Origin: Chryseolinea lacunae
GTDB taxonomy: Bacteria; Bacteroidota; Bacteroidia; Cytophagales; Cyclobacteriaceae
DNA length: 64,000 nucleotides
NCBI RefSeq assembly: GCF_016735595.1
Contig: NZ_JAERRB010000001.1
Location: 186,001-250,000, forward strand
Direction of reading: 5' to 3'
Shown in pieces: positions 1 to 64,000 of the stretch. The notes under the pieces were generated by a model. That model did no database searches and was not told where the DNA came from. It was given only the letters and a program-made list of their open reading frames with translations. Within the stretch, counting starts at the first letter, position 1; each line of letters opens with the position of its first letter. A program made the position numbers and the translations under genes.

Positions 1-563
1 CCGTGAACCGCTATGCCATCGAAGACGAGCTGATTGAACAATTTCTGAAAAGCATGGAGATGGATCTCTACAAAACCGTGCACAACGAAGCGACCTTCAA
101 AGAATACATTCTTGGTTCGGCCGAAGTGGTGGGTCTCATGTGTCTGCGCATTTTCTGCAAGGGCGACAAACCTTTGTATGACCAGTTGAAGCCATTTGCC
201 ATGAGCCTGGGATCGGCGTTTCAAAAAATAAACTTTCTGCGCGACCTGCAGGCCGACTATGTGGGCATGGGTCGAACCTATTTTCCCGAGGTGTCGCTTG
301 ATCATTTTGACGACTCGTGCAAGAAGCGTATTGAAGAAGGCATCAAAAAAGACTTTGAAGCGGGTTTTCTGGGCATTAAAAAATTGCCAAGGTCGGCACG
401 ATTTGGTGTTTACGTGGCGTATGTATATTACCTTGCGCTCTTCAAGAAAATAAAAAACACACCGTCAGACATTGTTATGCGCAGCCGCATCAGCATCCCG
501 AAAAGACACAAAGCCGGGCTCCTCGCCTATTCGTTTTTGAAACATCAACTGAACCTGCTGTGA
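1..563 (+). CDS. crtB: Phytoene synthase, C-terminal part (cut by window edge)
   Basis: Condenses two geranylgeranyl diphosphates head-to-head to phytoene, the first committed step of carotenoid synthesis. The visible 186 residues run in frame from base 3 with no convincing start. The family is about 270-310 residues, so roughly the first 100, with the first Asp-rich motif, lie upstream. The second Asp-rich Mg-diphosphate motif is present as FLRDLQADY (D81 and D85 of the visible part), in the usual context of a squalene/phytoene synthase fold. The stop codon overlaps the idi start (TGATG), so the two genes are translationally coupled. A crtI desaturase would be expected upstream but cannot be seen. 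Confidence 0.93.
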   Translation, partial: VNRYAIEDELIEQFLKSMEMDLYKTVHNEATFKEYILGSAEVVGLMCLRIFCKGDKPLYDQLKPFAMSLGSAFQKINFLRDLQADYVGMGRTYFPEVSLDHFDDSCKKRIEEGIKKDFEAGFLGIKKLPRSARFGVYVAYVYYLALFKKIKNTPSDIVMRSRISIPKRHKAGLLAYSFLKHQLNLL

Positions 564-1081
564 TGGAACACGTGATTTTGGTGGACGAACACGACCGTGC
601 GCTGGGCACCATGGAAAAAATGGAAGCACACCGCAAGGGCATTCTTCACCGCGCCTTTTCGATACTGCTCTTCAATTCCAAAGGCGAAATGTTGCTGCAA
701 AAGCGATCGAAGGCAAAGTATCACAGCGGCAGCCTGTGGACCAACACCTGCTGCAGCCATCCCCTGCCCGACGAAACCATGGCCGACGCCACACGCCGGC
801 GCCTGAAACAGGAAATGGGCATCGACCTGCAACCCGAATTCGCCTATGCCTTCATCTATAAAGCCGCCCTCGACAAAGGGTTGATGGAGCATGAATACGA
901 TCACGTATACATCGGCACTTTCGACGGCGAACCTGCCGTGAACACCGCCGAAGTGGAGGACTGGCAATTTGTGAGCCTGCCCACCCTTCGCGAAGCTGTG
1001 AAGCATCATCCCGAAGACTATACGGCCTGGTTCAAGATCATATTGAATCACCCGGCCCTGAACGAAATCGCTGTTCCCTAA
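563..1081 (+). CDS. idi: Isopentenyl-diphosphate delta-isomerase, type I
   Basis: Interconverts IPP and DMAPP to supply the allylic starter for carotenoids. It is 172 residues with a Nudix fold. The catalytic cysteine lies in TNTCCSHP (C64, by analogy with E. coli C67), followed by the Nudix-like helix RRLKQEMG. The acidic metal/proton-relay residues are in MEHEYDHV (E109, E111). ATG 563 is preferred over the in-frame GTG at 560 because it overlaps the crtB stop in a TGATG junction, typical of coupled translation. Placement beside crtB indicates a pathway-dedicated isomerase. Confidence 0.95.
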   Translation: MEHVILVDEHDRALGTMEKMEAHRKGILHRAFSILLFNSKGEMLLQKRSKAKYHSGSLWTNTCCSHPLPDETMADATRRRLKQEMGIDLQPEFAYAFIYKAALDKGLMEHEYDHVYIGTFDGEPAVNTAEVEDWQFVSLPTLREAVKHHPEDYTAWFKIILNHPALNEIAVP

Positions 1082-1135
1082 ATTTTCCTTTGCGCGTCAC
1101 ATTGGTTATTTTGGTAGAATAAACCTCTCCTTGTG

Positions 1136-2917
1136 ATGCGACGCATTCTTCTACTTCTTTTGCTGACGTGGCCCGGCGCTTATGTCTTTGGTCAACAAAA
1201 AGACATCGACAAAAAACTAAAGGGCTTTGACGACTTTGTGACGAAGGCGATGCACGACTGGAATGTGCAGGGCCTTTCGGTGGCGGTGGTCTACAAAAAC
1301 AACGTGGTGCTGTCGAAAGGGTATGGCTTTCGCAACACAGCAGGAAAACTTCCGGTGACGTCACAAACACTCTTTGCCATCGGCTCCTGCACGAAAGCTT
1401 TTACGGCCGCGGGACTTTGCCTGCTGGAAGAAGACGGCAAGCTTGAACTCGACAATCCCGTGCGCAGCTACCTTCCGGATTTTAAACTGCAAGACGAATA
1501 CGTTTCGGCCAACATGACGCCACGCGATTTGCTGTGTCACCGCTCGGGACTCCCGCGTCACGACATGTTGTGGTATGGTTCGAACTTTTCGCGTGAAGCG
1601 TTGTATGAACGCCTGCGTTACCTTGAACCGAGCAAGCCCTTTCGCACCACCTACCAATATCAGAACCTCATGTTTATGACGGCCGGCTATCTCACCGAAA
1701 AAGTGAGCCACCAGTCGTGGGAGCAGTTCACACGCGAGCGCCTCTTTGCTCCCCTCAACATGACGGCGTCAAATTTTTCGGTGAACGATTTGCAACAGGC
1801 CAAAGATTTTTCGACCGGCTATGTGGATCAAAAAGGTGTGGTGCAGCCCATGCCCTACATGAACATCGACGCCCTGGGGCCAGCCGGCTCGATAAACTCA
1901 AACGCCGACGACATGAGTCACTGGCTGCTGGCCCTCATTAACGGCGGTCAGTTTAAGGGAAAGAAAATTCTTTCGCCCAACACAATACGCCAACTTCAGA
2001 CACCGGTGATGGTGGCCGCCACGCAAGTGCCGTTGCCCTATGACGAGGCCTTCTACAACCTGTATGGATTGGGATGGGTGATCACCTCCTATCGCGGCCA
2101 TGTGCGCGTGGACCACGGCGGCAACATCGACGGCTTCTCAGCCTCTACCTGCTTCCTGCCCCGCGACTCTGTGGGCGTGGTGGTGCTGACCAACATGAAC
2201 AGCTCCGTGCTGCCCACCATTGTGCGCAACCAGGTGATCGACCGCATGCTGGGCCTCACCCTTGTGGACTGGAACAAACGCTTCCTGGACGAACGCAACA
2301 AGAACAGGGAACTGCAGGAGTCCATAAAAAAAGAAGAAGACGACCGCCAACGTGTGACGGGCACGACGCCTTCGCATACGCTCGACAAGTATGCAGGCCA
2401 CTATGAACATCCGGCCTACGGCACCGTGTCGATCGCCCTTGACAGCAACGTGCTCCGCGCCAACGTGCACGGCCTGATGACCGACCTGGAACACTATCAC
2501 TACGACATCTTCCGCGCCACGGACCAGAAATATTTTGAAGGCGAAAAATTCCTGTTCACCACCGGCATGGACGGCTCCGTGGCCGAACTCCACCTGAAGC
2601 TTGAGCCGGCCGTGAAAGACATTGTGTTCAAGCGGATGCCCGACGCCGTGGCGGTTGCACCTACCACGCTGGCCTCGTATGTGGGCGACTATGACTTTGG
2701 AGGACAAGTGGCCAAAGTGTATCTGAAAGACACCACGAAGCTTTTCCTCTTTGTGCCCGGGCAGCCGGAGTATGAACTGGCGGCTATCAAACAGCATGAG
2801 TTCAAAATAAAAATTCTGGAAGGCTTTCAGGTCAAATTCGAAACCGATCCAAAAGGCCAGGTAACAGAGCTGCTGTCTATTCAACCGAATGGAACGTTCA
2901 GGGCCAAACGAAAATGA
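1136..2917 (+). CDS. Exported serine hydrolase, class C beta-lactamase family
   Basis: A penicillin-binding-protein-like esterase or peptidase acting outside the cytoplasm. It is 593 residues with an N-terminal signal peptide (MRRILLLLLL..., cleavage probably after VFG or GQ). The catalytic tetrad is SCTK (S84/K87), with tyrosine motif YQN (175-177) and a third motif HGG in VDHGGNIDGF. The C-terminal ~150 residues form the beta-barrel extension often found on this family (DUF3471-like). ATG 1136 is preferred to the adjacent GTG 1133. It sits between idi and the photolyase in the same direction, but a carotenoid role is not evident. The substrate cannot be predicted. Confidence 0.88.
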   Translation: MRRILLLLLLTWPGAYVFGQQKDIDKKLKGFDDFVTKAMHDWNVQGLSVAVVYKNNVVLSKGYGFRNTAGKLPVTSQTLFAIGSCTKAFTAAGLCLLEEDGKLELDNPVRSYLPDFKLQDEYVSANMTPRDLLCHRSGLPRHDMLWYGSNFSREALYERLRYLEPSKPFRTTYQYQNLMFMTAGYLTEKVSHQSWEQFTRERLFAPLNMTASNFSVNDLQQAKDFSTGYVDQKGVVQPMPYMNIDALGPAGSINSNADDMSHWLLALINGGQFKGKKILSPNTIRQLQTPVMVAATQVPLPYDEAFYNLYGLGWVITSYRGHVRVDHGGNIDGFSASTCFLPRDSVGVVVLTNMNSSVLPTIVRNQVIDRMLGLTLVDWNKRFLDERNKNRELQESIKKEEDDRQRVTGTTPSHTLDKYAGHYEHPAYGTVSIALDSNVLRANVHGLMTDLEHYHYDIFRATDQKYFEGEKFLFTTGMDGSVAELHLKLEPAVKDIVFKRMPDAVAVAPTTLASYVGDYDFGGQVAKVYLKDTTKLFLFVPGQPEYELAAIKQHEFKIKILEGFQVKFETDPKGQVTELLSIQPNGTFRAKRK

Positions 2918-2962
2918 TATGAACATAGTGGCCGGACCGGTGTTTAGAGAAAAAAACTATTT

Positions 2963-4285
2963 GTGAAGTCATCCCTACTTGCCGCGGCGCGTGCCGTTAC
3001 CCCATCGGTCACATTGTTTTGGTTTCGGAGAGACCTTCGCTTGCAGGACAACGCGGGCCTTTATTACGCCCTGAAGGAAAACAAAGATGTGCTGCCCGTT
3101 TTTATTTTTGACACCACCATTCTAGACACCCTCGAAGACAAGGACGATGCACGCCTCACGTTTATTCATCAGTCCCTGGAAATTCTGAAGCAACAGCTGG
3201 AAGAGCTTGGCAGCTCGTTATTGATTCTGCATGGCGACCCGGTGGAGCTTTACAAAAAACTAAATCCCAAAGCGGTCTACACCAATCACGACTATGAACC
3301 CTACGCCCGTGCACGCGACCAGCGCGTGAAAGAAATTCTCGAAGCAAAAGACATTGCCTTCCGCACCTATAAAGACCAGGTGATTTTCGAAAAGGATGAA
3401 GTGTTGAAAGATGATGGAAAACCCTACACAATTTTCACGCCCTATAGCCGCAAGTGGAAGGCTGCAATGAAACCGTTTTACCTGAAAAGTTATCCGACAG
3501 AAAAATATACACGGCACCTTTTAAAAACCACCCCCCTCCCCTTCCCTACACTGAAAGATCTGGGCTTTGTGCCGTCGACTATTGAATTTCCCGAACGCGT
3601 GGTGAAAAAATCGATCGTGGAGAAATATGACACACAGCGCAACTTCCCCGCGATTCGCGGCACCACGCGCCTGAGTGTGCACCTGCGCTTTGGCACGGTG
3701 AGCATTCGCAAGCTGGCGGTGCTGGCGCGTCAGAAAAATGAAGTGTGGCTGAACGAACTTATCTGGCGCGATTTCTACCATATGATTCTCTGGCATTTTC
3801 CAGAGGTGGAAACCAAAGCCTTCAAGCCTGCCTATGACCGCATTGTGTGGCGAAACAATGCCGACGAGTTCGACGCGTGGTGCCACGGACAAACCGGCTA
3901 CCCCATTGTGGACGCGGGCATGCGCGAACTGAACACCACCGGCTTCATGCACAACCGTGTGCGCATGGTGGTGGCAAGTTTCCTCACCAAACACCTCCTC
4001 ATCGACTGGCGCTGGGGCGAAGCCTACTTTGCCAAAAAACTATTGGACTACGACATGGCCGCCAACAACGGCGGCTGGCAATGGGCCGCCGGATCGGGCT
4101 GCGACGCCGCACCATACTTTCGCGTCTTCAACCCACACCTGCAAACCGAAAAGTTTGACAAAGACATGACTTACATTCGGAAGTGGGTGCCGGAGCTTGA
4201 TACCCAAGAATATCCCAAGCCCATTGTTGATCATGCGTTTGCGCGCGAACGGGTGCTGCGGGTGTATAAGGAAGCATTGGGCTGA
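2963..4285 (+). CDS. phrB: Deoxyribodipyrimidine photolyase (class I CPD photolyase/cryptochrome family)
   Basis: Repairs cyclobutane pyrimidine dimers using blue light and reduced FAD. The 440-residue product has the N-terminal antenna domain beginning TLFWFRRDLRLQDN and the C-terminal FAD domain with the family signatures WRDFYHMILWHFP, GYPIVDAGMREL, MHNRVRM and DYDMAANNGGWQW. All of these favour a true photolyase over a cryptochrome, though that split is not safe by eye. The only good in-frame start is GTG 2963, giving an extra 14 residues before the antenna strand. Linkage to carotenoid genes fits a light-protection locus. A strong hairpin follows the stop. Confidence 0.93.
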   Translation: MKSSLLAAARAVTPSVTLFWFRRDLRLQDNAGLYYALKENKDVLPVFIFDTTILDTLEDKDDARLTFIHQSLEILKQQLEELGSSLLILHGDPVELYKKLNPKAVYTNHDYEPYARARDQRVKEILEAKDIAFRTYKDQVIFEKDEVLKDDGKPYTIFTPYSRKWKAAMKPFYLKSYPTEKYTRHLLKTTPLPFPTLKDLGFVPSTIEFPERVVKKSIVEKYDTQRNFPAIRGTTRLSVHLRFGTVSIRKLAVLARQKNEVWLNELIWRDFYHMILWHFPEVETKAFKPAYDRIVWRNNADEFDAWCHGQTGYPIVDAGMRELNTTGFMHNRVRMVVASFLTKHLLIDWRWGEAYFAKKLLDYDMAANNGGWQWAAGSGCDAAPYFRVFNPHLQTEKFDKDMTYIRKWVPELDTQEYPKPIVDHAFARERVLRVYKEALG

Positions 4286-4314
4286 TTGCATGTTGGTGTC
4301 CCACCAACATGCAA
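4286..4314. terminator. Perfect 13-bp hairpin between convergent genes
   Basis: Arms TTGCATGTTGGTG and CACCAACATGCAA are perfect inverse complements around the 3-base loop TCC. The hairpin starts right after the photolyase stop and ends seven bases before the stop of the opposite-strand cytochrome gene. Neither side has a long T-run, so termination is inferred from position and stability. Confidence 0.6.
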
Positions 4315-4320
4315 CATCTT

Positions 4321-6474
4321 TCAATAGAAAAACACTTCGTCAATAAACACCCATCCCTTATCACCCTTACCACTATGCCATGTCGGAAGTTTGGGCACAG
4401 GCTTGGCCACGATCTTGTAGAACGGGTAGGCTTCGGTTGAGAGCGGGATGGTGAGCGGGGCCACTTTGTTCGCATCGTAGCCCTGGGGTTGTTCCAGCTT
4501 TAGGGTGGTGATGTGTTTGATGCTTTTCTCGTCTTGGCCTGCCCACACTTCCACTTCGGCGGGAGGAAACGCATAAGCCCCAAGGTTTCGGCCATAGCTG
4601 ATCACCATGCGGTGAGGCTTGTCGTTGGCGAAGGTGAAGGTGGCGCTGAATGCTCTCTCGCGATAGCCAAGCCACGACGGTTCCTTCAACACGTCGGCCA
4701 ACCCCTTGCGATGGTCGGTTAGGCTTTGTGCGCCCTCGCCGGGATATTGCGGGTCAGGTGCCGTTAGCAATGTTGTGTTCGTTGGCTTGATGCCCTCCAC
4801 GAACACGGTGGTTTCGTAGAGTTCGCTGCAATACCACGTGTCTTTGCAGGCGCGTGCTTTGATGACGAAGGTTTCTGTGGCGTCGAGTGGTTCTTTGTAG
4901 AGGATGCCGCTCACGCTGTCGGGACTTGTGCCATCGAGAGCGTAGCGAATGGTGACGCCGGGCATGGTGTGTTTTAGCACCACTTTTTCATCGCGTTTTG
5001 TTACGCCATCGTTTTCCAACGCGGGTTTGCTGAGGCGCAGAATGGAGTTGTCGTGAAAGGAATTCCGGACAAACACGATGGCCGGATGCGCCTTCGCCAT
5101 GTCGGCAACTTCAGCCTCTGTTATCGGCGTGTTCCAGACGTATACTTCTTTTAGTGCGGGAGCAGCAAGCGCGGGCTCCAGATCTTTGGCGTGTATGTTC
5201 GTGCCCGACAGCGAGAGCAGCTTCAGTTTTTTCAAATCCTTAAGCGCTGCTAACGTCTTGCCTTCGAGTGCCGAGAAATTCAGATTCAGTCGCTCCAGGT
5301 TTTTAAACGTGGCCAGCAGTGAAACTTCTTTATCGGTCACGGGCATGCGCGACAAATTCACGACCACCAGCTGATCGGCCACGGTTTTTAATTCTTCAAG
5401 ACTTTTCACTTCGTAGGCTTTCTTCACAAAGAAGTCGGCTTGCAACGCGGGGCTGCCCTGATATAATGGAAAGACAGAACGGAACGGCGTGTTCATTTTC
5501 GCGACCACGTCTTCCGATGCGGCTTTGAATGTGTATTCGGTTTTTACTTCACTTGTTGTCTGCGCAGGTGTGAACGCGGCCGCGATAAATTTCACGGAGT
5601 CGGTCGGTTTGTAGTCGGCCACTTTCATGTCGAAGCTGGCGCCGGTTTTTATCCAGGCTTTCAGCAACGCAATTTCGGGTGTGGTCAGTTGTGGTTTTCC
5701 GTCGGGGGGCATGTGTTCGTCGGCACTCAGCGGCAGGTAGAGCGCTTTTATCATCCGGCTTTCGTCAGGGTTTCCGGCAATCCATGCTTCGCCGTTTTTT
5801 CCGCCGGCTTTAAATTTATCGGCCGACGTCATGATGAGTCCCCCTTTTGCTTTTGAATCGTTGTGACACGAGAAGCATTTTTTTTCCAGCACCGGTTCAA
5901 CGGCAAAGTGATAGAACGATGCATTGTCGGCTGTTAAAGGTTCCTTGTTGGTGGAGGTTACGGGGGCCATCACAAAGTTTTCGCCATGGGTGAGTACCGA
6001 TCCGGTGTGCCCTGCGGCAAGCATAAAAAAAACGGCCGCTGCACCGGCTCCAAAAAACACGGCCTTCTGTTTTTGCCAGTCATAGAACAGCGCCATGAAA
6101 TAGCAAAGAAAACTAAACACCACGCCACTCACCTTATGTTGCGTGAGCACCGTGCTGCCATAGTCGCCTTGCAGGCTAAGAAAGAAACCAAAGAGCGCGG
6201 TGAACGATGCCGACAGCGACGTGACCACAAGACCAATTCTGATGACCGTTGTGAGCGAGAGCGATGCCGTGGTGTCGAGTGTTCGTTGCACCAGCATCAG
6301 CAACACCATAAACAACAGGATGCCTATGGGAATGTGCAGCACCATAGGGTGCATGCGACCGGCCACCTGTAGCCAGGGCGGCAGTTGCACTTTTGATTCA
6401 ACCAGTAGCAAAAAGACTAAAAGAATCTGGATACAAAAAATTGTATGCAGGGCAATGCGCAAGAGTTTCTCCAT
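4321..6474 (-). CDS. DUF2231 membrane protein with planctomycete-type cytochrome c, LRR and C-terminal beta domains
   Basis: Third gene of the minus-strand cassette. The 717 residues contain about five N-terminal membrane segments (roughly 5-25, 43-62, 75-102, 113-132, 137-155; DUF2231). A PSCyt1 haem domain follows, with CFSCH at 200-204 and a candidate axial methionine in MPPDG (255-259). Leucine-rich repeat-like units span about 365-470. An Fn3-associated or chitobiase C-terminal-like domain is at about 478-562 (RYALDGTSPDS), and a discoidin-like beta domain at 575-717. The layout suggests a membrane-anchored electron carrier with carbohydrate- or surface-binding modules facing out. The gap to the upstream DUF1501 gene is 13 bp. 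The function is not established for this family. Confidence 0.82.
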   Translation of the reverse strand: MEKLLRIALHTIFCIQILLVFLLLVESKVQLPPWLQVAGRMHPMVLHIPIGILLFMVLLMLVQRTLDTTASLSLTTVIRIGLVVTSLSASFTALFGFFLSLQGDYGSTVLTQHKVSGVVFSFLCYFMALFYDWQKQKAVFFGAGAAAVFFMLAAGHTGSVLTHGENFVMAPVTSTNKEPLTADNASFYHFAVEPVLEKKCFSCHNDSKAKGGLIMTSADKFKAGGKNGEAWIAGNPDESRMIKALYLPLSADEHMPPDGKPQLTTPEIALLKAWIKTGASFDMKVADYKPTDSVKFIAAAFTPAQTTSEVKTEYTFKAASEDVVAKMNTPFRSVFPLYQGSPALQADFFVKKAYEVKSLEELKTVADQLVVVNLSRMPVTDKEVSLLATFKNLERLNLNFSALEGKTLAALKDLKKLKLLSLSGTNIHAKDLEPALAAPALKEVYVWNTPITEAEVADMAKAHPAIVFVRNSFHDNSILRLSKPALENDGVTKRDEKVVLKHTMPGVTIRYALDGTSPDSVSGILYKEPLDATETFVIKARACKDTWYCSELYETTVFVEGIKPTNTTLLTAPDPQYPGEGAQSLTDHRKGLADVLKEPSWLGYRERAFSATFTFANDKPHRMVISYGRNLGAYAFPPAEVEVWAGQDEKSIKHITTLKLEQPQGYDANKVAPLTIPLSTEAYPFYKIVAKPVPKLPTWHSGKGDKGWVFIDEVFFY

Positions 6475-6487
6475 GTGTCGGGTAGCG

Positions 6488-7942
6488 TCAGGCCAGTATA
6501 CCGTTTACCACCTTGCCGGCCACATCGGTGAGGCGATAGCGCCGGCCGAGGTGTTTGAAGGTGAGTTGTTCATGGTTCAACCCCATGAGGTGAAGAACCG
6601 TGGCATGAAAGTCGTTGACGTGCACGGGGTCTCGCACGATGTTATATCCAAATTCATCGGTTTCGCCATAGACCAGTCCGGGCTTCACGCCGCCACCGGC
6701 CATCCAGATGGTGTAGCAGCGCGGGTGATGATCGCGGCCATAGTTATCTTTCGACAAGTCGCCCTGACAATAGTTGGTGCGCCCAAATTCGCCTCCCCAG
6801 ATCACAAGCGTTTCGTCAAGCAAGCCACGTTGCTTCAGGTCCATCACAAGGGCCGATGTGGAGCGGTCAACATCTTGCGCCTGCAAAGGCATTTCGCCCA
6901 CCAGGTTGCCGTGTTGATCCCAGCCTTGGTGATAGAGCTGCACAAAACGCACACCCGATTCGGAAAGCTTCCGCGCCAGCAAACAGTTAGACGCATAGGT
7001 GCCTGGCACCAGACAGTCGGCGCCATACATCTTGATGATATGATCAGGCTCTTGCGACAGGTCCGAAAGTTCGGGCACGGCCGTTTGCATGCGGTAGGCC
7101 ATTTCGTATTGCTGCACGCGCGCCTGTATTTCAGGATCGCCAAATTCCTGGTAGTTCATGTCGTTGAGCTGCGCAAGTTTGTCGAGCATTTTGCGCGTGC
7201 CTTCCCGATCGCGTCCGTTAGGGTCTTTCAGGTAGAGCACGCGCTCTTCGCTGCTGCTGAATTGAACACCCTGGTGAATGCTGTCGAGAAATCCGTTCGA
7301 CCAAAGTTTTGAATACACGCCCTGACCGTTGCCACGCCCGCGCGACAACAGCACGCAGAACGCGGGAAGATTTTTATTCTCACTGCCCAGGCCATAGCTC
7401 AGCCATGCACCCATGCTGGGGCGATTGCCCTGCTGTGCACCCGACTGCATGAAGGTGAGCGCGGGGTCGTGATTGATGGCTTCGGTGTTCATGGTTTTGA
7501 TGAAACAAACGTCGTCCACAATCTTGGCCATGTTGGGAAAGAGTTCGCTCACCCAGGCGCCGGACTGGCCGTATTGTTTGAATGAAAAATTGGAGCCCAC
7601 CAATGGAAACTTGGTTTGTCCTGCGGTCATGCCCGTGAGGCGTTGGCCCATGCGCACAGAGGCAGGCAAATCCTGTCCGGCCATTTTGTTCAGCAGCGGC
7701 TTGTAGTCGAAGCTCTCCAACTGAGAGGGTGCTCCGTTCTGAAACAGGTAGATGACGCGTTTGGCTTTGGGCGCAAAGTGTGGCAGGCCTGCGAGCAGCG
7801 AAGCTTCGTCGCCACCCGATTTGAAGAGATCGGGAACGAGCAACGATCCCAAGGCCACGGAGCCGATGCCGAGGCTCATTTTTCCCAAAAAATGCCGGCG
7901 CGTGATGTGGTAGCGCTGCTTAATGAATTCGTTATTTTCCAT
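6488..7942 (-). CDS. DUF1501 protein, Tat-exported sulfatase/alkaline phosphatase-superfamily-like
   Basis: A 484-residue protein with a twin-arginine signal (RRHFLGK at 15-21, then a hydrophobic stretch), implying export of a folded, perhaps metal-containing protein. Recognisable DUF1501 segments include YLFQNGAPSQLESFDYKP, WDQHGN and WGGEFGRTN. The last is the metal-site-like segment shared with the alkaline phosphatase/sulfatase superfamily. In Planctomycetes and Bacteroidota such genes nearly always accompany DUF1549/DUF1553 cytochromes, as here: its start is 3 bp from the stop of the upstream cytochrome. Activity and substrate are unknown. Confidence 0.88.
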   Translation of the reverse strand: MENNEFIKQRYHITRRHFLGKMSLGIGSVALGSLLVPDLFKSGGDEASLLAGLPHFAPKAKRVIYLFQNGAPSQLESFDYKPLLNKMAGQDLPASVRMGQRLTGMTAGQTKFPLVGSNFSFKQYGQSGAWVSELFPNMAKIVDDVCFIKTMNTEAINHDPALTFMQSGAQQGNRPSMGAWLSYGLGSENKNLPAFCVLLSRGRGNGQGVYSKLWSNGFLDSIHQGVQFSSSEERVLYLKDPNGRDREGTRKMLDKLAQLNDMNYQEFGDPEIQARVQQYEMAYRMQTAVPELSDLSQEPDHIIKMYGADCLVPGTYASNCLLARKLSESGVRFVQLYHQGWDQHGNLVGEMPLQAQDVDRSTSALVMDLKQRGLLDETLVIWGGEFGRTNYCQGDLSKDNYGRDHHPRCYTIWMAGGGVKPGLVYGETDEFGYNIVRDPVHVNDFHATVLHLMGLNHEQLTFKHLGRRYRLTDVAGKVVNGILA

Positions 7943-7945
7943 ACC

Positions 7946-10261
7946 TCAAACTTTTGTGATGGATTCCTCCATGTTATAGATGGTGTGCACCACTTGCATG
8001 AGGGCGGCAAGCGAGGCTACGTCGGTGATGTTCGCAAAGGGATACTCTCCTGCGTTGATATATTGCTTCGCCTTTTCGGGCGAGGCCTCAAAAACTTTTT
8101 TCTCGTCGTCGAAATAGGTCATCAGGATTTTCAGTTCTTCCGCTTTCGGATTGCGCGCCACGATGGCACGGAAGGCGGTCACTGTTTTTTGTTCGACTGT
8201 TGATTTTTCCTGTAACAGTTTTTCGGCAAACACGCGCGCCGATTCCAGCACCACAGGGTCGTTCATGAGCACCAGGGCTTGCAACGGTGTGTTTGTGCGC
8301 AGGCGTTTCACTTCGCACTGGTCGCGGTTGCTGCCGTCGAACACCAGCATGCTGGGTGGCGGCACGGTGCGCTTGATGAAACAATAGAGGCCGCGGCGAT
8401 ATAGTTTATCGCCGTGATCCTGCACGTAGCGCGCCAGCACACCCCTGCCCGATGTTGACGATTCCCAGATGCCTTTGGGCTGATAGGGTTTTATGCTGGG
8501 ACCGCCGATGTCTTTGGTGAGCAGGCCACTGCTGGCCAGCGCCATGTCGCGCACGTTTTCGGCCGACATGCGGGCACGGGTGCTGTGCGACAACAAAATG
8601 TTTTCGGGATCGGTGGCCAGTTTCTTCGGGCTCACCACCGACGACTGTCGATAGGCGGCCGATGTCACAAACTGTTTCAGGAGGCGCTTCACGTCCCATC
8701 CGTTGTTCACAAAATCCAGGGCCAGCCAGTCCAGCAGTTCGGGATGCGATGGCATTTCGCCTTGCATGCCGAAGTCGCCGGCGGTTTTCACGAGGCCGCG
8801 ACCAAAAAATTCCTGCCACATGCGGTTCACAAACACACGGGCCGTGAGCGGGTTCTTCTTGTCGGTGAGCCAGCGGGCAAGGCCAAGCCGGTTGTTGCCA
8901 TAGACGGTGGAGTCGAATGGCATGATGGCCTTGGGCAATCCAACGGACACCCTATCGCCGTGTGCGTCATAAACACCACGCTTCAGGATGTAGGTGGGGC
9001 GTTTTGCCGGCGCGTCTTTCATGATCATGACCGGCACCGCGGCGGTGTCTTTCTTATTGATGAAGGTTAGAATCTTTTCAACATCGGCCGTGCTGATTTT
9101 CATGTTGGGCGGATCGGCCAGCGACGCCAGCGTGATGTCGCCCACAAGGCCTTTCTCGGGCACCTGATTAAAGAAGGAGAATGTGCTGTAATAGTCCTGT
9201 TGCAGGATGGGATCGTATTTGTGATCGTGGCACTTGGCACATTCGAACGTGAGCGCCAGAAATGCCTTGCCGAACGTGTTGGTGCGGTCGGTCACATATT
9301 CCACGCGATATTCTTCGTCGATAACGCCTCCCTCCTGCGTGATCTTGTGATTACGGTTGAAGCCGGTGGCCAGCAGTTGTTCTTTTGTGGGGTTTGGCAA
9401 CAGGTCGCCGGCCAGCTGCCAGGTGATGAACCGATCGTAGGGATAGTTGGCGTTGAAGGCGTGGATGACCCAGTCGCGCCACGGCCACATGGTGCGCAGG
9501 CCGTCGTCCTGGTAGCCGTGCGAGTCGGCATAGCGCGCGACGTCCATCCAGTACGTTGCCATCTTCTCGCCATATTGCGGTTGTGCCAGCAATTCGTCTA
9601 CCACGTGGGCATAGGCGTCGGGCGAAGCGTCGGCCATAAACTTGTCTTGCAGGGCGAGCGACGGTGGCAGGCCGGTCAGGTCAAAGCTCACGCGTTTGAG
9701 GAGGCGTTCCTTGTCGGCCTCTTCGTTTGGCTCCAGGCCGTTGGCTTCAAGCTTTGCGAGGATGAACTGATCGATTTCGTTGTGACCCCACGCCGTGTTC
9801 TCCACGTCGGGTGGCGGTGTGCTCTTCGGTGGAATAAATGCCCAGTGCGGTTTGTATTTCGCACCTTGCTCGATCCATTTTTTGATGAGCGCAATTTCGT
9901 GCTCATTAATTTTGAGATTGGATTTCACGGGGGGCATCACCTCGGCGGTGTCGGTGGTGACAAGGCGGAGATAGACTTCCGATTTTGCCGGATCGCCGGG
10001 CAAAATGGCATGGGCCGAGGGATTGTCTTTCAGCGCGGCCATGGCACCTTCGGGGGTGTCGAGCCGCAAATGTGCTTTGCGCTGATTGGCGTCCGGGCCG
10101 TGACATTTGAAGCAGCGGTCTGACAGAATGGGGCGGATGTGCAGGTTGTAGTCAACAGAATCCGACACGTGCGCCGTTGTGCGTTTTTCGCTGCACGAAA
10201 GGTTGAGCATTGCCGGAATGAGGAGGGTCATTGCTGCTGCTGAAAAAGTTTTTCTTTTCAT
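7946..10261 (-). CDS. DUF1549/DUF1553 protein with planctomycete cytochrome c (PSCyt1) domain
   Basis: First gene of the cassette, 771 residues. Start ATG 10261 (MKRKTFS) gives a clean basic-hydrophobic leader ending near LNLSC23. That may be a lipoprotein site, although Asn at -3 is not canonical. A first haem motif CFKCH is at 50-54 in PSCyt1, followed by DUF1549 with a second conserved CAKCH in the segment [16 protein letters not shown]1553 makes up the C-terminal half ([28 protein letters not shown]). So it appears to be a dihaem, exported protein. The family is abundant in polysaccharide-degrading Planctomycetes and Bacteroidota and has no proven reaction. Confidence 0.9.
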
Positions 10262-10344
10262 GGCATTCAATGAAGTGGTCTAAAGGTTGAATTTTATTTT
10301 GAAACACTCAAACCCTTTCGGGTAAAAAATGTTAAGTGAAATGT

Positions 10345-10842
10345 ATGAAAATTTATTCACTAAAACGTGTGCAAGTTCTTCCGCTTGCGTTGCCCGATGC
10401 GTGGCGCTTCTTTGCAGACCCCAAAAATCTTCAGAAGATCACACCACCACACATGGGATTTTCCATTCTCTATCAGTCAGGTTTCGGTGCGATGTATGCG
10501 GGACAACTGGTCCGGTATCGCATCCATGTGTTTCCGTTTGTGCCCATGCAATGGCTCACCGAAATCACGCACGTGAACGAACCGCACTACTTTGTTGACG
10601 AACAACGGTTCGGACCCTACGCTTTCTGGCATCACCAGCATCATCTGAAAGCGGTGCCCGGCGGTGGTGTGGAGGTGACCGACGAAGTGAATTATGCGAT
10701 TCCGCTGGGGTGGCTGGGCCGATTTGCCAATGCCCTGTTTGTAGAGCGCCAGCTAAATGCTATTTTTGATTATCGCTACAAGGTATTGGAAGAATTTTTC
10801 AACACCGCTAAAATGTCTGTCCAAAAGCCGGTCTCTGCATGA
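10345..10842 (+). CDS. SRPBCC (START/Bet v1-like) ligand-binding protein
   Basis: A 165-residue cytosolic protein with a START-like fold, recognisable from the N-terminal PDAWRFFADPKNLQKITPP and the C-terminal helix HFVERQLNAIFDYR-type pattern (FVERQLNAIFDYRYK). ATG 10345 is chosen over the upstream GTG 10336 because it gives a normal beta-strand start (MKIYSLKR). Its stop overlaps the crtZ start by four bases (ATGA), so the two are coupled. Homologues recur beside carotenoid and photolyase genes in Bacteroidota, which suggests lipid or carotenoid binding; this is inference. Confidence 0.82.
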   Translation: MKIYSLKRVQVLPLALPDAWRFFADPKNLQKITPPHMGFSILYQSGFGAMYAGQLVRYRIHVFPFVPMQWLTEITHVNEPHYFVDEQRFGPYAFWHHQHHLKAVPGGGVEVTDEVNYAIPLGWLGRFANALFVERQLNAIFDYRYKVLEEFFNTAKMSVQKPVSA

Positions 10843-11333
10843 ATCTCATCAACTTCCTTGTATACTCGGGCATCGTGATCGGCACATTTCTGTTCTGGGA
10901 ATTTGTGGCCTGGTTCTCTCATAAATACATTATGCATGGATTTCTGTGGCGCTGGCACAAGTCGCACCACACGGTTCACGATCAGGCGCTGGAGCGCAAC
11001 GACCTGTTTGCCTTGGTGTTCAGTGTGCCCTGCATCGGCCTCTTTTATTATGCCACGCTGGTGGTCTATAACCCCTACCTGGTGGCCGTGGCCATCGGCA
11101 TTTTCTGCTACGGCGTGTTCTACCTCGTCTTTCACGACATCATTGTGCACCAGCGCATGAAATGGCGACCCGAGAAAAAAAGCAAATATCTTCAGCGAAT
11201 CATCAACGCACACTATATTCACCACAGCAAACACACCCGCGAAGGATGCGAAGCCTTTGGTTTTTTGATTGCACCAAAAAAATACGAACCTCGGAAATTC
11301 AACTTCAAAAAAGACCGGCAGGAAACCCAATAA
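10839..11333 (+). CDS. crtZ: Beta-carotene hydroxylase (fatty acid hydroxylase superfamily)
   Basis: A di-iron membrane enzyme that 3-hydroxylates beta-ionone rings to give zeaxanthin. The 164 residues carry the full set of histidine boxes: H28-x4-H33, H40-xx-H43H44, HDIIVH (H99, H104) and H125-xx-H128H129. Hydrophobic segments lie at about 8-25 and 53-98. It is coupled by ATGA overlap to the SRPBCC gene and followed after 16 bp by the lycopene cyclase that makes its substrate. Confidence 0.94.
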   Translation: MNLINFLVYSGIVIGTFLFWEFVAWFSHKYIMHGFLWRWHKSHHTVHDQALERNDLFALVFSVPCIGLFYYATLVVYNPYLVAVAIGIFCYGVFYLVFHDIIVHQRMKWRPEKKSKYLQRIINAHYIHHSKHTREGCEAFGFLIAPKKYEPRKFNFKKDRQETQ

Positions 11334-11349
11334 GAAACCACTATCGCCC

Positions 11350-12069
11350 TTGAATTCGAAATACCTTTACCTATCCCTCGATATTTTCGCCATCCTCATT
11401 CCTTTAGCAGCCAGCTTTTATCCCAAGGCGCCCTTCTATAAGAAATGGAAATACCTGGGCATCGCCATGCTCATCACCGTTCCGATCTTTGTGATCTGGG
11501 ACGAAATCTTCACGCGGATGGGCATTTGGGGCTTCAATCCCGACTACCTCATCGGCATAAAAATCGGCTCGCTGCCACTGGAAGAGGTCCTGTTCTTTAT
11601 TTGCATTCCCTACGCCTGTGCGTTCACCTACTTTGCATTAAATCACCTCATTGAGAAAGACCACCTCTTTCCACATCAGGAACTCATCTCCAGTGCCGTC
11701 ATTATTCTGCTGCTCATCGGCGGCATCTTTCACATCGACAAAATGTATACCGGCACTACCTTCATTTTCGTATCGCTGTTTCTTGCCTATCTGATGCTAA
11801 AGATCCGGCCGCGCTATATGGGGCGGTTTTACTTTGCTTTTTTTGTGATCCTCATTCCCTTCTTTATCATCAACGGCATTCTTACCGGCACGTTCCTCGA
11901 AAAGCCTGTGGTGTGGTATAATGATCATCACAACCTGGGCATCCGCATGGGCACCATTCCCCTGGAGGATCTTCCCTATGGCCTGCTGCTCATTCTCATG
12001 ACCGTTGCGCTGATGGAGTGGTTTGAAGATCGCAACTACTACCGCGCAAAATTCAAGGCAAAAAAATAA
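11350..12069 (+). CDS. Lycopene cyclase, fused CrtYc/CrtYd type
   Basis: Cyclises lycopene ends to beta-rings. The 239-residue, multi-pass protein consists of two homologous lycopene-cyclase domains, each with the conserved PLE[ED] motif (PLEE 76-79, PLED 204-207) near DEIFTRMGIWGF and the C-terminal MEWFEDR. It belongs to the fused heterodimeric family (CrtYcd, as in archaea and Bacteroidota), not FAD-containing CrtY. The start is taken as TTG 11350, just after crtZ. The upstream ATG at 11269 lies inside crtZ and would add 27 polar residues that do not fit the family. Confidence 0.88.
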   Translation: MNSKYLYLSLDIFAILIPLAASFYPKAPFYKKWKYLGIAMLITVPIFVIWDEIFTRMGIWGFNPDYLIGIKIGSLPLEEVLFFICIPYACAFTYFALNHLIEKDHLFPHQELISSAVIILLLIGGIFHIDKMYTGTTFIFVSLFLAYLMLKIRPRYMGRFYFAFFVILIPFFIINGILTGTFLEKPVVWYNDHHNLGIRMGTIPLEDLPYGLLLILMTVALMEWFEDRNYYRAKFKAKK

Positions 12070-12087
12070 GCCCCTCCGTTGGGGCTT
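12068..12087 (-). terminator. Rho-independent terminator for the minus-strand lysine-rich gene
   Basis: AAGCCCC and GGGGCTT pair around a six-base loop. On the minus strand the stem is followed by a T-run, the complement of the A-run at 12055-12066 encoding the end of the lycopene cyclase. The stem begins inside the cyclase stop codon, so the two convergent units share the site. Confidence 0.7.
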
Positions 12088-12117
12088 AGCAAAAAGCATT
12101 CAGTGTCCGGCCTAATC

Positions 12118-12414
12118 CTACACCGCTTCCAGTTCGGTGTGTTTGGCCAGCTTCACGGCTTTTGATTTCTTTTTCTTGCCGCTTCCTTTCACGGCATCTT
12201 CCATGAATTTTTCGGCTTTCTTTTTCTTCTTCTCTTCCCGCTTCATGCTGTTGATGTACATGGCGGCAAGCTTCTTGGCATTCCGCTGCAAAAGCTTCCT
12301 GGCTTTTTTGCTGGCTTTGGGCAATTCAAGGGTGTTGAGCGCTTCCTGCAGGGAGTCGTTTATAAGGCTTCTCAAAGCCTTTTTGGAGGTCTTCGTGTTC
12401 TTTTCCTGTTCCAT
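12118..12414 (-). CDS. Small lysine/alanine-rich cytosolic protein, unknown function
   Basis: Not recognised. The 98-residue product starts at ATG 12414 (MEQEKNTK). The in-frame extension upstream to 12522 encodes an implausible hydrophobic leader. The sequence is helical and strongly basic, with long lysine runs (EEKKKKKAEKF, GKKKKSKAVK). That composition could suit nucleic-acid binding or a ribosome-associated factor, but no motif proves this. It is monocistronic, with its own terminator downstream and a gap of 186 bp to the M20 gene upstream. Confidence 0.65.
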   Translation of the reverse strand: MEQEKNTKTSKKALRSLINDSLQEALNTLELPKASKKARKLLQRNAKKLAAMYINSMKREEKKKKKAEKFMEDAVKGSGKKKKSKAVKLAKHTELEAV

Positions 12415-12599
12415 AAAAATTGTGGTTGATCTTCCTAAAATACCAAATGTTAGTGGAATATGAACGCCACATGAAAAACTTAACATTGGAGAAAAAAAGC
12501 TGTGAAATCTGATCAAAAACAACGAAACCGACGTCCGCGCGAATACCCTTCCGGAGGTTTAACCGGTTCGGGACTGAAGCCCAATATTTTTCAGGCCGT

Positions 12600-13925
12600 C
12601 TATTTCGCAAACAGGGTCAACGCAGCTGCACTCATGGTTCTGATGCCGGTTTTGATGGCTGGCTCGGGCAATGGCGCAAAGCCCGACGAATGCAGCGACG
12701 GCAACGGCTGTCCCGACTTCTCGGCGTCCTTGACTTTAGCCGGATCGACGGTGCCAAGCCAGAACATGCAGATCGGTACTTTTTTAGACTGCATGCCGAA
12801 GCGACTAAAATCTTCGCCCACCATAGACGGCGGCATCTCTTTCACATTGTCGTTGCCAAGCACCTGCTGAAACACGGGCACCAGCTTGTTGGTGAGGTCG
12901 CGGTCGTTGATGGTGGCGGGCGTTTTGGGATCGTTGATGCTGATTTCGGGAAGACGGTCTTCGGGCACGCCGGCTTGCAGTGCCAGGTGCCTGGCTTTGT
13001 TTTCGATGGAGGCAATGATCTGTTGTCGCACTTGCGGGGAGTATGATCGCAGGGTGAGCTGCAGTTTCACGTCGTCGGGAATGATGTTGTGCACGGTGCC
13101 GCCGTGAATAGACCCTACAGTCACCACGGCGGGCTCGAGCGGATTGATTTCGCGGCTCACAATGGTTTGAAAGGCCAACACCATTTCGGCACTCAACACC
13201 ACCGGATCTACCGTGAGGTGGGGCGCTGCCCCGTGACCGCCCTTGCCATGCACGGTGATGTTCATCATGTCTACGCTGGCCATGAAGTTGCCGGGGTTGT
13301 AGCCGAGAGTTCCTGCCGCCATGGCGGCATGGTTGTGCAACGCCAGGGCTACATCGGGATAGGGAATCTTGTCATAGAGTCCATCCCGGAACATATACTC
13401 CGCCCCAAACCCGAGTTCTTCGGCCGGTTGGCCCACCATCACCAGGGTTCCCTTCCAGAATTTTTTTGCGTTTACCAGCGCGCGGGCGGTGCCCACAAAC
13501 ACCGTCATGTGCACGTCGTGGCCACAGGCGTGCATCACGCCCACGTCGGCACCCACCGCGTTTGTGCCGCGGGCCTTGCTGGCATAGGGCAATCCTGTTT
13601 TTTCTTCGAGGGGCAGGGCATCCATGTCGGTGCGGATCAGCACGGTGGGGCCTGTGCCATTCCGGAACACGCCGGCCAATCCAAACCCGCCAATTTTTTC
13701 GGTCACCTCAAAGCCCAGTTGCTTCAGCTCTGCGGCCATGCGCGCCGCGGTCTTTTCTTCGTGCAGCGACAGCTCGGGATTTTCGTGAAGGTGCAGATAG
13801 AGTTTTTCGAGTGAGGGATATTCTTTCGTTACCGTTTCCTGCACCTGCTTAAACGCCGGCGATTGCGCGGCCGCCAGTGAGACAATGAGAAACTGGACGG
13901 CAAAGAGACTCTGTAATTTTATCAT
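12600..13925 (-). CDS. Exported M20-family amidohydrolase (hippurate hydrolase-like)
   Basis: A zinc-dependent aminoacylase or carboxypeptidase, 441 residues, with a signal peptide (MIKLQSLFAVQFLIVSLAAA, cut before QSPAF). Metal ligands are seen in IRTDMDALP, MHACGHDVHM (134-139 region), GQPAEE (E169/E170) and the C-terminal VGEDFSRF; the dimerisation lid domain lies between them. ATG 13925 is chosen because it begins the signal peptide. An alternative ATG at 13952 overlaps the stop of the upstream hydrolase (TAATG) and would add nine mostly acidic residues, so translational coupling remains possible. The pair probably forms an operon. Confidence 0.88.
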   Translation of the reverse strand: MIKLQSLFAVQFLIVSLAAAQSPAFKQVQETVTKEYPSLEKLYLHLHENPELSLHEEKTAARMAAELKQLGFEVTEKIGGFGLAGVFRNGTGPTVLIRTDMDALPLEEKTGLPYASKARGTNAVGADVGVMHACGHDVHMTVFVGTARALVNAKKFWKGTLVMVGQPAEELGFGAEYMFRDGLYDKIPYPDVALALHNHAAMAAGTLGYNPGNFMASVDMMNITVHGKGGHGAAPHLTVDPVVLSAEMVLAFQTIVSREINPLEPAVVTVGSIHGGTVHNIIPDDVKLQLTLRSYSPQVRQQIIASIENKARHLALQAGVPEDRLPEISINDPKTPATINDRDLTNKLVPVFQQVLGNDNVKEMPPSMVGEDFSRFGMQSKKVPICMFWLGTVDPAKVKDAEKSGQPLPSLHSSGFAPLPEPAIKTGIRTMSAAALTLFAK

Positions 13926-13951
13926 GGTGCAATTTCGATCTTCCTCCGCCA

Positions 13952-15226
13952 TTAACGCAAGGCCTGGTAGACACTGATTCTGAATTTATGGACAAGGTCG
14001 CTGTAGTGCGCATAGGGTTCCACGTTGGTAAACACCAAAAGGATCAGGTTTTCTTTGGGGTCGATGGTGTATTCGGAGCAATACATGCCACCCCAGGTGA
14101 GCGAGCCCGTGCTGGCGTTGTCGCTGTAGCGGCTTTGTTCGGTCATGATCTGGAGGCCAAGGCCAAATTTATCCTGGCGCGTCCACACGTCCGACGAGCC
14201 GATCTGGTTTCGGAACATCATCTCCACCGTTTTTCGTCCGAGGATCTGACGATTGTTGAAGCGGCCGAAGTTGAGGAGCATCTGGCAGAATTTTGCATAG
14301 TCCTCCACCGAGCTGATGAGGCCCGCGCCGGCCGAGAAGTAAGTTCTGGCGCCCGTGGTGGCAAAGAAGCGATAGTCGTTGTTGGCGCTCACCACCAGGG
14401 GCTTGTCGGCCCACTGCTTTGAATAGAGCTCCACCAGGCGACCGGCTTTGTCGGCTGGCAGATAGAAGTAGGTGTCGTTCATGCCAAGCGGGGCGGTGAC
14501 GGCCTCCTTCAAATACACATCAAGTTTTTTGCCGCTGAGAATTTCGATGAGGTAGCCGATCACGTCGGTGTTCAGTCCATACACAAATTTTTCGCCGGGA
14601 TCGGCAATGAGTGGACGGGCGGCAATTTTTTTCACCACATCGGCCAGCACGTCGGGTTGGGTTGAGTTGAAGAAGGGAACCTTGAAGGCGGGCAGCTTGT
14701 CGAGCGGATGTTCGTAGGGTATGCCGGCCGAGTGGCTCAGCAGCTGACGAATGGTGATCTCGCTTTTTGCAGGACGCGTTTCATAGTTGCCCGTGACCGC
14801 ATCAAAACTTTCGAGCACACGTGGTGCCTTGAACTCGGGAATGTATTTGCTGATGGGATCGTCTAACAAAAATTTGCCTTGTTCAAAAAGCGTCATCAGT
14901 GCCACGGTGGCAATGGCTTTGCTTTGGGAGGCGATGCGAAACAGGTCGTCTTTCTGAAGCGGCGTTTTGGTTTCGAGGTTGCGATAGCCATAGCCTTTGT
15001 AGGACACCACTTTTCCGTTGCGCGCCACAAACACGGCCACGTTGGGCGCCAGGCCTTCGGCCACGAAGCTTTGCATGAGCGCATCAAGACGCTGCAGGCG
15101 CTCGACGCTGAAGCCGGCATCTTCCGGCGATTTGATGGCTGAAAAGGACTGGGGCGACAGTTGCGCGTTTGCCTGAACGAGAACGGCCAGCATCATGACC
15201 AGCCAAAACCTGACTTGTAGTTTCAT
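13952..15226 (-). CDS. Exported serine hydrolase, beta-lactamase/EstB-like
   Basis: A 424-residue protein with a signal peptide (MKLQVRFWLV...ANAQ). The catalytic motif is SQSK (S100/K103). The general base tyrosine lies in FVYGLNTD (Y215), a Y-x-L arrangement like that of EstB-type esterases rather than Y-A-N of class C beta-lactamases. ATG 15226 is selected because the upstream in-frame TTG at 15247 gives no better leader. It is immediately followed by the M20 amidohydrolase (TAATG junction). The two may jointly process an external amide or peptide substrate, which is inference only. Confidence 0.86.
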   Translation of the reverse strand: MKLQVRFWLVMMLAVLVQANAQLSPQSFSAIKSPEDAGFSVERLQRLDALMQSFVAEGLAPNVAVFVARNGKVVSYKGYGYRNLETKTPLQKDDLFRIASQSKAIATVALMTLFEQGKFLLDDPISKYIPEFKAPRVLESFDAVTGNYETRPAKSEITIRQLLSHSAGIPYEHPLDKLPAFKVPFFNSTQPDVLADVVKKIAARPLIADPGEKFVYGLNTDVIGYLIEILSGKKLDVYLKEAVTAPLGMNDTYFYLPADKAGRLVELYSKQWADKPLVVSANNDYRFFATTGARTYFSAGAGLISSVEDYAKFCQMLLNFGRFNNRQILGRKTVEMMFRNQIGSSDVWTRQDKFGLGLQIMTEQSRYSDNASTGSLTWGGMYCSEYTIDPKENLILLVFTNVEPYAHYSDLVHKFRISVYQALR

Positions 15227-15337
15227 GGGGTTGCGATAGGATTTCAAAGATAAACGAAAACCGTTCGGTGCATCTACCGCCGGTCATATACCGGAGACAC
15301 TTATCCTTAAAATCTCATCGACCCCACCCGGGCAATG

Positions 15338-18300
15338 TTATTCCTTTATTTTCGCTCCCGACCCAAACAAACCACCAAACTTAGAGAGCAAGCCCAGCGC
15401 GCTTCCCAACGCAATGAGGAAGGTGTTGAGATTATTGAAGAGTTGCTTTTGTGCGACGGCAATGAACACCACTATGCCCATAAGCCCCAACACCAGCACA
15501 AGCCGTATGCTGTGCCATGTGCCTTTGTTCTGCACAACTTTTTCGATGTGTTCTTCGTCTTCGGCGTCGAAGGCATTGAGCACAAAATTATTGAAGCTCT
15601 CGTTGAAGACGCGTAATGTTCCATCGTTGCGCACGATGCCTTTTTGCATGAGCATCCGCAGCGTCTTTTGATCTTTGAGGTTCACCACACCGTCTTTGGC
15701 CAGATCGAACAACAGGAATTTTTCGGCTTGTGAAAGCGCATTCCACACGGCCTCATAATAGGGCTCCACAGTTTCTTCCACGTTCAGAATAAAATCATCC
15801 TCCTCCGGCAAGGCCGGTTTAAAATCGGCATTTGAAAATTGGGAGAGATAGAAACACGACAGAAGTTCGTTGCAGGCCTTCTGCGATTTAACGCCGGCTC
15901 CCTTTCGCAAACTTATCTCGCGCACTTCGTCGGGTGTCGGGCAAATGGATTTGAAGGCCACCTCAAAATGCCCCAACACGCTTTTCCAATTGCGCAGGGC
16001 AATTTTATATTCCGCTATCAAATCGCTGCTGCCTTTGTCTTTATCCGTCGCCGCGCCGTTTTCTTCACCGGACTGGCAACGTGCAATTTTCTTGTGATAG
16101 AATTCAAAAAGTGCACCGGGCGGAACAGACGACGTGATGATGATTTTGATGTCCGTTTTTTTTGTGATCAGTGCCTGCAGAAAGCCAAGCTTCTTTTGAT
16201 TGAACGCATGATCGTTAAGGCCGTACTCGAAATGCTGAACAATAATGATTCGGTGCGGAAGGAAATGCGCAAACGTTCCGGCCCGGCAATTCACGAGGTC
16301 GATATCATTGCGAATGGCAAACGCACCCCGAATGGCCTTGTTCACTTCCGAACCCGGCAAGCCCACCACAAACACGCGGTCGGCGCCATCGACCGGTTGT
16401 TTGATCCGTTCCAGCAGCTCGTTAAACTTCTTTTTGTCGCTCGCCATGTCGCCAGGCAAAAGACCGGTTCCAAAAATGTACTTCACGCAAATGCGGATAA
16501 CATTGATGATGAGCAAAAGAAAAAGCACAATAAACAACGTCACACCAATGCCATAGAAAACGCCGGCCGGTCTGAACGTTGGAATAAGATTTACTTTGCT
16601 CGACTCCTGGTGCAATCCCCGGCGCGGGTCATGGTTGTAGACGAGCTCAATCGTTTCGCCCGAGGGCGATGAATTCCAGCGCCACTTCCGGTCGTCGGCC
16701 TCCTTGAATGCACCGGCGCTGGAGGCACCGAGCGCGCCCGTGATGCGTGGCCAGAACTCAAAAAGCAAACGCTGAATCGGCGCATCACGCCACTCGGCAC
16801 CACGCTCCGCTCCGTTGAACGGCAAACGCGACGGCGACTGATAGACACCCGCCTGGTCGATGTGATCGCGTAGTGCTACCGGCACCCCTGGTGCACTGAA
16901 TTCCTTTTGAACATAGTCGAATTGTTTCAGACGCACATCCTCGCGTTCGGCTTCAAGCAACTGCATGTAGCGTGTCCACACGATGCCTTCTTCACGATAC
17001 GACAACCGGTAGAAATAGGTGACCGGAAGAATGCTGACCAGCGTGAGCCAGAACATGAGCACGCGGGGATAATAGTATGTGCCGTCTATGTCTTTGGAAT
17101 TGGGGCCTCGGGCAGCTTTTCGTATCCACCGAGTTTTGGCCTTATACCAGTCAACAATATCCTGCAACACTTCTGATCGTATCTGCATCGCCATCACAAC
17201 CAGAAACGCTGCTGTTGCTATTTGCAGCAGGAAACCCATCGGAGCATTGTCCCACACGGGAAACGTGATGTAGTCGAACAGCATGATCAACGCCGCGCTC
17301 AACAGCGCAAAGATTATTTTCTTTCCCTGCGTGATCTCACTCATCACGAATGTGTGAAACACCAAGAGCATAACCGGAAGCACCACGAACCAGATACCCA
17401 TCACCACGTTGGGTGTCACACAAATCAGCACCATGGAAGCGACAAATATAACAGCTTGGGTCACAATGCCCCTGCAATAGACATCGTCTTTGTTTTCGGC
17501 CGGGAAAAGCCAGCGAAGCACAAAGGGTTTGAATTTTAGTTTGGTGGTGCTGCTGGCGCAGAGGAGCAACATGAACAACTGCACGCCCTGAATGATGAAG
17601 AGCAGCATCAGAAAAAAGAACGCAAAGAATATGGTGAGCACAATGGGCGTGCGCTGAAAATCTTCATTGTGAAACACCACAAGGTGAAGCGGAATGTTAT
17701 CGATGGGCTGAACATACATGCGGCCCGGACAACCATCATACTCCGTCGACAGGAAAGCGGACGAGCGACCGGCAATGGCAGCCGTCAGTTTTTTCTGCCG
17801 GTCGGCCTCCAGCAAAATATTTTCCTGGTGATTTTTAAACGTGGTGGAGTGAAACCAGACTTCACCCGTCTCGTCAATGAGGCAGAAGCCATAGCCCGGC
17901 GGTAGCATGGGATCCATGATGGAGTGCAGACGCGTAGACATAGCCAACACCTTTTCGGCATGCCCATCGCCGAGCCGAATGCCAAAGCCTGCTTCTGGAG
18001 TGTGATCCGTCCACGACTGAATGGACTGCAGCGCGAACCTGCGTGTGGGGTCGATGCCCCGGGCGCCGTCTTTCGGGGGCAAATACCAGAGGCTGTCGCC
18101 CATGGCCCACCGATAGTATTTCCGGTTTTTCACATTGGGCATAGGATAGTCGGGCTTCACACTTTTGGTGGTGACCGAGATGATTGGGTTGCCCGCATCA
18201 TTCACCCAGATAATAAAATTGAAGTAGGGAAAAAACCGAAGGGGCTTTACCTTGAAGATATCCCACACTTTTCCATCGCGCGGCTTCAATTCACCTTCGG

Positions 18301-19735
18301 GGCCAACGGTGTCAGCAGCTTCAGCGCTCGACCAGGGTTTGAGAAAATTGCCATACAGCACCGTTTGCATTTCCCTATCCCTGGGATTTGGATTGGCTTT
18401 TTTATCCGCCGTGTCCAGTTCTTCACGATGTTTGATCAACAAGGGTGATTGGTTGACCTGAACGTCCTGTAGCTGATCGTAGATGGCATTCAGCTCGCGT
18501 TGAAATCTTGTCTTGACCTGATCGGAAAGACTCCTCAGTTCCAGGTCTACCCGACCTTTCGATTGCAGATTGTCGGTGGTGGACCACAGGATGAGAAACA
18601 TAACGGCGCTTCCAAACACAATGCAAAAGCCGGCAAACCAAACATTCATGAGGCTGAGTCGCTCGAAGGTGTTCATGAACAACAGCTTCAGCACCGGCAT
18701 GCTCATCAACAGAAATAACACCACCAGAATGGCCACCGTAATGACCAGGGGATCGACTGCTCGAACCACGTCGTTATAGTTCTCTGCCTTTGTTAGTCCG
18801 CAAAGCATCCAGCTTTCGTCGGGGGCGAACTGAATGGTGTGCACAAACATTTTATAGGTGGCATCCGCCAGCGTGATCTCGCAGAAACGTGTGGTCAGCA
18901 GTCCCCGTTGTGTCACCAGCAACGAATCGATGTTCTGAAGATCGATGCGGTTCTCGAAGGTTTGATAGGTTTCATCGGCCGACATCAAGGGGTCCTTGTC
19001 ATGACCATGTGTAGACTCGTCATATCTTTTGATGATGACAAATTCATCAAACGCATTGGGCTTGTAGGCGAAGTCGGTGGTGGCGATGCTGAACACGCCA
19101 ACCCTGTCGGGGCGTCTGAACGATGGGAAGGAAAAGTAAATGCTGTCGAAGTGTGTATGAACAAGATCCTGCAGCGACTTTTTGTCCATGAAATTATTGT
19201 AGCGCACTTTTGGCAAATCGTTTTGCACAATGGCCTTGATTTTTTTTCGAACCCGAGCACCGTACCGTTTCCAGAAATCGGCCTCCTTGCTAGTGTCGGT
19301 TTGTAACGTTTTGAGGATATCGTTTTGGAGCTCGTCCAGTTTTTTTGAAATCTGGTAAGTATCGTTGCACGAGTCGCAGGTATTGTCGTGCACCAGTGCT
19401 TGAATCCTCGCCAGTTCGGTTTGTTTGTCGCGTGTAACAATCTGTTGAAGTTCCTTCAGCGACGCCTCCCGTTTTGCTTTGTCTTTTTCGTTGCGGGCAA
19501 ACTCCTTCAATATTTTCTCGCGGCTGAACCACGTTTTGCGAATGGCATTCTCGTAGTCACGGCGTGTGTTCAGCATGTTTTGTCCATACCGTGCCAACGC
19601 CCTGTATTTTTCTTCGCGCAGTTTATCTTCGCGTCCTGCCACATACACCAGCAGGTAATATGAAAAGAACGCACCGATCACAAGCAAGGTGGTCAGGGCC
19701 ACCCAGAAGCGATGATTCAGGGTTGGTAATTTCAT
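15338..19735 (-). CDS. Giant multi-pass Cache-domain protein with degenerate P-loop NTPase and winged-helix module
   Basis: A 1465-residue protein, family not recognised as a whole. Membrane helix at 12-31. First extracytoplasmic region, coiled-coil rich, at 35-328. Helices at about 329-353 and 364-386. A double-Cache-like sensor spans about 390-690 (IIWVNDAGNPIIS, NRKYYRWAMGD, GFCLIDETGEVWFHS). Helices follow at 698-725, 760-795, 806-850 and 891-910, then another loop domain at 915-1055 and a helix at 1060-1085. A cytosolic module at 1115-1395 resembles a STAND-like NTPase: RVFVVGLPGSEVN lacks the Walker A lysine, IIIVQHFEYG sits at Walker B, IKIIITSSVPP at sensor 1. A winged helix follows (LSQAEKFLLFDLAKDG, 1334-1349), then a final helix pair at 1409-1455. 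It stands alone transcriptionally and may sense an external ligand. Confidence 0.7.
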   Translation of the reverse strand: MKLPTLNHRFWVALTTLLVIGAFFSYYLLVYVAGREDKLREEKYRALARYGQNMLNTRRDYENAIRKTWFSREKILKEFARNEKDKAKREASLKELQQIVTRDKQTELARIQALVHDNTCDSCNDTYQISKKLDELQNDILKTLQTDTSKEADFWKRYGARVRKKIKAIVQNDLPKVRYNNFMDKKSLQDLVHTHFDSIYFSFPSFRRPDRVGVFSIATTDFAYKPNAFDEFVIIKRYDESTHGHDKDPLMSADETYQTFENRIDLQNIDSLLVTQRGLLTTRFCEITLADATYKMFVHTIQFAPDESWMLCGLTKAENYNDVVRAVDPLVITVAILVVLFLLMSMPVLKLLFMNTFERLSLMNVWFAGFCIVFGSAVMFLILWSTTDNLQSKGRVDLELRSLSDQVKTRFQRELNAIYDQLQDVQVNQSPLLIKHREELDTADKKANPNPRDREMQTVLYGNFLKPWSSAEAADTVGPEGELKPRDGKVWDIFKVKPLRFFPYFNFIIWVNDAGNPIISVTTKSVKPDYPMPNVKNRKYYRWAMGDSLWYLPPKDGARGIDPTRRFALQSIQSWTDHTPEAGFGIRLGDGHAEKVLAMSTRLHSIMDPMLPPGYGFCLIDETGEVWFHSTTFKNHQENILLEADRQKKLTAAIAGRSSAFLSTEYDGCPGRMYVQPIDNIPLHLVVFHNEDFQRTPIVLTIFFAFFFLMLLFIIQGVQLFMLLLCASSTTKLKFKPFVLRWLFPAENKDDVYCRGIVTQAVIFVASMVLICVTPNVVMGIWFVVLPVMLLVFHTFVMSEITQGKKIIFALLSAALIMLFDYITFPVWDNAPMGFLLQIATAAFLVVMAMQIRSEVLQDIVDWYKAKTRWIRKAARGPNSKDIDGTYYYPRVLMFWLTLVSILPVTYFYRLSYREEGIVWTRYMQLLEAEREDVRLKQFDYVQKEFSAPGVPVALRDHIDQAGVYQSPSRLPFNGAERGAEWRDAPIQRLLFEFWPRITGALGASSAGAFKEADDRKWRWNSSPSGETIELVYNHDPRRGLHQESSKVNLIPTFRPAGVFYGIGVTLFIVLFLLLIINVIRICVKYIFGTGLLPGDMASDKKKFNELLERIKQPVDGADRVFVVGLPGSEVNKAIRGAFAIRNDIDLVNCRAGTFAHFLPHRIIIVQHFEYGLNDHAFNQKKLGFLQALITKKTDIKIIITSSVPPGALFEFYHKKIARCQSGEENGAATDKDKGSSDLIAEYKIALRNWKSVLGHFEVAFKSICPTPDEVREISLRKGAGVKSQKACNELLSCFYLSQFSNADFKPALPEEDDFILNVEETVEPYYEAVWNALSQAEKFLLFDLAKDGVVNLKDQKTLRMLMQKGIVRNDGTLRVFNESFNNFVLNAFDAEDEEHIEKVVQNKGTWHSIRLVLVLGLMGIVVFIAVAQKQLFNNLNTFLIALGSALGLLSKFGGLFGSGAKIKE

Positions 19736-19784
19736 AGCCGTTCGAAATTTTGATTAACGACGATACAGTATAGTCCCGCTTGCC

Positions 19785-19867
19785 ACCAACATCATCCGCA
19801 ATGCTCTAAACACCGACGCCGTATTGCTGGTGGAGCATTGCCATACACACACCCGCTTCATGTTGGT
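19785..19867. repeat. Nested inverted repeat
   Basis: Outer arms ACCAACAT (19785-19792) and ATGTTGGT (19860-19867) enclose GCAATGCTC (19798-19806) and GAGCATTGC (19833-19841), which enclose CACC/GGTG (19811-19814, 19829-19832). All arms are perfect, so a long cruciform or RNA stem can form. The outer arm sequence also occurs in the hairpin after the photolyase gene. Confidence 0.6.
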
Positions 19868-19952
19868 ATGCGTATTCGGTAACCCATCACACTCCCCATT
19901 TATGGGTAGGTGCGGCTCAATTTTCTTATCATCGTTGCAACATTAAAACAAA

Positions 19953-19994
19953 AGCCCACCGGATGTTGTCTTTCAGGCAACACCGTGATGGGCT
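19953..19994 (-). terminator. Terminator-like hairpin reading leftwards
   Basis: AGCCCA pairs with TGGGCT, and inner blocks CCGG/CCG and TGTTG/CAACA extend the stem. On the minus strand it is followed by TTTTGTTTTAAT, the signature of an intrinsic terminator. No annotated gene ends here, as the upstream minus-strand sequence is gene-free. Confidence 0.55.
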
Positions 19995-20048
19995 CTCACC
20001 CTAATTTAGCACAAAACGCTGAATCCATTACGGGCAAATGGAAGTTGT

Positions 20049-20152
20049 CTTGTCGTATTCATGTTACAACGCTGAAGCGTCCATCCTAACTCAAAAAAAA
20101 ATACGAAAAAAGTCTTCTAAATATCCAGGCACTTGTCGTATCTTCATTACAA
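20049..20152 (+). repeat. Pair of 21-base direct repeats, CTTGTCGTAT...TACAA
   Basis: Copies at 20049-20069 and 20132-20152 share CTTGTCGTAT and the end TTACAA, with a few differences in the middle, at an offset of 83 bases. Each copy is also a short interrupted palindrome (TTGT...ACAA). The second copy abuts the rightward terminator. Confidence 0.5.
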
Positions 20153-20199
20153 GCCCATCGCACTGCTTGTTAATTGCAGGGTGACGGGCTTTTTATTTT
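20151..20199 (+). terminator. Strong intrinsic terminator reading rightwards, no gene upstream
   Basis: A 16-base-pair stem from AAGCCC to GGGCTT with two mismatches, a nine-base loop and a T-rich tail TTTTTATTTT. No protein gene lies upstream on this strand for more than 400 bp, so the transcript it ends is probably non-coding or starts within this interval. Confidence 0.65.
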
Positions 20200-20321
20200 G
20201 GAGCGTAGTTAGAATTGCCGGAAAAAAAATTTCTCGTTCGCATTTTTCCTATACCCGGGGCGATTGCGTTACATAGATTGTATAAAATAAAGAAGAAGAA
20301 ATTTTGTTTGACCACCAGACG

Positions 20322-20390
20322 CACAACCACTAAGTATTGAATAGATCCTGGAGTTTACGTTGATCGGAAATCACAACACTTAGTATTGGA
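20322..20390 (+). repeat. Two 19-base direct repeats upstream of the glycosyltransferase
   Basis: CACAACCACTAAGTATTGA (20322-20340) and CACAACACTTAGTATTGGA (20372-20390) differ at few positions and are spaced 50 bases, close to five helical turns. They lie just before the glycosyltransferase start and may be regulator-binding sites. Confidence 0.45.
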
Positions 20391-20418
20391 AGGACACCCC
20401 CTCTTAATCCTCGCCGAT

Positions 20419-21615
20419 ATGATAGTAGTATTATGTTATTTCTTTTATGGCACATTCGCGTATCTGACGTTGTGCACGTTGCACTTCGTGACCGTTACCA
20501 TCGCCGGGCGCCTGCGAAAAGAGCCGCACTATGCTTGGCCCAACGAGAAGCGAAGAATAGCCGTCTTGATTCCTTGTTATAAGGAAGACGGCATTATCGC
20601 TCAAACGGTGGCCGCGGCAAAATTTCACGACTATCCCGAATCGCATTTTGATGTGTTTGTGATTGCCGATTCGATGCGGCCGGAAACGTTACAAAAACTG
20701 AAGGCCATGGACGTGACAGTGATCCCCGTGGCGTTCGACATCAGCACAAAATCAAAATCCATCCACACCGCCCTGGAGGTGATCGACTCCACCCTGTATG
20801 ACATCGCCTTTGTGCTGGATGCCGACAACGTGATGAGCCTCAATTGTCTTGAGAAAGTAAACGCCGCCTTCCATTGCGGCGTGCGCGCCCTGCAATGTCA
20901 CCGCGTGGCCAAAAACATGGACACGCCTGTGGCCGTACTGGAAAGCATCAACGAGGAAATCAACAACTATATCTTCCGCCGCGGCCATCGTGCCCTCGGT
21001 GTGGGCTCGAGCAGTGCCGGCTCCGGCATGGCCTTCGAATTTGGACTGCTGAAAGAAATCTTCAACAGCGGCAACATTCTCAACGACACCGGCGAGGACA
21101 AAGAGATAGACCTGCAACTGCTGAAAAAAGGCATCGTGATGGAATACATTTCCGACGCTTATATCTACGATGAAAAAACACCGGACGCGAAAGGCTTCTC
21201 GCGGCAGCGCCTGCGCTGGATTGAAGCACACTTGTCACACCTGCGCCGCCTGGTGGACAAAGACATCCGCAGTCTTCCCAAAGACCGGCACCTGCTCACG
21301 CGCATCATCAGCTACCTCATTCTGCCCCGCACATTTTTTTTAATGCTGGTGTGCAGCCTCATAGGTGTGGCGGTGCTGGAGGGCATCTTTCACTTTGATG
21401 TGATGGACCCCGACAAAAAATGGTGGATTGCCGTCATCGCCCTTTATTTTCTTTCACTGCTCCTGGCTTTCCCCGCACAGCATTTTAACACCAAGACGCT
21501 CTGGTCTATGCTGAGTCTTTTTTCGCTGGGCACAGCCATGTTCTTCAATGTGTTCAGGATGCGCCTGCACCGGAAAGAGTTTATTCACACAGAGAAAAAA
21601 GTAATGCGCACCTAG
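20419..21615 (+). CDS. Membrane glycosyltransferase family 2
   Basis: A processive-type inverting glycosyltransferase, 398 residues from ATG 20419. A TTG at 20386 in the same frame would add 11 residues and overlaps a direct repeat, so it is less likely. There is one N-terminal membrane helix (1-28). The GT-A core has IPCYKED (51-57), metal-binding LDAD (133-136), acceptor-loop GSGMAF (201-206), catalytic-base-like GEDKEID (225-231) and QRLRW (263-267). Two or three C-terminal helices follow. The Q-x-x-R-W motif links it to cellulose/hyaluronan-synthase-like enzymes. No partner genes are nearby, so the polymer is unknown. Confidence 0.88.
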   Translation: MIVVLCYFFYGTFAYLTLCTLHFVTVTIAGRLRKEPHYAWPNEKRRIAVLIPCYKEDGIIAQTVAAAKFHDYPESHFDVFVIADSMRPETLQKLKAMDVTVIPVAFDISTKSKSIHTALEVIDSTLYDIAFVLDADNVMSLNCLEKVNAAFHCGVRALQCHRVAKNMDTPVAVLESINEEINNYIFRRGHRALGVGSSSAGSGMAFEFGLLKEIFNSGNILNDTGEDKEIDLQLLKKGIVMEYISDAYIYDEKTPDAKGFSRQRLRWIEAHLSHLRRLVDKDIRSLPKDRHLLTRIISYLILPRTFFLMLVCSLIGVAVLEGIFHFDVMDPDKKWWIAVIALYFLSLLLAFPAQHFNTKTLWSMLSLFSLGTAMFFNVFRMRLHRKEFIHTEKKVMRT

Positions 21616-21788
21616 CGCGATAAAAAAAATAATCAACCTGTATCCTACGCCGCATCGCCAACGGCCTTTTGTCAAACACAAAACCACGGCGACGCTGTCT
21701 ACGGATGGGGCATTTTCGATGGGGCTCCGTTTCTTTGTTTAGACAATATCTCTATCTTGAGCGATTGTTTAACTCCACACCTAAACTC

Positions 21789-23540
21789 ATGAAACGTATT
21801 TCCCTACTCTTGCCTGCACTGGCGTTGATGCTTTTCATTAGCGGCTGTCAACGGCCCAAAGAAACGGTCGCGGCGCATCATCCCGACTCAACCTTCGCGA
21901 AACTCTCGGAAGAATTCCTGAAAGGTTATTTCACCTTCCGTCCGGGTGCTGCAACCTACCTGGGGCTGCACGAATACGATCGCGCAAAGCGCGACTATTC
22001 AAAAGCCTCCCTGGCCGCCGAACTGCAACGCCTGAAAACCTTTGAACAAAAACTCGCACCCCTGGGCGATTCACTGAGCCCGAAAGCACGTTTCGATCAT
22101 AAACTTTTGCTGGCGGGCATTCGCCAGGAAATATTTACACTGGAAGACCTCGGCATCTACACCAAAAACCCAATGACGTATGCCGGCGCCATCAGCCTCA
22201 ATCTTTTTGTACAGCGTGACTTTGCACCGCTAGACGAGCGCGTGAGGTCTATCATCGCCATCGAAGAACAAACGCCGGCCATCTTTGCAGCAGCGCGCGA
22301 AAATCTGGCCGACTCTCTGGCAAAGCCCTATGTGGAAACCGCCATTCTGGTGGCTCGTGGCGGTGCCGACTTTATGGAGAAGGAATTGGTTGAAGCCTTA
22401 GCGCAGGGTGTGACCGATTCGTTGAAAGCGACGTTCACCACCGTAAACAAAAAGGCGATCGAAGAGCTGAGAGGTTTTGCAACATGGCTCGAAAAGGAAA
22501 AGATGCCGAAAGTGCACCAGCACTATGCCATCGGCAAAGCGAACTACAAAAAAATGTTGCTCTACAACGAAATGCTGGACGTGAACCCCGAAGATATTCT
22601 GGCGCTCGGTTTGGCGGAGCTGAAAAAGGAACAGGAACTCTTTGCTGAAGTGGCCCGCAAAATCAATCCCAACAAAAGCGCCATCGCCGTGTTCGAAGAT
22701 CTGAAGAAAGATCACCCCACGGCCGACAACCTTATTCCCGACGCACGCAAAAACCTGGAGAGCATCCGCCAGTTTCTGCTCGACAAAAAAATCATCACCG
22801 TGCCCTCGGAGGTGCGCGTAGAGATTAGAGAAACACCCCAGTTTGCACGCTCCACCAGCACCGCGTCGATGGACACTCCCGGGCCTTTCGAAAAAGCCAC
22901 ACAGGCATTCTACTACATCACGCCCGTAGAAAAAACATGGACAACCAAGCAGAAGGAAGAATGGCTTTCACAGTTCAACTATTATGTGACCGACATCATT
23001 TCGGTTCACGAAGCCTACCCCGGCCACTACGTGCAGTTTCTGCACGTGAACGCGTCGCCCACATCAAAGATTCAGAAAACATTCGGAAGCTATGCGTTCA
23101 TTGAAGGCTGGGCACACTACACCGAAAAGATGATGATCGAGGAAGGTTTTGGTGCAAAAGATCCCCTGACACAGGCGAAGTATCACCTCGCGCAGCTGGA
23201 CGAATCGCTGTTGCGCCTGTGCCGTCTTTGCGTGAGCATCAAAACCCACACCGAAGGCATGAGCCTGGCCGACGCCACAAAATTTCTGCAAGACAATTGC
23301 TACTACGACTACAAGCCTGCCTATCAGGAAGCCCTGCGCGGAACATTCGACCCAGGCTACCTCTCCTATACACTTGGCAAGTTGCAGATCCTGAAATTGC
23401 GCGAAGCCTACAAAGCCCAGGAAGGTGCTAACTTTTCGCTACAGAAATTTCACGACCAACTCCTCGACAACGGCATGCCTCCTGTGGAGATGCTGCGCGA
23501 GATGATGCTGAAGGATCAATCCGGCGGAAAGGCTTTCTAG
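21789..23540 (+). CDS. DUF885 lipoprotein, putative zinc peptidase
   Basis: A 583-residue lipoprotein: leader MKRISLLLPALALMLFISGC with lipobox ISGC (C20). DUF885 proteins carry an HExxxGH zinc motif, here HEAYPGH at H407, followed by the glutamate-bearing segment FIEGWAHYTEKM that would supply the third ligand. The spacing is one residue longer than in thermolysin-type HExxH peptidases. ATG 21789 is chosen over the long upstream in-frame extension because it starts a perfect lipoprotein signal. A paralogue lies at 31502-33256. It is monocistronic, with a hairpin terminator downstream. Confidence 0.88.
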   Translation: MKRISLLLPALALMLFISGCQRPKETVAAHHPDSTFAKLSEEFLKGYFTFRPGAATYLGLHEYDRAKRDYSKASLAAELQRLKTFEQKLAPLGDSLSPKARFDHKLLLAGIRQEIFTLEDLGIYTKNPMTYAGAISLNLFVQRDFAPLDERVRSIIAIEEQTPAIFAAARENLADSLAKPYVETAILVARGGADFMEKELVEALAQGVTDSLKATFTTVNKKAIEELRGFATWLEKEKMPKVHQHYAIGKANYKKMLLYNEMLDVNPEDILALGLAELKKEQELFAEVARKINPNKSAIAVFEDLKKDHPTADNLIPDARKNLESIRQFLLDKKIITVPSEVRVEIRETPQFARSTSTASMDTPGPFEKATQAFYYITPVEKTWTTKQKEEWLSQFNYYVTDIISVHEAYPGHYVQFLHVNASPTSKIQKTFGSYAFIEGWAHYTEKMMIEEGFGAKDPLTQAKYHLAQLDESLLRLCRLCVSIKTHTEGMSLADATKFLQDNCYYDYKPAYQEALRGTFDPGYLSYTLGKLQILKLREAYKAQEGANFSLQKFHDQLLDNGMPPVEMLREMMLKDQSGGKAF

Positions 23541-23558
23541 TCAAAAAAACATAATCAC

Positions 23559-23597
23559 AAAAAAGCTTCCCGGTGCCAAACACGGGGAAGCTTTTTT
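23559..23597. terminator. Bidirectional intrinsic terminator
   Basis: AAAAAAGCTTCCC and GGGAAGCTTTTTT flank a 13-base loop. A/T runs on both sides let it end both the DUF885 gene (+) and the convergent oxidoreductase gene (-). Confidence 0.85.
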
Positions 23598-23621
23598 TAT
23601 GATGCCGCATGCCAAAGCATA

Positions 23622-24314
23622 TCAGCTATAACGATCGTTGCGCCAGGGATAGGCGGTGTTGGAATATCCACGTTCTTCCCAAAAGCCCGGTTTGTTGGCT
23701 GTTAAAAATTCGATGCGTTTGATCCATTTGGCGCCCTTCCAGGCGTAGAGCTGTGGCGTGATCATGCGCACGGGGCCGCCGTGTTCTTTCTGTAGCGGCT
23801 TGCCTTCGAAGGTATGCACCAGCAACACGTCGGGCTTCAGAGCTTCTTCGAGCGACAGATTGGTGGTGTAGGTGTCGTAGCCGTAGCACAGCACGTGGGT
23901 GGCGTTTTCTTTTGGATGCACCAGCGCGGCAAGGTCCATCAGGCGCACGCCCTTCCACTGCATGTCGAGTTTCGACCATGTGGTGACACAATGAAAGTCG
24001 GAAACGTCGTTGGTTTGTGGCAGCTTCATGAACTCATCCCAGGTCAGCCGCACAGGGTGCTCCACGGCGCCGTCCACCGCGAGGCGCCAGCGATCGGCCG
24101 TCACCGTTGGGTGATGACCCAGGTCAAGGATAGGCCACTTGGTGGTGAGGATCTGGCCCACGGGTGTGGTGGGCATGCCGTGGCGATTGGGCGGACCCGA
24201 CCCTTGCGGGTTGTTGTCTGACACCGAGGGTGTGTGTTTGATTTTTTCTTCGAAGCGCGCCTTCAGTTTCATGCGGGCGTCCACGATGCGATCGAGTTTT
24301 TCGGGCTCTTCCAT
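23622..24314 (-). CDS. Sulfite oxidase-like molybdopterin oxidoreductase, cytosolic
   Basis: A 230-residue single-domain member of the sulfite oxidase/MsrP fold that binds Mo-molybdopterin. The molybdenum-ligating cysteine is C109 in SDFHCVTTWS, followed by WKGVRL and the cofactor-binding GGPVRMITP...YAWKGAKWIK. There is no signal peptide, Tat motif or haem domain, unlike MsrP and classical sulfite oxidases, so it probably acts in the cytoplasm with an unknown donor and acceptor. It is a stand-alone gene, divergent from the DUF805 gene. Confidence 0.88.
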   Translation of the reverse strand: MEEPEKLDRIVDARMKLKARFEEKIKHTPSVSDNNPQGSGPPNRHGMPTTPVGQILTTKWPILDLGHHPTVTADRWRLAVDGAVEHPVRLTWDEFMKLPQTNDVSDFHCVTTWSKLDMQWKGVRLMDLAALVHPKENATHVLCYGYDTYTTNLSLEEALKPDVLLVHTFEGKPLQKEHGGPVRMITPQLYAWKGAKWIKRIEFLTANKPGFWEERGYSNTAYPWRNDRYS

Positions 24315-24473
24315 GCCCGAAGATACTTTGAAAACCTGAGAAAGAGTTACCCGGGAAAGTCAATGGCCGAATCACGCCTTGTGTTTTCCCTTCGCTTCCG
24401 TTTGCATTCGCACGCTTGTAAGGTTTTCGGAGTTGTGTGAATGGCCGGCAAATGAAAGGTAAGAAACGTGTTT

Positions 24474-24481
24474 TATATTTG
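24474..24481 (+). promoter_or_regulatory. Bacteroidota-type -7 box
   Basis: TATATTTG matches the TAnnTTTG consensus exactly and lies 55 bp before the ATG of the DUF805 gene. No convincing -33 TTG is seen at the usual distance, so it remains a candidate. Confidence 0.4.
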
Positions 24482-24536
24482 ACCGCCAAAGGCCCAACGA
24501 CTGGGGCAGACGCAAACACAACCACATCATCTCGCT

Positions 24537-25232
24537 ATGGAAACCAACATACTCACCGTTCAGGGTCGCATCCGCCGCTCCATTTTCTGGATTCGCTGGG
24601 GCGTGGCCGCCGTCATCAATTTCACCCTTGGCGTGGTGATGGGCGCAGCACCCAAGTCTGACATCATTTTGCTGGTCCTTGTGGGGTCGCTGCTCACCTC
24701 AACGTTCATCCTGATTCAAGGCGCAAAACGCATGCACGACGTTGGCAAAAGCGGCTGGTATTTTCTGATCCCCATCTACAATGTCATTCTTGCCTTTACG
24801 GACGGAACCGTGGGCGCCAACGAATATGGCGAAGACCCGAAGGGACGTGGCGACGCGTGGCAGTGTCCGGCATGCCAAACGCCAAACGAAGCCAACACCA
24901 CGGTGTGCATTCAATGCCAGTATCAACGGTTCCCCGCGACCCACGGAAGCGTGGAGCAAGGACCTTCGGATAAACGTTTGCTCACCTACATGGCGCTGCT
25001 ACTGCTGCACGTTGTGGTGATCGCCGGCATGCAACGGCTTTTTCTCGGTCTTGGCAGCATGCACGCGATTCAATATTTCCACGTCGCCACAAGCCTTGTC
25101 TGGACGTTTGCCCCACTGCTGGTGGTGCTCAGCATCCAAAAGAAAAACCTGCGCACCATTGCGCTTGTTGTCTATGTGATCTACGCGTTATGGGTTGTGT
25201 TTCAAAACATCATGTGGCTGCAACGCATATAG
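24537..25232 (+). CDS. DUF805-like membrane protein with inserted zinc ribbon
   Basis: A 231-residue protein. The N-terminal part (about 1-95) has the DUF805 pattern: RRSIFWIRW, two membrane helices, and AKRMHDVGKSGWYFLIPIYN. At 109-128 there is a Cys4 zinc ribbon, CPAC...CIQC, placed on the cytosolic side. Three more membrane helices follow (about 148-220). Zinc-ribbon insertion between two membrane bundles is not the common DUF805 form. Function is unknown. It is a single-gene unit with its own candidate promoter and terminator. Confidence 0.75.
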   Translation: METNILTVQGRIRRSIFWIRWGVAAVINFTLGVVMGAAPKSDIILLVLVGSLLTSTFILIQGAKRMHDVGKSGWYFLIPIYNVILAFTDGTVGANEYGEDPKGRGDAWQCPACQTPNEANTTVCIQCQYQRFPATHGSVEQGPSDKRLLTYMALLLLHVVVIAGMQRLFLGLGSMHAIQYFHVATSLVWTFAPLLVVLSIQKKNLRTIALVVYVIYALWVVFQNIMWLQRI

Positions 25233-25259
25233 GCAGGGCATAGCGATTTCTATTTCTTT

Positions 25260-25288
25260 AAGGCCATTCCAACCGGGGAATGGCTTTT
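25260..25288 (+). terminator. Intrinsic terminator after the DUF805 gene
   Basis: AAGGCCATTCC pairs with GGAATGGCTT around a short loop and is followed by TTTT. It separates the DUF805 gene from the small lipoprotein gene. Confidence 0.7.
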
Positions 25289-25321
25289 CGTGTCAAATGA
25301 TAACCCTAAACCAAATCATTT

Positions 25322-25684
25322 ATGCGAATTGCCCTTCTCCTCCTCGGTCTCCTGGCATTTGCCTGCGACAACAAAAAATGCGACCCCTCGCCTGCAGGCG
25401 AAGCATGCGGTGTCGCTAATCCCGTCGAAAATCTTGTGTGGCTGCGCGACCGGATTACCGAGTTAAAAACGAACAACGCGGAACTTGCAAAATACTTCTA
25501 CGTGCAACAGTCGACCTACCAAGGCCAGACGGTTTTCATCTTTGGCAACTGCTGCCCCTTTTGCGATTCCATTTTTTTAGTGCGCGATTGCGCCGGCAAC
25601 ACGCTTGACATTGCGAGTGGTTCGGTGGATGGTGCGACCACAGTGATCTGGAAAGCGGAAAACTCTTTGTGCACGTTTCCCTGA
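25322..25684 (+). CDS. Small cysteine-rich lipoprotein, unknown function
   Basis: Not recognised. The 120-residue product has a short leader MRIALLLLGLLAFAC with a likely lipidated C15. The mature part has eight further cysteines, including a CCPFC cluster, suggesting disulfides in the periplasm or on the surface. It ends 17 bp from the stop of the convergent ArsR-family gene. No regulatory link is visible. Confidence 0.7.
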   Translation: MRIALLLLGLLAFACDNKKCDPSPAGEACGVANPVENLVWLRDRITELKTNNAELAKYFYVQQSTYQGQTVFIFGNCCPFCDSIFLVRDCAGNTLDIASGSVDGATTVIWKAENSLCTFP

Positions 25685-25701
25685 GAAACCCTAAACTTTT
25701 G

Positions 25702-26382
25702 TTACACCGACATCCGGAAGTGATCATAAAATGCTTGTTGTCCCTTGGCCGTGATGAGCATGGCGCGGGTGTGTTTCTTTTTCCGAAGCCAATCCAATAC
25801 CACCATTCTGTCTAACAGCGCCGCGCCCAACGCTCCGGCCAGATGATTTCTGCGCTCACTCCAATCGAGACACGGCCGTAGCAACGTGCGGCGTTGTTGT
25901 TTCAGACCTTTGATGTCAACACCAAATTCAGAAAACCACTTCTCGCCTTTCGGGCTCATCACGAACGCCGTTGACGAAGCGATGATGAGTTTTCGTGCCA
26001 CTAAATTTTCCGCGAGCATCACGCCCACTTTGCCGGCCAGATGATCATAACATGTCCGGCAGTATTTCACGTCCGGTATTTCGCCAGGGGCGGCAACGGA
26101 CTTTGATGTTTTTGGTGGGATGAGGCTGGCCATTGCCTCGAGTGCGTAGGCCACATCCTGGCGCGAGAGTCTGAAATAGCGGTGCCGGCCTTGCTTCTCC
26201 ACCATCAGCACATTGGCCTGCACCAGCTTGGTGAGGTGCATGCTGATGTTCTGTGGCGAGGTGTTGGCCGCCACGGCCAGCTCGGTGGCGGTGAGGGCCT
26301 TGCCGTCCATCAGCGTCCACAAAATGCCGGCGCGCGTGGTATCGCCTATGAGGCCCATCATGTCTTTAAACTGTTCTTCCAT
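25702..26382 (-). CDS. ArsR-family winged-helix transcriptional regulator
   Basis: A 226-residue DNA-binding protein. The N-terminal winged helix (about 5-85) contains the recognition helix in TSPQNISMHLTKL and the wing EKQGRHRYFRL. No metal-site CxC is present in the helix region. The C-terminal ~130 residues carry the conserved CRTCYDHLAGKVGV, typical of a subgroup of ArsR-like regulators with an effector domain of unknown ligand. It is divergent from the P450-ABM operon, and the 137-bp intergenic region holds a palindromic operator. It probably represses both directions. Confidence 0.88.
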   Translation of the reverse strand: MEEQFKDMMGLIGDTTRAGILWTLMDGKALTATELAVAANTSPQNISMHLTKLVQANVLMVEKQGRHRYFRLSRQDVAYALEAMASLIPPKTSKSVAAPGEIPDVKYCRTCYDHLAGKVGVMLAENLVARKLIIASSTAFVMSPKGEKWFSEFGVDIKGLKQQRRTLLRPCLDWSERRNHLAGALGAALLDRMVVLDWLRKKKHTRAMLITAKGQQAFYDHFRMSV

Positions 26383-26451
26383 GATTTGTTTGTTGAAGCA
26401 TGTCGATGCGTTTTTGTGGTCGTTGCGAAAATACTACAGCGCGTGCCTTCC

Positions 26452-26475
26452 ACACTTCAGTGTCCGCTGAAGTGT
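26452..26475. promoter_or_regulatory. Palindromic operator between ArsR and P450 genes
   Basis: Perfect 9-base arms ACACTTCAG (26452-26460) and CTGAAGTGT (26467-26475) with a 6-base spacer. It lies 70 bp from the regulator start and 45 bp from the P450 start, directly upstream of a promoter-like sequence. The dyad size suits a winged-helix dimer. Confidence 0.65.
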
Positions 26476-26500
26476 TGTGTTTCAAATCTACTTAATCTTG
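26475..26500 (+). promoter_or_regulatory. Candidate P450 promoter
   Basis: TTG at 26475-26477 and TAATCTTG at 26493-26500 (one mismatch to TAnnTTTG). The 15-base spacing is slightly short for Bacteroidota promoters. The -33 element overlaps the operator arm, so bound repressor would block it. Confidence 0.4.
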
Positions 26501-26519
26501 TCCTGGAAATATAAATGCC

Positions 26520-27686
26520 ATGACAAACACAACCTTTCTTCAATCCGAAACAGACGATCCGTTTGTGCTCTACCGGAAAATGCTGTCAACGCATCCGTTT
26601 TATTGGGACGAACGCAACCGGGTGTGGGCCGTCTATTCGTATGCGCTTTGTCACACTGTGCTGAACGATGCACGTGCTGTGATTCCGGATGTTCATGCCA
26701 CGGCTCCTGCTCCCTTGTCGCCGGCGGCAATGGCCATCGTTAAAAACCTTGCACGTCTTAGCAACGCCCCTCACCACGCCACCGCGCGGGCTGTCGCCAT
26801 GGTGGCGTTTGAAGCGCTTCGCCCAGTGGCCGTGGCCGACACGCTTTCGCATTTGCTGGACGATGCAGGCGACCTGTCGGCCTTGGACTGGGTTGAGGCG
26901 GTGGCGAAAAAAGTGCCCGTTCAACTTTTGCTCCGCGGATTCAATTTCAGTCCTGCCGATGTGCGCGTCCTGTCTGACACCATGCCGCGGCTGGTTAAAA
27001 TCATGCAGCCCGCCAAAACACCTGAACAGGTTCTCGCGCTTAACCAGTGTGCCCATGAAGTCTATGCTCATGTGGAGCAACATATTCTGACCACAGGGTT
27101 AGTGAAGAACATTCTCTCAGCCATTCCGCCCTCCGAAACACTAAACACAGCAGAAGCCATGACCATGCTGGTGAGCAACATCATCGGACTTTTCATTCAA
27201 AGCTATGACGCGGGCCGTGGCATGCTGAGCAACACGCTGTTGCAATGGCTGCAACGCGACACCCGTTTGCCCGCAATCACACATCGCGACGGACTGTATC
27301 GATTTGTTTGCGAAACCACGCGCTATGCGCCAACCATACACAACACTCGCCGTGTCGCAGCGGAAGACATTACACTGAATGGACATGTGATTCCAAAAGG
27401 TGAAACCATGCTGGTAGTGATGGCCGCCGCGAACCGTGATCCGTTGCGCTTCGAACATCCCGACACATTCGATATCTACCGAAGCAACAACGACGACAAC
27501 CTCACCTTTGGTAGTGGTGCGCATCAATGTCTCGCCAAACATTTCATGCGCCGCTTGGTGACGGAAACGCTCGTCAGTCTTTTTGATCGCTATAAAAACA
27601 TAGCACTGCACACGACCCGTGTCACGTTCGAGCCTCTCGTGAATGCCCGCATCCCCGCACACTTGATTATCGCACTAAAACCCTAA
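26520..27686 (+). CDS. Cytochrome P450
   Basis: A haem-thiolate monooxygenase, 388 residues, soluble. Motifs: C-helix HHATAR (H86/R90), ExxR as ETTR (E265/R268), haem loop FGSGAHQCLAK with cysteine C337. The I-helix reads GLFIQSYDAGRG (223-234), without the usual A-G-x-D/E-T acid-threonine pair, which may mean unusual oxygen activation or peroxygenase-like chemistry. The gene is followed after 12 bp by an ABM monooxygenase and controlled by the divergent ArsR regulator. No ferredoxin or reductase gene is adjacent. The substrate is unknown. Confidence 0.93.
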   Translation: MTNTTFLQSETDDPFVLYRKMLSTHPFYWDERNRVWAVYSYALCHTVLNDARAVIPDVHATAPAPLSPAAMAIVKNLARLSNAPHHATARAVAMVAFEALRPVAVADTLSHLLDDAGDLSALDWVEAVAKKVPVQLLLRGFNFSPADVRVLSDTMPRLVKIMQPAKTPEQVLALNQCAHEVYAHVEQHILTTGLVKNILSAIPPSETLNTAEAMTMLVSNIIGLFIQSYDAGRGMLSNTLLQWLQRDTRLPAITHRDGLYRFVCETTRYAPTIHNTRRVAAEDITLNGHVIPKGETMLVVMAAANRDPLRFEHPDTFDIYRSNNDDNLTFGSGAHQCLAKHFMRRLVTETLVSLFDRYKNIALHTTRVTFEPLVNARIPAHLIIALKP

Positions 27687-27698
27687 CTTGTCTTTACT

Positions 27699-28043
27699 AT
27701 GGTCGCTGTTATTTTTGAAGTTATTATTCCGGAAGAAAAACAAGGCGAATACCTGCAAATCGCTGCACGCCTGAAACCGTTGCTGGAACAGGTGGATGGT
27801 TTTCTTTCTATCGAGCGTTTTCAAAGTCTCTCCACGCCGCACAAAATTCTGTCGCTTTCCTTTTGGCGCGACGACGAAAGTGTGGCACAGTGGCGTACCC
27901 TCGAACTGCACCGTGAAGCACAAGCGCAAGGACGCCAGGCCATCTTTACCGACTACCGCCTGCGGATCGCCACCGTGATTCGCGACTATGGCATGTTCGA
28001 CCGGAACCAGGCACCAGCCGACAGCCGCGCGGCTCATGGATAA
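27699..28043 (+). CDS. Antibiotic biosynthesis monooxygenase (ABM) domain protein
   Basis: A 114-residue dimeric alpha-beta barrel protein of the ABM/YgiN type, recognised from FEVIIPEEKQGEYLQIAARLKP, the central VDGFLSIERF and SLSFWRDDESVAQWR. Such proteins act as cofactor-free monooxygenases or small-molecule binders. Only 12 bp separate it from the P450 stop, so they share a transcript and probably a pathway, for example sequential oxidation or quinone detoxification. This pathway assignment is inference. Confidence 0.85.
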   Translation: MVAVIFEVIIPEEKQGEYLQIAARLKPLLEQVDGFLSIERFQSLSTPHKILSLSFWRDDESVAQWRTLELHREAQAQGRQAIFTDYRLRIATVIRDYGMFDRNQAPADSRAAHG

Positions 28044-28112
28044 TAAGCCACGAAGATTTAGCCTGCTCTTTCCTTGACGGGTTCGGGGGTATTGGTGTAA
28101 CTTGAATGTATC

Positions 28113-28835
28113 ATGAACACCTCTCTGCTCTCCACGTCCGGCTTCATCGTTGTGACACTCGTCACCTATGCCGCGTTCTTCCAAATGCTCCGTCAAAGCC
28201 TTCAGGCGGCTCCCCTTGAGATTCTTCAGAAACAAAAAGTCTTCCGGAACAGCCTGCTGGCCGTGAGCGCGTGGGCTCTGGTTTCGGCTGGTCTGGCGCT
28301 CAGTGGTTTGCTCGCAGACTTCAGCAGCTTGCCTCCCAAAATGTTTATTGTGCTCGTGGTGCCGCTGGTGGTCATTGTTGCTGTGGTGAGAACCAAAACC
28401 GTGGGCATCCTGCTGGCGCACACAAACGCGTCGGCGCTGATCAAGCTGCAGGGCTTTCGCATTGCCGTAGAATTTCTGTTGTGGGCACTCTTCATCCAAA
28501 ACCTGGCGCCTGTGCAGATGACCTTCGAAGGCCGAAACTTCGACATCGTATCGGGGCTGACAGCGCTTCCCATGGCGTGGCTGGTGGCGCAGAAGAAAAT
28601 GTCCAGCATGGGCATTCTGATCTGGAACCTGCTTTGTCTCGGGCTGCTCATCAACATTGTGGCCGTGGCTGTGCTGTCGATGCCCACACCGCTTCGCCAC
28701 TTCATGAACGAACCGGCCAACACCATTGTAGCCCACTTCCCCGAGGTGTGGCTACCGGCTTTGCTGGTGCCGATGGCGTATGGTCTTCATTTTCTCTCCA
28801 TCCGAAAGACACGCATTGATGCCGCGGGGAAATAA
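28113..28835 (+). CDS. Seven-helix membrane protein, unknown function
   Basis: Not recognised. The 240 residues form seven hydrophobic segments (near 8-28, 48-70, 77-97, 118-138, 145-163, 168-192, 209-228) with short loops and a basic C-terminus. No catalytic or transporter motif was seen. It lies 69 bp after the ABM gene in the same direction and may be expressed separately. Confidence 0.7.
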   Translation: MNTSLLSTSGFIVVTLVTYAAFFQMLRQSLQAAPLEILQKQKVFRNSLLAVSAWALVSAGLALSGLLADFSSLPPKMFIVLVVPLVVIVAVVRTKTVGILLAHTNASALIKLQGFRIAVEFLLWALFIQNLAPVQMTFEGRNFDIVSGLTALPMAWLVAQKKMSSMGILIWNLLCLGLLINIVAVAVLSMPTPLRHFMNEPANTIVAHFPEVWLPALLVPMAYGLHFLSIRKTRIDAAGK

Positions 28836-28976
28836 TGCCGTGGCTTCCAAGAGTGGGAAAACTTTGGCGATGTTGGGGGTTGCAGAACAGGATAAGTGGT
28901 GTGCGGCGTTTTCAAAAATACTATTAACTTATCCCTCTCAAAAAAATCATCAATCACCGCCTAGACATTTACCATC

Positions 28977-29975
28977 ATGACCTGGAAGAAACTCATCGTT
29001 TATGCGCTTGTGCTCACGCTCTGCTCGTGCTCGAAAAAGGGAGGAAAAATTATCGGCACCGTGGAGCGGCTTGATCCCGAACTCGATGCCCTGGTAGACT
29101 CCGATGCCGAACTTGAAGTGATTGCCGAAGGGTTTGACTGGAGCGAAGGCCCCTTGTGGCTGCCGGAACAGAACATGCTCATCTTTTCGGATGTGCCCAC
29201 CAACACCATCTACAAATGGACACCCGAGAAGGGAAAAGAAATTTACCTGATCCCTTCCGGCTACACCGGCAGCATACCGCGCGGTGGCGAGATGGGCTCG
29301 AACGGTCTCACCCTGAACCCCGATGGCAAGCTGGCGCTGGCCCAACACGGCGACCGTCGCATCGCACTCATGAACACACCGCTGGATGCACCCGCCCCAA
29401 ACTTTGTTTCGCTTGGCGACAACTACGAAGGCAAGAAACTGAACAGCCCCAACGATCTTGTGTTTAACGACAAGGGTGACGCATTTTTTACCGACCCTCC
29501 CTATGGCCTGCCCAACCGCGAAAACGACACGACCCGCGACATCGCCTTTCAAGGGGTTTACAAAGCCTCCAACGGAAAGCTTACACTCATCACCGACTCT
29601 ATCACGCGTCCCAATGGCATTGCGTTTCTGCCCGGCTACAAGACGCTGATCGTCGCCAACTCCGATCCTGACAAAGCCATCTGGTATGCTTACGACCTGC
29701 TCGACAACGACTCCATTGCCAATGCGCGCATCTTCCGCGATGCCACCGCAGAAGCCAAAGTGGAACGCGGTGTGCCCGATGGGTTTAAAGTGGACAGCAA
29801 AGGAAATCTCTATGCCTCCGGCCCCGGCGGCTTGTGGATCATGAACAAGGACGGCAAGGTGTTGGGCAAAATAAAAATATCGGAAGCCACCTCGAACTGC
29901 GCGCTGTCGCCCGACGAGAAAACATTGTATGTTACGTGCGATATGTATGTGGCCCGCATCAAGCTCAGAGAGTAA
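28977..29975 (+). CDS. SMP-30/gluconolactonase-family lipoprotein
   Basis: A six-bladed beta-propeller lactonase, 332 residues, with lipoprotein leader ending LTLCSC. Family signatures are SEGPLWLPEQNMLIFSD (with the metal-binding Glu), NSPNDLVFNDKGDAFFTDPPYGL (Asn-Asp metal site) and the late NGIAFLPGYKTLIVANSD. It would hydrolyse sugar or other lactones in the envelope. It is monocistronic, 142 bp after the seven-helix protein gene. Confidence 0.88.
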   Translation: MTWKKLIVYALVLTLCSCSKKGGKIIGTVERLDPELDALVDSDAELEVIAEGFDWSEGPLWLPEQNMLIFSDVPTNTIYKWTPEKGKEIYLIPSGYTGSIPRGGEMGSNGLTLNPDGKLALAQHGDRRIALMNTPLDAPAPNFVSLGDNYEGKKLNSPNDLVFNDKGDAFFTDPPYGLPNRENDTTRDIAFQGVYKASNGKLTLITDSITRPNGIAFLPGYKTLIVANSDPDKAIWYAYDLLDNDSIANARIFRDATAEAKVERGVPDGFKVDSKGNLYASGPGGLWIMNKDGKVLGKIKISEATSNCALSPDEKTLYVTCDMYVARIKLRE

Positions 29976-30024
29976 AAACAGAATTTAATTTTTCCGTGCC
30001 GGCGTTTCACATCGCAAAAAGATT

Positions 30025-30279
30025 ATGACTGTGTTGATCGACGTATTGGGTTGGGTGGGGTCGGTGCTGGTGGTGTCTGCCTATGGATTGAACACGTATA
30101 AAAAAATCGCTTCCGATTCGTTTGTTTTTTATTTGATGAACATTGTCGGTGGCATTTTCCTGGTAATCTATTCGTTGGAGAAAGGGGCGTATGCAAACAC
30201 CTTCATCAACATTGTTTGGGTCATTATCGCCGTGCCCGCCGTGCTAAAGCTTTGGCAACGTGTGAGGCGCGGAACATGA
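30025..30279 (+). CDS. Small CBU_0592-like membrane protein
   Basis: An 84-residue protein with three membrane helices (about 5-22, 32-50, 57-75). The pattern DVLGWVGSVLVVSAYGLNTYKKI, then FYLMNIVGGIFLVIYSL and TFINIVWVIIAV, matches the CBU_0592 family of unknown function. It follows the lactonase gene after 49 bp. Confidence 0.75.
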   Translation: MTVLIDVLGWVGSVLVVSAYGLNTYKKIASDSFVFYLMNIVGGIFLVIYSLEKGAYANTFINIVWVIIAVPAVLKLWQRVRRGT

Positions 30280-30386
30280 GGCTGCGGCTCTCCGAAAATT
30301 TCAAAAAGTTCACGATAAATACTACACTGCCTTGTGCAGGTTGGAAACGGAGTGTTACTTGCGCACCCTAAAAAAAAAAAGGAGGC

Positions 30387-31376
30387 ATGGAGAGTCAGCT
30401 GAAAAACATACGAATACAACGCCTGGTGGCCATCCTTTCGGTGGTGCTGTTGCTGGTGAAGCTGGTGGCCTACTACCTCACGCATTCTGTGGCCGTGCTC
30501 ACCGACGCCCTCGAGGGAATCGTGAACGTGGTGGCCGGGTTTGTGGGACTCTATAGTCTCATTGTGTCGGCCAAGCCCCGCGATGCAGACCATCCCTATG
30601 GTCACGGCAAGATCGAATATCTTTCCGCCGCGCTCGAAGGCAGCATGATTGCCATTGCCGGTGTGCTCATCCTATACAAATCCATCACCAACATCATTTC
30701 GCCACAACCGCTGCATCAACTCGACATTGGGATGGTACTGGTGAGCTTCACGGCCATTGTCAACTATGTGGCCGGCTCGTTTTGTGTGCGTGTAGGAAAA
30801 CAAAGCCACTCGGTGGCACTCGTGGCAAGCGGGAAACATCTGCAATCAGACACCTATTCCACCATCGGCATCCTGGTTGGGCTTGCGCTGATTTATTTCA
30901 CGAACATTTTCTGGTTCGACAGCCTGGTGGCCATCATCATGAGTGTGGTTATTCTGGTGACCAGCTACAAGATCATACGCACCTCCATTGCCGGCATCAT
31001 GGACGAAACAGACCATGAGCTGTTGAGCGCGCTGGTGAAAGCCCTGAACGAGAACCGTCGCGAAAACTGGGTCGACCTTCACAACCTGCGCATCATAAAA
31101 TACGGCAGCATCCTCCACCTGGATTGCCACCTCACGGTGCCGTGGTATCTCAACGTGAACGAAGCTCACCAGGAAATCGATTTCCTCGCCGACCTCGTGC
31201 GTGCCCGGTTCGGCGAATCGCTGGAACTCTTTGTGCACTCCGACGGGTGTATACCTCAATCCTGCCGCATCTGCACCAAGGCCGTCTGCCCCGTGCGTCA
31301 ACACCCTTTTGAGAAGCGAATCGAATGGACGGTCGAAAATATTTCGCGCGACCGCAAGCATACGCTCGACAGCTGA
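30387..31376 (+). CDS. Cation diffusion facilitator (CDF) metal transporter with Cys-rich tail
   Basis: A proton-coupled divalent metal exporter, 329 residues, six helices plus a cytosolic domain. The TM2 site A positions are E43/N47 (DALEGIVN), and TM5 has H151/D155 (HLQSD). The TM2-3 loop has HPYGHGKIEYL (70-79). The cytosolic domain ends with C288-x4-C293-x2-C296-x4-C301 and H306, a possible extra metal site. The A-rich tract with AGGAGG at 30380-30385 ends one base before the ATG, too close to be a usual Shine-Dalgarno. Zn, Fe or Mn are all possible substrates. Confidence 0.9.
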   Translation: MESQLKNIRIQRLVAILSVVLLLVKLVAYYLTHSVAVLTDALEGIVNVVAGFVGLYSLIVSAKPRDADHPYGHGKIEYLSAALEGSMIAIAGVLILYKSITNIISPQPLHQLDIGMVLVSFTAIVNYVAGSFCVRVGKQSHSVALVASGKHLQSDTYSTIGILVGLALIYFTNIFWFDSLVAIIMSVVILVTSYKIIRTSIAGIMDETDHELLSALVKALNENRRENWVDLHNLRIIKYGSILHLDCHLTVPWYLNVNEAHQEIDFLADLVRARFGESLELFVHSDGCIPQSCRICTKAVCPVRQHPFEKRIEWTVENISRDRKHTLDS

Positions 31377-31501
31377 TAGGGCCGTGACGGGGATATAATA
31401 TTCAAAAAGACATCCAACCGTGGAAGAACGTTTTTAATACACTTCAGGAATCATTATTTTGACTCCCGAGTCTCATTACCCCTAAACGTATCCCTTCTCA
31501 C

Positions 31502-33256
31502 ATGAAACGATGTTTACCCTTCTTGCTGGCTGTGGTGGCCATGGCCTGCACAACGCCACCGCCGTCTTCCGATCGCACACTCTATAAATGGATTGACGAC
31601 GAGTGGGCCTTCCGGATGAAAGAATCTCCCCTCTTTGCTACCTACAACGGCGACACCACACAAGGCAACAAGCTCGACACGTTTCGCCCTGAAGACATTG
31701 CCCGTCGTGAAAAATTCTATGGCGATCTCCTGCAGCAAATCAGCCACTATGATCGCACGTCGCTGGTCGCCGAAGACCGTGTGAACTTCGACCTCTTCCG
31801 CTTCTATGTGCAGGATGAGGTGGACTATTACACCTACAAAAGCTATCGCATTCCCATTCTTGCCGACGACGGCTTTCACATCAGCTTTGCGCAGCTACCA
31901 TCATCGTTGCCCTTCTTCACCGAAAAAGATTACCTCAACTACATCGAACGTCTGAAAGCCTTTCCCGCCTATGTTGACCAGAACGTGCACTGGATGAAGA
32001 TGGGCCTGGCCGACGGATTCACCATGCCCAAGGTGGTGCTCAACGGCTATGAGGTCACCATCAACTCACACATTGTTGCCGACGCCGAACAAAGCGTTTT
32101 CTTCAAGCCATTCAAAAACATACCGGCCAGCTTCACACCCGAAGCGAAAGACAAACTGATTGCCGCCGGAAAAGAAGTGATCCTCGCCAGCGTGGTGAAA
32201 GGCTATCAGTCCTTTCTCGATTTCATGACGAAAGAATACATTCCGCACTGCCGCGAAACCATTGGCGCATCGGCCCTGCCGGGTGGCGACAAGTATTATG
32301 CAAACCGCATCCACTACTACACCACCACCGACATGACGGCCGAACAGGTGCACGAACTTGGCTTGAAAGAAGTGGCGCGCATCAAAGGCGAAATGCAGGA
32401 GGTGCTCATGCAGGTGAACTTCAAAGGCGACCTCGCGGCGTTCATCAAATTTCTGCGCACCGATCCGCGCTTCTATCCCAAAACAGCAGAAGAGTTGTTG
32501 AAAGAAGCTTCGTTTATCGCAAAGAAAATGGACAACAAATTGCCGTCGCTATTCGGCAAGCTGCCACGTCAACCCTATGGCGTAGTGCCGGTGCCTGAAC
32601 ATCTGGCACCCAAGTACACGGCGGGCCGTTATTCCGGATCGCCACGCAAAAGCGCAGAGGCGGGCCACTACTGGGTGAACACCTACAACCTGCCCAGCCG
32701 GACACTCTACACCCTCGAAGCCCTCACGCTTCATGAAGCCGTGCCAGGCCACCATTTACAGATCGCCCTAACCCAGGAACTGGAAGAACTTCCCAAGTTT
32801 CGTCAGCAGCTTTATGTGAACACGTTTGGAGAAGGTTGGGGATTGTATTCCGAATGGCTGGGTCTTGAAGCGGGTTTCTACACCGATCCCTATTCAAACT
32901 TCGGACGCCTCACCTACGAAATGTGGCGTGCTTGTCGCCTTGTGGTCGACACCGGCATTCACACCAAAGGCTGGACGCGCCAACAGGTGATTGACTACCT
33001 CGCGTCGAACACAGCGCTCTCCCTCCACGAATGCACCACCGAAACCGACCGCTACATTTCGTGGCCGGGCCAGGCCCTTGCCTATAAAATCGGCGAACTC
33101 AAAATCAAAGAACTTCGCAAAAAAGCCGAGCACGCCCTCGACGAAAAATTTGACGTCCGCGCCTTCCACGACGTGGTGCTGAGCCAGGGCACCGTGACGC
33201 TCCCCATCCTCGAAGACATGGTGAACGAACACATTCAACAAGCGCAGAAAAAATAA
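31502..33256 (+). CDS. DUF885 lipoprotein, putative zinc peptidase (second copy)
   Basis: A 584-residue paralogue of the gene at 21789. Lipoprotein leader MKRCLPFLLAVVAMAC with lipobox VAMAC. The zinc motif is HEAVPGH (H411-H417), with GEGWGLYSEWLG carrying the putative third ligand. The two copies share length and order of motifs but have diverged widely (YPGH versus VPGH, different N-terminal thirds). It is monocistronic and ends in a perfect palindromic terminator shared with the convergent permease gene. Confidence 0.88.
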   Translation: MKRCLPFLLAVVAMACTTPPPSSDRTLYKWIDDEWAFRMKESPLFATYNGDTTQGNKLDTFRPEDIARREKFYGDLLQQISHYDRTSLVAEDRVNFDLFRFYVQDEVDYYTYKSYRIPILADDGFHISFAQLPSSLPFFTEKDYLNYIERLKAFPAYVDQNVHWMKMGLADGFTMPKVVLNGYEVTINSHIVADAEQSVFFKPFKNIPASFTPEAKDKLIAAGKEVILASVVKGYQSFLDFMTKEYIPHCRETIGASALPGGDKYYANRIHYYTTTDMTAEQVHELGLKEVARIKGEMQEVLMQVNFKGDLAAFIKFLRTDPRFYPKTAEELLKEASFIAKKMDNKLPSLFGKLPRQPYGVVPVPEHLAPKYTAGRYSGSPRKSAEAGHYWVNTYNLPSRTLYTLEALTLHEAVPGHHLQIALTQELEELPKFRQQLYVNTFGEGWGLYSEWLGLEAGFYTDPYSNFGRLTYEMWRACRLVVDTGIHTKGWTRQQVIDYLASNTALSLHECTTETDRYISWPGQALAYKIGELKIKELRKKAEHALDEKFDVRAFHDVVLSQGTVTLPILEDMVNEHIQQAQKK

Positions 33257-33273
33257 CCGCGGACCAAAAACAA

Positions 33274-33301
33274 AAGAGGCCCCGACATGTCGGGGCCTCT
33301 T
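33274..33301. terminator. Perfect 28-base palindrome, bidirectional terminator
   Basis: AAGAGGCCCCGACA and its exact complement TGTCGGGGCCTCTT form a continuous 28-base palindrome, flanked by A-rich and T-rich sequence. It lies between the convergent DUF885 and ABC permease genes. Confidence 0.88.
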
Positions 33302-33326
33302 CGCTTCTTTATTAAACTTTACTCCT

Positions 33327-35741
33327 TTATTCATATCTCAACGATTCCACCGGATTAGAACGCGCAGCTTTGATAGACTGATAGCTCACCGTAAGCCATG
33401 CCAACAAAATAGCCGCCAGTCCACTGAAAACCAGAATGAGCGGATCCACCGGGATGCGATAGGTGAAGCTTTGCAGCCATTGATTTGAAACATACCAACC
33501 CACAGCAGCTGCAGGCACAAAGGCGATGAGCACCAGCTTGGTAAATTCTTTCGACAACAACACCGTGAGGCTGAACACCGTTGCGCCCATGGCTTTGCGT
33601 ATGCCAATTTCTTTTGTGCGCTGTTCAGACGTGAAGGCCGCCAAGGCAAATAATCCTAACGATGCAATGAAGATGGCCAGCGCCGAGAAGATGCTGAAAA
33701 TATTGCCCATGCGCTGCTCGGCACGGAACAACTCGTCAAAATTTTCGTCAAGGAAAGAATACTCCAGGGGTTCGTTGGTGGAATGTTCCTTCCAGAGTTT
33801 CTCCAGCGTCGCCACTACCGTTTTCGGGCTACCTTCATAACGAATCAGGAGGTTGTCCGAATCCTTTGTGAGCCGTATGGACAGCGGGCGCACTTCTGTT
33901 TTGAAGGATTCGAAATTAAAATTCTTCACTACGCCGATCACTTTTAAACGCTTTGTGGTGACGCCGTTGTCATCACCGTTGAACAGGATTTCTTCTTCCA
34001 GCGGATGCTCAAATCCAAATTCACGCACGGCCGCTTCGTTGAGCACGATGGCCATGGTGTCGCTGGGGAAATCTTTGGAAAAGTAGCGACCTTCTTTCAT
34101 CTCGAATTTCATCACGTCCATCTGATCGTGATCGGCAAAATACAAGCCCATGATGTGGTCTTGTTCCGAGCCGGCCGATTTGAATACCGTGGTGTTGTTT
34201 ACGCCAGGAAAATTATTATTGGTGAAGCTGAGTTTCGCCACACCCGTTTGCTGGGCCAGCGCATTTTTGAACGCTTCCTTGTTGGTGCCCAGGCGGCCGG
34301 TGCTTTGCAGCACGATAATATTATTCTTGTCGATGCCCAGGTTCTTTTCCTGCATGTATTGAATTTGCTGATACACCACCATGGTGAAGATGATGAGGAA
34401 AATGGACAGCGCAAACTGAAATATCACCAGGAAGCTGCGCACGCCTTTGGTTTTCATGCCGGCGCGCACTTTGCCTTTCAACACCTCCACCGCGTTGAAC
34501 GAGGTGAGGTAGAATGCCGGATAGCTTCCCGCAACAATGCCTACAAAAATCACAAGCGCCACAATGGCACCAACCAATTGCGGACTGGCCAGCGCTTGCA
34601 TGTTCATCACTTTTCCACTCAACAGGTTAAACGCCGGCAGCAGAAAATAGCAAGCCACCAACGCCAGCACCACCGCCACAAGACTGTAGAGCACGGACTC
34701 CGCAAGAAACTGACCGATCATCTGACCGCGAAGCGAGCCCAGCGTTTTGCGTAGCCCTACTTCTTTTGCTCTTCCCGCAGAACGGGCCGTGGAAAGGTTC
34801 ATAAAATTGATGCACGCAATGAGGATAATAAATGCACCGATGCCCCCAAAGAAATAAATGTAGGTCACGTTGCCACCGGGTTCCAGCGAATCCTGTGTGG
34901 TGGCCCGCAAGTGGATGTCTGTTATTTTTGTGGAGAAATAGCCATACGCACCGCCCTGTTCTTTCATTTGTTTAATGGTGACACCCATAAACTTTTCAAG
35001 CTCGGGGCCGATGTATTTTTCTACCAGGTTTTCATATTTCTTATTCACGTCTTCCACATTGGCATTGGGTTGCAACAGGAAGTAGGTATACATGAAGTTA
35101 TTGAGCCAGATGCCGTTCTTCAGATTTTCGTTCGACACGGACGAGAGCAGCACATTAAAATGTACGTGTGAGTTTGACGGCGCGTTGGCCGCGATGCCCG
35201 TTACCTTGAATGTTTTTTTGTCGTCGCCAATCACCATCAGTTTTCCCATGGGCGATTCGGTTCCGAAATATTTCTTCGCCATGTCTTCGGTGAGCACCAC
35301 GGTGTTGGGTTCTTTCAAAGCAGTTTTCACATCGCCTTCGAGCAGCCGGAAGCTAAAGAATTCGAAGAAGTTGGAGTCGGCAAAGAACACGCGTTCTTCG
35401 GTAAACACTTTCTCTTCATATTTCAGCACAGGCTTTCCAAAACGTGGCGTGATGCGGGTGGACGCTTCCACTTCGGGAATCTCCGTGGCCATGGCGTTGG
35501 CCAGGGGTGGGCAGGTGTTGGAGGTGCGCACATCCTGGCCTCCAATTTTGCCATGCAAGCCGGCCTGATAGATGCGGTCGGCCTTTGCATGAAAAGTATC
35601 GTAGCTCAATTCGTCTGTGATATACAGAATGATGAGCAGGCACGCCGTGATCCCCGCGGTCATGCCGAGGATGTTGATGGCGGAAAAGAACTTGTGCTTC
35701 AGGATATTCCTGACGGCGACTTTAAAATAATTTTTGAACAT
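33327..35741 (-). CDS. MacB-like FtsX-family ABC transporter permease
   Basis: An 804-residue inner-membrane protein with MacB_PCD periplasmic domains and FtsX bundles: N-terminal helix (about 20-42), periplasmic domain to about 280, three helices around 285-440, second periplasmic region and three C-terminal helices (about 680-800). Typical sequences are FINLSTARSAGRAKEVGLRK-like (NLSTARSAGRAKEVGLRKTLG) and ERTKEIGIRKAMGA. ATG 35741 (MFKNYF) is chosen, as the in-frame extension upstream is not conserved-looking. Such proteins transduce ATP hydrolysis into envelope work or efflux. It follows the sister permease after a gap of 161 bp, downstream of the ATPase. Confidence 0.9.
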   Translation of the reverse strand: MFKNYFKVAVRNILKHKFFSAINILGMTAGITACLLIILYITDELSYDTFHAKADRIYQAGLHGKIGGQDVRTSNTCPPLANAMATEIPEVEASTRITPRFGKPVLKYEEKVFTEERVFFADSNFFEFFSFRLLEGDVKTALKEPNTVVLTEDMAKKYFGTESPMGKLMVIGDDKKTFKVTGIAANAPSNSHVHFNVLLSSVSNENLKNGIWLNNFMYTYFLLQPNANVEDVNKKYENLVEKYIGPELEKFMGVTIKQMKEQGGAYGYFSTKITDIHLRATTQDSLEPGGNVTYIYFFGGIGAFIILIACINFMNLSTARSAGRAKEVGLRKTLGSLRGQMIGQFLAESVLYSLVAVVLALVACYFLLPAFNLLSGKVMNMQALASPQLVGAIVALVIFVGIVAGSYPAFYLTSFNAVEVLKGKVRAGMKTKGVRSFLVIFQFALSIFLIIFTMVVYQQIQYMQEKNLGIDKNNIIVLQSTGRLGTNKEAFKNALAQQTGVAKLSFTNNNFPGVNNTTVFKSAGSEQDHIMGLYFADHDQMDVMKFEMKEGRYFSKDFPSDTMAIVLNEAAVREFGFEHPLEEEILFNGDDNGVTTKRLKVIGVVKNFNFESFKTEVRPLSIRLTKDSDNLLIRYEGSPKTVVATLEKLWKEHSTNEPLEYSFLDENFDELFRAEQRMGNIFSIFSALAIFIASLGLFALAAFTSEQRTKEIGIRKAMGATVFSLTVLLSKEFTKLVLIAFVPAAAVGWYVSNQWLQSFTYRIPVDPLILVFSGLAAILLAWLTVSYQSIKAARSNPVESLRYE

Positions 35742-35902
35742 ACGATATGAAAGGGTTACTAGGGTTATCCGCAAGGGCAAGCATGGCTCGCCGGGTTTTG
35801 GGTGGTGTAGGATCAGACGTTTTTACACGGCCTGATGTTACACATACCCATCGTTTTATTGCTTCTTGTTTTTCAAGTCTCCTTCTCCCCCAACCATCCG
35901 GG

Positions 35903-38275
35903 TCATTCCACCCGCAGAGTATTCACAGGGTTCATCTTCGCCGCGCCCAACACCTTGTAGCCAATGACCACGGCCGACACGAAGAACAACAGAAACACAG
36001 ACACGGCTACCGTCACACTCGTCATGGGGAGATAATATTTCCAGATGCTGCCCATAAGCGCATCCACGCCGAAGTAGCTCGCCGCCGATCCCAGCACCGA
36101 CGCAACAACCAGGATGACAACAAATTCCGTGTTGATGATGCGTGTGATGTTTGACACCGACGCGCCCAGCACTTTACGGATGCCGATCTCCTTCATTTTC
36201 TTTATGATGTTGAGCGACACCAGCGTGAACATGCCCGTGGCCGACAGCAACATCGCCACCACACCGAGAAAAGCAAAGATCTTCACAATGTTGTTATTGA
36301 CCGTGGTCGCCTCCACGGTGACCTCGTTGATGAAGCGACCGTTATAGAGCCGGTTGGGGAACACTTCTTTCCAGGAGCTTTCCATGGTTTTGTTGATGTC
36401 TACCAATTTATCGGTGGGGCCGTTCACCACCACGTGGGTGTATTGGTCGGGGCCGATGTAGCGCATCATCATGGGTTCCATTTCGTCCCACAGGCCGTTG
36501 GTGTATACGTCTTTCACCACACCCACCACATAGAGTTTCACGGTGTCCATCCAAACGATTTCCTTGCCAATGGCTTTGTCCCAGCCAAAGTCTCTCACCA
36601 GTCGTTCGGAAACAATGACAGCTTCTTTCTTGTCGTTCTCCGAATCTTTGATGAAGTCGCGGCCTTCGGTGATGTGAAGGTCCATGGCGGCGATGTAGCC
36701 ATCGCCCACGTTAAGAATGTCTACGTCTTTTTGTTGTGATTCGTATTTGATAGGATCGTTATAGCCCGACGAAAAAAGGCTGTGTTGCGAACCGGCTACT
36801 GCGCGGATGTCTTTGTTTTGCTGGATGGCATTGCGATAGGTTTCGAACTCCGACTGGTTGCTCACGTAGGCAATGATCACGCTGTTGGGATTAAAGCCCA
36901 GATCGAAGTCGCGCTGATAGTTGGAGTTTTGATAGAACGCGATGGCAAAGATGATGGCGATAAGCGAAATGGAATACTGCAACGCCAGCAACACGCGTGT
37001 GAAATAGTTGGTGCCACCAAATTTGAGTTTACCCTTCAGAATGCTCACCGGCTCAAAATGACTGATGTAGAACGCCGGATAACTTCCCGCCACCAGGCCG
37101 GTGAAGAACAGAATGCCAATGAGAAACAACAGAAACGATGGGTTGTCGAAATAGTGCGAGGTGAGTTTGATGTCTTCCCATAAAGCATTCCACGAATCCA
37201 GCAACACTTCACCCATAAACAGTCCCAACACCAACGCGATGAAACAAATGAACATGGTCTCGCCCAGAAATTGCACAATGAGCTGGCTGCGCAAACTTCC
37301 CATCACTTTGCGGATGCCGATCTCTTTCAACCGTCGCGACGAAATGGCGATGGCCGTGTTGGTCATGTTGAAGCACGCGATGAGCAGGATCAACACCGCC
37401 ATGATGACGGGACTGACCACCGCCGCCGGCGGACTGGAAGGCCACAACCTCGACCATGTGTCGTTGCTGCGGTCGCGGTTGGCCATGCCCACAAACGGAT
37501 CGAGCACAAATTCTTTGATCACAAAATCCTCGCGCACTTTGTTGTTGTTTTCGGTATAGGTCTGGAGCTGCTTTTGCACGGTGGCAACGCGGGCAGGATC
37601 GGCAATTTCCACGAACAGCATGTCGCGGTTTTTCCAATCGTTTTCCTTCATGTTCTTGTCGTCGTCATACACGTTGTCGAAGTGCATGTAGGCATTTTCG
37701 CGGAAGCTCGAGTTGGCGGGTTGTTTCCTGAACACGCCTCCCACTTCCACTTCTTTGGTGTCGGCGCCGTTGACCTGCGTGAGCATCTTGCCCACCGCGT
37801 CGGTGGTTCCAAAAAGCTTGATGGCCATTTCGTCACTCAACACCACTTTCGATTTGTCTTTGAGTGCGGCCGGACTGCCGTTAATAAATTCGAAGCTGAA
37901 CATGTCGAACAGCTCCGGGTCGGCATAAGCCAGACCGGCGCGGAAAATATTGTCTTCTACTTTAAAGTCGGAAAAGGACCACCACATGCGCATGGTCTTG
38001 TCCACGTCGGGTATGTTCTGGCGAATCACGGCACCCAGGGGAAGCGGCGCGTGTCCATAGAGGGTACTCTTCTTTTCAAATTCGCGTACGGAGCTCACGC
38101 GGTAGATCTTCGGGGCATTGACGTGGTGGGCATTGAACCGGGCGTCGTACTCCCAGTTGAAATAAGCCACAATGCAACAGGCGATGGCGATGCCCATGCC
38201 AAACACGTTGATGACGATGAACATCTTGTTCTTCATCATGCTTCGAAGGGTGATGCGTAGAAAATTTTTGATCAT
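35903..38275 (-). CDS. MacB-like FtsX-family ABC transporter permease
   Basis: A 790-residue paralogue of the previous permease with the same order: helix at about 20-40, MacB_PCD domain, FtsX bundle (NTAIAISSRRLKEIGIRK, then about 285-440), second periplasmic region, and a C-terminal bundle introduced by MKEIGIRKVLGASV. It starts MIKNFLRITL at ATG 38275. A sigma-54-like promoter at 38330-38346 and a terminator at 38521-38549 separate it from the ATPase gene. It may pair with that ATPase, possibly as heteromer with the following permease. Confidence 0.9.
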   Translation of the reverse strand: MIKNFLRITLRSMMKNKMFIVINVFGMGIAIACCIVAYFNWEYDARFNAHHVNAPKIYRVSSVREFEKKSTLYGHAPLPLGAVIRQNIPDVDKTMRMWWSFSDFKVEDNIFRAGLAYADPELFDMFSFEFINGSPAALKDKSKVVLSDEMAIKLFGTTDAVGKMLTQVNGADTKEVEVGGVFRKQPANSSFRENAYMHFDNVYDDDKNMKENDWKNRDMLFVEIADPARVATVQKQLQTYTENNNKVREDFVIKEFVLDPFVGMANRDRSNDTWSRLWPSSPPAAVVSPVIMAVLILLIACFNMTNTAIAISSRRLKEIGIRKVMGSLRSQLIVQFLGETMFICFIALVLGLFMGEVLLDSWNALWEDIKLTSHYFDNPSFLLFLIGILFFTGLVAGSYPAFYISHFEPVSILKGKLKFGGTNYFTRVLLALQYSISLIAIIFAIAFYQNSNYQRDFDLGFNPNSVIIAYVSNQSEFETYRNAIQQNKDIRAVAGSQHSLFSSGYNDPIKYESQQKDVDILNVGDGYIAAMDLHITEGRDFIKDSENDKKEAVIVSERLVRDFGWDKAIGKEIVWMDTVKLYVVGVVKDVYTNGLWDEMEPMMMRYIGPDQYTHVVVNGPTDKLVDINKTMESSWKEVFPNRLYNGRFINEVTVEATTVNNNIVKIFAFLGVVAMLLSATGMFTLVSLNIIKKMKEIGIRKVLGASVSNITRIINTEFVVILVVASVLGSAASYFGVDALMGSIWKYYLPMTSVTVAVSVFLLFFVSAVVIGYKVLGAAKMNPVNTLRVE

Positions 38276-38329
38276 GCAGGGTTTTATTTTTTTCAGATGT
38301 CAATAAGACTCTCTATCATCGGCATAGGT

Positions 38330-38346
38330 TGCATCCCCAGTGTCAA
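38330..38346 (-). promoter_or_regulatory. Sigma-54-like promoter candidate for the permease
   Basis: On the minus strand TTGACACTGGGGATGCA aligns with TTGGCACG-N4-TTGCA at exact spacing; the -12 GC is kept, but the -24 GG is GA. It lies about 55-70 bp before the ATG. Confidence 0.3.
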
Positions 38347-38520
38347 CAAATATGCCAGCCCGAACATGTGCGTATTTGAGCAACGAAAAGGGATCGCTGC
38401 CCGGACAATGTTCAAAAGTGTACAGTGATGTCCGGTTAAGTTATGCAAGATGCAACATCGGTGTCATGACCATGCTGACCCAAGGCGGGGGAAATGAAAA
38501 ACCAAAAGGCTTAAAAAAAG

Positions 38521-38549
38521 AAAACCCGATGAATGACTCACCGGGTTTT
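38521..38549 (-). terminator. Intrinsic terminator after the ABC ATPase gene
   Basis: AAAACCCG and CGGGTTTT flank a 13-base loop. On the minus strand the stem is followed by a T-run (complement of the A-run at 38514-38520). Confidence 0.75.
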
Positions 38550-38619
38550 GCAGTATTTTAAAACACGCCTGGCGTTTCTTCTGACCGCCACAATCGCGTT
38601 GCCAGACGGCGTTTGTTTC

Positions 38620-39309
38620 TTAGATGTGGAACTGTTCCTTGATGTTCTCCGTCACCACTTTACCGTCGAAGAGGTTGATGATGCGGTGTGCATAGTTCGC
38701 GTCGTAGGGCGAGTGAGTCACCATCACGATGGTTGTTCCTTCTTCGTTCAACTGCGACAGGAGCTTCATCACTTCTTCGCCGTTGGCAGAGTCCAGGTTA
38801 CCGGTAGGTTCATCGGCCAGGATCACTTTAGGTTTTGCTACGATGGCACGCGAGATGGCCACACGTTGTTGCTGACCACCCGAGAGCTGTTGGGGGAAGT
38901 GGTTTCTGCGGTGCATGATGTTCATGCGCTCCAGCACTTCTTCCACGCGTTGTTTTCTTTCGCTGGCTGGCACCTTCATGTAGAGCAAAGGAAGCTCAAC
39001 GTTTTCGAACACGGTGAGTTCGTCGATGAGGTTAAAGCTCTGGAACACAAAACCGATCGAGCCTTTGCGCAGTTGTGCACGCTGACGTTCGGAGTATTTG
39101 GCCACTTCGTGTTCGCCGAAGTGGTACTCGCCACCCGACGGGTTGTCGAGCAAGCCCAGGATGTTCAGCAGCGTTGATTTACCGCAACCGGAAGGACCCA
39201 TAATGGCCACAAATTCTCCCTCTTTGATATCGAGGTTGATATTGTTGAGGGCGGTGGTTTCTACTTCTTCAGTCGTGTAGACTTTTTCGAGGTTCTTGAG
39301 TTTGATCAT
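38620..39309 (-). CDS. ABC transporter ATP-binding protein, MacB/LolD type
   Basis: A 229-residue nucleotide-binding subunit. Walker [10 protein letters not shown] (38-46), signature LSGGQQQR (142-149), Walker B VILADEP (162-168) with the LolD/MacB hallmark TGNLDS, and switch histidine H199. It powers FtsX-type permeases that lack their own ATPase, and is the only ATPase for the three permeases in this window. It lies 139 bp downstream of the HlyD adaptor gene, likely in the same or an overlapping transcript. Confidence 0.94.
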
Positions 39310-39448
39310 GGCTGGTTATTTTCTAATGGATGATTAATGTTCGTATTTGGTTCTGACTTATTACTTCTTTTTTTTGCAAAGGTTACTGCGTTAGACAACA
39401 ATTTGCTTTCAGATGTTACAATCGTGTCGTGAATTGTAGAACAACTTT

Positions 39449-40699
39449 CTAGTCGTTCAGCACAAGCACCTCGTTGGTGCCAAAGTTCTCATACGACGAT
39501 GTAATCACTTTGTCGCCGGGTTTCAGGCCTTCGAGCACTTCAAAGTTTTCGGTGTTCTTGCGGCCCAGCTTCACATCGCGGCGCACGGCTTTGTTCTCGC
39601 CGTCGAGCACATACACCCAGTTGCCACCGGTGTCTTTGTAAAATCCGCCCACAGGCAAAAGCAGTTCTTCGGACGACTGTCCCAATTCTATTCTCAACCT
39701 CACCGACAAACCGCGGCGAATGCCTTGCGGAACCTCACCCACGAAATCCATATCCACATCGAACCTTCCGTTTATGATGGTAGGATAAATATACATGATC
39801 TGCAGGTTATAATCCTTATTGTTGAAGGTTGTTGTAGCGTGCAGGCCGGTGGTGATGCGGGGCAGATACAATTCGTCGATCGGCACCTTCACCTTATAGC
39901 TTCCCACCACATCCACCTGACCGAGGCGCTGGCCGGGGTTAACGTTTTGACCGGCATCCAATTGCGGACGCGACAGCTGGCCGTCGAGCGGGGCGCGGAT
40001 CACGAGGTTGTCGAGGATCTTGCCCACCCCTTCCAGACTTTGGCTCATTTTCCGTTCGGAGAAGTTCATCTGCGTGATTTGGCGCTGACGGTCGAGCGAG
40101 TCGTTTTTATACACCTCGTAGGTGATCTTCTTGTTCTGCAAGTTGTATTTATAGTCCGCCTCTGTTTTTTCGAACTCTTGCTTAGAGATCAGCTTCTTTT
40201 CAAATAGTTGCTTCTGACGCTTGTATTGCGGCTCCAAAATTTGCAATTGACTTTCAATGAGCGCCAGCGTTTGACGTTGCTGCAGGTCGTTTTGGGTAAT
40301 GCCCAAACGCGTTTCGCGAACACGGTTGATAGATTCGTTCAGCGAAGCTTCCTGCCCCAAGACGGTTAATTCACGGTTAAGGTTGCTCAGCTCCAGAATG
40401 ACATCGCCGGCTTTCAGCATCGCGCCGCTTTCGGCCACCACTCGTTTGATGGTGCCGCCTTCCACAGCATCAAGATAAACCGTGCGGCTGGGTTCAACCA
40501 CGCCGGTTTGGGGGATAAATTCCTGGAACACACCGCGCTTCACATCGGAGATGGTGATCTTCTCCTTGTCGATTTTGAGCGTCGATCGCCGGTCGGCAAA
40601 AATGAATTGATAGCCAACGAATCCTACGAAGAGAGCAATTCCGCCGTAGGTGGCGATACGTTTAACGGTCCAGGTCTTCTTCTTAATTTGCTTGTCCAT
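39449..40699 (-). CDS. HlyD/MacA-type periplasmic adaptor
   Basis: A 416-residue membrane-fusion protein anchored by one N-terminal helix (about 18-34) after a lysine-rich start. A lipoyl/barrel-sandwich half is at about 65-105 (GGTIKRVVAESGAMLKAGD), a long coiled-coil hairpin at about 105-220, the returning lipoyl half with IRAPLDGQLSRPQLDAGQ, then beta-barrel and membrane-proximal domains. It would link the ABC ATPase/permeases to an outer-membrane channel. It is divergent from the NtrC-type regulator; the intervening region has a sigma-54-like promoter and a dyad. Confidence 0.92.
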   Translation of the reverse strand: MDKQIKKKTWTVKRIATYGGIALFVGFVGYQFIFADRRSTLKIDKEKITISDVKRGVFQEFIPQTGVVEPSRTVYLDAVEGGTIKRVVAESGAMLKAGDVILELSNLNRELTVLGQEASLNESINRVRETRLGITQNDLQQRQTLALIESQLQILEPQYKRQKQLFEKKLISKQEFEKTEADYKYNLQNKKITYEVYKNDSLDRQRQITQMNFSERKMSQSLEGVGKILDNLVIRAPLDGQLSRPQLDAGQNVNPGQRLGQVDVVGSYKVKVPIDELYLPRITTGLHATTTFNNKDYNLQIMYIYPTIINGRFDVDMDFVGEVPQGIRRGLSVRLRIELGQSSEELLLPVGGFYKDTGGNWVYVLDGENKAVRRDVKLGRKNTENFEVLEGLKPGDKVITSSYENFGTNEVLVLND

Positions 40700-40796
40700 T
40701 CTGTCTAATTAAAAATTTCAGGGTTTTCGTGAGCGGGCAAGGGTGCGGCAGTTTGAACACCTTCGCTTCACCGGGTCACGTTCATGGCTGCTGAAT

Positions 40797-40813
40797 GCCA
40801 ACAAGTGTGCCAA
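40797..40813 (-). promoter_or_regulatory. Sigma-54-like promoter upstream of the HlyD gene
   Basis: On the minus strand the sequence is TTGGCACACTTGTTGGC: a perfect -24 element TTGGCAC and, at the correct spacing, TTGG in place of TTGC at -12. The start point would be near 40786, giving an 87-base leader. Confidence 0.5.
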
Positions 40814-40865
40814 CCACGGGAAGGCCTTTTTTGAAGTCCTTTTCAGGATCGAGGTGTTCATTTCT

Positions 40866-40881
40866 CGTTCACATGTGAACG
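40866..40881. promoter_or_regulatory. Perfect 16-base dyad, possible enhancer site
   Basis: CGTTCACATGTGAACG is a perfect palindrome located about 80-95 bp upstream of the predicted sigma-54 start, the usual position of NtrC-type enhancer sites. The cognate regulator may be encoded next door. Confidence 0.5.
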
Positions 40882-41029
40882 TGTCTGTCCGCATTCGAAC
40901 GCAAAATCACTCACAAATGGCTATTTTTAGCAAAATTGGCCGGAATTGGGTTTCGGTATGGCCTTTGCCCATTAGCGGACAGCTGTGTTTGTAAATGATA
41001 CAGTTTTTAGGCCTAAAACGTAAACTTGA

Positions 41030-42412
41030 ATGGAACAGAAACAAGGAAAAATTCTCATTGTAGACGATAACGAAGATCTTCTGAAAGCCGCCAAAATGCA
41101 CCTGAAGCGGCACTTTGCACAAGTCGACATCGAAAAGAATCCCGAGGCCCTGCCCGCCCTCATGAACAACGAGGACTACGACGTGATCCTGCTCGACATG
41201 AACTTCACCAAAGATGTGAGCAGCGGCAGCGAAGGCTACTACTGGCTGGAACGTATCCTCCAGCTCGATCCGTCGGCCGTGGTGGTGCTCATCACCGCCT
41301 ATGGCGACATTCAAATGGCCGTGAAAGCCATCAAAGCCGGCGCTACCGACTTTGTTTTGAAACCCTGGGAGAACGAGAAGCTCCTGGCTACCCTCTATTC
41401 CGCCATGCGCCTGCGCGAATCGCGCGACGTGATCGAAAGCCTGAAAATCAAAAACCACGAAATCAACCAGGCCCTCAACGACCGCTACAGCGAAATCATC
41501 GGCCAGAGCTCGGCCATGCAAAAGATATTTCAAACCATTGACCGGGTGGCCAAGACCGACGCCAACGTACTCATCCTTGGCGAGAACGGCACAGGCAAAG
41601 AACTGATCGCCCGCGCCATCCACCGGAACTCATCGCGAAAGAGCGAAAACTTTGTAGGGGTCGATCTCGGGTCGATCACCGAGACCTTGTTTGAAAGCGA
41701 ACTGTTCGGCCACAAGAAAGGCGCCTTCACCGATGCCAAAGAAGATCGCGCCGGGCGATTTGAGCTCGCCAACAACGGCACACTGTTCCTCGACGAAATC
41801 GGCAACTTATCTATGCCACTGCAGGCCAAGCTGCTCACCGTGTTGCAAAACCGGAAAGTGAGTCGTGTTGGTTCAAACAAAGACACACCCATCGACATCC
41901 GTCTTATCTGCGCCACCAACATGCCGCTCTATGACATGGTGAAAGAGAACCGCTTTCGTCAGGATCTTTTATATCGCATCAACACCATCGAGATCGAGAT
42001 CCCTTCGTTGCGCGATCGCTTCGAAGATATTCCGTTGCTTGCCAACCATTTTCTGAAACACTACGCCACCAAATACGACAAGCCCGTTACCAAGATCAGC
42101 GAAGGTGCCATGTCGCGCATGCACAAACATCCGTGGCCCGGCAACATCCGCGAGCTGCAACATTCCATCGAACGTGCCATCATTCTCAGCAGCAGCAACG
42201 TGTTGCAACCCGAAGACTTCAACTTCTCGTCTACTTCTGCTTCGAAAGACGAAAGTCAGCTGAGTTTGGAGCAATACAATCTGGAAGAGGTGGAGAAACT
42301 GCTCATCCGCAAAGTGTTGAAAAAGTATAACGGCAACATCACGCAGGCGGCATCGGAGCTTGGTTTGACCCGGTCGTCGCTCTATCGTCGTTTGGAAAAG
42401 TATGGATTATAA
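41030..42412 (+). CDS. Sigma-54-dependent NtrC-family response regulator
   Basis: A 460-residue transcriptional activator. The receiver domain (7-125) has acidic pocket D12/D13, phosphoacceptor D56 in VILLDMNF, T89 and K111. The AAA+ domain (about 150-390) has Walker A GENGTGKE (184-191), sigma-54 loop GAFTDA (231-236, in place of GAFTGA), Walker B TLFLDE (251-256) and PWPGNIRELQ (369-378). A Fis-type helix-turn-helix is at 433-458. The start is ATG 41030. The likely partner is the PAS histidine kinase at 43387-44739. Likely targets are the divergent adaptor and the ABC permeases. Confidence 0.95.
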   Translation: MEQKQGKILIVDDNEDLLKAAKMHLKRHFAQVDIEKNPEALPALMNNEDYDVILLDMNFTKDVSSGSEGYYWLERILQLDPSAVVVLITAYGDIQMAVKAIKAGATDFVLKPWENEKLLATLYSAMRLRESRDVIESLKIKNHEINQALNDRYSEIIGQSSAMQKIFQTIDRVAKTDANVLILGENGTGKELIARAIHRNSSRKSENFVGVDLGSITETLFESELFGHKKGAFTDAKEDRAGRFELANNGTLFLDEIGNLSMPLQAKLLTVLQNRKVSRVGSNKDTPIDIRLICATNMPLYDMVKENRFRQDLLYRINTIEIEIPSLRDRFEDIPLLANHFLKHYATKYDKPVTKISEGAMSRMHKHPWPGNIRELQHSIERAIILSSSNVLQPEDFNFSSTSASKDESQLSLEQYNLEEVEKLLIRKVLKKYNGNITQAASELGLTRSSLYRRLEKYGL

Positions 42413-42659
42413 GTAAGGTATAGCGCCCTTTTTGCGCGATCTGTGGTGGTTATTGTCTATGTATACCGGATTTCCGGTAGCATCCGCCGGGGGACTTGCG
42501 GTTCTTCACCGCTTGTTCCGTCTCCGAAAATGCCCTATCTTCAGAGAGCATCCCAGGTCAGCCATTAACTATTACCCATGTAAGAATTGGCTGTGATCTT
42601 CTAAAAAGGAAGGTTTCCTTTCTATTCTATTTGTATCGTTTAAAACAAAACAATTAGTT

Positions 42660-43241
42660 ATGAAAAAAACTACAACTGTTATTGCGCTCATGTTTTTTGC
42701 TACCGTTGGTGCGTTTGCCCAAGGTGTAAGCGGCGGTCTTAAAGCCGGCTTGAACCTTTCGAACGCCACTTTTTCATCGGACGGCTTCACCGCAAGTCCC
42801 AGCATGCTCCCCGGTTTTCACGCTGGTGCTTATTTGACAGCCATGTTCTCTGAACATCTCGGCGTGCAACCTGAGTTGCTGTACTCAGGCCAAGGCTACA
42901 AATCAGGAGACGAGAAGTACAAGCTTAATTACATCAACATTCCCGTGTTGGTTCGCTACAACGTGAACGACATTGTAAGCTTCCATGCAGGTCCTCAAAT
43001 TGGTATCTTGGCTTCTGCAAAAGTTAAAGATTCTTCAGGCAGCGTTGACATTAAAGATACTGCAAAGAGCAGCGATGTAAGCATTGCAGCAGGCGTTGGT
43101 ATCGACCTTCCTATCAAACTCAACTTCTCTTTCCGTTTTGTGAAAGGCTTGAGCAACATTGCTAAAGATTCTGGTGATGATTTCAGCGTTAAAAACTACG
43201 CGCTGCAATTCTCTGTAGGGTACAAACTTTTCGGCAACTAA
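42660..43241 (+). CDS. PorT-like outer-membrane beta-barrel protein
   Basis: A 193-residue exported protein: signal peptide MKKTTTVIALMFFATVGAFA, then an eight-stranded-barrel pattern of the Bacteroidota 'outer membrane protein beta-barrel' family (GGLKAGLNLSNATF, LGVQPELLYSGQGYK, YINIPVLVRYN, closing FSVGYKLFGN). Function is unknown, but such proteins are often stress-responsive. It sits between the response regulator and a terminator, 248 bp from the former, and is probably transcribed by itself. Confidence 0.85.
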   Translation: MKKTTTVIALMFFATVGAFAQGVSGGLKAGLNLSNATFSSDGFTASPSMLPGFHAGAYLTAMFSEHLGVQPELLYSGQGYKSGDEKYKLNYINIPVLVRYNVNDIVSFHAGPQIGILASAKVKDSSGSVDIKDTAKSSDVSIAAGVGIDLPIKLNFSFRFVKGLSNIAKDSGDDFSVKNYALQFSVGYKLFGN

Positions 43242-43265
43242 GCCATCCCGCAGAGTCTAAATACA

Positions 43266-43296
43266 AAAGCCGTCTCGATCCAATCGGGACGGCTTT
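43266..43296 (+). terminator. Intrinsic terminator after the beta-barrel gene
   Basis: AAAGCCGTCTCGAT and ATCGGGACGGCTTT form a near-perfect stem around CCA, followed by CTTTTTT. Confidence 0.88.
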
Positions 43297-43386
43297 CTTT
43301 TTCTATCGGTATGCAATGCTTTCCGCTCCTACTCCGCACGTTTTTAATGAGTGTGCCCTCGTAGACGCTGCGATCATGGTTGAGTG

Positions 43387-44739
43387 CTAAAACCGCAACG
43401 TAAAAACCGTCTCCACATCCGGTTCCGAGACCACTGTGATCGACCCATTGTGCATCTGCATGATCTGTCGCGACAAACTGAGTCCAATACCCGAGCCTGA
43501 GCGTTTCGTGGTGTAGAACGGAACAAAAATATGCTCAAGCGCCTCTTTGATGATGCCCGAACCGTTGTCTCGTATTTCTATTTTCACCACGTTCTCGTCA
43601 TAGCTTCCCGTCATTTCAAGACGCGGGTTTTCTGTTTCGGCCAATGCTTCAATGGCGTTCTTCAACAAATTGATAAGCACCTGTTCGATCATCTCCACGT
43701 CGGCCTGAATGGTCAGGTATTCCGACGCGCAGGTAACCTGAAAGTTGATGTGTGTTTTTTTCAGCTCCGTCTTCATGAGCTGTGCCACGTGTTCAATCAA
43801 ATCTTTGAGGCGCACCGTAGCCATTTTGGGTTTGGGCAAAGATGTGTATTCGCGATAGGCATCGATAAATTTGATGAGCCCGCGGCTCCGGTTTTCGATG
43901 GTGCTCAACCCCTCGCGCAAATCTTCGGCGCCTTCCTGCTGCAACTGGTAGTGGTCGTCTTTCTTCTCCATGTCGTGATCCAGAATTTCGCGCAGCGTTG
44001 ACGTGAGCGACGAGATGGGCGTGATGGAGTTCATGATTTCGTGACGCAACACACGTGTCAGGTTTTGCCAGGCTTCCAGTTCCTGCTTTTGCAATTCGGG
44101 CTGGATGTTCTGCAACGTCACCAGCTTCACGTCTGTGCCGCGGATGCGCAACTCGGTGGCCTGAATGGTGAGGTAAAGTTCGTTGCTGCCTTTATATAAT
44201 TCGCCCTTGCCCGGCTCCACGCTGTTGATGGAGTGATAAAGCTTTGGGTCGATGGTGATGAGTTCGTGTATGTTTTTGATGTTGGTGATGCCCATAAACT
44301 TTTTGGCGTTGGCATTCACCAGCTGCACGTTGCCTTCGGTGTCGAACGAAAGAATGCCGGTGCGCACCTGTTGCACCACCGTGTTCAGGTATTGGCCGTG
44401 CTCCTCCTTTTCGGAGCGTGCTTTGCGAAACGCTTCCAGCACTTCGTTGAAGGCGATGTTCAGATCCTTGAAAGACTGCCCCAGCTTGTTGTCGGACGCG
44501 AAGCCTGAAATAAAATCGGAATACTTCACCGACTCCAGAAAGCGTGTGAGCTTCCGGTTGGTCTGGCTCACAAAACGAAAAATTTCCGTGAGCTGGAGAA
44601 CAATGATGATGCCCGTGAGCATGGCCGCAAACAGCATGTTGGGTCGTGTCACCATATACATGAACAGCGCCATGGTGAGTCCGAGCAAGATCACCCGCAA
44701 GATGACGCGGGTTCTGAAGTCATTAAATCCGAAGTTCAA
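43387..44739 (-). CDS. PAS-domain sensor histidine kinase, NtrB/NtrY-like
   Basis: A 450-residue membrane kinase: two N-terminal helices (about 11-30, 35-53), a linker helix, PAS domain at about 118-215, then HisKA with H233 in LRHEIMNSITPI and a HATPase_c domain with N-box NLLKNAIEAL, DNGSGI and GSGIGLSLSRQIM. The lack of a large periplasmic domain suggests that it senses a cytosolic or membrane signal. It is the most likely partner of the NtrC-type regulator at 41030. It lies downstream of the third permease gene on the same strand (gap 158 bp). Confidence 0.92.
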   Translation of the reverse strand: MNFGFNDFRTRVILRVILLGLTMALFMYMVTRPNMLFAAMLTGIIIVLQLTEIFRFVSQTNRKLTRFLESVKYSDFISGFASDNKLGQSFKDLNIAFNEVLEAFRKARSEKEEHGQYLNTVVQQVRTGILSFDTEGNVQLVNANAKKFMGITNIKNIHELITIDPKLYHSINSVEPGKGELYKGSNELYLTIQATELRIRGTDVKLVTLQNIQPELQKQELEAWQNLTRVLRHEIMNSITPISSLTSTLREILDHDMEKKDDHYQLQQEGAEDLREGLSTIENRSRGLIKFIDAYREYTSLPKPKMATVRLKDLIEHVAQLMKTELKKTHINFQVTCASEYLTIQADVEMIEQVLINLLKNAIEALAETENPRLEMTGSYDENVVKIEIRDNGSGIIKEALEHIFVPFYTTKRSGSGIGLSLSRQIMQMHNGSITVVSEPDVETVFTLRF

Positions 44740-44897
44740 AGGTCTCTCCTTTTCAAGTTTCCGCTTTCAAGTTCACAGTTTCGGAGGTGTAAAACAAACG
44801 CCACAGGTCCGCAAGCGTTCAGCAACGCCTGCGACATTTCTTTCGCGTCATCCTATACCAGGCCTACGCCCCGGGGCTTCTTCAATCAACCCCTGGC

Positions 44898-47255
44898 CTA
44901 TTCATAGCGCAAGCTCTTCACAGGGTCGTTTGCAGCGACTTTAAAGGAATGGTAGGAAATGGTGATCAGCGAAATGGCCAGGCAGATGATGGCCGCCAGG
45001 ATCAACGTCACAAAGCCCACGTCTACGTGGTAGGCATAGTTGCTGAGCCATTGCGTCATAATATACCAGCCCGCCGGACAGCCCACACACGCGGCAATAG
45101 CAACCAGCACGGTGAACTCCCGGCCCATAAGCTGCACCAGGCTTGACATGGAGGCGCCCAGCGCTTTGCGTATGCCCAGCTCTTTGGTGCGACGCTCGGC
45201 AGAGAAGGCTGAGAGGCCAAACAAGCCCAGGCACGAGATGAAAATGGAAAGGATGGCCAGCGTGTTAAACACTTTTCCGCGCTGGGCTTCGGGTTTGTAG
45301 AAGTCTTCCCAGTTCTGGTTCAGGAACGTGTATTTGAAGGGATAGCCGGGTGCATAAGCTTTCCAGAGATCTTCTGTGGAGCGCAGCCCCGCCTCTACTT
45401 CCTGCGGTTTGAGGCGCACCAAAAGACAATAGGTTTCTTTAACATCCATGCGCAGAATGAGCGGGTCCACGGCGGTGTGCAGCGAGCCGAAGTTGAAATC
45501 TTTCACCACGCCCACAATCTTGCCCTTGCGATCCCACATGGTGAGATCCTGGTCGGTAGCACCTTCTTTGAATCCCATTTTTTCAGCGGCCTTTTCGTTC
45601 ACGATATAGTTTGCCGTGTCGGTCACGCGGGTGCGATCAAACGGACGTCCATCCTTCATGGTCATCTTCATGGTTTGAATAAACTCGAAGTCAACGTTGA
45701 TGTTGCTGAACAATATTTTCTCGTTCGGGTCCTTGCCTTCCCAGTTCACCCCCACCGTGGAGTTACCAATGTCGATGGGTAGCTGGCTGGCCGACGTCAC
45801 GCTCTCAATGCCTGCCTTTGTCATGAGCTGGTTCCGGAATGTTTCAAGCTTCGGGCGCACATCGCCTTCCATCCACACGTAAATCACATTGGTGCGATCG
45901 AAGCCGATGTCGCGGTTTTGCATGAAGTTCATCTGGCGGAACACCACCGTGGTGCTGATGATGAGGATGATGGACATGGAGAATTGCACCACCACCAACA
46001 CTTTCCGGAATGTGGCTGCCTTGCTGCCGCTTTTCAATTGCCCCTTCAGCACCTGCACCGGCTTGAACTCGGAGATGACCAACGCCGGGTAACTTCCGGC
46101 CACAAACGACGTGAACAGGATGATGGCCCCGAAGATGAGAATGATGCGGCCGTCGAGCAGGTTCAGGCTGAGCGCCTTGCCGGTGATTTCGTTGAACACG
46201 GGGATCAGCAAAAGGGAAATCATCAACGCAATGGCCGCGCTGAGACACACGGTCACAAACGACTCGCCCATAAATTGCTTGAACAACTGGCTGGGCACTG
46301 CGCCAATCACTTTCCGAAGCCCCACTTCCTTGGCGCGCTTGGTGGCCTGCGCGGTAGACAGGTTCATGAAGTTGATGCAGGCGATGAAGAGCACAAAGAT
46401 GGCCACCACAAAAAAGATCTGCACATATTCAATTCTGCCACCCGCCTGTTGGCCGTTTTCAAAATCGCCATAGAGGTAGGCTTCTGCCAAAGGCTGAATG
46501 AACAGCGCCACATTGTTTTGTTCCTGGTGCGCTCCGATTTCGTCCTTGAATTTGGCCGCAAAATTTTCGCGATTGGTACCTTCTTTTAGTTGAATGTAGG
46601 TGCGTATATTGTTGTTGCCCCATTCGTGCAGCCAGGTATTTTCATCCCAGAACACTTCAAACGGCAACAGGTAGGCAAATTGCAACGATGAATTTTTGGG
46701 AAGATCTTTTATCACACCCGTCACCGTGAACGAAAGTTTTGTGTTCATCAGCAACACTTTGCCCAACGGCTCTTCGTCGCCAAAATATTTCTTCGCCATC
46801 GACTCCGTGATCACGATGGAGTTCTTGTCTTTCAAGGCCGCCGTCTGTTTGCCCTTCAAAAATGGAAAGCTGAACATCTCCACAAAATCCTGATCGGCAT
46901 ACCGCCCTTCCTCATAAAATATCTTGCCGTCGACTTGGAAAAGGTTGTTCACTTCCCACGTGAAGCGTGTAGCCTTCTCGATCTCGGGATACTTCTCTTT
47001 TATGAAGGGCGCCATTGGCCCGGGGGTTGACGCGAACGTGTAGATTCTGCCATCGGAATACTTCTGATTCTCCATGACGCGATATAGGCGGTCTACGTTG
47101 GCGTGAAAATGATCATATTCCAACTCATCGTTCACCCACAAAAAGATGAGCAACGCGCTACACATCCCGAAGGCGAGCCCCAGAATGTTGACGGTGGAGA
47201 ACATCTTGTTTCTGAAAATATTCCGGACGGCGATGAGCAGATAGTTTTTTATCAT
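44898..47255 (-). CDS. MacB-like FtsX-family ABC permease (third copy)
   Basis: A 785-residue permease with MacB_PCD/FtsX order as in the other two (NLSTAQATKRAKEVGLRKVIGA; RRTKELGIRKALGASM). The start is ATG 47255. No ATPase gene is adjacent, so it presumably uses the ATPase at 38620 or one elsewhere. It is followed on the same strand by the PAS kinase, a context recalling permease-kinase modules that sense envelope stress, although MacB-like permeases of this length are common in Bacteroidota. Confidence 0.9.
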   Translation of the reverse strand: MIKNYLLIAVRNIFRNKMFSTVNILGLAFGMCSALLIFLWVNDELEYDHFHANVDRLYRVMENQKYSDGRIYTFASTPGPMAPFIKEKYPEIEKATRFTWEVNNLFQVDGKIFYEEGRYADQDFVEMFSFPFLKGKQTAALKDKNSIVITESMAKKYFGDEEPLGKVLLMNTKLSFTVTGVIKDLPKNSSLQFAYLLPFEVFWDENTWLHEWGNNNIRTYIQLKEGTNRENFAAKFKDEIGAHQEQNNVALFIQPLAEAYLYGDFENGQQAGGRIEYVQIFFVVAIFVLFIACINFMNLSTAQATKRAKEVGLRKVIGAVPSQLFKQFMGESFVTVCLSAAIALMISLLLIPVFNEITGKALSLNLLDGRIILIFGAIILFTSFVAGSYPALVISEFKPVQVLKGQLKSGSKAATFRKVLVVVQFSMSIILIISTTVVFRQMNFMQNRDIGFDRTNVIYVWMEGDVRPKLETFRNQLMTKAGIESVTSASQLPIDIGNSTVGVNWEGKDPNEKILFSNINVDFEFIQTMKMTMKDGRPFDRTRVTDTANYIVNEKAAEKMGFKEGATDQDLTMWDRKGKIVGVVKDFNFGSLHTAVDPLILRMDVKETYCLLVRLKPQEVEAGLRSTEDLWKAYAPGYPFKYTFLNQNWEDFYKPEAQRGKVFNTLAILSIFISCLGLFGLSAFSAERRTKELGIRKALGASMSSLVQLMGREFTVLVAIAACVGCPAGWYIMTQWLSNYAYHVDVGFVTLILAAIICLAISLITISYHSFKVAANDPVKSLRYE

Positions 47256-47428
47256 GACAGCGGTTTTTGTTCAAAGACTTCGAATCCCCGGCAGGGTTGC
47301 ATAAGGTACTCGTAAATACGGGATTGGTTACACCTCCCTCTACAAATCCACGATTTTCCCGTAAACACGGGGAGGCCTGCCTCAAACACTTGCACTCCAA
47401 ATTTAACAGGAATGTCTTAACTCTAAAA

Positions 47429-47456
47429 AAGAACACCTCCACCGGGAGGTGTTCTT
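47429..47456 (-). terminator. Intrinsic terminator after the metalloprotease gene
   Basis: AAGAACACCTCC and GGAGGTGTTCTT form a perfect 12-bp stem with a 4-base loop. On the minus strand a T-run follows (A-run at 47425-47430). Confidence 0.85.
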
Positions 47457-47484
47457 TGGTGACACGCCTGTTGCAACCTTTTCG

Positions 47485-50082
47485 CTACTTGCGCGTATCG
47501 GTCACTTCGTCAATCAGGTGAACAACATATTGTCGGTGCGCCTTCGTGGCCGCATCGGGAGATGCTGTTTTGGCCAGTGAGGTCTTGATGCGCGTCAGCT
47601 CCGAAAAAGCTTCGGCCTTGGCCACGTGGCTGTAGGATGAGTTGATGGCCTGAATGCTGGTGAGCCGGTTCACATATTCTGTTTGCAAATTCTGTCGCGC
47701 ACTGCTCACGCTCTTTCCGAGGTCGTCTTTAAAGATCGCGTCGGTGAGGTCGGTGATGACTTCCGAAAGCTTGTAGGTATTTCCATAGAGTTCAGAATCC
47801 ACAATGCGCTGCAAGGTGTTTTGATGCAGGAGGTGATCGAGCACATCGCGTTGCACGGCCAGGATGCGGTCGTGAATCTTGGGATCTTCGTTCGCGCCAA
47901 ACAGGTTGAAGCCCCGGCGCTGCACCTGCAACATGGCATACAGCTCGCTGGTGCCTTTCAGCGCATCGGGACTAAAGCCATAACGATTCAAAAACGTCAT
48001 GGCATCTTTTTGCTTTTGATAATTCACCGCTGCAAACGGCGCAGAGGCACCGGGTTGCCCCACCACCGAACGGTCCACATACACGCCACCGATCTGGCGA
48101 CTCACAACCCGCAGCCCTATGCCGATTTCACTGGTCAGCACCAGATAGGCGTTGCGCACACCCTGATACGACTCGCCGGGTTTGGCAAATTTTTCCTTTA
48201 ACTTAGGCAGGGTCAACGTCACCAGTTTCAGACGGTCCACGCTGTAGGCCAAAGGGTCGCTCGACATGTCGTCGATCATCACACGGGGGTCAATGCCTCT
48301 ACCGGCTGTGCGCATGTCGTCGGCGTCGTTGCCAAACAACAAGGCATGATCGGCCGATTTCGAAAGCAGCTCCGCAAGGGCCTTCTGTTCTTCGCCCGCG
48401 CCAAATTCTCCATAGCCAAATTGAATGGCCCAATGATCGTAGGGTCCGGGGATCACATCATAATACAATCCTTGTTGTTTTGGATCAAGCGCTACGTTCA
48501 CGTTGCTGTAGTCCATTACCGAACCGGTGAGGCCTGTTTCGCGACCGAGTTTTTCGTCGTTGATCTTCACGGGGTCGTGCAAGTTGCTGGCCTTCATGTT
48601 GTGGTTCAGGCCGAGCGTGTGGCCCACTTCGTGCAGCGTGAGCATATAGATGGATTGTTTCAGCAGTTCGTTTTCTTCGGCGGCGCCACGGTCGAGCGCG
48701 TTGATCACTTGCTTGCCCAGCATCACGGAGCGTTGCAGGTGCGATGCAAACGTGCAATAACGTCCTCCGCCTTTTGCGGCATCGTCTTGCAGAAAATCCA
48801 TGGCGGCCGTTTCAAACAGCTGGCCTTCGCGCAGGCGGTTGGTGATAAACACATACTCCAGCATCACATCGGACCCGAGTATCTGCCCCGTGCGCGGGTT
48901 CACAAAGCTTGGGCCATAGCCGCCAAACTGCGGTGTGGGCGACGATGTCCACCGGATCACGTTATAGCGAATGTCGCCGGCATCCCAGTCGGCGTTGTCG
49001 GGTTGTTCTTTCACCACCACGGCGTTTTTGAAACCGGCTTTCTCAAAGGCCTTGTTCCACTCCAGCACGTCGTCGCGCACGTGTTGACGAATTTCTTTGG
49101 GCGTGGTGTTTTCGATCCACCACACAATGGGCTCCACCGGTTCGGACAGCGCCGCCGATGGATCTTTCTTCTTCAGAAACCAGCGATCGATCGGATCGCG
49201 ATAGGGTGTAGCTTTGGCCGACGTCATGTCGGTTACTTGTTCCGAGAAAAAGCCTACGCGCGCGTCATCAAAACGCGGCTTGAAATCGTTTTGCGGAACC
49301 GCGATAAGACTGTTGCGTATCCGGATGCTCACAAACCGCGGATCGGTGAGGCTGGGGTTGCCGTAGTTCATAGGATAAGGATCTTCAAACACCAGCTCCG
49401 CGATGAAGTCGCTGTTCTGCGGATAATTTTTTATAGCTACGAATTTCGATTTCTCCTTGCTGAGGCTTCCGAGTTTGAATTGCTGCCCCGGCTTCTCTTC
49501 CGGATCGGGCGATGGCTTCACCTGCTCAAAAGCTTCGGCCAGAAAAAGCTTGTCGGCTTCCATCAGGAAACTGGAGTTGTCTTTGCTGACTGCGGCTATT
49601 TTTTCGGAATAGATGATGGGCACGTTTATGTTGGCCTCGGCGGCACGCGACAAAGCGTTGTCGGGACTGAAGTAGTATTGCGTGTTTTGCAAGGCAACTT
49701 CCAGTTTATCGAACCGTTTCGTGATCGTGAAAATTTTTCCATACCCATAAGCGCCACGAAACATATAGGAGCCTGCGGCAGGAGCATCGACGCCCTGCGA
49801 AAAATGAATAAACTCTTTTCCCAGTTGGGCTTTGGTCACTTCCAGGTAAACCTTTCCGTCGGTGGTATCCTGATAGACCGTGAAGAGGCCCGGATATTTT
49901 TTTGACTTCTTGGCGATGTCTTCAATTCGCTTGACTTCATCTTTCTTTTCTTCGTCGCTATTCTTATCGACTTTTGCGACTTCTTTCGAAGGCTTAGACT
50001 TGGGTTGAGCCTGTGCAACGGGCACCACGGCACAGGCAATTCCGAAGAGGAACATGGCCCGGAGGAAATCTTTTAAACGCAT
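47485..50082 (-). CDS. Exported zinc-dependent metalloprotease (DUF5117-type)
   Basis: An 865-residue secreted or periplasmic protease: signal peptide (MRLKDFLRAM...VAQA, cut before QPKSK), a Lys/Glu-rich linker (about 28-60), DUF5117/5118-like region (about 65-300), and a metzincin core with HEVGHTLGLNH (484-494) and Met-turn SVMDY (521-525), followed by a long C-terminal helical domain. This is the family widely annotated as 'zinc-dependent metalloprotease' in Bacteroidota. It is monocistronic, with a terminator downstream and 172 bp separating it from the kinase gene at 50255. Confidence 0.9.
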   Translation of the reverse strand: MRLKDFLRAMFLFGIACAVVPVAQAQPKSKPSKEVAKVDKNSDEEKKDEVKRIEDIAKKSKKYPGLFTVYQDTTDGKVYLEVTKAQLGKEFIHFSQGVDAPAAGSYMFRGAYGYGKIFTITKRFDKLEVALQNTQYYFSPDNALSRAAEANINVPIIYSEKIAAVSKDNSSFLMEADKLFLAEAFEQVKPSPDPEEKPGQQFKLGSLSKEKSKFVAIKNYPQNSDFIAELVFEDPYPMNYGNPSLTDPRFVSIRIRNSLIAVPQNDFKPRFDDARVGFFSEQVTDMTSAKATPYRDPIDRWFLKKKDPSAALSEPVEPIVWWIENTTPKEIRQHVRDDVLEWNKAFEKAGFKNAVVVKEQPDNADWDAGDIRYNVIRWTSSPTPQFGGYGPSFVNPRTGQILGSDVMLEYVFITNRLREGQLFETAAMDFLQDDAAKGGGRYCTFASHLQRSVMLGKQVINALDRGAAEENELLKQSIYMLTLHEVGHTLGLNHNMKASNLHDPVKINDEKLGRETGLTGSVMDYSNVNVALDPKQQGLYYDVIPGPYDHWAIQFGYGEFGAGEEQKALAELLSKSADHALLFGNDADDMRTAGRGIDPRVMIDDMSSDPLAYSVDRLKLVTLTLPKLKEKFAKPGESYQGVRNAYLVLTSEIGIGLRVVSRQIGGVYVDRSVVGQPGASAPFAAVNYQKQKDAMTFLNRYGFSPDALKGTSELYAMLQVQRRGFNLFGANEDPKIHDRILAVQRDVLDHLLHQNTLQRIVDSELYGNTYKLSEVITDLTDAIFKDDLGKSVSSARQNLQTEYVNRLTSIQAINSSYSHVAKAEAFSELTRIKTSLAKTASPDAATKAHRQYVVHLIDEVTDTRK

Positions 50083-50254
50083 AGGTAATGAGGTTTTTTT
50101 GAAATTTTAAGATAGGGGTTTTGCGTCAGATTTGATATGACGTCCTGATCTAAAAAAATTCATCCACCACGTTAGGGCATGGATAAGAATCGGGACTACC
50201 GCATTCCAGGGATTTGCTTTGACCATTCAGCCTTTGACAGGAAGGGCATCATGT

Positions 50255-53200
50255 TTAAACGCCAACCGAAACCGGCAGCTCTACATAAAAAACAGTGCCC
50301 TTGCCCACAGCGGTTTCAAACCAGATGCGTCCCTGCATTTGTTCGATGGCTTGTTTGGCGATGGCAAGGCCCAGACCCGATCCCGATTTTTTTGTTGTGA
50401 AGTGCGAAAGAAAAATGCGCTCGGCCACCTGGGGTGCAATGCCCCTGCCGTTGTCGCGGAACGCAAGCCGGTAGGTATTTTCGTGTTGCGTCAGTTGAAT
50501 CGTTACCCGAAGCGCATGCCCGGGCCGCGCCGCCTGAAACGCATTCAGGATCAGGTTGGAGAACGTGCGCCCCAGCAGTTGTTCATCGCCTTGTACAAAG
50601 GCCTCGCGAACGACGCTGTCGAAGTGAATGTCGCCCGACGACGCATGCAACACCACCGTGCGCTTCACCAGCGCCACCAGCTCCAGCCGTTGAATGACCG
50701 GCTCGGGCATTTTGGCAAACGTGCTGAACGACGACGCGATGTCGTTGAGCGTGTCCACCTGTGTGAGCAACGACGACACCGCCTTTTCTGTTTTCTCCGG
50801 GGTGTTGGTGCCCGCACCAACCGATCGCTCCAATTGCTGCAATGTGAGCTTCATGGGCGTGAGCGGGTTCTTGATTTCGTGTGCCACCTGCTGGGCAATT
50901 TCACGCCACGCAGTTTCACGTTGCGTCTGTTCCAGCTCCGCCTTGCTTTCGCTAAGCTTGAACAACATCTGGTTATACTCCTTCACCATCAACCCAATTT
51001 CGTCGTCGGCCTTCCAGGTGAGCGGCTGGTTCATTTTGGTGAGTGATGTGCGCTGCAACGATTGGGTGATGAACTTCAGCGGAAACGTGAGCCACCGCGA
51101 AACAAAATACGAGACAATTACCAGGGCAATAAAGATCAGTGCGAAGATGTTCAGGATGTTCGACACGAGGTTGATCTGCACACGTTCGAGCGAACTGGCC
51201 GATTGAAAAAACGGAATGCCCAGAATGCCCACCAGCTTGCCCGTGAGCGGTGCATTGAGCGGCGCATACGATACAAAATATTCAAGCTTGCCCACGCGCT
51301 CCGACTCGATCACCACACGGTCGCCTTTGTTGATCTTCTGCAACGCGCTGGCATTGATGTAGCGCGACATCAGGTTGTTTTCAAAAATGAGCGGTTGACT
51401 CGACGCCAGCAATTCGCCTTTCGCGCTAAACACGTTGGCGTCGAGGTTGGTGAGGCCGGCCAGTTCGCCCAGCTGGTGTTCGAAGGTGGTGGCGCTTTCG
51501 TTGCCGCCGTTCACGTAGCGGTCCAGTTGCACCGACAGTTGGGTGCTCACGGTTTCGGCGCGGCTCAGGTATTCTTCCACCAGTTGGTTTTGGGTGGAGC
51601 GGTTCGTCAGGTTCAGCGTGGTGGCGCTCACCAGAATGAGCGGGAGAAAAAACGAAAGGTTCAGCAACACCTGTATGCGAGCGGAGAAGTAGATTTTTTC
51701 GCCCTGAATATAGTTCGCGATGCCTTGTGCCATCAACAACATGAGGATGATGATCAGCCCCAGCACGAGCAGAAACGAAAAGTTAGACAACGCCAGCATC
51801 ACCGGCGGCTGCTGCGACGACACCACGGCCACCCGGTTGTTTTGATACTCCTGCGCCGCGTGTGTGAACCCGTCGGAGCTTATCCCCTTTCGATACAGAT
51901 CGGGTTCGCCCAGCCAGTCGCGGGGAAACGCTTGTGCATAGTTGAATTTTCCGGAGCTAAACAAAATCGCGTCCTCCGAAAACACAGCGTAGCTGATGTC
52001 TTGTGTGTGATAGAACTGCTGTGTCCGGTTGTCGACCAGCAGTTCGGGATACACGTTGTCGGGAATCAGTTTTTTCAACGAGAGGTCCAGCATCACATGT
52101 CCCAGCAGCGAGTTGCCCCGTTTGATGGGCGTCAGCACCAGGTATTTCTGGGTGACGTCTTTGGCCGGGCTGGTCACAAAATACACCCGCTCATAGTCCG
52201 TGCGAAAAGCATCCTGATCATAGATCCCGATCACCTGCGACAACGACGACGACGATCGGTTGTCGAGCGGCTCACCCCGTGAATTAAAAAGAAATATCTC
52301 TACATCATATTTATTGAAATAGCTGGGTAAAAACACCTGCCGTATTTTCTGACGGATCACATCGCGACTCAGAAACGGAACATTGATGCGCGATTGAATG
52401 AAGGCATCGTCTTCGATTTTCAACGACGTTTCCCGCAGCAGGTATTCTCCGAAATAGTCGCGGTCCACCAGAAAGTTTTCGGCAAACTTGAACTGGCTGC
52501 TGATTTTTTCCTGTCGTGTAAAATAATGAATGCCATACGCGCCGTTGGCCGACAGAAAGAAGATGGAAATGAAGAGGTAGGCAAATGTGGCAAAGCTCAA
52601 CCGCCGGAGGCTGGCATAGAGCTTCATGAAATAGACCACCAGAAAATAGGCCGTACCCAAAATCAACGACGACATATAGGATTGTCCCGACAAAGCATTG
52701 ATGCCCGCAAAAATAATTCCGGCAACAAAAAACGAACCCAGCACCCGCAGGGTGTTTCCATCGGCAATGAGCAGGCGCATGAACGCATGCCCAAAAAAGA
52801 ACGAACACGTTCCCGCCAGCAACACAGCCAGCGTGGCCATCACCCTAAGCTTGTCGAACTGCAATGACTGCGAGATGTCGATGACGATGGACGAATTGTT
52901 ATTGATGGTTTGAATAACCACAAACGGAAACAACGCCGCGAACAACACGCATACCCCTGCCACCACCGACAGCAACCATGCCAACACCTTGCGTTGATAC
53001 ATGAAGGGATAGCTCTTGAACCGTTGGTAGTTCCGGAAGGCATAGAAGCACAGCAACAGCAGCGCAAGCTCGTTCAGCAACAAATCGCCCAACGACGCAT
53101 TCAACGTTGACGACGCAAACACTTTCGGGTTGAACAGATCCGTGGCGTATAGGCCATTCGGAAAATTGAACCGGATCATGAGAAAACGAAGACCGATCAA

Positions 53201-53902
53201 AAATCCATAGAGAAAAAGAAATGCGCCTTCGGGATAGGGAAGCAAGTCGAGCAGGCTATACACCAACGTCACCAGCAATAGAATGGCCGCGGCAATGAGC
53301 ACGATGGCCACCACTTTGGGAGGATTGCGAAAAGGCTCCAGGCTGTCGAAGCCAATCTTGAACGGACATTGTCCCTCCACACACACCGGTGCGCCCATGC
53401 CCGAACCGGATTCATATACGGAGATGTCGCCCGACGGAAAGACGCGACGATTCCACCACGGCTCCAGGTAGTTATTGGTGATGCTGAACTTTCGCGACAG
53501 CGGGATGACGCCCACCAGGAACAACGCGTCGTTCACTTTCCACTTCCGGGCCAGGTAGTCGCCGTTGCCGCCCTTGAGCAGTCGCAGCGTGAATGCATCG
53601 GCCACCGACGCTTGTGATGGCACAAAGCTGTTGTCGGTCCACGAAAGCAGTTGTTGGGTGTCGTATACAAAGAAGGCAAAGCGTCGTCGCGAGGGCACAT
53701 CGTGTGGTTCTTGTTGTGCCAGCGCGTCCAGCAACGCGGCGGCTTCCACATCCATGGCCTGCAATTCGTTTTGCAGACGATGTGCGATCGGTTCGGCTAC
53801 CGCCTCGGGCGACACAGGCTGGTCTGAAAAATAGGCCGTCATCAACCCGGCGATGAACAACAGCAGACTGCCCGCAGAAAGTATGAGATACTTCGATTTC
53901 AA
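50255..53902 (-). CDS. Giant NtrY-like membrane histidine kinase
   Basis: A 1215-residue sensor kinase. Helix at 6-24; extracytoplasmic loop 25-195; about eight helices between 196 and 456; a second extracytoplasmic domain at about 460-700; helix 705-730; helix 742-765; third Cache-like domain 770-905; helix 912-933; HAMP-like segment 934-985; HisKA with H1008 in VAHEIKNPLTPMKL; HATPase with NLILNAFQAA, DNGRGIA and GSGLGLAIAKQ. The three extracytoplasmic parts and a helix bundle make it much larger than NtrY. It follows DUF983 after 36 bp at the end of the oxidase assembly unit, so a respiratory or redox signal is plausible. No response regulator is adjacent. Confidence 0.9.
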   Translation of the reverse strand: MKSKYLILSAGSLLLFIAGLMTAYFSDQPVSPEAVAEPIAHRLQNELQAMDVEAAALLDALAQQEPHDVPSRRRFAFFVYDTQQLLSWTDNSFVPSQASVADAFTLRLLKGGNGDYLARKWKVNDALFLVGVIPLSRKFSITNNYLEPWWNRRVFPSGDISVYESGSGMGAPVCVEGQCPFKIGFDSLEPFRNPPKVVAIVLIAAAILLLVTLVYSLLDLLPYPEGAFLFLYGFLIGLRFLMIRFNFPNGLYATDLFNPKVFASSTLNASLGDLLLNELALLLLCFYAFRNYQRFKSYPFMYQRKVLAWLLSVVAGVCVLFAALFPFVVIQTINNNSSIVIDISQSLQFDKLRVMATLAVLLAGTCSFFFGHAFMRLLIADGNTLRVLGSFFVAGIIFAGINALSGQSYMSSLILGTAYFLVVYFMKLYASLRRLSFATFAYLFISIFFLSANGAYGIHYFTRQEKISSQFKFAENFLVDRDYFGEYLLRETSLKIEDDAFIQSRINVPFLSRDVIRQKIRQVFLPSYFNKYDVEIFLFNSRGEPLDNRSSSSLSQVIGIYDQDAFRTDYERVYFVTSPAKDVTQKYLVLTPIKRGNSLLGHVMLDLSLKKLIPDNVYPELLVDNRTQQFYHTQDISYAVFSEDAILFSSGKFNYAQAFPRDWLGEPDLYRKGISSDGFTHAAQEYQNNRVAVVSSQQPPVMLALSNFSFLLVLGLIIILMLLMAQGIANYIQGEKIYFSARIQVLLNLSFFLPLILVSATTLNLTNRSTQNQLVEEYLSRAETVSTQLSVQLDRYVNGGNESATTFEHQLGELAGLTNLDANVFSAKGELLASSQPLIFENNLMSRYINASALQKINKGDRVVIESERVGKLEYFVSYAPLNAPLTGKLVGILGIPFFQSASSLERVQINLVSNILNIFALIFIALVIVSYFVSRWLTFPLKFITQSLQRTSLTKMNQPLTWKADDEIGLMVKEYNQMLFKLSESKAELEQTQRETAWREIAQQVAHEIKNPLTPMKLTLQQLERSVGAGTNTPEKTEKAVSSLLTQVDTLNDIASSFSTFAKMPEPVIQRLELVALVKRTVVLHASSGDIHFDSVVREAFVQGDEQLLGRTFSNLILNAFQAARPGHALRVTIQLTQHENTYRLAFRDNGRGIAPQVAERIFLSHFTTKKSGSGLGLAIAKQAIEQMQGRIWFETAVGKGTVFYVELPVSVGV

Positions 53903-53938
53903 ACGTCGATCGGAATGATGATCGATAAAGTTAAGAAA

Positions 53939-54325
53939 TTACTTTGTTTGCGACAGCCGCGCATCGTATTTGATGCCGCCGAACAGGTAGAGATACACAA
54001 TGCGCGAATAGCGATAGTTGAACGGCACCAGCAACAACATGCCGCCGATGCAAACCGATATGTAGACCATATCCGAAAATTCGCCGAGGCTGTAGAGCAA
54101 AAAACTGGCAAAGGCAATGAAGCCCACAGTAAAGCCGTAGCCCACATACATCGCGCCCTGGTAAAATCCGGGTTCAGGCTCCAGCCTAACCCCGCAGTGC
54201 GGACACAAAGTGTTCATCACGTTGAACCGCGTCAGGTTATGGATGGGGTATGTAAACAGGTTTCCCTCGCGGCAGCGTGGGCACTTACCGTGCAGCAGCG
54301 CCGGCAGATACTTCTTTTCGTGCAT
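53939..54325 (-). CDS. DUF983 membrane protein with zinc-ribbon-like N-terminus
   Basis: A 128-residue protein. The N-terminus has two Cys pairs, CPRC and CPHC, likely a zinc ribbon, preceded by LLHGKCPRCREGNLF. Two membrane helices follow (about 57-77 and 83-104). DUF983 genes often accompany cytochrome oxidase genes, and an assembly role is assumed but unproved. Its start lies 41 bp inside the upstream 85-residue gene in another frame. Confidence 0.82.
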   Translation of the reverse strand: MHEKKYLPALLHGKCPRCREGNLFTYPIHNLTRFNVMNTLCPHCGVRLEPEPGFYQGAMYVGYGFTVGFIAFASFLLYSLGEFSDMVYISVCIGGMLLLVPFNYRYSRIVYLYLFGGIKYDARLSQTK

Positions 54326-54542
54326 TCTTACTTGATTTATACCACAAGTATCCCAACACCATCACCGCCAGATACGGCATGGACAACAAGTAGAGAATGC
54401 CTGCATTGATGCCGGCCGCGATGCCTGGATTACCATTGGAGTAGTTGTTCTCCAACGTAGACCGGCACATGGCACACTGCGAAAAGGCCTGCACCGAGGT
54501 GAGGATCAAAAACGCGATACTGAGGATGGTTATTTTTTTCAT
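54285..54542 (-). CDS. Small membrane protein of the oxidase cluster
   Basis: An 85-residue protein with an N-terminal hydrophobic leader (MKKITILSIAFLILTSVQAFS), a CAMCRSTLENN segment and a second helix (about 48-65). CAMC might bind metal or form a disulfide. Homologues are frequent near DUF420 and DUF983 in Cytophagales, so it belongs to the oxidase assembly set, but the role is unknown. ATG 54542 is chosen, because the upstream frame runs through the DUF420 end. It overlaps the DUF983 start by 41 bp. Confidence 0.72.
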   Translation of the reverse strand: MKKITILSIAFLILTSVQAFSQCAMCRSTLENNYSNGNPGIAAGINAGILYLLSMPYLAVMVLGYLWYKSSKNARKEVSAGAAAR

Positions 54543-54568
54543 GGCCGTGTGGGTAAAGGTAATCAATT

Positions 54569-55111
54569 TCAATGGGTGTAGTATGGGCTGATCATCAGAT
54601 ACACCACCACGCCCGTCACTGCCACATAGAGCCAGATGGGGAACGTGATTTTTGCCAGCTTCTTGTGTCGCGCGTAGTCGCCGCGCCACGCCCGTGTGTA
54701 GCTGAAGAGCACCAAAGGAATAACCGCGATCGATAACAAAATGTGCGTGATCAGAATAAAAAAGTACACATACTTCAACGCACCGTCGCCACCATAGGGT
54801 GTGGGGTCGCTGGTCATGTGATAGAGTACATACATCACCAGGAATGCCGCCGACAAAATCATGCAGGCTTTCATGAGGCGTTCGTGCAACGTGCGATTGC
54901 CACCCTTGATGGCGCGCACTGCGCTCACCAGCAACACGGCCGTCAATCCGTTGATGGACGCATAGATGGGTGGTAGAAACGACAGGTCGTAGCCCTGCAC
55001 ACGCACCTTGAATAACACCGCCACCACCACGGGAATGACAATGGACACGGCAATGATCAATTTGTTATACGGCTCTTTCTTCTGGCCCAGGTTGGCTACG
55101 TTCGGCTCCAT
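54569..55111 (-). CDS. DUF420 membrane protein, oxidase assembly-associated
   Basis: A 180-residue protein with about five membrane helices and conserved histidines (LHERLMKA, LYHMTSDPTPYGG, THILLSI, RHKKLAKITFPIWLYV). DUF420 is typically encoded with caa3-type oxidases and resembles CtaM/assembly factors. It begins one base after the SCO-like gene and is followed by the small membrane protein after 26 bp, so the three are co-transcribed. Confidence 0.87.
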   Translation of the reverse strand: MEPNVANLGQKKEPYNKLIIAVSIVIPVVVAVLFKVRVQGYDLSFLPPIYASINGLTAVLLVSAVRAIKGGNRTLHERLMKACMILSAAFLVMYVLYHMTSDPTPYGGDGALKYVYFFILITHILLSIAVIPLVLFSYTRAWRGDYARHKKLAKITFPIWLYVAVTGVVVYLMISPYYTH

Positions 55112-55112
55112 C

Positions 55113-55598
55113 TCAGTATTTCTTTAATATGATTGTTAGTTCAGTTATCAGTCGGTCCATTTCGTCGAGGTCGGCGGCTTCGTATTGTCCTCGCAGTGCT
55201 CCCTTCCTGTCTACCAGGGCGAGGTTGAAGGGTGGCTTCAGAAAGAACACACATTGCTTCCAGGGCGAGGCGTCGTTGTCTATGTGAAGGTAGGCCACAG
55301 GGTCTTTTTCGAAGACGCCCTTCACACGCTTCATCTGGTTGTCGGCTTCCTTCGAAAGCGTTCCAAACGACACCAGCACAAGGCTGTCGTTTCCAAAGGG
55401 AAGCTTGGTTTGCACACTGTCGGCGATGCGGTAAGGCAGCGTCTTCACGGGCGCACACGGGCCAAGTGTTTCAGGATAGGTTTGGGTGTACAAAGGTGGT
55501 ACGGCGAACTCGTTTTTTCCAAAAAACTTCAGGAAAAGAAAGATCAAAATGGGAAGCAGCAGGGCCAGGAACAGAAAAATGGCTTTGTTTCTTTTCAT
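55113..55598 (-). CDS. Degenerate SCO-like thioredoxin-fold membrane protein
   Basis: A 161-residue protein with one N-terminal membrane anchor (about 6-25). The C-terminal half, with LVDRKGALRGQYEAADLDEMDRLI, matches the end of SCO1/SenC copper chaperones. The copper-binding CxxxC is absent: the equivalent position after VLVSFG reads TLSKEADN, and the conserved downstream histidine is not seen. It may thus be a non-copper-binding SCO homologue or an anchoring partner. It begins the assembly unit, overlapping closely with DUF420 (gap 1 bp), after a terminator. Confidence 0.65.
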   Translation of the reverse strand: MKRNKAIFLFLALLLPILIFLFLKFFGKNEFAVPPLYTQTYPETLGPCAPVKTLPYRIADSVQTKLPFGNDSLVLVSFGTLSKEADNQMKRVKGVFEKDPVAYLHIDNDASPWKQCVFFLKPPFNLALVDRKGALRGQYEAADLDEMDRLITELTIILKKY

Positions 55599-55662
55599 AC
55601 AGAGCGAAGCGTGGTTCGCGAAATTGGTTTGCCGGCAGGGCGCCGCGTGTCGTCAAAAAAAA

Positions 55663-55692
55663 GAAGGCTTAAGTGCACGCACTCAAGCCTTC
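55663..55692 (-). terminator. Intrinsic terminator after the subunit IV gene
   Basis: GAAGGCTT pairs with AAGCCTTC, with inner pairs AGTG/CACT, and a T-run follows on the minus strand. It separates the oxidase structural genes from the assembly genes. Confidence 0.78.
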
Positions 55693-55720
55693 GGTATGTG
55701 TTACGTTATTTTGTGTCGGA

Positions 55721-56050
55721 TCAATGACGCACCAGGCCAATCGCCATGCCTTCATACACAAAGGCTACCAACATCCACACCACAAAGATCAGGGGGATGA
55801 GGATAGACCAGAACAATACTTTCGCTTCGTAGCGCAAGTGCATGAACTCGCCTACGATATAGGCTGCTTTCACAATGGTGAGTCCGATGAAGATCGCCGT
55901 CTTCAAAGGTCCGTGACCCATGGTGAAGGCGATGATAAACTCGACTGCTGTAATGAGACCCAGATATCCCGCTACGGTCCACAATTTTTTGATCTTCTCT
56001 CTATCGGGAGGAAGAACGGTTACGTGGGTTTCGTGTTCAGAGTGTGCCAT
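55721..56050 (-). CDS. Cytochrome c oxidase subunit IV (caa3 type)
   Basis: A 109-residue protein with three membrane helices (about 24-44, 50-68, 78-101) and a His-rich N-terminus. Family signature: AAYIVGEFMHLRYE. It is the small fourth subunit of the A-type oxidase, last in the structural block: 41 bp after the second subunit III gene and followed by a terminator. Confidence 0.87.
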   Translation of the reverse strand: MAHSEHETHVTVLPPDREKIKKLWTVAGYLGLITAVEFIIAFTMGHGPLKTAIFIGLTIVKAAYIVGEFMHLRYEAKVLFWSILIPLIFVVWMLVAFVYEGMAIGLVRH

Positions 56051-56091
56051 ATTGTATAACTATTATGCGTTGAATCGTTTTATTGAATGAT

Positions 56092-56835
56092 TTAAACCAG
56101 GTAGAAGAACGTGAACACGAACACCCACACAAGGTCTACAAAGTGCCAGTACAACCCTACCTTCTCCACCATTTCGTAATGACCTCTGCGTTCATACACG
56201 CCCGTCACGGTGTTGAAGTAGATGAGGAAGTTTAAGCACACACCGCTGAACACGTGAAAGCCGTGGAAGCCGGTGATGAAGAAGAAGAACGCTGCAAAAT
56301 CCGATGGCCCATACTGGTTGTGCACCAGGTTGGCACCAAAGAAGGTTGTGCCTTCTGCTACGGCGTCGCCATGATGTGCGCCATGGATAAAGTGTGTCCA
56401 CTCCCAGGCCTGGCAGCTCAAGAAAGCAATACCGCCAAGAAGTGTCCAGAGCATCCATTTCTCAACCGCAGCGCGGTCCATGCGATGTCCGGCTTCAACC
56501 GCCAACACCATGGTTACCGAACTCATGATGAGAATGAAAGTCATGATACCCACAAATACCAGTGGCAGGGAAACACCTTCGAGGAAAGGAACAGATTCGA
56601 ATACTTTTTCAGGAATTGGCCAGTAGCTCTGTGAAAACTTGAAGGCGTTCACGGCGCCTACATACGCCTGATGTGAAGAACGCACCAACCCGTAGGTGAT
56701 GAGCAATGCCGAAAAGGTAAAAGCATCGGACATTAAAAAGAACCACATCATGAGTTTGCCGTAGCTGGCACCCATCGGTGAGGAGCCACCGTCCCATGTG
56801 CTTTCGTCGCCGTGTGCTGCTGCTGTACTTGCCAT
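56092..56835 (-). CDS. ctaE: Cytochrome c oxidase subunit III
   Basis: A 247-residue inner-membrane protein of the heme-copper oxidase subunit III family: SDAFTFSALLITYG (first helix), CQAWEWTHFI, FFITGFHGFHVFSGV and the terminal GLYWHFVDLVWVFVFTFFYLV. About five to six helices. It is separated by 88 bp from a shorter paralogue upstream; both are probably part of one oxidase, as in other Bacteroidota. Confidence 0.93.
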   Translation of the reverse strand: MASTAAAHGDESTWDGGSSPMGASYGKLMMWFFLMSDAFTFSALLITYGLVRSSHQAYVGAVNAFKFSQSYWPIPEKVFESVPFLEGVSLPLVFVGIMTFILIMSSVTMVLAVEAGHRMDRAAVEKWMLWTLLGGIAFLSCQAWEWTHFIHGAHHGDAVAEGTTFFGANLVHNQYGPSDFAAFFFFITGFHGFHVFSGVCLNFLIYFNTVTGVYERRGHYEMVEKVGLYWHFVDLVWVFVFTFFYLV

Positions 56836-56923
56836 AGTATTAGTTAGTATATACGTTGTTGATTAAGCGGATAAACGTGTGTGTTTCGGGTGCGTGAGTG
56901 ATATGCTTTTACCGGCTTTTTTA

Positions 56924-57505
56924 TTACCGGTTCAATAATAGAAAAACAAACAAATATAGCCAAAGTCCATCCAAAAAATGCCAGTAGGTGGCGCACATTT
57001 CGATCTGCGAAAGCTTTTTTGAATGCACTTTATAGCGGAAGGCGGCCACCAGCACGATCAGCAAAAACACCACACCACCCACGATGTGCAACCCGTGCAC
57101 ACCCGATATTACATAGACAAACGACCCCGACGGATTTCCTACGAAGTAGACGCTCTCGCGCACCAGCTCGTTCCAGGCCATGAACTGCCCGATCAAAAAC
57201 GCCACACCCAACAGGGTGGTGATGCTGATGGCCAGCTTGGTCTGTTCCAGGTTGTCGCGCTTCGCTGCGAGATAGGCCCAGTGCATGGTGCCACTGCTGA
57301 TCACAATGATCACCGAGGTGATCCAGAACAACTGTGGCAATTCAAACACGGCCCAGTTTCCGTCGGCACGGCGCACCAGGTAGGCGCTGGTCCAGGCGGC
57401 AAAGATCATCGTCACACTCACCATGAAGATCCACAGCGCGAACTTTTTGGGGTTCATGCCGAGGGGCTTCTTTGCTTCTTCTACTATTCTTATTTCCGCT
57501 GCCAT
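56924..57505 (-). CDS. Cytochrome c oxidase subunit III, short paralogue
   Basis: A 193-residue subunit III family protein with five helices: ALWIFMVSVTMIFAAWTSAYLVRR, then HWAYLAAKRDN, VISGVHGLHIVGGVVFL and CATYWHFLDGLWLYLFVFLLL. Shorter than the neighbour at 56092 and with a different N-terminus. It starts 29 bp after ctaB. The duplication of subunit III is typical of this phylum and both copies may occupy distinct positions in the complex. Confidence 0.9.
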   Translation of the reverse strand: MAAEIRIVEEAKKPLGMNPKKFALWIFMVSVTMIFAAWTSAYLVRRADGNWAVFELPQLFWITSVIIVISSGTMHWAYLAAKRDNLEQTKLAISITTLLGVAFLIGQFMAWNELVRESVYFVGNPSGSFVYVISGVHGLHIVGGVVFLLIVLVAAFRYKVHSKKLSQIEMCATYWHFLDGLWLYLFVFLLLNR

Positions 57506-57534
57506 ACTCTTATCTTTTTTATCTCCCCTTCACG

Positions 57535-58431
57535 TCAAATTTTATCCAGCACGTAGGCGATCTGCACAATGGGCAAATAGAAAAACGATGCAAACATAAT
57601 CTTCAGAGCCGACTTCCGGTCGCCCGATTTCATCAATGAAAACGTCATCGCGAAAAACGCGACGCCACAAAGTGTTACTACAATGGCCGACTTAATTCCG
57701 GTGATGCCAAACGTGGCAGGAAGCAACCCCATCGGAATTAGAAACATGGTGTAGATCATGATCTGCACGGCCGTGTTCAAATCCTTTTGTCCGCCCGAAG
57801 GCAACAGTTTGAAACCTGCTTTTTTATAGTCTTCGTCTGCTACCCAGGCAATGGCCCAGAAATGGGGGAACTGCCAGATGAACTGAATGCCAAAAATGAT
57901 GAGGGCTTCGTGCGAGATCACACCCGTAGCGGCCGTCCATCCCAACAGCGGAGGAAGCGCGCCGGGAAATGCGCCGACAAAAACAGCCACAGGGCCAACA
58001 CGTTTCAGCGGGGTGTACACAAAGCCGTAGAGTATCATCGACAACACCGACAAGGCGGTGGTGAGCGGATTGGTGAAGGCTATCAGAATGAGAACGCCCG
58101 CAACGGTACAGGTAATGGCCACGGCCACCGACTCTTGCACCGTGACACGATTCGTGGGCAACGGCCGGCCCATGGTGCGCGTCATAAGCACGTCGAGATC
58201 TTTTTCAATGATTTGATTGATGATAGACGATGCTCCTGAAAGCAGAAAACCTCCCAGGAAAAGCATGGACAAGGTGAGCCAGTTGATGTCGCGCGATGCC
58301 AGCACATAGCCAAAGGCGCACGAGAACGCCACCAAAAAAGACAGCCTGAACTTCAACAGTTCTTTATACGCCCTTGCTTTCGCAAGCACGAAGGGCAATC
58401 CACTCAACTGATCTATTTGTGCAACCATCAT
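57535..58431 (-). CDS. ctaB: Protoheme IX farnesyltransferase (heme O synthase)
   Basis: Adds a farnesyl chain to haem b, giving haem O for the oxidase. The 298-residue UbiA-family protein has about nine helices and the Asp-rich motif N72-x3-E76-x3-D80-x2-M83-x-R85, and a second motif in WVADEDYKKAG. Two consecutive ATGs (58431, 58428) could start it. It lies 5 bp after ctaA, so haem O and haem A synthases are coupled. Confidence 0.93.
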   Translation of the reverse strand: MMVAQIDQLSGLPFVLAKARAYKELLKFRLSFLVAFSCAFGYVLASRDINWLTLSMLFLGGFLLSGASSIINQIIEKDLDVLMTRTMGRPLPTNRVTVQESVAVAITCTVAGVLILIAFTNPLTTALSVLSMILYGFVYTPLKRVGPVAVFVGAFPGALPPLLGWTAATGVISHEALIIFGIQFIWQFPHFWAIAWVADEDYKKAGFKLLPSGGQKDLNTAVQIMIYTMFLIPMGLLPATFGITGIKSAIVVTLCGVAFFAMTFSLMKSGDRKSALKIMFASFFYLPIVQIAYVLDKI

Positions 58432-58436
58432 AATGT

Positions 58437-59444
58437 TTAGACCAAGGCTGGTTCTTCTTTTCGATTCATCTTCAGCAGGAACAAAAACTGCATTCCAAAG
58501 GTGAGCGTTGCGAGCAACAGGTGCACCGGCTGAAGGAAGGCAGGCACGGCAAAATAGGCCATGCTCATACCCGACAAAATCGTCCCCAAAATTAGCAGGA
58601 TTAGGGCAAGGGTGAAAGCTTTTGCCCCCTCAGTTTTACGCAATCTCAGGATTAATCCCACATGCATGATGAGCACAATCCAGGAGAACGAACGGTGTAT
58701 GACGAACTCCCCTCCCAGGTTGGCAATCCACGCGTCGCGTGCCACCAGCGTGGCCACCTGGTCGATGGCTTCACGCACCTGTGTGCCCAATAAAATCTGC
58801 ACCAGCAACACCGCCATAGACGCCAGCAGCCACCAGAATCCCAGCGACGAATTGATCTCCGGGCGGAAGCTGCTCTGGTCTACCAGGTAGACCAAAAGGG
58901 CCACGATGAGCAGGGCCAGGAACATGTGAATGGTGATGGTCCACGGGGTGAGATTGCTCGACACCACGAACGATCCCAACCATCCCTGAAAGCCCACCAA
59001 CACAAACGATAGAAACGCCACTACTGTAAAACGTCGCTGCGTGTTCCAATAGCGGAGCGACACCACAAACACGGCAAAAATGAGGAAGCCAATGATGACG
59101 CCCACGATGCGGTTCAGGTATTCGATCCACGTTTTCACGGGATTGAAGTCGCGCTCCTGCAACACCGCCGGGTCGCTCAGGAGGCCCTCCGCTGTTTCGT
59201 TCATGCCCAGGGCGTTGAGGTATTTGGCAAAACGTTTATTCTTTTTGTCGCGGTGGTTGGCGTAGATCTCTTTATAGTTCTCCGGCAACTCCGACACCGA
59301 CGTGGGCGGAACCCAGTTGCCAAAGCACTTCGGCCAGTCCGGACAGCCCATGCCCGAGCCGGTGCTGCGCACAACACCGCCCACAAGGATCAGTATGTAA
59401 ACCGCAACCAGCGTGGTGAGGGTAAGCCTGCGAAATGATCTCAT
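58437..59444 (-). CDS. ctaA: Heme A synthase (COX15/CtaA)
   Basis: Oxidises haem O to haem A in the membrane. It is 335 residues with eight helices. Typical signatures are VRSTGSGMGCPDWPKCFG near the N-terminus, the extracytoplasmic loop with a Glu/Tyr-rich segment, WIEYLNRIVGVIIGF, the haem-ligand regions FQGWLGSFVVSSNLTPW and HRSFSWIVLIMHVG. It is upstream of ctaB (5 bp) and downstream of a strong terminator after ctaD, so a promoter should lie between 59445 and 59500. Confidence 0.93.
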   Translation of the reverse strand: MRSFRRLTLTTLVAVYILILVGGVVRSTGSGMGCPDWPKCFGNWVPPTSVSELPENYKEIYANHRDKKNKRFAKYLNALGMNETAEGLLSDPAVLQERDFNPVKTWIEYLNRIVGVIIGFLIFAVFVVSLRYWNTQRRFTVVAFLSFVLVGFQGWLGSFVVSSNLTPWTITIHMFLALLIVALLVYLVDQSSFRPEINSSLGFWWLLASMAVLLVQILLGTQVREAIDQVATLVARDAWIANLGGEFVIHRSFSWIVLIMHVGLILRLRKTEGAKAFTLALILLILGTILSGMSMAYFAVPAFLQPVHLLLATLTFGMQFLFLLKMNRKEEPALV

Positions 59445-59500
59445 AGTGTATTCGCTGCGCCGATGGAAAAATGATGTCTCAGAAGATGCTGTAAAAAATC

Positions 59501-59540
59501 AAGGTTCAAAGCGATGGGCTTGTCCATCGCTTTGAACCTT
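59501..59540 (-). terminator. Perfect 17-bp terminator hairpin after ctaD
   Basis: AAGGTTCAAAGCGATGG and its exact complement CCATCGCTTTGAACCTT enclose the loop GCTTGT; on the minus strand a T-run follows. It ends the actF-ctaC-ctaD transcript or attenuates it before ctaA. Confidence 0.88.
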
Positions 59541-59565
59541 GAACCGGAAATTCGTCGGGAGTCAA

Positions 59566-61452
59566 TTAGTGCTTGTCTCCTTCCACCACAATCGCTCCGC
59601 TGCCATTCGACGACTCCAGTTTGATGAGGTCGTTTTCGTGCGGCAGGTTTGATTCCGGTGTTTCGGAATAGGGTATGTGCTGAGGAATGTAATCTTCTTT
59701 TGCACCCGGCTTGCTGTAGTCATAGGGCCAGCGGTATACCGACGGGATCTCTCCCACCCAGTTGCCGTGTCCAGGGTTGCGCGGTGTGGTCCACTCCAGC
59801 GTTGTCGAATCCCAGGGATTGATCGGTGCCAGTCGGCCACGGAACATGCTGTAGAAGAAGTTGAACAGGAAGATGAACTGCGACGCCAGCGTGAGTATGG
59901 CCGCTATGCTCACCAGCATGTTCAGGTCGGTGAAGCCGTTAAACGTTTCAAAGTTTGTCCAGCTGTAGTAACGACGGGGGAAACCGGCGATACCGATGTA
60001 GTGCATGGGGAAGAACACCATGTACACACCCACAAACGTGAGCCAGAAGTGAATATAGCCCAGCGTAGGGTTCATCATGCGACCGAACATTTTCGGGAAC
60101 CAGTGATACACACCGGCCATCATGCCGAAGAACGATGCGCTACCCATCACCAAGTGGAAGTGGGCTACTACGAAATAGGTATCGTGCAATTGAATGTCGA
60201 TGGCCGAGTTGCCCAGGAAGATACCGGTGATACCGCCTGTGAGGAAGAACGACACCAGACCGATCGAGAACAACATGCCGGGCGTGAAGTGGATGTTACC
60301 CTTCCACAGCGTGGTCACATAGTTAAAGATCTTCACCGCCGAAGGCACGGCAATGATGAGCGTCAACAACATAAAGATCGAGCCCAGGAAAGGGTTCATA
60401 CCGGTCACAAACATGTGGTGAGCCCACACGATGAACGACAGGATGGCGATGAAGAGCATGGAACCAATCATGGCTTTGTAACCAAAGATAGGCTTGCGCG
60501 AGTTGGTGGCGATGATCTCAGACGAAAGTCCAAGGGCCGGCAACAACACGATGTATACTTCAGGGTGACCGAGGAACCAGAACAAGTGCTGGAACAGGAT
60601 CGGGCTACCACCATCGTGGGCGAGGGCTTCGCCACCGATGTAGATGTCGGAAAGATAGAAGCTGGTGCCAAAGCTGCGATCGAAGATCAGCAACAGGGCC
60701 GCGGCAAACAATACGGGAAACGAAAGCACACCGATGATGGCCGTGAAAAAGAAGGCCCAGATCGTGAGGGGCATGCGTGTGAACGACATACCCTTGGTGC
60801 GCATGTTGATGACCGTGGTGATGTAGTTGATGCTTCCCAGCAACGAGCTGGCGATGAAAAAGGCCATGGCCACGAGCCACAGCGTCATGCCAAGACCCGA
60901 ACCTTTGATGGCCTGGGGCAACGCACTCAACGGAGGATATACGGTCCATCCACCACCGGCAGGTCCTGTCTCCAGGAACAACGACACAAACATGATCACG
61001 CTGGAAATAAAGAAGAACCAGTACGACAACATGTTCATGAAACCGGATGCCATGTCGCGGGCACCGATTTGCAGGGGAATGAGGAAGTTCGAGAAGGTAC
61101 CGCTCAAGCCAGCCGTGAGCACAAAGAACACCATGATGGTTCCGTGCATCGTTACCAGCGCGAGGTAAAATTCAGGGTCAAGCTTTCCTTCGGGTGTGAT
61201 CCAACCGCCCAGCACCGGCTTCAGCCAGTCGAGGTTCATGTCGGGGAAACCGAGTTGCAGACGGAAGATCACCGAAAGTGTTCCGCCCAGCAATGCCCAG
61301 AAAATACCAGTGATCAGGAATTGCTTGGCAATTATCTTGTGATCCTGGCTGAAAATATAGGTGGTCCAGAAATTACCTTCATGGTGCTCATGCTCTTCAT
61401 GATCATCATGGTGGTGAACGTCTTGATGGAGGTGAATATCGGTCGTTGCCAT
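59566..61452 (-). CDS. ctaD: Cytochrome c oxidase subunit I
   Basis: The haem-copper catalytic subunit reducing oxygen to water and pumping protons. It is 628 residues with twelve helices. The CuB/high-spin haem sites are FLGHPEVYIVLLP (with the cross-linked His-Tyr pair) and VWAHHMFVTG; the haem pair HDTYFVVAHFHLV is also present. A histidine-rich N-terminus (HQDVHHHDDHEEHEHH) precedes the first helix and may bind metal or be a flexible leader. The presence of the E-helix HPEVY tyrosine marks it as A-type. It follows ctaC after 24 bp. Confidence 0.96.
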   Translation of the reverse strand: MATTDIHLHQDVHHHDDHEEHEHHEGNFWTTYIFSQDHKIIAKQFLITGIFWALLGGTLSVIFRLQLGFPDMNLDWLKPVLGGWITPEGKLDPEFYLALVTMHGTIMVFFVLTAGLSGTFSNFLIPLQIGARDMASGFMNMLSYWFFFISSVIMFVSLFLETGPAGGGWTVYPPLSALPQAIKGSGLGMTLWLVAMAFFIASSLLGSINYITTVINMRTKGMSFTRMPLTIWAFFFTAIIGVLSFPVLFAAALLLIFDRSFGTSFYLSDIYIGGEALAHDGGSPILFQHLFWFLGHPEVYIVLLPALGLSSEIIATNSRKPIFGYKAMIGSMLFIAILSFIVWAHHMFVTGMNPFLGSIFMLLTLIIAVPSAVKIFNYVTTLWKGNIHFTPGMLFSIGLVSFFLTGGITGIFLGNSAIDIQLHDTYFVVAHFHLVMGSASFFGMMAGVYHWFPKMFGRMMNPTLGYIHFWLTFVGVYMVFFPMHYIGIAGFPRRYYSWTNFETFNGFTDLNMLVSIAAILTLASQFIFLFNFFYSMFRGRLAPINPWDSTTLEWTTPRNPGHGNWVGEIPSVYRWPYDYSKPGAKEDYIPQHIPYSETPESNLPHENDLIKLESSNGSGAIVVEGDKH

Positions 61453-61476
61453 GTCGTTGATAAAATCTTTTTAAAC

Positions 61477-62553
61477 CTATTGTTTTACTTCCGCTACTGT
61501 CACGCCGGGATCTTTCTGCATTCCTGCTTTGATCATCGCCGCTTCTTTCAATGCATCCGGCACCTTCTTCAGGTAGTCAGGATTTTGTTTCAGCCATGCC
61601 TCTTGCGAAGCCTTCCATTTATCATACGCCTCTTGCTCTTCTACCACAACAGGCATTTTCATAGAGAAGTGACCGCGTCCGCAAATTTCGGTGCAGGCCA
61701 GTTCGTAATTGAAGTTGGGGTTTCCGGTTTCATCACGCATCTCCTGCGTGGTCTTGGTTGCCTTGAACTTGAATTGTGTAGGCATGCCGGGCACGGCGTC
61801 CATCTTCACACGGAAGTGCGGGAGGAACACGCTGTGCAATACATCTTTTGCGCGGATCTTCAACAGGATCTCCTGGTCAACAGGCAAGTGCAGTTCCAGC
61901 GACTTGAAGTCGTCGAACGATTGCTTGTCGGTGAGGTCGAGACCAAATTCGTTTCCGAAGTTGTCGATCAGTTTATAGTTCACTTTGCCAAGGGCTTTGT
62001 CTTTCACGCCGGGGTAACGGGCGGTCCAAGCAAATTGCTGAGCCACAAGCTCGATCACTTCCGCATCTTTCGAAGCAGGTCCGGTGATGTCGTTCCAGGC
62101 ACGCAGACCGGTGAAGATCAACACCGCCAACACGATGGCCGGAATGATGGTCCAGGCCAATTCGAGGTAGTGATTGTCGGGGAAATATTTCGCTTTGCGT
62201 CCTACTTTGTATTGATACTGGTAGATGAACACAAACATGATGATGCTGATGATCACAAACGCTGCCACGGTCACCCACATGGTGATCCAGAACAGTTTGT
62301 CGGTGACTTTGCCGTGCTCGGAAGCGATGGGCAGCGTGTATTCATGAAAGCGGGTGATCGAGTACCAGAAGAACAGAATCAAGCTTCCGACCAGGAACAC
62401 GATGAAAAGCGCGGCGTTCACTTTGTTCGCCGTACTTGACTTTTCGTCAACCACACCTCCTTTAGCAATGGCTACCAGGTTGCTCACCCGGAAGATCATA
62501 TACAAGATCCCCAGAACCAGAACAACACCAAGAATAATAATCAAACTCGTCAT
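61477..62553 (-). CDS. ctaC: Cytochrome c oxidase subunit II (CuA)
   Basis: Accepts electrons from cytochrome c through a binuclear CuA centre. The 358 residues include four hydrophobic segments at about 3-22, 47-65, 88-112 and 134-152, two more than usual, followed by the periplasmic cupredoxin domain. CuA ligands: H240 (VLHSVFLP), C287, E289, C291, H295 and M298 (CTEICGRGHFSM). No fused cytochrome c domain, so not a full caa3 subunit II. It is 15 bp after actF. Confidence 0.94.
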   Translation of the reverse strand: MTSLIIILGVVLVLGILYMIFRVSNLVAIAKGGVVDEKSSTANKVNAALFIVFLVGSLILFFWYSITRFHEYTLPIASEHGKVTDKLFWITMWVTVAAFVIISIIMFVFIYQYQYKVGRKAKYFPDNHYLELAWTIIPAIVLAVLIFTGLRAWNDITGPASKDAEVIELVAQQFAWTARYPGVKDKALGKVNYKLIDNFGNEFGLDLTDKQSFDDFKSLELHLPVDQEILLKIRAKDVLHSVFLPHFRVKMDAVPGMPTQFKFKATKTTQEMRDETGNPNFNYELACTEICGRGHFSMKMPVVVEEQEAYDKWKASQEAWLKQNPDYLKKVPDALKEAAMIKAGMQKDPGVTVAEVKQ

Positions 62554-62568
62554 ATCAGTATCTATACA

Positions 62569-63966
62569 TTAAATGTGGTGATGAAGACTTTCTTGTAACA
62601 TCGGATCGTTCTTGCCGTACAAAGGCAATTTCGTCAAACTATTCAGCACAACCAGCAGGAACACGGCCGCGAAGATGATGAACACACCGATCTCCAAAAA
62701 CCCTACTGCTCCATCGTGCTTCATAACACCGGGCGTCACCATGTTGAAAAAGTCGAACCAGTGTCCAACGATGACGATGGGGCAAACCACCTTCAGCATC
62801 GACAGGTGTCGCTTCGCGTCCCGTGTCATGAACAACAGGAACGGCAACACGAAATTCACTATGATATTCAGATAGAAGATCCAGCTGTAGGGGCTGTTGT
62901 TCATGCGCTCTACGAAGTATACTGTTTCTTCAGGAATGTGTGCGTAATAGATCAGCAGGAATTGTGCGAACCAGATGTAGGTCCAGAAAATCGAGAAGGC
63001 AAACACAAACTTGCCCAGGTCGTGAAGGTGATTGGCGTTCACGATCTTGAGGTAGCCGGCGCTCTTCAAATGGGCAGCGATCAGCGTGATCACGGCCAGG
63101 CCTGTCACCCACCAGCTGGCAAACACATACCAACCGAACATGGTGCTGAACCAGTGTGTGTCGATGCTCATCACCCAATCCCAGGCGGCAATGGATGAGC
63201 TTGCTCCGAAGAACACGAGGAACCAGGCAGACGTGCCGCGGTTTCTGTGCCAGAAAGAAGTTGTGCCTTCAATGTCTTCGGCGATGATGTTCTTGCGCAG
63301 GCTCAGGAAGAACCAGTACCACAAACCAAAGAACAACAACATGCGAATGATGAAGAATGCGGGGAACGTTCCGCCGGCCAAGGGCCAGAAAAAGAACGGT
63401 GCTTTTTTATTGATGATTTTATCAAACTGAGGTCCACCTTCCTGATAGAGGTAAGAATGTGTCCAATGGAAAACGTCGTGTTTGGTAATGAACCACAAGG
63501 CCAGCATCAGCAAACCTGCAAAGGGAATCCAGGTGCCCATGGCCAACGCAATGCGCTTCACGCCTACTGACCAGCCGGCCTGTGCGGCATATTGAATGGC
63601 TACGAAAAACAGACCGATAAGACCAAGGCCTGTGAAGTATACGTTGTTCATCCAAAGTGTGGTGAACAGTCTTTTTACCCAATAGGTAGTTTCGTGGTGC
63701 TCACCGCCTTCGGCATGATGGCCTTCGGAAGCTGCTGCACCGTGTTCGGCACTGGCTACCATGTCGTGCGATGTCGCTACAGCTGCATGGTGCTCAGTTG
63801 CTCCCGCGCCGTGCTCTTCGCCACCGCCGGAAGGACCCTTCATTGCGAATAAAAGTCCTATAACGAAGAAGAGAACACCAACACCCAATAAGATGTAGAG
63901 CTTCGTCCGCGTCTCTGGCCTAAATACATAATGTTCTTCCGTTACTTCTACTTGATGATGAGCCAT
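62569..63966 (-). CDS. actF: Alternative complex III subunit ActF (quinol:cytochrome c oxidoreductase)
   Basis: A 465-residue integral membrane subunit of the cytochrome bc1-replacing complex ACIII. Roughly nine helices, with a His/Glu-rich loop at about 50-95 and signatures VKRIALAMGTWIPFAGLLMLALWF, FWHRNRGTSAWFLVFF and WDWVMSIDTHWFSTMFGWYVF. ActF is homologous to ActC and NrfD/PsrC-like quinone proteins, but lacks cofactors. The rest of the act operon should lie upstream (right of the window). Its direct linkage with ctaC-ctaD suggests a physically coupled supercomplex. Confidence 0.9.
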   Translation of the reverse strand: MAHHQVEVTEEHYVFRPETRTKLYILLGVGVLFFVIGLLFAMKGPSGGGEEHGAGATEHHAAVATSHDMVASAEHGAAASEGHHAEGGEHHETTYWVKRLFTTLWMNNVYFTGLGLIGLFFVAIQYAAQAGWSVGVKRIALAMGTWIPFAGLLMLALWFITKHDVFHWTHSYLYQEGGPQFDKIINKKAPFFFWPLAGGTFPAFFIIRMLLFFGLWYWFFLSLRKNIIAEDIEGTTSFWHRNRGTSAWFLVFFGASSSIAAWDWVMSIDTHWFSTMFGWYVFASWWVTGLAVITLIAAHLKSAGYLKIVNANHLHDLGKFVFAFSIFWTYIWFAQFLLIYYAHIPEETVYFVERMNNSPYSWIFYLNIIVNFVLPFLLFMTRDAKRHLSMLKVVCPIVIVGHWFDFFNMVTPGVMKHDGAVGFLEIGVFIIFAAVFLLVVLNSLTKLPLYGKNDPMLQESLHHHI

Positions 63967-64000
63967 TGTTTTATCGTTATCCGTTTCTGTTCTACGTTTT

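Follow-up and report, generated by a model that had tools for sequence, protein, structure and literature searches.

A predicted dCache membrane receptor of Chryseolinea lacunae with a P-loop NTPase-fold core, altered at its nucleotide site, and a winged helix

The window (the whole stretch of 64,000 nucleotides that was analysed) encodes a large protein in which a dCache sensor region is combined with approximately 12 membrane helices, a predicted P-loop NTPase fold and a winged helix. The architecture, the predicted fold, the loss of catalytic residues together with its recurrence among relatives, and the strong constraint on the winged helix were all borne out computationally. Judged from the aligned relatives, the catalytic loss is recurrent and not family-wide. 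The inside module may act as a relay of an outside signal.

The receptor gene and its regions

On the minus strand, positions 15338-19735 form an ATG-started open frame of 1465 codons. Frames of 1328 aa in two genomes of the same genus share 49-50% identity with it over query residues 166-1465, and when these two (L002 and L003) were compared over the whole protein dN/dS was 0.08. A chance ORF was rejected on the basis of the conserved length and the selection on the homologous frames, and the giant ORF reported in the first-pass annotation is, on the same evidence, real. The family is found mainly in Bacteroidota (69 of the 70 loci from named genomes) and the spread of relatives is patchy; of 295 genomes, 11 were found to carry the inside module, and the frames that encode it measure 1110-1476 aa with one exception of 715. 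An 85-row set was drawn from 117 distinct frames by a length of at least 1180 aa, with L003, L005, L006 and L014 left out (giving 87) and then two near-duplicates. The features of the gene, in order from the N-terminus, are as follows.

15338..19735, minus strand: receptor gene, 1465 residues (ORF list and homologues)
18761..19642, minus strand: extracytoplasmic region 1, residues ~32-325 (model, hydropathy)
17651..18574, minus strand: dCache sensor region, residues ~388-695 (Pfam at 399-687, Foldseek, model)
Residues ~692-727: TM4, preceding the four-helix membrane block (model, hydropathy)
17189..17488, minus strand: four-helix membrane block TM5-8, residues ~750-849 (model, hydropathy)
16565..17002, minus strand: extracytoplasmic region 3, residues ~912-1057 (model, hydropathy)
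15950..16393, minus strand: P-loop NTPase-fold core, residues ~1115-1262 (AlphaFold, Foldseek)
16340..16363, minus strand: Walker A site GLPGSEVN, residues 1125-1132, lysine lost
16223..16249, minus strand: Walker B strand IIIVQHFEY, residues 1163-1171, with Q1167 for aspartate and E1170 kept
16118..16144, minus strand: sensor-1-like strand, residues 1198-1206 (S1202 is serine in 72 of 85 rows)
15560..15784, minus strand: winged helix, residues ~1318-1392 (model; the most conserved part measured)
15365..15517, minus strand: C-terminal membrane-helix pair, residues ~1407-1457 (model, hydropathy)

The double-Cache-like region noticed earlier was recovered by several routes. Pfam dCache_1 (PF02743) matches the window protein at residues 399-687 weakly (E 1.1e-5, 25.6 bits, under the Pfam cut-off of 45), and the same profile was found at E<=1e-3 in 20 of 44 scanned members, the window included, the best at 3.4e-14. 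Judged by their names, the best 50 of 533 Foldseek rows all represent Cache-type sensor domains or models of chemoreceptors (best E 2.6e-5), in a list that gives no matched residue ranges. In the model, the two lobes of a Cache fold sit on a long helix that continues into a membrane helix. When a profile of the outside part was compared to the PDB, two designed proteins were matched at 0.007 and, more weakly, two Cache-type sensors at 0.048 and 0.062; a PDB search with the single sequence gave no useful match.

Taken together, the model and the hydropathy average give approximately 12 membrane helices, two of them C-terminal to the winged helix, in keeping with the many helices first described; the hydropathy average printed 13 stretches, of which two pairs were merged and one was split. 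They also give three extracytoplasmic regions (about 32-325, 388-695 and 912-1057), where two had been claimed. The sidedness of these regions is derived from the helix count, and would place them outside. Region 1 is modelled as long helices after membrane helix 1 followed by a beta-rich part, much of it at low confidence (pLDDT <50 at 169-223 and in shorter stretches), and region 3, between TM9 and TM10, as a helix and a small beta part. No standard output domain was found by Pfam or NCBIfam, as the first reading had it, and searches of NCBIfam and of PADLOC (at E<=5) with the single window protein returned no matches.

The inside module and its nucleotide site

AlphaFold modelled residues 1085-1465 as a P-loop fold with a winged helix C-terminal to it (mean pLDDT 84.6, pTM 0.81), the winged helix comprising helices within 1312-1348, a helix at 1356-1364 and a hairpin at 1368-1376. 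The best Foldseek matches of this module were RuvB, the DNA replication regulator/Hda, the PABY2304 ATPase, FtsH, the plant NLR RPP1 and Avs4, with E-values of 1.6e-4 to 5e-4 and low query TM-scores (0.23-0.34). The earlier reading of residues 1100-1400 as a P-loop domain with a winged helix is thus upheld by the confident model and the structure matches, and the Walker-B-like and sensor-1-like strands are likewise present.

The STAND-like label given to this module stands in part. Assignment to STAND over another AAA+ clade would fit the modelled winged helix and the structure matches to NLR RPP1 and Avs4, but the sequence profiles leave the clade undecided. Among 61 members, nSTAND3 matched two (best 2.6e-4), nSTAND1 three (best 0.0019) and Bac_DnaA four (best 6.6e-4), and the unrelated E1-E2_ATPase matched six (best 0.0031). 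The STAND profile matches are therefore weak evidence, because unrelated families match as many members with similar E-values. AAA_22 matched over the P-loop of one relative, L141, at 0.002, under its own cut-off. The hhalign probability of the core was 8.7 against nSTAND1, 10.4 against DnaA and 3.9 against ABC, using comparison sets from which two wrong-strand DnaA frames had been dropped and seven too-short loci skipped. In an nSTAND3 search a single match was strong (177 bits) and the others scored <=39 bits, so no profile was made from it, and a profile of the inside part found one myosin chain in the PDB at 0.025.

The P-loop of the window protein, GLPGSEVN, has no lysine at the canonical place, as first noted, and K1133 comes directly after it; neither Walker A nor Walker B is intact. 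A conserved loss of the lysine, which the first-pass annotation had named as what would support its reading, was not found. Walker A classes were counted in register, taking the residue that aligns with G1125 as the start, in 79 aligned rows, the window included. Three rows have GxxxxGK[ST], 23 have GK or NK without S/T, seven have a lysine at place 7 without the glycine (in two of these, L084 and L104, placed by residue count and not in the aligned column), two have GR, and the other 44 carry no lysine or arginine there. Hence, lysine is kept at place 7 in 33 of the 79 rows, 26 of these as GK/NK, and the same-genus sister L002 (GLPQSSKH) is among the seven that retain it without glycine. The trees and alignment A3 omit six badly aligned rows (L040, L041, L044, L063, L102 and L113); with them added, the counts are 3, 23, 7, 2 and 50 of 85. 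In the three rows with the full motif it lies at the same place and not elsewhere in the protein; an aspartate occupies the aligned Walker B position in one of them, L107, and the next position in another, L136 (GLPGSGKS). Several rows are without any recognisable loop.

In 18 lysine-keeping rows the loop G, P and G are invariant and the S/T is replaced by L or M in all 18; these rows were picked for the kept lysine, so the invariance of the lysine itself is there by choice. The clade of 23 rows that holds them on the tree includes five without GK. Of the 23 GK/NK rows, 17 have N at the Walker B place, and on this evidence the GK/NK rows appear to have kept the phosphate loop and lost the magnesium ligands.

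Since 33 of the 79 rows keep the lysine, some family members may still bind nucleotide. The module might then be a nucleotide-gated switch that works without hydrolysis, the receptor reading both an outside ligand and the nucleotide state of the cell, the nucleotide being bound by the loop backbone or by K1133 in the window protein and by the kept lysine in relatives. The 26 GK/NK rows, the loop G, P and G of the 18 selected rows and the GLPGS kept in the window are in line with this; the 44 rows, the window among them, with neither lysine nor arginine at place 7, and the tendency of the core to evolve faster where GK is lost, are not, and we regard this reading as unlikely.

Constraint on the core and the winged helix

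On two trees, the fewest state changes were 8 and 8 for GK/NK and 13 and 12 for lysine at place 7, compared to at least 19 when states were shuffled; such counts cannot separate loss from gain, and long branches leave the deep placements unsure. L039, L042 and L116 were also left out of one analysis. Among sister pairs, hand-picked from the tree, the core ratio was 0.83 in nine that keep GK/NK versus 1.35 in 15 without (p 0.010 one-sided, 0.02 two-sided), though poorer alignment of the loop-less rows may itself raise this ratio. With loss defined by the lysine alone it was 0.85 in 10 pairs versus 1.00 in 13 (p 0.064 one-sided, 0.129 two-sided). In six of the 15 pairs without GK the core is no faster than the rest of the protein. 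The core thus looks relaxed where GK was lost, a result that depends on how loss is defined.

Such relaxation, together with the rows that have no recognisable loop, is what would be seen if the core were decaying and functionless, with the sensor and the winged helix alone of importance. However, core dN/dS is 0.05-0.23 in seven of eight pairs without GK (dS >2 in three of the seven; the eighth is saturated), so the core appears to be still under selection, and the fold of the window protein is confidently predicted. A functionless core is accordingly the least probable of the readings considered.

The winged helix, as far as sequence distances tell, is the most constrained part measured, its distance in sister pairs being about one-fifth that of residues 1-1090 (medians 0.20 and 0.24). 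CadC and ToxR are membrane-bound one-component transcription regulators, and the constraint, with a sensor outside and a winged helix inside, would suit a protein of that type with its winged helix on DNA. Against this, the net charge of the winged helix is near zero (mean 0.2, sd 2.7, range -5 to 10 in 85 rows), membrane helices come after it, and the structure matches of the model are to proteins whose P-loop core is followed by a winged helix. A role as a transcription regulator is therefore considered improbable.

Mechanism and comparison with known systems

No neighbouring gene tracks the family: 19 of 75 loci have the commonest neighbour family anywhere in their flanks. A conserved gene neighbourhood does not extend beyond close kin. 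The ten scanned neighbours in the window include no defence-type Pfam domain and no MoxR or vWA domain. The protein might be an NLR/Avs-type defence or cell-death protein whose effector, a pore, would be the C-terminal membrane pair. The Foldseek matches to Avs4 and RPP1 and the two C-terminal membrane helices speak for it, and inactive STAND modules are described for conflict systems in passages of PMC7159879 and PMC8195603. Against it are the ten window neighbours free of defence-type Pfam domains, sensors that face outside, and the PADLOC results, in which the window protein matched no known anti-phage system at E<=5 and relatives gave weak matches (4 of 61, best 0.0032). A defence function, too, seems improbable.

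We favour, as somewhat better than an even possibility, a transmembrane receptor that would signal through a pseudo-NTPase/winged-helix switch, the switch being anchored in the membrane on either side and acting via a partner. The dCache domain, and perhaps also the two other extracytoplasmic domains, would bind small molecules outside, and the approximately 12 membrane helices would pass the change inward to an AAA+/STAND-type core and winged helix held by the membrane on both sides, with TM10 before and TM11-12 after. The core in the window, a putative pseudo-NTPase, could hardly hydrolyse nucleotide, and the switch would therefore be operated by a shift of the membrane helices on ligand binding. 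This shift would alter how the core meets the winged helix, which, once released, would bind a partner protein. In this scheme we infer ligand binding, sidedness, coupling and partner, and it counts against it that no ligand, partner or effector/output was found in this computational analysis and that no neighbouring gene tracks the family.

A broader proposal, possible though doubtful, is that the receptor is the transmembrane counterpart of the NLR-type switch, in which an outside chemical would flip a STAND-like core and its winged helix without any nucleotide cycle. Living species would then preserve the steps of NTPase loss (magnesium ligands first, with GK kept, then the glycine, the lysine and the loop) while the winged-helix output was kept. 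We found no report of a dCache sensor paired with an inside switch that resembles those of immune-type ATPases and has lost its fuel-binding residues, and this pairing is a possible new way of transmembrane signalling. It would connect environmental receptors with the NLR-type switch, and the family allows the need of such a switch for nucleotide to be tested, because relatives, even within the genus, retain differing amounts of the nucleotide site.

Cache domains are described in PMC4822843 as the largest superfamily of prokaryotic extracellular sensors, and the outputs named in the portion available are MCP, histidine kinase, c-di-GMP enzymes, serine phosphatases, cyclases, Ser/Thr kinases, transcription factors and ion channels, a short list that a STAND-like pseudo-NTPase would extend. 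Known dCache receptors (the chemoreceptors PctA/PctB, McpH and Tlp3, and histidine kinases) share the sensor fold and, as modelled here, the long helix running on from a membrane helix. They differ in output, and the portion of that survey available does not mention 'NTPase' or 'AAA'.

STAND NTPases with a winged helix (NLR RPP1 and Avs4; Pfam nSTAND1 and nSTAND3) have the same P-loop core, then helices and a winged helix. The receptor module differs in that most members have lost the catalytic residues and in that it is predicted to be tied to the membrane on both sides; kinship by profile is not established.

From the parts of PMC7159879 and PMC8195603 that describe them, the iSTAND modules of ternary conflict systems are the closest precedent. 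The iSTAND/iSTAND2 proteins also have a STAND-type NTPase module, which those papers call catalytically inactive, they too are present in Bacteroidetes, and a subset of their systems is said there to act near the membrane. The likeness is one of description, and 'Cache' is not mentioned in those parts. The MoxR-vWA systems have three components, iSTAND with MoxR and vWA, whereas the receptor is a single protein with a dCache domain and approximately 12 membrane helices.

Receptor gene, neighbours and distribution

The receptor gene and the gene that adjoins it downstream are as follows:

15338-19735, minus strand, receptor gene (1465 residues, ATG start)
13952-15247, minus strand, beta-lactamase-type serine hydrolase gene, 90 bases downstream of the receptor gene

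A hydrolase of this type also adjoins the receptor gene at two further loci in the same genus (L026 and L051), and it is possible that the two genes are co-transcribed. The other near neighbours in the window encode an M20 peptidase, a glycosyltransferase and a DUF885 protein, and the more distant genes include lycopene cyclase and other metabolic genes. A PSCyt1, PSCyt2, PSD1 protein, by Pfam name a planctomycete-type cytochrome family, is encoded at 7946-10270 (minus strand) in this Bacteroidota genome. Elsewhere, one gene family is common to loci L056 and L080, where it lies directly upstream (396 and 392 aa), and L109, where it lies downstream (120 aa), in each case adjoining the receptor gene; it looks patatin-like by eye, from a GGGxRG motif.

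A single-sequence search found the receptor in 11 of 59 near-relative genomes, and a profile search found it in 89 of 295 genomes of the same family and in 7 of 395 genomes drawn across the phylum, each count including the window's own genome and some fragments at contig ends. Hence, the receptor family is frequent close to the host and patchy further away. Scanning named genomes yielded 70 loci, one from an Acidobacteriota metagenome bin and 69 from Bacteroidota (Sphingobacteriaceae 19, Spirosomataceae 10, Cyclobacteriaceae 7, others, and 13 without family rank). A search of 295 class genomes found the inside module, consisting of a P-loop NTPase-fold core and a winged helix, in 11, counting the window's own; its frames span 1110-1476 aa save one of 715 aa. 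No neighbour family tracking the receptor was found across the compared loci. Together with this survey, that suggests a receptor working either by itself or with a partner encoded at another locus.

Two receptor matches lie in tandem on one contig at L142 (G541 contig C83), and C. serpens carries a second, distant copy (L108). At L060, L074, L088, L109 and L142 the receptor is divided between two open frames, representing either broken genes or sequencing errors.

Predicted architecture

An AlphaFold model of residues 1-1089, built from 61 sequences, had a mean pLDDT of 77.1 and pTM of 0.79. The best 50 of 533 Foldseek rows for this model were all Cache-type sensor domains or chemoreceptor models by name, among them PctB, PscC, an Aeromonas cyclase, McpH, Tlp3, DctB and Mlp24 (E 2.6e-5 to 1.2e-4). 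That list gives names and E-values without matched residues; the position of the dCache domain comes from Pfam, where dCache_1 lies at residues 399-687 of the window protein with a score under the Pfam cut-off. Of 61 members, 44 were scanned for the same domain and 20 of these matched it. These matches uphold the Cache-like pattern noted in the first-pass annotation, which had, however, counted two extracytoplasmic regions. Hydropathy averaged over 85 rows, read together with the model, instead gives approximately 12 membrane helices and three such regions:

residues 32-325, extracytoplasmic region 1 (model confidence low in part)
residues 388-695, extracytoplasmic region 2
residues 912-1057, extracytoplasmic region 3

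We infer the membrane side of each part from the helix count.

The model of residues 1085-1465 (pLDDT 84.6, pTM 0.81) runs from a P-loop core of alternating strands and helices through a helical stretch to a winged helix with a hairpin and then two further helices, which are membrane helices by hydropathy. A P-loop-type fold and winged helix in the cytosolic C-terminus, as originally proposed, are thus predicted with confidence. The top Foldseek matches were RuvB (1.6e-4), a DNA replication regulator (2.3e-4), PABY2304 (2.5e-4) and FtsH (2.6e-4), followed by RPP1 (2.9e-4), Hda (3.2e-4) and Avs4 (5e-4), with ORC and DnaA lower. By predicted structure, the inside part is of the AAA+/STAND type. 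Structure does not settle the clade, since query TM-scores among the matches listed are only 0.18-0.35, and neither do sequence profiles, with which unrelated families gave comparable E-values.

Loss of the Walker A lysine and constraint

In the window protein the Walker A loop is GLPGSEVN and the Walker B strand IIIVQHFEY. Walker A classes were assigned in 79 rows, including the window, by counting residues from the position that aligns with G1125. GxxxxGK[ST] is found in three (L136, L141 and L107), GK or NK without a following S/T in 23, lysine at place 7 (the Walker A lysine position) without the preceding glycine in seven (L002, L031, L096, L036, L059, L084 and L104), GR in two, and neither lysine nor GR at place 7 in 44. 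Hence, though the lysine is absent in the window as first reported, its loss is not family-wide. Of the 23 GK/NK rows, 17 have N at the aligned Walker B place; an aspartate occupies that place in L107 and the next one in L136, both with an intact Walker A. Among 18 rows picked because they keep the lysine, the loop G, P and G do not vary, whereas L (16) or M (2) stands in place of S/T.

L107, from the Acidobacteriota bin and the sole relative outside Bacteroidota, alone among 85 rows combines an intact Walker A with the aligned Walker B aspartate; it may be an ancestor-like form, a gene transfer or a binning error. One tree group (L034, L035, L036, L115, L117, L119, L120, L137, L139 and L143) has [LIV]D in the loop and, beyond it, a shared tryptophan, which may mark a new function of the former P-loop site.

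Two trees were examined, one of 79 rows with the Walker A columns removed and one of 76 rows under a mixture model. The fewest changes between GK/NK and its absence numbered 8 on each, and for lysine at place 7 there were 13 and 12, respectively, against 19 to 28 in 20 shuffles each. Walker A states therefore cluster on the trees yet change many times. Because the rows nearest the window, namely its same-genus sister L002 (GLPQSSKH), L136 (intact) and L134/L052 (GK), keep the lysine, the window's own loss looks recent if gain is held unlikely.

The ratio of core distance to distance over residues 1-1090 had a median of 0.83 in nine GK/NK-keeping sister pairs versus 1.35 in 15 pairs without (p 0.010 one-sided, 0.02 two-sided); with classes set by lysine alone, the values were 0.85 (10 pairs) versus 1.00 (13 pairs; p 0.064 one-sided, 0.129 two-sided). 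The winged-helix ratio was 0.20 and 0.24, under either definition of loss. Codon-based dN/dS was estimated in 10 pairs, with dS saturated in six for the whole protein or a part; the values were 0.08 (whole), 0.23 (core) and 0.04 (winged helix) for L002/L003, and 0.05, 0.05 and 0.01 for L137/L139. Thus, the core is retained, though probably relaxed in members without GK, and of the measured parts the winged helix experiences the strongest selection.

Proposed mechanism and known systems

Of the mechanism proposed here, the analysis bears out the parts of the receptor, its predicted fold, its lost catalytic residues and the sites of selection. An outside ligand would move the dCache domain and its helices. 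The core and winged helix would be anchored to the membrane by TM10 and TM11-12 and, because both are so tied, a helix shift could open or close the contact between them, whereupon the winged helix would contact a partner protein. In lysine-keeping members, nucleotide may still tune the switch.

No description of this architecture was found in the open-access literature, judging by titles and abstract openings among the matches listed, one of them a BREX paper in which the term iSTAND occurs (PMC12839542), and the Cache survey, in its table of output classes, is without NTPases (PMC4822843). The nearest concept is that of the inactive STAND (iSTAND) modules described by Kaur and co-workers, who proposed them as invader-sensing components or nucleic acid receptors (PMC7159879, PMC8195603).
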